Shown here piece by piece: positions 1 to 15,159 of a stretch of DNA of 15,159 nucleotides. Under the pieces are notes generated by a model. The model was not told where the DNA came from. It did not search any database and saw nothing but the letters and a program-made list of their open reading frames with translations. This DNA is from Bdellovibrio sp. GTDB lineage: Bacteria; Myxococcota; SpSt-1050. The position numbers and the translations under genes were made by a program. Every line of letters begins with the position of its first letter. The stretch's first letter is position 1. The stretch lies in assembly GCA_020725805.1 (NCBI GenBank), contig DYEF01000054.1, positions 1-15,159 of the forward strand, given 5' to 3'.

Positions 1-392
1 GAGAAACACTAAAAAAACATTACATCGCAAAATGCTCTCCACCCTATTTTATTATTTCTATAATTGGATATTTGTCGACAGGAATTGGCCTGACAATAGC
101 AATTGTAAGTATAGTTAATTTAGGAAAATCAACACGAATGGGATTACCGTATGAGAATACAGAGCTTAAGACAAATGGCCTATATAAATTCAGTAGAAAT
201 CCTATGTATTTGGGTTTTAACTTGCTAACAATTGCCTCTGTGTTGATTTTATGGAATGTTGTTTTTTTATTACTTGGAATTTACAGTATAATAACATATC
301 ACTTTATTATTCTTAGTGAGGAAAAATATCTGGAAAAAAGATTCACTGATAAATATATAGCATATAAGGAAAGAGTACGTAGATATGTTTAA
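1..392 (+). CDS. ICMT/PEMT-type integral membrane methyltransferase, 5' end missing
   Basis: The frame stays open to the left edge (from base 3), so the start lies outside the window. The TTG at 72 is only an internal codon. Visible are hydrophobic segments (around bases 45-115 and 210-310) and the C-terminal signature of the isoprenylcysteine carboxyl methyltransferase / phospholipid methyltransferase superfamily: NGLY-x-FSRNPMYLG, then SEEKYLEKRF, then a Y-x-x-Y-x-x-x-V-R-R-Y ending. In this family the RNPxY and EE motifs form the S-adenosylmethionine-binding part of a small membrane enzyme that methylates lipids or small hydrophobic molecules. The substrate here cannot be told. The gene is visibly more AT-rich than the genes further right, which may mean recent acquisition (inference). 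It ends at TAA 390-392, convergent with truD. Confidence 0.8.
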   Translation, partial: ETLKKHYIAKCSPPYFIISIIGYLSTGIGLTIAIVSIVNLGKSTRMGLPYENTELKTNGLYKFSRNPMYLGFNLLTIASVLILWNVVFLLLGIYSIITYHFIILSEEKYLEKRFTDKYIAYKERVRRYV

Positions 393-679
393 AACACTCG
401 CAAAGCACGAACCGCTAACACCGACCACACATTATTAAAACGGCGCATAACTAAAAAAACATTAGGTTAAAGAATCATAAAAAGATAACTGAAAACAGGG
501 AGAATTTCGCCAAGAACAAGAACATTGAAACTAACTTAAAGAAAAAAAGAAAATATCGGGTTCTGCGTTGCATGGCATATTCTTAACCTATTGATATTAT
601 TGGGCATAATAGCGGAAGATCATTTGAAATGCAATTCGGAGTGTCAGGCAGATCCCGAATTTTATGAAGCATACTAAAG
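393..679. other. AT-rich intergenic stretch, no clear gene
   Basis: This lies between the ends of two convergent genes. It is A-rich and has no strong hairpin with a T tract on either strand. A short open frame at 540-677 (+) encodes a hydrophobic stretch followed by CNSEC, but has no ATG and no Shine-Dalgarno. No RNA gene was recognised. It may be decayed coding DNA. Confidence 0.5.
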
Positions 680-1843
680 TTAAACAAATACCTGCTTTAT
701 CAGCATCGTTGCATAACTTCCTGATTCGAGTTCAAACTTAAGTTTCAGTGTTTTTTTACCCTTGTACAATTCATCAGAGCCAAACTCATATATAAGACCA
801 GAGGGAAATACAATTGCCTTTCTCAGGATCGACTTAAAATATGCCTTTCTGATCTTTCGAAGATTGAACATTGAGTAATTTATGCCGGCATTCTTCAGGA
901 CTTCATCATAGACCTTTTTTACAAATTCGTCTGTAAACTCCATCTTATACCCTGCAAGCGGTATTTGGAGATTTTTCAGATAATCGTACTCTTCAAAATC
1001 GCTCGAGAATATGAAATAAATTTCTGATACAGGAAGTCTGAAAGAAACAACCTCTTTTGCTTTTACATTCACCACCCGTTTTAGGGTTTCGTTAAATAAA
1101 TAAGACTGATACGCAGAAAAATACATCGATAGTTCCGCCTTATCTATCGACCTTAAGATGTTTAAAAAGTCGTCTTTTTTGTCCAGTAAACTTCTAAATA
1201 TTCTCTTCTCAAATCCAGTCTTTGCATTCTCAAGACAACTCCCCCACTCTCCCCAGTTTTTATAAAAGAACTCCTTTCTTCTCTTATCATCGCCTCCATC
1301 GTCTTCTCGTACAGATGTCATTATGATTTTCAGAGCACCGTTATAATGTCTTTTCAGTATCTTCTCTGCAACAAAACCCTGAGTAGCGTCAAAACTTCTG
1401 AACCTCTGCTCATCAAAGTAATTCAAAAATCCATTCTCAGATACATACTTTATTCTTTCGGTAATTATTCTTTCAGCTGCCGGTTCGATATTCCTTATTG
1501 TAATCTCAAATGAGTTCGAAATTATATGGCGCGATAACATTGGCTCGTCGGAAAAGCCAATAAACCTGAGTTCAAAAAAATCGGTCTTGGAAGAGAGTTT
1601 TCTGTAATCTCCCTTAATCGTTATAAACTGCTCAGTTACTGCGTGTCTGTCCTTTCTCCCTCCGTAAGAAAAGAGAGAAATACTGATGCCCGTCTCTCTG
1701 GTTATCAGTTTTATCAGGTCATCCGTATTCCAGCCAGTCTTTTTTAATGAAAAGAGAGAATATGTTCCCTTTCTGAGAATTTGAATAGATGAATTCTCTT
1801 TTACTACAAAATCTTCGGGTCTGACCTTTATTTTATAAGCCAT
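680..1843 (-). CDS. truD: tRNA pseudouridine synthase TruD
   Basis: 387 aa. TruD converts uridine 13 of tRNA to pseudouridine in the cytoplasm. The N-terminus has the family start (KIKVRPEDFVVKE). GGRKDRHAVTEQ at 61-72 holds the catalytic aspartate, Asp65, equivalent to Asp80 of E. coli TruD. Motif II is NYFDEQRFRS at 141-150, and YQSYLFNETL at 245-254 matches the conserved helix after it. The C-terminus SGSYATMLIKQ resembles the family's closing motif. The length is between E. coli TruD (about 350 aa) and the archaeal type. The Gly normally closing motif II (QRFG) is Arg149 here. The ATG start has only a weak AGG ribosome site. A sigma70-like promoter lies about 50 bases upstream, so the gene is probably transcribed alone. 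Confidence 0.93.
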   Translation of the reverse strand: MAYKIKVRPEDFVVKENSSIQILRKGTYSLFSLKKTGWNTDDLIKLITRETGISISLFSYGGRKDRHAVTEQFITIKGDYRKLSSKTDFFELRFIGFSDEPMLSRHIISNSFEITIRNIEPAAERIITERIKYVSENGFLNYFDEQRFRSFDATQGFVAEKILKRHYNGALKIIMTSVREDDGGDDKRRKEFFYKNWGEWGSCLENAKTGFEKRIFRSLLDKKDDFLNILRSIDKAELSMYFSAYQSYLFNETLKRVVNVKAKEVVSFRLPVSEIYFIFSSDFEEYDYLKNLQIPLAGYKMEFTDEFVKKVYDEVLKNAGINYSMFNLRKIRKAYFKSILRKAIVFPSGLIYEFGSDELYKGKKTLKLKFELESGSYATMLIKQVFV

Positions 1844-1894
1844 AATAATTAACCTGACACTCGTTTACACTTCACTATCCTGCCAGTAAGGGGG

Positions 1895-1923
1895 GTTATA
1901 ACCTAATATACATTCTGAGACAA
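1895..1923 (-). promoter_or_regulatory. Putative sigma70 promoter of truD
   Basis: On the minus strand there is TTGTCT (-35, 1918-1923), a 17-base spacer, and TATAAC (-10, 1895-1900). This predicts a leader of about 45 bases before the ATG at 1843. Pattern match only. Confidence 0.45.
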
Positions 1924-1930
1924 GATTAAA

Positions 1931-1948
1931 TCTGATAACAAAATCAGA
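1931..1948. repeat. Short inverted repeat between truD and the phosphoesterase gene
   Basis: TCTGAT, six bases, then ATCAGA: a perfect 6-bp inverted repeat. On the minus strand it is followed by TTTAATCTT, so it could be a weak terminator for the upstream phosphoesterase gene, whose stop is at 2060. It also sits just upstream of the proposed truD -35 and could be an operator. Neither role is demonstrated. Confidence 0.3.
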
Positions 1949-2059
1949 CAAATAGTCATAACTTTTATAATCGCAATGGTGCCAGCCATATTTATCTAAA
2001 TATCGTAAAATCAGCAAGCTACAAAGGCGTCATTATAATTAAGCAGGTCTTTTGCTTTT

Positions 2060-3475
2060 TTATTCAATAAAATGACAATTGCAACCTGATGAATCGTTTG
2101 CGGCTCCCGGTTGTGAATCTGGTCTTACAATAAAGATATCCGATACAATATTGACATCAGATGAATCCCTTCCGGTATCTTTTGGAATTTCTGCGGCATC
2201 CTGTATGCCCGCATCCTTTATCTCTGTATCAGAATAATTTGTATCCTGAATAAAAATATCCGCTTCTTCATAATAGTCGGTTATGACATCAATAATATCA
2301 TTTGCTGAACCCGTATCAGTTAATTCGGATATATCTTTAACATCAACAGAAAGACTATCTTCAACAGAGATATCTTCATATCCGGCATCTGCAAGAGGAT
2401 TCCCCTTGGTCCAGTTAAAACAATCCATTACCGTCCCGTCAACCCTGTATGCACAACCGGAGACATCGGGTCCGTACACATTAAAAACCACATAATGCAA
2501 TACCGATTCCGAATATATTGTGTATTTTGACGTCCCTGAACTATACAGCGGCGCCCCACCACCACCCGCAACCATATATCTCAGCCCTTCTGCCTCTCCT
2601 CTCTCATAATTATGGTCGTGGCCAGCTAGCGTCATATCAACTCCATACTTTTTCAGAATAGGAACTACCTTGCTCTTGGCCGTAGAATTATCTCCGTGAT
2701 TGCTTGCCGAATATGGTCCGTGGTGCATTACGGTAAATATGTGGTCGATTGAGGGATTCTCTGATGCTGCTTTCAGGTCAGATTCAATCCATTTCAGTTG
2801 GTCACTGGAAAACGTCAGTAATCCATCATAAGTATTAAATACCGAGATATGGATATTAGCAAAATCGAATGAATACCACTCTTTATTTTGTGAATTCTTC
2901 TGAGGCGGAAAGATATATTTCTTATATATTGTCAGAGTCGGGTCGATTACCTCGTGATTGCCGATCGCCGGAAAGATACAGATATTTCTCAGAAGCTCCC
3001 TCTCTATCTCAAAAAACTTCTGATAGTCATCTGCCGAGATACCCGATTCGACGAGGTCACCTGTGTTTATTATAAACATCGGATTCTCTTTTATTATGGC
3101 ATCCACCACTTTCTGATGGTCGTTGAGATTTGTCCTGTTGTCACCATAAACAATAAATTTTACAGGCTTAATCGTTACAGGAAATGTCCTGAAATAACCC
3201 TTCTTGCTATCGCCCTCCACCTGATACTCATATTCTCTGTCAGGTAGAAGTCCTGTAAGAAGGAGATTATGAAAAGTGCCGGATGAACTCTCCTCGACAG
3301 ACCTGTCAGGAAAGCCCCTGAGCCCGTAGACCACCCTCCCTTTATTTGCGGATGAGGTCTCCCACAGAATTCTCACCGAGTTTGCAGATAACTCCTGAAT
3401 GTAAGGTCCCTTCTTAAACTGCCCGAAGACAGAGAGCGGAAGCAAAACGAATAGAATAGTTATGTATAGACGCAT
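2060..3475 (-). CDS. Secreted purple-acid-phosphatase-like metallophosphoesterase with acidic tail and GCxC C-terminus
   Basis: 471 aa. A signal peptide (about 1-18, cleavage likely after VFG) is followed by a fibronectin-III-like N-terminal domain (about 22-105) as in purple acid phosphatases, then a calcineurin-like catalytic domain. Metal-binding motifs are GDNR (111-114), GD (139-140), GNHE (172-175), HH (251-252) and GHDH (285-288), so all five blocks are present and activity on phosphate esters is expected. Residues 361-463 are a low-complexity linker rich in Asp, Ser and Thr with repeated DAG/DTG triplets. The protein ends Ser-Gly-Cys-Asn-Cys-His-Phe-Ile-Glu, closely matching the end of the beta-helix protein at 11938-13626. 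The start is supported by AAGGAGA five bases before the ATG. The substrate is unknown. It is probably periplasmic or on the cell surface. Confidence 0.88.
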   Translation of the reverse strand: MRLYITILFVLLPLSVFGQFKKGPYIQELSANSVRILWETSSANKGRVVYGLRGFPDRSVEESSSGTFHNLLLTGLLPDREYEYQVEGDSKKGYFRTFPVTIKPVKFIVYGDNRTNLNDHQKVVDAIIKENPMFIINTGDLVESGISADDYQKFFEIERELLRNICIFPAIGNHEVIDPTLTIYKKYIFPPQKNSQNKEWYSFDFANIHISVFNTYDGLLTFSSDQLKWIESDLKAASENPSIDHIFTVMHHGPYSASNHGDNSTAKSKVVPILKKYGVDMTLAGHDHNYERGEAEGLRYMVAGGGGAPLYSSGTSKYTIYSESVLHYVVFNVYGPDVSGCAYRVDGTVMDCFNWTKGNPLADAGYEDISVEDSLSVDVKDISELTDTGSANDIIDVITDYYEEADIFIQDTNYSDTEIKDAGIQDAAEIPKDTGRDSSDVNIVSDIFIVRPDSQPGAANDSSGCNCHFIE

Positions 3476-3498
3476 TTGACTCTCCTTAACGCAAAATT

Positions 3499-3527
3499 AA
3501 TATAACACTAACTCTGAATTTAATCAA
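3499..3527 (-). promoter_or_regulatory. Putative sigma70 promoter of the phosphoesterase gene
   Basis: On the minus strand there is TTGATT (3522-3527), a 17-base spacer, and TATATT (3499-3504), about 24 bases before the ATG. It suggests transcription separate from the ybaN-like gene upstream. Confidence 0.5.
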
Positions 3528-3584
3528 TGATACAGAGATAATTAAGAAAGAAGCTGGAGGTTTAATCTTCAAGAAAACATATAA

Positions 3585-3947
3585 TTACTGATTTCGTCTC
3601 TTAATCAGGATGATATGAACAGTAACCGCCACAGCAATTATTATCAGCAGAATTCTTATGATTGAAGCTTTCACAAAGAGAAGAACCGACAACAGGATTG
3701 TAATCCACAACAGGGATATTGCATAAAACTTAATCCTTTGTGGTACCCCAAGTCCTTTTTTGTAGTCAGAGAGATATTTCCCGAAGTATCTGTTTGTCAT
3801 AAGCCAGTTGTACATTCTCTCCGAACTTCTGGCAAAACAGTATGCGGAGAGAAGAAGAAAAGGGGTTGTAGGCAGGACAGGCAGAAAGATACCGATTATC
3901 CCTAAAGCAAGAGAAAAGAATCCGGCTAAAAGGTATATGACTCTCAT
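3585..3947 (-). CDS. ybaN: YbaN-like (DUF454) inner-membrane protein
   Basis: 120 aa. It has the full signature of the DUF454/YbaN family: GIIGIFLPVLPTTPFLLLSA at 16-35, CFARSSER at 37-44 and a WL-x-x-N-x-x-FGKY block at 48-58. Hydrophobic segments lie at about 4-22 and 74-115. The length is normal for the family. The family is widespread in Gram-negative bacteria and its biochemical role is not established. The ATG start has no Shine-Dalgarno in front. Instead a -10-like TATAAA ends eight bases before it, so the mRNA may be leaderless (inference). It is followed by the phosphoesterase gene on the same strand, which seems to have its own promoter. Confidence 0.88.
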   Translation of the reverse strand: MRVIYLLAGFFSLALGIIGIFLPVLPTTPFLLLSAYCFARSSERMYNWLMTNRYFGKYLSDYKKGLGVPQRIKFYAISLLWITILLSVLLFVKASIIRILLIIIAVAVTVHIILIKRRNQ

Positions 3948-3955
3948 TGATATTA

Positions 3956-3983
3956 TTTATAAATGAGAGTTGAAAAAAAGCAA
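3956..3983 (-). promoter_or_regulatory. Candidate leaderless promoter of the ybaN-like gene
   Basis: On the minus strand there is TTGCTT (3978-3983), a 16-base spacer, and TATAAA (3956-3961). Only eight bases separate the -10 from the ATG, and no ribosome site is visible, so transcription would begin at or within two bases of the start codon. Confidence 0.35.
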
Positions 3984-4081
3984 ACCGGAAAATAAACCAA
4001 AATGTCAGTTGTATATGAATTTACGGGGCACTGCATTGTACCTGAGGCTCTACACCGGTATCCGAAACCAAAAGAGACAGG

Positions 4082-5068
4082 TTATTCACCCGGCACACAA
4101 TAATATCCGGAGGTACAGGTATAACCTGAGGGACACTCTTTACCAACTATTCCGCACTTCTGTCTGCATACCTTATTATTAATCGGGAATCCGAATCCGA
4201 CACATTTGTAATTCAGGTCGCAGTCACAGTCCGTCTCACAGGGGGCATTGTCGACACCGGTCCCCTTAGAGCAGGCTATCGGATTATCTGTACAGCAGAC
4301 AGGACAGGTCTCCTTAAGTTCCCATTTTGAGCCGTCGGATGCACATATATAGATATTCTTGCCGTCAGTGCACTTTATCTCGCCCGGGTTACACTTTGGC
4401 TGAGGCTGGTCCTTACAATGGTCGATATAACAAAATGTATCATATTTCTCCTTGCAGTTTTCCACAATTGTTGACCACTTCGTACCGATTTCGTTACACT
4501 GCAACAGATCGTCGGTTACACATTTACCATCGGGGTCAATATATTTGCCCCCGCAGCAATGATAAGATAGAGGTTCACAGATAACTTTCTCTTTTATACA
4601 ACCGGTGATATCACAGCCTGTTATACAATATTTAGTCGAAATACCTGCATCATCAGTCACAATAATATCACACCTGATCTGGCAGGACTCAATCATTATA
4701 AACATAGTCCCGTCGCCGTTGCACTCGTACAGGTCACCCTTGATGCACTGCCTCTCCTTGGGATTACAGATCTTCGGATTCCCCTTATCTACCGGACCCG
4801 TATCCTTTACCTCATCTTCGGCAACAGCAATATCTTCCTCAGGCTCAGATGTATCTTCTTGAATAGCAATATCTTCCTCAATCAGAATCTCATCTGTAAT
4901 ATGACCTGAATCCAGCGGTATGCACTTCTTCCCGTAAGGCTTTGTTCCGGCAGGGCAGTTCAGGACATCTTCGCCCGAACCCGTAGCCGAATCAGAGCAT
5001 TTGACAAAAACGAATACAAAAAAGAGAAAGAATAAAAACACAAAGATAAGATTGAATAATCTATTCAT
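4082..5068 (-). CDS. Cys-rich modular surface protein, putative lipoprotein, unknown function
   Basis: 328 aa, not assigned to a named family. The N-terminus is a very Phe-rich hydrophobic segment (4-22) ending Lys23-Cys24. Cys24 could be lipidated, but Lys just before it is unusual for a lipobox, so a plain membrane anchor is possible. A CPAG...KKC loop follows, then an acidic linker (about 54-95) rich in Asp and Glu. Beyond it are Cys-rich modules of similar layout (Cys-x5/6-Cys-x-x-Gly...Cys-x-x-x-Gly...Cys-x3/5-Cys), starting at CNPKERQC, CEPLSYHC and CNPGEIKC, and a last Cys-dense region (CETDCDC to CTSGYYC). Such disulfide-rich modules are common in secreted proteins of Myxococcota-like bacteria. 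It lies 46 bases after the FTR-rubredoxin gene on the same strand. No Shine-Dalgarno is visible; a -10-like TAAAAT lies seven bases before the ATG. Confidence 0.75.
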   Translation of the reverse strand: MNRLFNLIFVFLFFLFFVFVFVKCSDSATGSGEDVLNCPAGTKPYGKKCIPLDSGHITDEILIEEDIAIQEDTSEPEEDIAVAEDEVKDTGPVDKGNPKICNPKERQCIKGDLYECNGDGTMFIMIESCQIRCDIIVTDDAGISTKYCITGCDITGCIKEKVICEPLSYHCCGGKYIDPDGKCVTDDLLQCNEIGTKWSTIVENCKEKYDTFCYIDHCKDQPQPKCNPGEIKCTDGKNIYICASDGSKWELKETCPVCCTDNPIACSKGTGVDNAPCETDCDCDLNYKCVGFGFPINNKVCRQKCGIVGKECPSGYTCTSGYYCVPGE

Positions 5069-5075
5069 AAAAGCA

Positions 5076-5103
5076 ATTTTACACCAATTTTCTCATTTTT
5101 CAA
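5076..5103 (-). promoter_or_regulatory. Candidate leaderless promoter of the Cys-rich protein gene
   Basis: On the minus strand there is TTGAAA (5098-5103), a 16-base spacer, and TAAAAT (5076-5081), seven bases before the ATG at 5068. The layout is the same as at the ybaN-like gene. The region is AT-rich, so a chance match is possible. Confidence 0.33.
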
Positions 5104-5114
5104 GCAAGTAAATC

Positions 5115-5636
5115 CTACAAAAACTTCTCGAATCTCTCCCGCCTTGCCTTGCATATCGGACAGACATCGGGCGGATTCTCCCTTGCTGCAAGATATCCGC
5201 AGACTGTGCATCTCCAGACGGGATACGGCAATTCCGACGGGAGTGATTTTTTCGGCTCTCCTGCCTTCCTTCTCTCCTCTTCAGATGGTCTCCGCTCCGG
5301 AATAGGCCTTATCTCAACCTTCTTCTCATAGGCATCCTTTGATACATAGAGCCCGCAGTAGCAGGCGTTATATTCATTGATATCCTCATCCCGGTAGATG
5401 CAGGGACAAATTATATCCATATCCCTCTCTTTTTTGCCGTCAGCCAGTCTGCAGGGGCAGGCCCGGTATCCGTATCTCTTCTCATTTATTATTAGCGACC
5501 TGACGAGTAATTTTGTAAACTCTTCATCAGGATTGAGAAAGTAACCACCTTCTTCAGCCTCCTTTTTGAGTCTCTGATAAAGTCTCTCTATCTCTTCATT
5601 TGAAGGTTCATAATCAAACTTTTTAATCTTACTCAT
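5115..5636 (-). CDS. Ferredoxin:thioredoxin reductase catalytic-chain domain fused to rubredoxin
   Basis: 173 aa, cytoplasmic. The N-terminal domain (about 8-105) has the three Cys pairs of the FTR catalytic chain: CPCR at 60-63, CPC at 77-79 and CYC at 92-94. By alignment with the plant/cyanobacterial enzyme, Cys60, 77, 79 and 92 would bind the 4Fe-4S cluster and Cys62-Cys94 would be the redox disulfide. The His of the usual CHC is Tyr93 here. A charged linker (about 106-137) leads to a compact rubredoxin domain with WRCTVCGY (142-149) and DVCPIC (157-162), which binds one iron. FTR-rubredoxin fusions are known as ferredoxin:disulfide reductases in methanogens. The gene overlaps the upstream glutaredoxin gene by four bases (ATGA), so the two are translationally coupled and the glutaredoxin is the likely partner. 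No FTR variable chain is present nearby. Confidence 0.9.
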   Translation of the reverse strand: MSKIKKFDYEPSNEEIERLYQRLKKEAEEGGYFLNPDEEFTKLLVRSLIINEKRYGYRACPCRLADGKKERDMDIICPCIYRDEDINEYNACYCGLYVSKDAYEKKVEIRPIPERRPSEEERRKAGEPKKSLPSELPYPVWRCTVCGYLAARENPPDVCPICKARRERFEKFL

Positions 5637-5908
5637 CTGAGTTCCTCCCTGATCCTCTTCTCGTCAAAACCGGCTATACATACTTCATCATCAATAACAA
5701 TTGTAGGAAAGGACATCTTAGGATTATATTTTCTCATTTTATTTCTTGTCTTCTCCCTCTCCTCTTCCTCAAGCAAATCTACATCAACATAATCATATTT
5801 TACCTTTAATTCATTCAGGAGTTCCTTTGTCTTTCTGCACCATATACAGGTGCTCAGTGCAAATAAAAATACTTTTTTATCTTTCTCGCTACTCTTCTTC
5901 TCTGCCAT
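5633..5908 (-). CDS. Glutaredoxin / NrdH-like thiol redox protein
   Basis: 91 aa, cytoplasmic. After a short charged N-terminus (1-11) comes a single thioredoxin-fold domain with the redox pair Cys21-Ile-Trp-Cys24, the cis-proline in FPT (67-69) and the GFD loop (80-82) of glutaredoxins. It is first gene of a two-gene operon with the FTR-rubredoxin reductase and overlaps it by four bases. The simplest reading is that ferredoxin or the rubredoxin domain reduces the FTR domain, which then reduces this protein. Downstream targets (a ribonucleotide reductase, for example) are not in the window. The start is supported by AGGAGG six bases before the ATG. A good promoter sits just upstream, overlapped by an inverted repeat. 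Confidence 0.92.
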   Translation of the reverse strand: MAEKKSSEKDKKVFLFALSTCIWCRKTKELLNELKVKYDYVDVDLLEEEEREKTRNKMRKYNPKMSFPTIVIDDEVCIAGFDEKRIREELR

Positions 5909-5931
5909 AATTCCTCCTTCTTACTTTAACA

Positions 5932-5960
5932 AATATATTTACTGCACTGCTGTTTGTAAA
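5932..5960 (-). promoter_or_regulatory. Putative sigma70 promoter of the glutaredoxin-FTR operon
   Basis: On the minus strand there is TTTACA (-35, 5955-5960), a 17-base spacer, and TATATT (-10, 5932-5937), about 24 bases before the ATG at 5908. Confidence 0.55.
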
Positions 5961-5976
5961 GTATTAAATTTTACAA
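5954..5976. promoter_or_regulatory. Inverted repeat, possible operator between divergent genes
   Basis: TTGTAAA (5954-5960), nine bases, then TTTACAA (5970-5976): perfect 7-bp arms. The left arm covers the -35 of the glutaredoxin operon, so a bound protein would block it, and it also lies upstream of the lipase gene. The spacing does not match a regulator site I can name, and AT-rich DNA makes chance palindromes easy. Confidence 0.35.
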
Positions 5977-6034
5977 TATTTGCTTGATAAATCAGGTAAA
6001 GTCTGTAAACCTGCACCAGTTCAGGGAGGTAATT

Positions 6035-7447
6035 GTGAAATCTGACTTTATTTTTCTTCTGGCTATAATACTGGTTGCCGGATGTCTCGGCGAACGTTCT
6101 GAAAATTTTGAAGGTGAACTGACGGACATTAAGGCCCCGGACTCATCTGACACAATAACTGATACAGGTTACCGGACACCAATAGAAACCGCAATATGCG
6201 GACTCAGTAAGTATGAATGGATTGAGCCGGACAAACTCGGTATAGTCACCAGAATTGAGGAATTACCGGAGTATTCTCTCTCAAAAGAGGCAATAAAGAG
6301 TCTTCTCAAGGATTATGCCGGGGCTGACTTTATTGAAATCAAATATGATGTAAGGGTTTTAAGATTCAGGTACAAGACACAGAACAAAGGAGTTGAGACA
6401 GAGGCAACGAGTACATTCGGAGTACCGGTCCCTCCCGAAGGGGAAGAGATAAAATCTCCTGCTGTGTTATGGCTCCACGGGACAACTGGTTTTATGGACA
6501 ACTGTGCACCGGGCCGCACTGAAGAAGGGGCTTATCCGATGGTACTGATGGCAACTCAGGGGATGATAGCAGTCGGGCCTGACTACATTGGGCTCTCGAG
6601 CTTCGGGGAACCATCAACTGTAAAACACCCCTATCTCGGCATTGAAGCAACAGCAATTGCATCCCTCGACGCACTAAAAGGCGGAATTTCGCTTATTAAA
6701 AGACTGAAATTGCCGGTAACTTTTGACAACAGGGTAATTCTGTGGGGAGGTTCTCAGGGCGGACACGCGGTATTTGCATCAGAACTTATGGCACCTTACT
6801 ATGCACCTCAATACAACTTTATCGCAGCGATAGCCCTTATACCTCCAACGAATCTGATAGACGCGGCCCGTGAAGCACTGTTGAGGTTTGGCAATGACAC
6901 AGTAACGCTTGCAGCTGTAATGATTGAACTCTCTAGATGGTACGAAATTTTTAACCGTATGAGTTATGTAATACGGAATGATGAACCATCAAAACCGCTC
7001 GATACTCTTACAAATCTTATGGATACCAGATGCGGGACCGGAGATTCCCAATATAAAATCGACTCACCCGATGACCTATACACAGAGGAATTCATAGAGA
7101 ATGTCACTAATAACAACTGGAAGGATTTTGAAGATATAAAGTGTATTCTCAGGGAAAATTCCCCCGATTTTACATATATTAAGAGAAAATCTGATACACC
7201 TTTTTTATTTGTGCTTTCGGAAAATGATGAACTTGTGAACACCCCTGTTGAACGGCAGTCATTTACAAGACTTTGCAATATGGGATACAAAATGAAATAT
7301 CTGGAGTGTGCGGGCGCATCACATACACAGGGAGCGGCGTGGTCAGTCAAAGAGCAGTTCGAGTGGTTAAAAGATAGGCTCAACAATGTCGGGATGACCG
7401 GAGTCTGCCAGATCAACGAACCTGTCAGATGTTCGGGGACGAAGTAA
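6035..7447 (+). CDS. Lipoprotein alpha/beta hydrolase, secretory-lipase-like
   Basis: 470 aa from the GTG at 6035. The frame is open from TTG 5984, but GGGAGGT (6024-6030) lies five bases before the GTG, and this start gives a proper lipoprotein signal with LVAGC, lipid Cys17. A short Asp/Ser/Thr linker follows (about 27-46). The hydrolase fold shows LWLHGTTG (146-152), GPDYIGL (181-187), HPYLGIEA (198-205) and the nucleophile elbow GGSQGG (Ser240). Asp398 (SENDELV) and His430 (GASHTQG) complete the likely triad. The DYxGL...HPYL pattern recalls the secretory lipase family, so an ester or lipid substrate is likely but not proven. It probably sits on the outer membrane. It is divergent from the glutaredoxin operon and convergent with ftsY. 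Confidence 0.87.
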   Translation: MKSDFIFLLAIILVAGCLGERSENFEGELTDIKAPDSSDTITDTGYRTPIETAICGLSKYEWIEPDKLGIVTRIEELPEYSLSKEAIKSLLKDYAGADFIEIKYDVRVLRFRYKTQNKGVETEATSTFGVPVPPEGEEIKSPAVLWLHGTTGFMDNCAPGRTEEGAYPMVLMATQGMIAVGPDYIGLSSFGEPSTVKHPYLGIEATAIASLDALKGGISLIKRLKLPVTFDNRVILWGGSQGGHAVFASELMAPYYAPQYNFIAAIALIPPTNLIDAAREALLRFGNDTVTLAAVMIELSRWYEIFNRMSYVIRNDEPSKPLDTLTNLMDTRCGTGDSQYKIDSPDDLYTEEFIENVTNNNWKDFEDIKCILRENSPDFTYIKRKSDTPFLFVLSENDELVNTPVERQSFTRLCNMGYKMKYLECAGASHTQGAAWSVKEQFEWLKDRLNNVGMTGVCQINEPVRCSGTK

Positions 7448-7508
7448 ATCAGAAAATACAGATACAGCTTAGGAATATTTTTGATGTTTGCCTGTTATTA
7501 TTAGTACA

Positions 7509-7584
7509 GCCCGTAAGGTCTGCTGAGTGAGATATTAATTCCCCCCCATTTGTCTCACGATCCCCCCCGGCAGACTGAACGGGC
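7509..7584. repeat. Long imperfect hairpin with two C7 runs between convergent genes
   Basis: Three pairs of arms nest perfectly: GCCCGT (7509-7514) with ACGGGC (7579-7584), GTCTGC (7518-7523) with GCAGAC (7570-7575), and GTGAGA (7527-7532) with TCTCAC (7553-7558). That gives 18 base pairs over 76 bases. Seven-C runs lie in the apical loop (7541-7547) and in the 3' side loop (7562-7568). There is no T tract on either side, so it is not a standard Rho-independent terminator. It could terminate or protect the ends of both mRNAs, or be a dispersed repeat element. Confidence 0.6.
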
Positions 7585-7684
7585 AGTTTAATATCCGGTC
7601 AGAATAACCCTCTATAATTTCCCGCCAAAAAACTATAATTCGGGTCATAAGCTTTCTGAAATTAATATTAACAGAGTAGAAAAA
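7585..7684. other. AT-rich spacer with short direct repeat
   Basis: Between the hairpin and the ftsY stop, CTATAATT occurs twice (7612-7619 and 7633-7640), 21 bases apart, and a 10-bp palindrome TTAATATTAA lies at 7662-7671. No gene is visible and no function can be assigned. Confidence 0.3.
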
Positions 7685-8911
7685 TTATTCTTCAAACAAG
7701 GCATTTACAAATTCATCGGGGTCAAAGTCACGAAGGTCCTCGACCGACTCTCCTATCCCGATATATCTTACAGGCTTTTTGAGTTCGTCACAGATTCCTA
7801 TAATTACTCCGCCTTTGGCAGTCCCGTCGAGTTTTGTCAGAATAATGCCTGTAATCCCGAGTGCATCATTGAATTCCTTTGCCTGCGATATCGCATTCTG
7901 ACCGGTATTGGCATCCAGCACAAGGAAAATCTCGTGAGGCGAACCCTCAACAGCCTTATTGCAGACCCTCTTGACCTTTTTCAGTTCTTCCATCAGAGGT
8001 AGTTTGGTATGGAGTCTGCCGGCTGTATCTGCAATAACGATATCAATATCCTTTGCCTTTGCCGCAGATATTGCATCGTATATCACAGCCGCGGGATCAC
8101 TACCTTCCTGACCCGAAACGACCTGAATTCCCGCCCTTTCTCCCCAGACCTCTATCTGCTCGGAGGCTGCAGCCCTGAATGTATCGCCGGCCGCAAAGAG
8201 GACAGTCTTACCCAGAGCCCTGTATTTTGCCCCGAGTTTACCTATTGTAGTAGTCTTACCCACTCCGTTGACACCCACAATCATTATAATGTAAGGCTTC
8301 TTATCGAATGCAACCGGAGGAACATCTACCTTTACCATCTCCTTGATTCTCTGCTTCAAGGCATCTCTCATCTTCCCTGCGTCCTCAAGTTCCTTATTCG
8401 AGAGATTCTCATTTAAGAAATCGAGAAGCCTTTGAGATGTCTTTACCCCTACATCAGAGGTAAAAAGCACCTCTTCAATAGCATCCATATTCTCTTTTGT
8501 AAGTGATTTCGATGAAAAGAATATCTTATTCAGTCTTGAGATAAACCCGTCATGGGTCTTTTTTAGTCCTTCCTTAAGACTCTTGGGCTCCTTGGGTTTT
8601 ACGAGTTCCTCTACCTGTATCGGGGCAGGCTCCGGCTTCTTCTCCTCCTTCTCCACTGCCTCTTTTTCAATAGCCTCTTCAACCTCCTCCTCACCTTCCT
8701 CAGCTATCTCCTCCTTCTCCTCCTCTTTTATAGCCTCAGCCTCCCTCTTAACCGGCTTTGCCTCATATCTCGAGGCGTCTTTCTTTACAAACTTCTTATA
8801 CAGGGCAAGAATTATTAGAAGAGCAAAGCCAAGAAGGATTACAATAAATATTATATCGCCAATTCCCGCAGTACTGATCGCTATATTATCTCTCAAAACA
8901 AATTCTTTCAT
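7685..8911 (-). CDS. ftsY: Signal recognition particle receptor FtsY
   Basis: 408 aa from the ATG at 8911. FtsY is the membrane-side GTPase that receives ribosomes bound by SRP and hands them to SecYEG. The order is a transmembrane anchor (about 20-40), an acidic Glu/Lys-rich A domain (about 50-110), the helical N domain (about 112-200) and the GTPase. GTPase motifs are GVNGVGKTTT (213-222), DTFRAAA (243-249), DTAGR (295-299) and TKLDGTAKGG (359-368). The frame is open upstream to 9109, but that would overlap the divergent DUF2804 gene. GAGGAGAA (8916-8923) just before the ATG at 8911, and the anchor directly following, settle the start. The N-terminal membrane helix differs from E. coli FtsY, which lacks a full one. 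Confidence 0.96.
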   Translation of the reverse strand: MKEFVLRDNIAISTAGIGDIIFIVILLGFALLIILALYKKFVKKDASRYEAKPVKREAEAIKEEEKEEIAEEGEEEVEEAIEKEAVEKEEKKPEPAPIQVEELVKPKEPKSLKEGLKKTHDGFISRLNKIFFSSKSLTKENMDAIEEVLFTSDVGVKTSQRLLDFLNENLSNKELEDAGKMRDALKQRIKEMVKVDVPPVAFDKKPYIIMIVGVNGVGKTTTIGKLGAKYRALGKTVLFAAGDTFRAAASEQIEVWGERAGIQVVSGQEGSDPAAVIYDAISAAKAKDIDIVIADTAGRLHTKLPLMEELKKVKRVCNKAVEGSPHEIFLVLDANTGQNAISQAKEFNDALGITGIILTKLDGTAKGGVIIGICDELKKPVRYIGIGESVEDLRDFDPDEFVNALFEE

Positions 8912-8941
8912 AACGTTCTCCTCGCATAAAGCCCAATTCTC

Positions 8942-8969
8942 TTTATACACAATTGTCTCAAAATTCAAT
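8942..8969 (-). promoter_or_regulatory. Putative ftsY promoter
   Basis: On the minus strand TATAAA (8942-8947) is preceded by ATTGAA/TTGAAT (8963-8969) with a 15-16 base spacer. The spacing is slightly short, so the -35 is uncertain. Confidence 0.35.
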
Positions 8970-9041
8970 ACTTTTCTGCTCTCCTCTTTGGGTTTGCAAA
9001 TCATCCGGAAATAGCATAAATTCACAACTGCGAGGTGATTT

Positions 9042-10055
9042 ATGGAAGAGAGAAAGTTAATTAAGGAAGACGGAAGACCGAATTTCGGGATATTTTTAAA
9101 ACCGCTCAACAGGATAAATATAGAAGACCTGCGGCCTTACGGAGATAAACAATACTCAACATTGGGGAAGAATCTGCTAAAAATCTTCAAAATCAAGAGA
9201 TGGCAGTACATTGGTCTGACGGCTCCGGAGTTCGTATTTGGCTCTGCAATAGTCTCAACCGGTTATCTCGGAAATGTCTTTTTATATTTCTACAGAAGAA
9301 AGTCCAAAGAACTCTTTGAGCTGAGTTTTATTAAACCATTTGCCGGCGGAATAATATTCGAGGGGAGTGCCGAAGAAGGAATAATATCATTTGAGAGCGG
9401 GAATAATCTGCTGAAATACGAAATAAAACCCGGTTCGATACTGCTTACACTCCGACACAAAGACAGATTTGCGGCCGATCTGCGGTTCAAAAGAATTCCT
9501 GAGCCGCTCTCCGTAGTAGTAAGAGAGTCGCTGAACGGATTCAATTACACAAACAAAGAGGCCGGGATGGAGACAGAAGGGGAGATTCTCTTAAATGGCG
9601 AAAAATTTCCTGTAAGACCCGAAGACTCCTTCGGCGTTCTCGACTATACAGTCGGACAACTTGCAAGGGAGACATTCTGGAACTGGGCATCGGGCGGAGG
9701 AATTCTCGAAAACGGCAAGAGATTCGGATTCAATCTCTCGGCGGGTGTAAACGAGACCGGAATCACCGAAAATGTCTTCTGGATCGAAGGGAAAATGCAT
9801 AAACTCGAAACAATTAAATTCGATTATTCGGACCTCAATATTATGAACGAATGGAGAATCACCTCCAACGACAATAACCTCAACCTCATCTTTTCGCCCG
9901 AGGGACTGAGAAAGGCGGATATAAATGCAATCCTGATAAAGAGTAAATTCTTCCAGCCCTTTGGCAGATTTACCGGTTTTATCAGAAAAGAGAAGGAAAA
10001 TATAGGTCTCAGGGAGGTCTATGGCTTTACCGAAGAACACTTTGCAAAGTGGTAA
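9042..10055 (+). CDS. DUF2804 family protein
   Basis: 337 aa with no signal peptide or membrane helix. It matches the DUF2804 layout: an early Gly-rich strand region (KEDGRPNFGIF), FGVLDYTVG (197-205), ETFWNWASGGG (210-220), the NETGITENVFW block (237-247), KFFQPFGRFTGF (302-313) and the family's closing E-x-H-x-x-x-W (332-337). The family is thought to be rich in beta-strands, resembling lipocalin-like or hydroxyneurosporene-synthase-like folds. Its reaction is unknown, and the conserved Trp residues hint at a hydrophobic ligand (inference). The ATG is preceded by GAGGTGA (9032-9038). It is divergent from ftsY, and the yfgM-like gene follows 61 bases later with its own promoter. Confidence 0.82.
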   Translation: MEERKLIKEDGRPNFGIFLKPLNRINIEDLRPYGDKQYSTLGKNLLKIFKIKRWQYIGLTAPEFVFGSAIVSTGYLGNVFLYFYRRKSKELFELSFIKPFAGGIIFEGSAEEGIISFESGNNLLKYEIKPGSILLTLRHKDRFAADLRFKRIPEPLSVVVRESLNGFNYTNKEAGMETEGEILLNGEKFPVRPEDSFGVLDYTVGQLARETFWNWASGGGILENGKRFGFNLSAGVNETGITENVFWIEGKMHKLETIKFDYSDLNIMNEWRITSNDNNLNLIFSPEGLRKADINAILIKSKFFQPFGRFTGFIRKEKENIGLREVYGFTEEHFAKW

Positions 10056-10061
10056 ATTTTA

Positions 10062-10090
10062 TTGACTATTGCGAATTTAATAATTATAAG
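10062..10090 (+). promoter_or_regulatory. Putative sigma70 promoter of the YfgM-like/BamB-like operon
   Basis: TTGACT (10062-10067), a 17-base spacer, and TATAAG (10085-10090) lie about 27 bases before the TTG start. This is the best promoter match in the window. Confidence 0.6.
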
Positions 10091-10116
10091 GGCAATCTCA
10101 TTTAAGGAGGATTACA

Positions 10117-10824
10117 TTGGCAAAAGACGATGTCAAATTTACCAGAAAGGAACTTAAAGAGGACGAACTCGTAACCTTTTCTGCAAAGGCACTCAAATGG
10201 CTCGAAGCCAACAGAAAACCGGTTCTGACCACAATTATCGGTGTAATAGTGATAGTGATTCTATACTACTCCATTACCGGATTCATAAAGTACAGGGCGG
10301 AGAAGGCATCCAATGAATATATCGAAGCAACCGAGATTCTTGCCCCAAAGCAGAAAGAGATGAGAACGGAGATGGATGCTCCGTCAAAGGAAGAGATAGA
10401 GAATGCGCTGAAGAAGTTCGAGGACATCTATAACAAGTACGGATTCACCGGTGTCGGGAAGATCTCACTCCTCAAGATGGCACAACTCAGCTACGACCTG
10501 AGAGATTACGAGAAGAGCCTTAAGTATGCAAAGGATTTTTTATCGAAAATCGGCTCTGAAGACCCGCTCCACAAATCCGGATTGCTCCTTCTGGCAAATA
10601 TCAGCTATGCAAAGGCCGATTATAATGAGGCGGTCAGTTCCTGCGAAAATATCCTTAAAAGCAGTTCTGATTTTTTAAAAGACGAGGCATTATTCATTTC
10701 AGCAAAGGCACTGATAAAATTGAATAAGAATGAAGAGGCAAAGAACAAACTAAAGGAACTGACAGAGAAATTCCAGACCTCGCACCTCAGGAATGAAGCC
10801 TCCGAATTGATGAAGAGCCTGTAA
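10117..10824 (+). CDS. YfgM-like membrane-anchored TPR protein
   Basis: 235 aa with a TTG start, supported by AAGGAGG (10104-10110) six bases before. A charged cytoplasmic N-terminus is followed by one transmembrane helix (about 36-57) and a helical C-terminal region with TPR-like repeats (YDLRDYEKSLKYAKDFL, about 126-142; YAKADYNEAVSSCENIL, 164-180; then a third around 190-220). This is the layout of YfgM, the SecYEG-associated periplasmic TPR protein. In E. coli yfgM lies directly before bamB, and here a BamB-like gene follows after five bases, which strengthens the assignment. The role would be handling periplasmic or outer-membrane clients leaving the translocon. Sequence likeness to E. 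coli YfgM cannot be measured here. Confidence 0.78.
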   Translation: MAKDDVKFTRKELKEDELVTFSAKALKWLEANRKPVLTTIIGVIVIVILYYSITGFIKYRAEKASNEYIEATEILAPKQKEMRTEMDAPSKEEIENALKKFEDIYNKYGFTGVGKISLLKMAQLSYDLRDYEKSLKYAKDFLSKIGSEDPLHKSGLLLLANISYAKADYNEAVSSCENILKSSSDFLKDEALFISAKALIKLNKNEEAKNKLKELTEKFQTSHLRNEASELMKSL

Positions 10825-10829
10825 TCCCA

Positions 10830-11936
10830 ATGACGGGAAAACCGAATATCATCTTTCTGCTCCTTGCCGGTACAATCCTTATTCCGCCGTTATTTTCATC
10901 TGAATTCGAGGGATTTATCCCTCATTGGCAGACAAGACTCACAGAGAATCTGTTTGTCTATAAACCATTTGAATACTCCGGGTGTGTACTCGACAGCGAA
11001 TATCAAAGGATATTCGTAACCAACAGAAACGGTGAAATAATCTCGCTCGATTCGGTAACCGGCGGAATAGAATGGAGATTTTCTCTCAAACACCCTATTC
11101 ACCTGAAACCGGTATATTCGGAAGGAATCCTTTTTGCTGCAAGTACAGGCGGGGAGATCACCGCCCTCGATGTCTCGAAGGGAAAACCGCATATAATATG
11201 GCAAAAGGAGATACCCGGCGGTATTATCAGTGATATAACCACCAGTGACCAGAAAATATTCATACTTACCGAAAGAAACACACTGTATTCGATTTCTGCA
11301 AAGGACGGCTCTGTTATTTATCATATAGGCAATGACCTTACCGAAGGTTTTACAGTCTATACGAACACCCCTGTAATTCTGCTCGGAGAAAGGCTCATTT
11401 ATACACTTTCCACAGGTGAATTATACGTCGTCAATAAAAATGACGGAAAACTTATCTATAAAATAGGGATATACAACCCGGATGACAAAATTGACGGATT
11501 TACGGGTCTTACGGCTGATTCCGAAAGTATTCTTCTCTCGACCCAGAGCGGGCTCCTGTACAGAATCGGGACCGAGAGCGGAAAGATAATCTGGTCCCGC
11601 ACACTTGCGCAGATATCCGCAATAAAACGGGATGAAGAAAGCAGAGATATATTTGTCTTTCACAATGACGGAACGATCGCCGTCTATGACCCGGACGGCA
11701 AGACAACAAGAAAAAAGGTCTTTCTGAAGAAGAATTTAATCGGTGCAGACATCAGCGGGGGAAGAATTATTGTCAGATATTCCGACGGGAAGATGCTGCT
11801 ACTATCCAAAAACGACCTTTCCCTTATTTCCTCAGTCAGGCTCAGTTCTCCGGTTCTGGCAAAGATCACATACGACCAGAGATACGCCTACGTATTCTCG
11901 TCAAAGGGTTCTCTCATCAAATTTCTGATTAAATAG
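10830..11936 (+). CDS. bamB: BamB-like PQQ-repeat beta-propeller protein
   Basis: 368 aa. A signal peptide (about 1-24, PPLFSS then EFEG) precedes a chain of PQQ-like beta-propeller repeats, with recurring units such as NGEIISLDSVTGGIEWRF, GGEITALDVSKGKPHIIWQK, TGELYVVNKNDGKLIYKI and SGLLYRIGTESGKIIWSR. BamB is the propeller scaffold of the BAM complex that inserts outer-membrane proteins. The position behind a YfgM-like gene supports this role. Unlike E. coli BamB it has no lipobox Cys: the first Cys is residue 52, in the mature part, so it would be soluble periplasmic unless held by partners. The ATG has no clear ribosome site and lies five bases after the previous stop, suggesting translational coupling. 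A general PQQ-repeat protein is the alternative. Confidence 0.78.
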   Translation: MTGKPNIIFLLLAGTILIPPLFSSEFEGFIPHWQTRLTENLFVYKPFEYSGCVLDSEYQRIFVTNRNGEIISLDSVTGGIEWRFSLKHPIHLKPVYSEGILFAASTGGEITALDVSKGKPHIIWQKEIPGGIISDITTSDQKIFILTERNTLYSISAKDGSVIYHIGNDLTEGFTVYTNTPVILLGERLIYTLSTGELYVVNKNDGKLIYKIGIYNPDDKIDGFTGLTADSESILLSTQSGLLYRIGTESGKIIWSRTLAQISAIKRDEESRDIFVFHNDGTIAVYDPDGKTTRKKVFLKKNLIGADISGGRIIVRYSDGKMLLLSKNDLSLISSVRLSSPVLAKITYDQRYAYVFSSKGSLIKFLIK

Positions 11937-11937
11937 C

Positions 11938-13626
11938 CTATTCAATCAGAACACAGGAGCAGCCCGAATCTGCAGATGCTCTCTCACCATAACCGGAATC
12001 GGCAATATCAGTCTTTGCAATATCATACTGAAGTGAATCGCTCTGAAAAGTATCGGCAGCAGTTATACCATCTATATTTTCTGAATCACAGGAATTCTCA
12101 CAGAAATCATTTGAAATATCTGAACTGATGTCAGAGAGTGCTGTATCTTCACCAATAACCGAATCATACAAATCAGTATCCTGACTCAGGGTGTCAGTCA
12201 CATCAACCGTATCAATACCCGCATCTGCAATCTGCTTTACGAACTCGAAAGCGCCCATATCTAAAACTCCGTCCTTAAATCTCATTTTCCCTGCCCTGTC
12301 TTCTGTAAATTCATATTCGGGAGATGATAGTGAATATTTACCCAAATCCGAACCCTTATCGATACATTCCGAGCCAACGGCAAGATGAAAATCATTATTA
12401 CCAAAGTCAATAAATTGCGGATCCGGAGAACTGATGTTCCCCCCTTCATCCAGAACGATTGCGTCCGGATTACTATGGCTCTTTCTGTACCCTGAATTCA
12501 TCCAGTTGCTTATCAGGTGTGCCTTCCCGTCCGATTCCAGAACGGCAAGTCTGCTTCCACCCGCAGTAGCGTATATTATATTGTTGATGATATAAGCCTC
12601 TTCTTCAGGACTCGAGAGCCTTACAAGGGTTGTATTCCCGCTGCGACTCGATATAACTGTGTTGTTGTAGAAATAAAGGACTCCTTTCCGGTAATTATCC
12701 GTGTTGCCCGAATCACCTCCGTAGTGAACAATCTGAGAGTTACCGGCGCCATCCGGTTCGACGAGTATATTTCCGTACACATATGTCTTATGATAATACT
12801 CTCTTTCCAGCAACTCCTGATGGCTGCTATCTACAAGGTCCAGCTGACGATTGCCGGATTCTATGAAATTATATCTGATTATAGTCCCTGCAGACCTGTC
12901 TTTCAGATTATTTCCTCCCGCACCCCCGATGAGCGGTCCGAATCTGTTGAACTGATATATTATCCCATCAGATTCAGTGTATGTGTTGTGTTCATAGATA
13001 CTACCTGCATTTCCGTTACCGTAAATATTGTTCGATTCAATCAGCACATTCTTTGCCTGATACGCAACAAATATGCCGTTGCCGTTATTGTGTATGATGC
13101 AGTTTCTGATGGTGATGTTCTCTCCCTTCTCGACAAAAACCGCCGCAGAATTATTCTCATAGGAAGTAAGACCGTTTCTGCCGGTAAATGTATAAGGTGT
13201 ATGTGCATTCACAATCTCAAGATTTTCTATGATAACATAGGCAGGCAAAGTATCCGGCGGATTATTACTGCCACCAATCTTGATGATTCCTCTAACCTCG
13301 CTCCAGAAGTTGAGTCCCTTTCTGGTAACTGCATCCCTTCCGTCAATCACCGGAAGATTACCGTTTGCATCGGGGACTCCGGAAAAAATGACCGGATTCT
13401 CCTTTGTACCGGTCGCCGTGATTACCCATTTTTCCTTATATGGCTCCTTGCGATAATAAATAAGAACCTTATCTCCCGCCTTTATACTCTCGAGCGGCAC
13501 ATCGGAGATATTTAAGTACTTCTTACCTTCACCAACCTCATACACCTCTGCCGACAACAGATTAATCTCTGCTGCAAAAAACAAATACAAAACCAGTGCC
13601 AGTCCATATACAACACAACTTTTCAT
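11938..13626 (-). CDS. Secreted parallel beta-helix protein with acidic tail and GCxC C-terminus
   Basis: 562 aa from the ATG at 13626, which has GGGAGGG (13634-13640) seven bases upstream; a TTG directly before it is less likely. A signal peptide (about 1-26) leads to a right-handed beta-helix with pectate-lyase-like coils: IIENLEIVNAH, ITIRNCIIHNNGNGIFV, VLIESNNIYGNG, and NNLKDRSAGTIIRYNFIES-type turns (239-257), a pattern seen in putative polysaccharide-degrading enzymes. The domain closes with DMGAFEF (456-462). Residues 465-553 form an Asp/Ser/Thr-rich linker with DAG/DTD triplets and one Cys pair (CENSC). The end is Ser-Gly-Cys-Ser-Cys-Val-Leu-Ile-Glu, like the phosphoesterase at 2060-3475. 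No catalytic residues are certain, so binding or cutting a surface glycan is inference. It follows the propeller gene after 19 bases, probably in one operon. Confidence 0.85.
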   Translation of the reverse strand: MKSCVVYGLALVLYLFFAAEINLLSAEVYEVGEGKKYLNISDVPLESIKAGDKVLIYYRKEPYKEKWVITATGTKENPVIFSGVPDANGNLPVIDGRDAVTRKGLNFWSEVRGIIKIGGSNNPPDTLPAYVIIENLEIVNAHTPYTFTGRNGLTSYENNSAAVFVEKGENITIRNCIIHNNGNGIFVAYQAKNVLIESNNIYGNGNAGSIYEHNTYTESDGIIYQFNRFGPLIGGAGGNNLKDRSAGTIIRYNFIESGNRQLDLVDSSHQELLEREYYHKTYVYGNILVEPDGAGNSQIVHYGGDSGNTDNYRKGVLYFYNNTVISSRSGNTTLVRLSSPEEEAYIINNIIYATAGGSRLAVLESDGKAHLISNWMNSGYRKSHSNPDAIVLDEGGNISSPDPQFIDFGNNDFHLAVGSECIDKGSDLGKYSLSSPEYEFTEDRAGKMRFKDGVLDMGAFEFVKQIADAGIDTVDVTDTLSQDTDLYDSVIGEDTALSDISSDISNDFCENSCDSENIDGITAADTFQSDSLQYDIAKTDIADSGYGERASADSGCSCVLIE

Positions 13627-13645
13627 CAAAAAACCCTCCCAAAAC

Positions 13646-15159
13646 TTACGGCCTTGACCAGTTCACCTCTACATCAGAGACAGATGGTTTGACGCCGTTC
13701 TGGGTAGTCCAGAGTCTGAAATCCACCTGCAGCCAGCGGTTGCCGTTTAAAAACGGACAGGTAGTCAGGTCTGCCGGAGACTTTGTAAACGGCCCGCAAT
13801 ACTGTGTGGGATTCGTCTGAAGTTCACCGGCGGTCTTTGCTGCCCTTACCTGAACCTCGACACCTGTTCCCTGAGGCTCTACGGATTTCCATACAACACT
13901 ATAATAAATCGGATTGGAATAACCCGTATCGAAGTTCTGTATCCAGTGTCCGCCCTTTGCAGTGATTGAACCAAGCTGCATACCTGTCATATCGGAGTAA
14001 GTATAGAGTTCCTGACCCTTATCCACCTCGTAAGCCGCCAGAAAATTACAGTTTTTATCATAGACAAGGGCATATCCGCCATATCTCAGGGGCATCCAGA
14101 CCCTACCATCTGCTGCAACAGCGATACCATGAGGATTTGACCCATATCCGCCCGGGATATTCTGTTTGCACAGCACATTACCGGTCACATTATCTATCTT
14201 GATAATGGTTCCGTTCCCGTAGCCGGAACCCCAGACTGAATTGTCATCCGGATGAACTGTCACTGCCGTATAGCCGGTGCCACTCTGGGAATTCTTGACC
14301 TGACCCGTCTTTGAATCGAGCATATGAATAGGACCGCCTCCACCATATCCGCCGTACCAGACATTGTCATTCTTATCAACTGCAACACCATAATAGACAT
14401 TGTCATTATAGTACTGAACCACCTGCCCGGTCTTTGTATCTACCTTTGCCTTCTTTGTGGGACCTGCGGTCCAGAGATAACCTGAACCATCAATCGCGAG
14501 GCCATAAATATTGACTCCGGTATCATAGATACCAACGACTTCACAACGCGGAGGGTTCTTGGAATTGTCAACTTTGTTCGGATGAACCTTATAAAGCTTT
14601 CCTGTATCCCAGATACCTGCCCACACATACCCTTCGGCATCTATTGCCACACCCCTGACTCCGGCACTTGTCGTACCTACTGCATCTGCCCTGCAGATGA
14701 GATTTCCGTCAAGGTCAAGGTGAACAAGGTTCGAGGCATCCGGGCTCGAGGGATTGGAGAAGCCACGGTTCCCTACCCAGACAGAATAATCGAATGCAAC
14801 TGCTGTCCTCGATGGATATGTTCCATAGGATGGCTTCTGCCACAACTTCTGACCTGTGCTCGTATCCAGTTTTGCCACCTGATTCTTTCCTGTCACCGAA
14901 ATATATATAAAAGGAGTCTTCGGAAGTGCCTTCTCGGAGAGCGTAATAGCATTAGGATTGTTCGGGTCTGCTTCGACAGAATCACAGGTCCTGTCGGGAT
15001 AATTACAATCGCCGGGTTTATCATAATCCTTCGTATAGCAGGAGTCGTCACACTTCCCGCAGGCATTTATATTCTCATCCGTCAGACCGTTACAGTCATT
15101 GTCCTTATTATCTCCGCATACCTCCTTTACAGGCAGCACCTCCCCCTCACACCCTCCCC
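13646..15159 (-). CDS. Secreted beta-propeller protein with MopE-type metal-binding motif, N-terminus missing
   Basis: At least 503 residues; the frame runs off the right edge, so the GTG at 15139 is not the start. Codons before it read GGCEGE, and the joined sequence gives the Cys...VCGDNKDNDCNGLTDE motif of MopE-type metal-binding proteins. A second Cys cluster follows (CGKCDDSC...CNYPDRTC). The middle is a virginiamycin-B-lyase-like propeller of at least five blades with a repeated pattern of Gly-x-Val/Leu-Trp ... Asp-x-x-Thr-Gly-x-Val (for example GYVWAGIWDTGKLYKV, DNVWYGGYGGG, NSVWGSGYGNG, GRVWMPLRYGG). The C-terminal 80 residues (EPQGTGVEVQVRAA ... NRWLQVDFRLWTT) resemble a beta-sandwich domain of large surface proteins. 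Function is unknown; extracellular location is likely. The beta-helix gene lies 19 bases downstream. Confidence 0.83.
   Translation of the reverse strand, partial: GGCEGEVLPVKEVCGDNKDNDCNGLTDENINACGKCDDSCYTKDYDKPGDCNYPDRTCDSVEADPNNPNAITLSEKALPKTPFIYISVTGKNQVAKLDTSTGQKLWQKPSYGTYPSRTAVAFDYSVWVGNRGFSNPSSPDASNLVHLDLDGNLICRADAVGTTSAGVRGVAIDAEGYVWAGIWDTGKLYKVHPNKVDNSKNPPRCEVVGIYDTGVNIYGLAIDGSGYLWTAGPTKKAKVDTKTGQVVQYYNDNVYYGVAVDKNDNVWYGGYGGGGPIHMLDSKTGQVKNSQSGTGYTAVTVHPDDNSVWGSGYGNGTIIKIDNVTGNVLCKQNIPGGYGSNPHGIAVAADGRVWMPLRYGGYALVYDKNCNFLAAYEVDKGQELYTYSDMTGMQLGSITAKGGHWIQNFDTGYSNPIYYSVVWKSVEPQGTGVEVQVRAAKTAGELQTNPTQYCGPFTKSPADLTTCPFLNGNRWLQVDFRLWTTQNGVKPSVSDVEVNWSRP

Follow-up and report, generated by a model that had tools for sequence, protein, structure and literature searches.

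Why should two secreted proteins of unrelated fold finish in the same short cysteine motif, each directly followed by a stop codon? The question is raised by the window, the whole 15,159-nucleotide stretch of DNA analysed here, in which a calcineurin-like phosphoesterase and a right-handed beta-helix protein (folds assigned by Pfam) both possess a signal peptide, an Asp/Ser/Thr-rich linker and a C-terminal Gly-Cys-x-Cys tail. The initial annotation located both tails correctly, GCNCHFIE with its stop at 2086-2060 and GCSCVLIE with its stop at 11964-11938 on the minus strand, and its observation that their codons differ is borne out. The features are:

2060..3475 (-), secreted calcineurin-like phosphoesterase, 471 aa, with the tag at its C-terminus (Pfam PF00149, E 6.5e-17)
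3419..3475 (-), N-terminal signal peptide of the phosphoesterase (MRLYITILFVLLPLSVFGQ), a hydrophobic N-terminus
2087..2392 (-), Asp/Ser/Thr-rich linker before the phosphoesterase tag, read from the translation; other tagged proteins have a like composition
2060..2086 (-), helix-free C-terminal tag of the phosphoesterase, GCNCHFIE (2086-2063) plus stop (2060-2062)
11938..13626 (-), secreted right-handed beta-helix protein, 562 aa from the ATG at 13626, with the tag at its C-terminus (Pfam PF13229, E 1.9e-7)
13549..13626 (-), N-terminal signal peptide of the beta-helix protein, a hydrophobic N-terminus
11965..12228 (-), Asp/Ser/Thr-rich linker before the beta-helix protein tag, read from the translation
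11938..11964 (-), helix-free C-terminal tag of the beta-helix protein, GCSCVLIE (11964-11941) plus stop (11938-11940)

Nothing follows the tag of the beta-helix protein, since a convergent gene ends at 11936. Three other exported-looking proteins in the window, at 4082-5068 (-), 5984-7447 (+) and 13646-15157 (-), lack the tag (two have a lipobox-like N-terminus, and one is beta-propeller-like with its N-terminus off the window), so export here does not in general go with the tag. The window also encodes, at 5115-5636 (-), a ferredoxin-thioredoxin-reductase beta-like domain fused to a rubredoxin-like domain. A search for loci related to the phosphoesterase among named genomes found none.

To count tagged proteins we searched genomes by DNA pattern, by profile and in fetched stretches, with the reversed pattern as a control. 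The genus is represented by the window's genome (G000; 3.29 Mb, 98% complete) and by a single other genome (G167), and a third genome of the same order, G166, comes from a related family; all are draft MAG-type assemblies. The ending GCxCxx[FLIMV]E-stop has 17 matches in G000 and 13 in G167 against none for the reversed control in either, so that, as the initial annotation had anticipated, further signal-peptide proteins carry the ending well beyond chance. In other Myxococcota genomes the same pattern gives 0-1 matches, and the controls likewise 0-1 except for a few 2s. Relaxing the pattern to GCxC, any residue, two hydrophobics, any residue and a stop yields 36 matches in G000 (control 1) and 23 in G167 (control 0), and GCxC followed by any four residues and a stop occurs at 69 places in G000 (control 22), which on reading divide sharply into very short chance frames and long exported proteins. 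Long exported proteins with the tag number at least 46 in G000 (two of them cut at contig ends) and at least 28 in G167, where L276 is a further tagged protein beyond these 28. A profile of the tag, run over 195 Myxococcota genomes, returns 35, 14 and 24 matches in the three tag-bearing genomes and at most 2 in any other. We rejected the one or two profile matches in each of the other genomes as background (E 0.016 or weaker), and also 13 relaxed-pattern matches in G008, among them a repeated motif with TGG in place of the stop, along with unrelated sequences. Among the 195 genomes, the tag is thus confined to the two genomes of the genus and, in a looser form, to G166.

Across 74 tails, in which the Gly and both Cys are fixed by the search pattern, the core of the tag reads G-C-[SG]-C-[S/N/A/T]-hydrophobic-[ILV]-X-stop. 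The residue between the cysteines is Ser in 65% and Gly in 26%; the first residue after the second Cys is Ser (54%), Asn (18%), Ala or Thr, the second is Leu, Phe, Val, Ile or Tyr, and the second-last of the protein is Ile, Leu or Val in 71 of the 74. The last residue varies (Glu in 42%, also Asp, Phe, Asn, Tyr, Lys, Arg, His, Leu and Met). Of the Ile-Glu ending proposed in the initial annotation, the hydrophobic Ile part therefore stands, while the fixed Glu gives way to a free last residue. The cysteines lie at -5 and -7 from the C-terminus. When the profile is run in this genus with the stop not forced, nearly all tails still extend four residues past the second Cys (three have five), so the tail length is genuine and does not just reflect the search pattern. 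By a simple hydropathy rule, the N-terminus of every full-length tagged protein (66 of 66) is as hydrophobic as a signal peptide, and none of the 74 tails includes an Arg-rich C-terminal cluster. No coherent helix was found upstream or downstream of the tag in the tagged proteins of the two genomes. In L081, L091, L097 and L181, an apparent lipobox-like N-terminus accompanies the C-terminal tag, which would give these proteins two possible anchors.

Each of the 28 listed tagged proteins of G167 has a tagged reciprocal-best partner in G000, although two of the pairs are weak. Across the 26 others, which are strong, Gly, Cys and Cys are invariant and the last four residues change within residue class, while linkers are 43% and protein bodies 70% identical. 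These comparative data refute the notion that the shared ending stems from frameshifts in the assembly, from chance or from a recent duplication of DNA, and we give it practically no weight. The tag recurs in two genomes independent of each other and in a third, related genome, and its genes use all three stop codons (28 TAA, 28 TGA, 18 TAG). A frameshifted or read-through helix past the stop was sought in 102 downstream frames and rejected, with 3 weak helix-plus-basic matches and no coherent pattern, in agreement with the initial annotation, which had thought a lost helix unlikely. Finally, the 46 tagged proteins of G000 form 26 separate homology clusters and show variety at third codon positions, as expected from the initial proposal that the tag is conserved at the protein level and is not a recent DNA copy. 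The cargo includes proteases (subtilase, thermolysin/fungalysin-like and papain-like), an amidase, a peptidyl-arginine deiminase, a heparinase/alginate-lyase protein, carbohydrate-binding proteins and propellers, and so resembles the adhesins and hydrolases described as clients of the MYXO-CTERM sorting signal (PMC11980579).

Is the tag, then, related to MYXO-CTERM? In M. xanthus, that signal joins a GCGC-type motif to a membrane helix and an Arg cluster, and is processed by the CPBP protease MrtX, whose cleavage requires the tag's Cys residues (PMC11980579). The model for MYXO-CTERM, TIGR03901 (cut-off 20 bits), has matches in 181 of the 195 Myxococcota genomes at E<=0.01 and none in G000 or G167 even at E<=1. 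Since this search overlooks some divergent helix-bearing tags (that of L241 is missing from its matches), absence from the genus also rests on the tag profile: among the matches read in G000 and G167, which cover all but a few weak ones, no confident one is followed by a helix, and the sole long-tailed match (L275, E 0.79) lies at an internal position and does not look like a helix.

Orthologues in G166 reveal where the tag comes from. L090 and L105 end in GCSCSLIE and GCSCNLLE before the stop, and their G166 orthologue L046 ends in GCGCASVGAGDDAGLLALLAVLGAALAALRRRR and a stop: GCGC, then a helix, then RRRR. Similarly, L134 ends in GCSCSALF and a stop, and L065 of G166 in GCACASVGTGG, a helix, RRR and a stop. 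Because orthologues carry the form with helix and Arg cluster, we consider it highly probable, as judged from these alignments, that the tag is a helix-free derivative of MYXO-CTERM. G166 itself is in an intermediate state, with helix-free and helix-bearing tags side by side. Of 25 profile matches read in this genome, 24 are helix-free, with tails extending 3-22 residues past the second Cys (five residues in 12 of the 24), and one has a helix and basic end; at least four canonical helix-bearing tags are present in all (the one profile match and at least three read separately). The phosphoesterase of the window has a full-length orthologue there (L267, 44.6% identity) that ends in GCSCTVIDFGVR and a stop. 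Contamination of G166 by the genus was considered and rejected, as its GC content is 0.62-0.68 versus 0.35-0.44 and its tag-bearing contigs match it in GC.

The initial annotation had suggested that the tag may serve Cys modification or anchoring, as we also propose below, and had treated it as related to, and distinct from, MYXO-CTERM; the relation and the helix-free form hold up, and its independence does not, given the canonical form in the G166 orthologues. As the tag lies outside the definition of MYXO-CTERM (helix, Arg cluster, TIGR03901), we do not file it as a member and class it, by its sequence features, as a derived variant, which probably works like MYXO-CTERM. We found no report of a helix-free MYXO-CTERM in open-access papers.

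If the genus has lost the helix, has it also lost the enzyme? Each of its two genomes encodes one CPBP protein over the PF02517 cut-off (L075 and L076; G000:C2 and G167:C109), and both pass the Mrt_core model NF040914 (117.7 and 108.9 bits against a cut-off of 100), so that the co-occurring myxosortase-type protease envisaged in the initial annotation exists in exactly one copy per genome. The two proteases fall below the MrtX, MrtC and MrtP equivalog cut-offs, scoring best with MrtP (159 and 153 against 250), MrtC and Mrt_core; their MrtJ scores (78 and 72 bits, cut-off 75) are far under those with MrtP and MrtC. Alignments show that both keep the catalytic EExxxR, H and HxxxN of these glutamic proteases. 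In a phylogenetic tree they lie, with moderate support for the placement, beside a group containing the G166 enzyme and Myxococcaceae, on a stem of 1.5 changes per site that is far longer than their relatives' internal branches; such a branch is as expected if the substrate had changed. The gene neighborhood is common to the genus and G166, with a recognisably similar adjacent gene product (read from translations, unscored), and the type II secretin GspD is present. A PDB sequence search with the protease gave no match, and neither did a Foldseek search with the low-confidence AlphaFold model of the G167 enzyme (pLDDT 57) give a meaningful one.

We propose that the tag is probably a CAAX-like, helix-free derivative of MYXO-CTERM, in which a Cys would be lipidated and the last residues trimmed by the myxosortase. 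The tag, its descent from MYXO-CTERM, the loss of helix and Arg cluster and the retention of a single myxosortase can be read from the sequences. Beyond these, we infer lipidation, cleavage and its site, and the surface location of the tagged proteins, and the chances for the complete mechanism of lipidation plus trimming are nearly balanced. In this mechanism, a tagged protein would be exported by Sec, after which one motif Cys would be lipidated in the inner membrane. The myxosortase would read the lipidated Cys and the short aliphatic tail, as Rce1 reads CAAX, and cut distal to the Cys, so releasing the final few residues; type II secretion would then take the lipid-anchored protein to the cell surface. 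As a holding anchor, the helix would be superfluous. In the published model, where lipidation ahead of cleavage is a hypothesis, the helix keeps the substrate membrane-bound so that it can be lipidated (PMC11980579), and the acyl-transfer step is accordingly harder to picture without one. The long branch of the protease and its scores below the MrtX, MrtC and MrtP equivalog cut-offs also speak against the mechanism, and the protease may have been kept for another reason.

Two other readings retain the tag and alter what becomes of it. The gene may already encode a near-mature end, with the Cys lipidated and anchored without cleavage, and the myxosortase kept as a relic or for a few other substrates. 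The tails do stop a few residues past the Cys, and the protease sits on a long branch below the MrtX, MrtC and MrtP equivalog cut-offs; yet all its catalytic residues are kept in both species, although no other client class was found, and the last four residues hold to a hydrophobic-then-Ile/Leu/Val pattern of near-fixed length that would be needless in a leftover. We judge this reading unlikely. Less likely still is a tag without lipid, in which the CxC tail would serve in targeting or docking, whether to the type II system or a surface partner, or as a disulfide tether, and would have ceased to be a site of lipidation or proteolysis. The helix and Arg cluster are indeed gone, the two Cys are invariant (in a set defined by that pattern) and a type II secretion system is present, but the Cys of the ancestral signal is needed for MrtX cleavage (PMC11980579), and the myxosortase has been kept.

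Compared with known systems, the tag and its enzyme share with MYXO-CTERM and MrtX, MrtC and MrtP the exported proteins, the acidic or Ser-rich linker and the C-terminal Gly-Cys-x-Cys, as well as one Mrt_core CPBP protease per genome, type II secretion and cargo of the surface-hydrolase type. The Cys signature (GC[SG]C in most tags of the genus, GCxC in all) aligns with the GCGC or GCAC of the orthologues. Unlike MYXO-CTERM, the tag has no membrane helix or Arg cluster, stops about four residues past the second Cys and shows the hydrophobic-[ILV]-X pattern; TIGR03901 finds none of these tags, and the enzyme is below the three equivalog cut-offs. JDVT-CTERM with MrtJ and Synerg-CTERM with MrtS likewise pair an invariant-Cys tag with a related CPBP protease, and these two signals keep the tripartite form with helix and basic end. 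The eukaryotic CAAX/Rce1 pathway, as on Ras, has in common with the tag a very short tail after the Cys, an aliphatic second-last and a free last residue, and a protease of the CPBP/Rce1 superfamily. In contrast to CAAX proteins, those of the genus are exported, their Cys lie at -5 and -7 and not at -4, and the tag has no known prenyltransferase step and derives from a helix-bearing bacterial signal. Eukaryotic farnesyltransferase does accept CaaaX pentapeptides (PMC8584866, PMC11121372).

In the myxosortase literature, the chief C-terminal sorting signals described for bacteria and archaea (LPXTG, PEP-CTERM, PGF-CTERM, GlyGly-CTERM and MYXO-CTERM) all have three parts, one of them a membrane helix (PMC11980579). 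A whole tagged set that has shed the helix yet kept the protease therefore bears on whether a myxosortase reads the helix or the modified Cys, and the tag connects the CPBP sorting enzymes of prokaryotes with the CAAX logic of Rce1. We see an even chance that this is a true bacterial CAAX-like pathway, in which the genus's whole tagged surface set has switched from helix-bearing MYXO-CTERM to a C-S-aliphatic-aliphatic-X tail, with periplasmic Cys lipidation, trimming by a re-specialised myxosortase of the Rce1 superfamily and a living intermediate lineage that has both forms. As small natural substrates, the short tails could also help to identify the acyl-transferase. Genome annotation that relies on the current model overlooks every surface-tag client of such lineages, and helix-free tails with other motifs are possible in other lineages.

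G188, G191 and most of the small genomes of family f22 encode a Mrt_core protease and have no TIGR03901 match. The tag profile has no match in G188, G191, G173 or G178, and the myxosortase clients of G188, G191 and f22 may carry yet another form of tag. Outside Myxococcota, a Desulfurobacterium MAG contig (L278, JALSLT010000032.1) encodes a CPBP protease with 40% identity to the myxosortase of the genus over the catalytic half.
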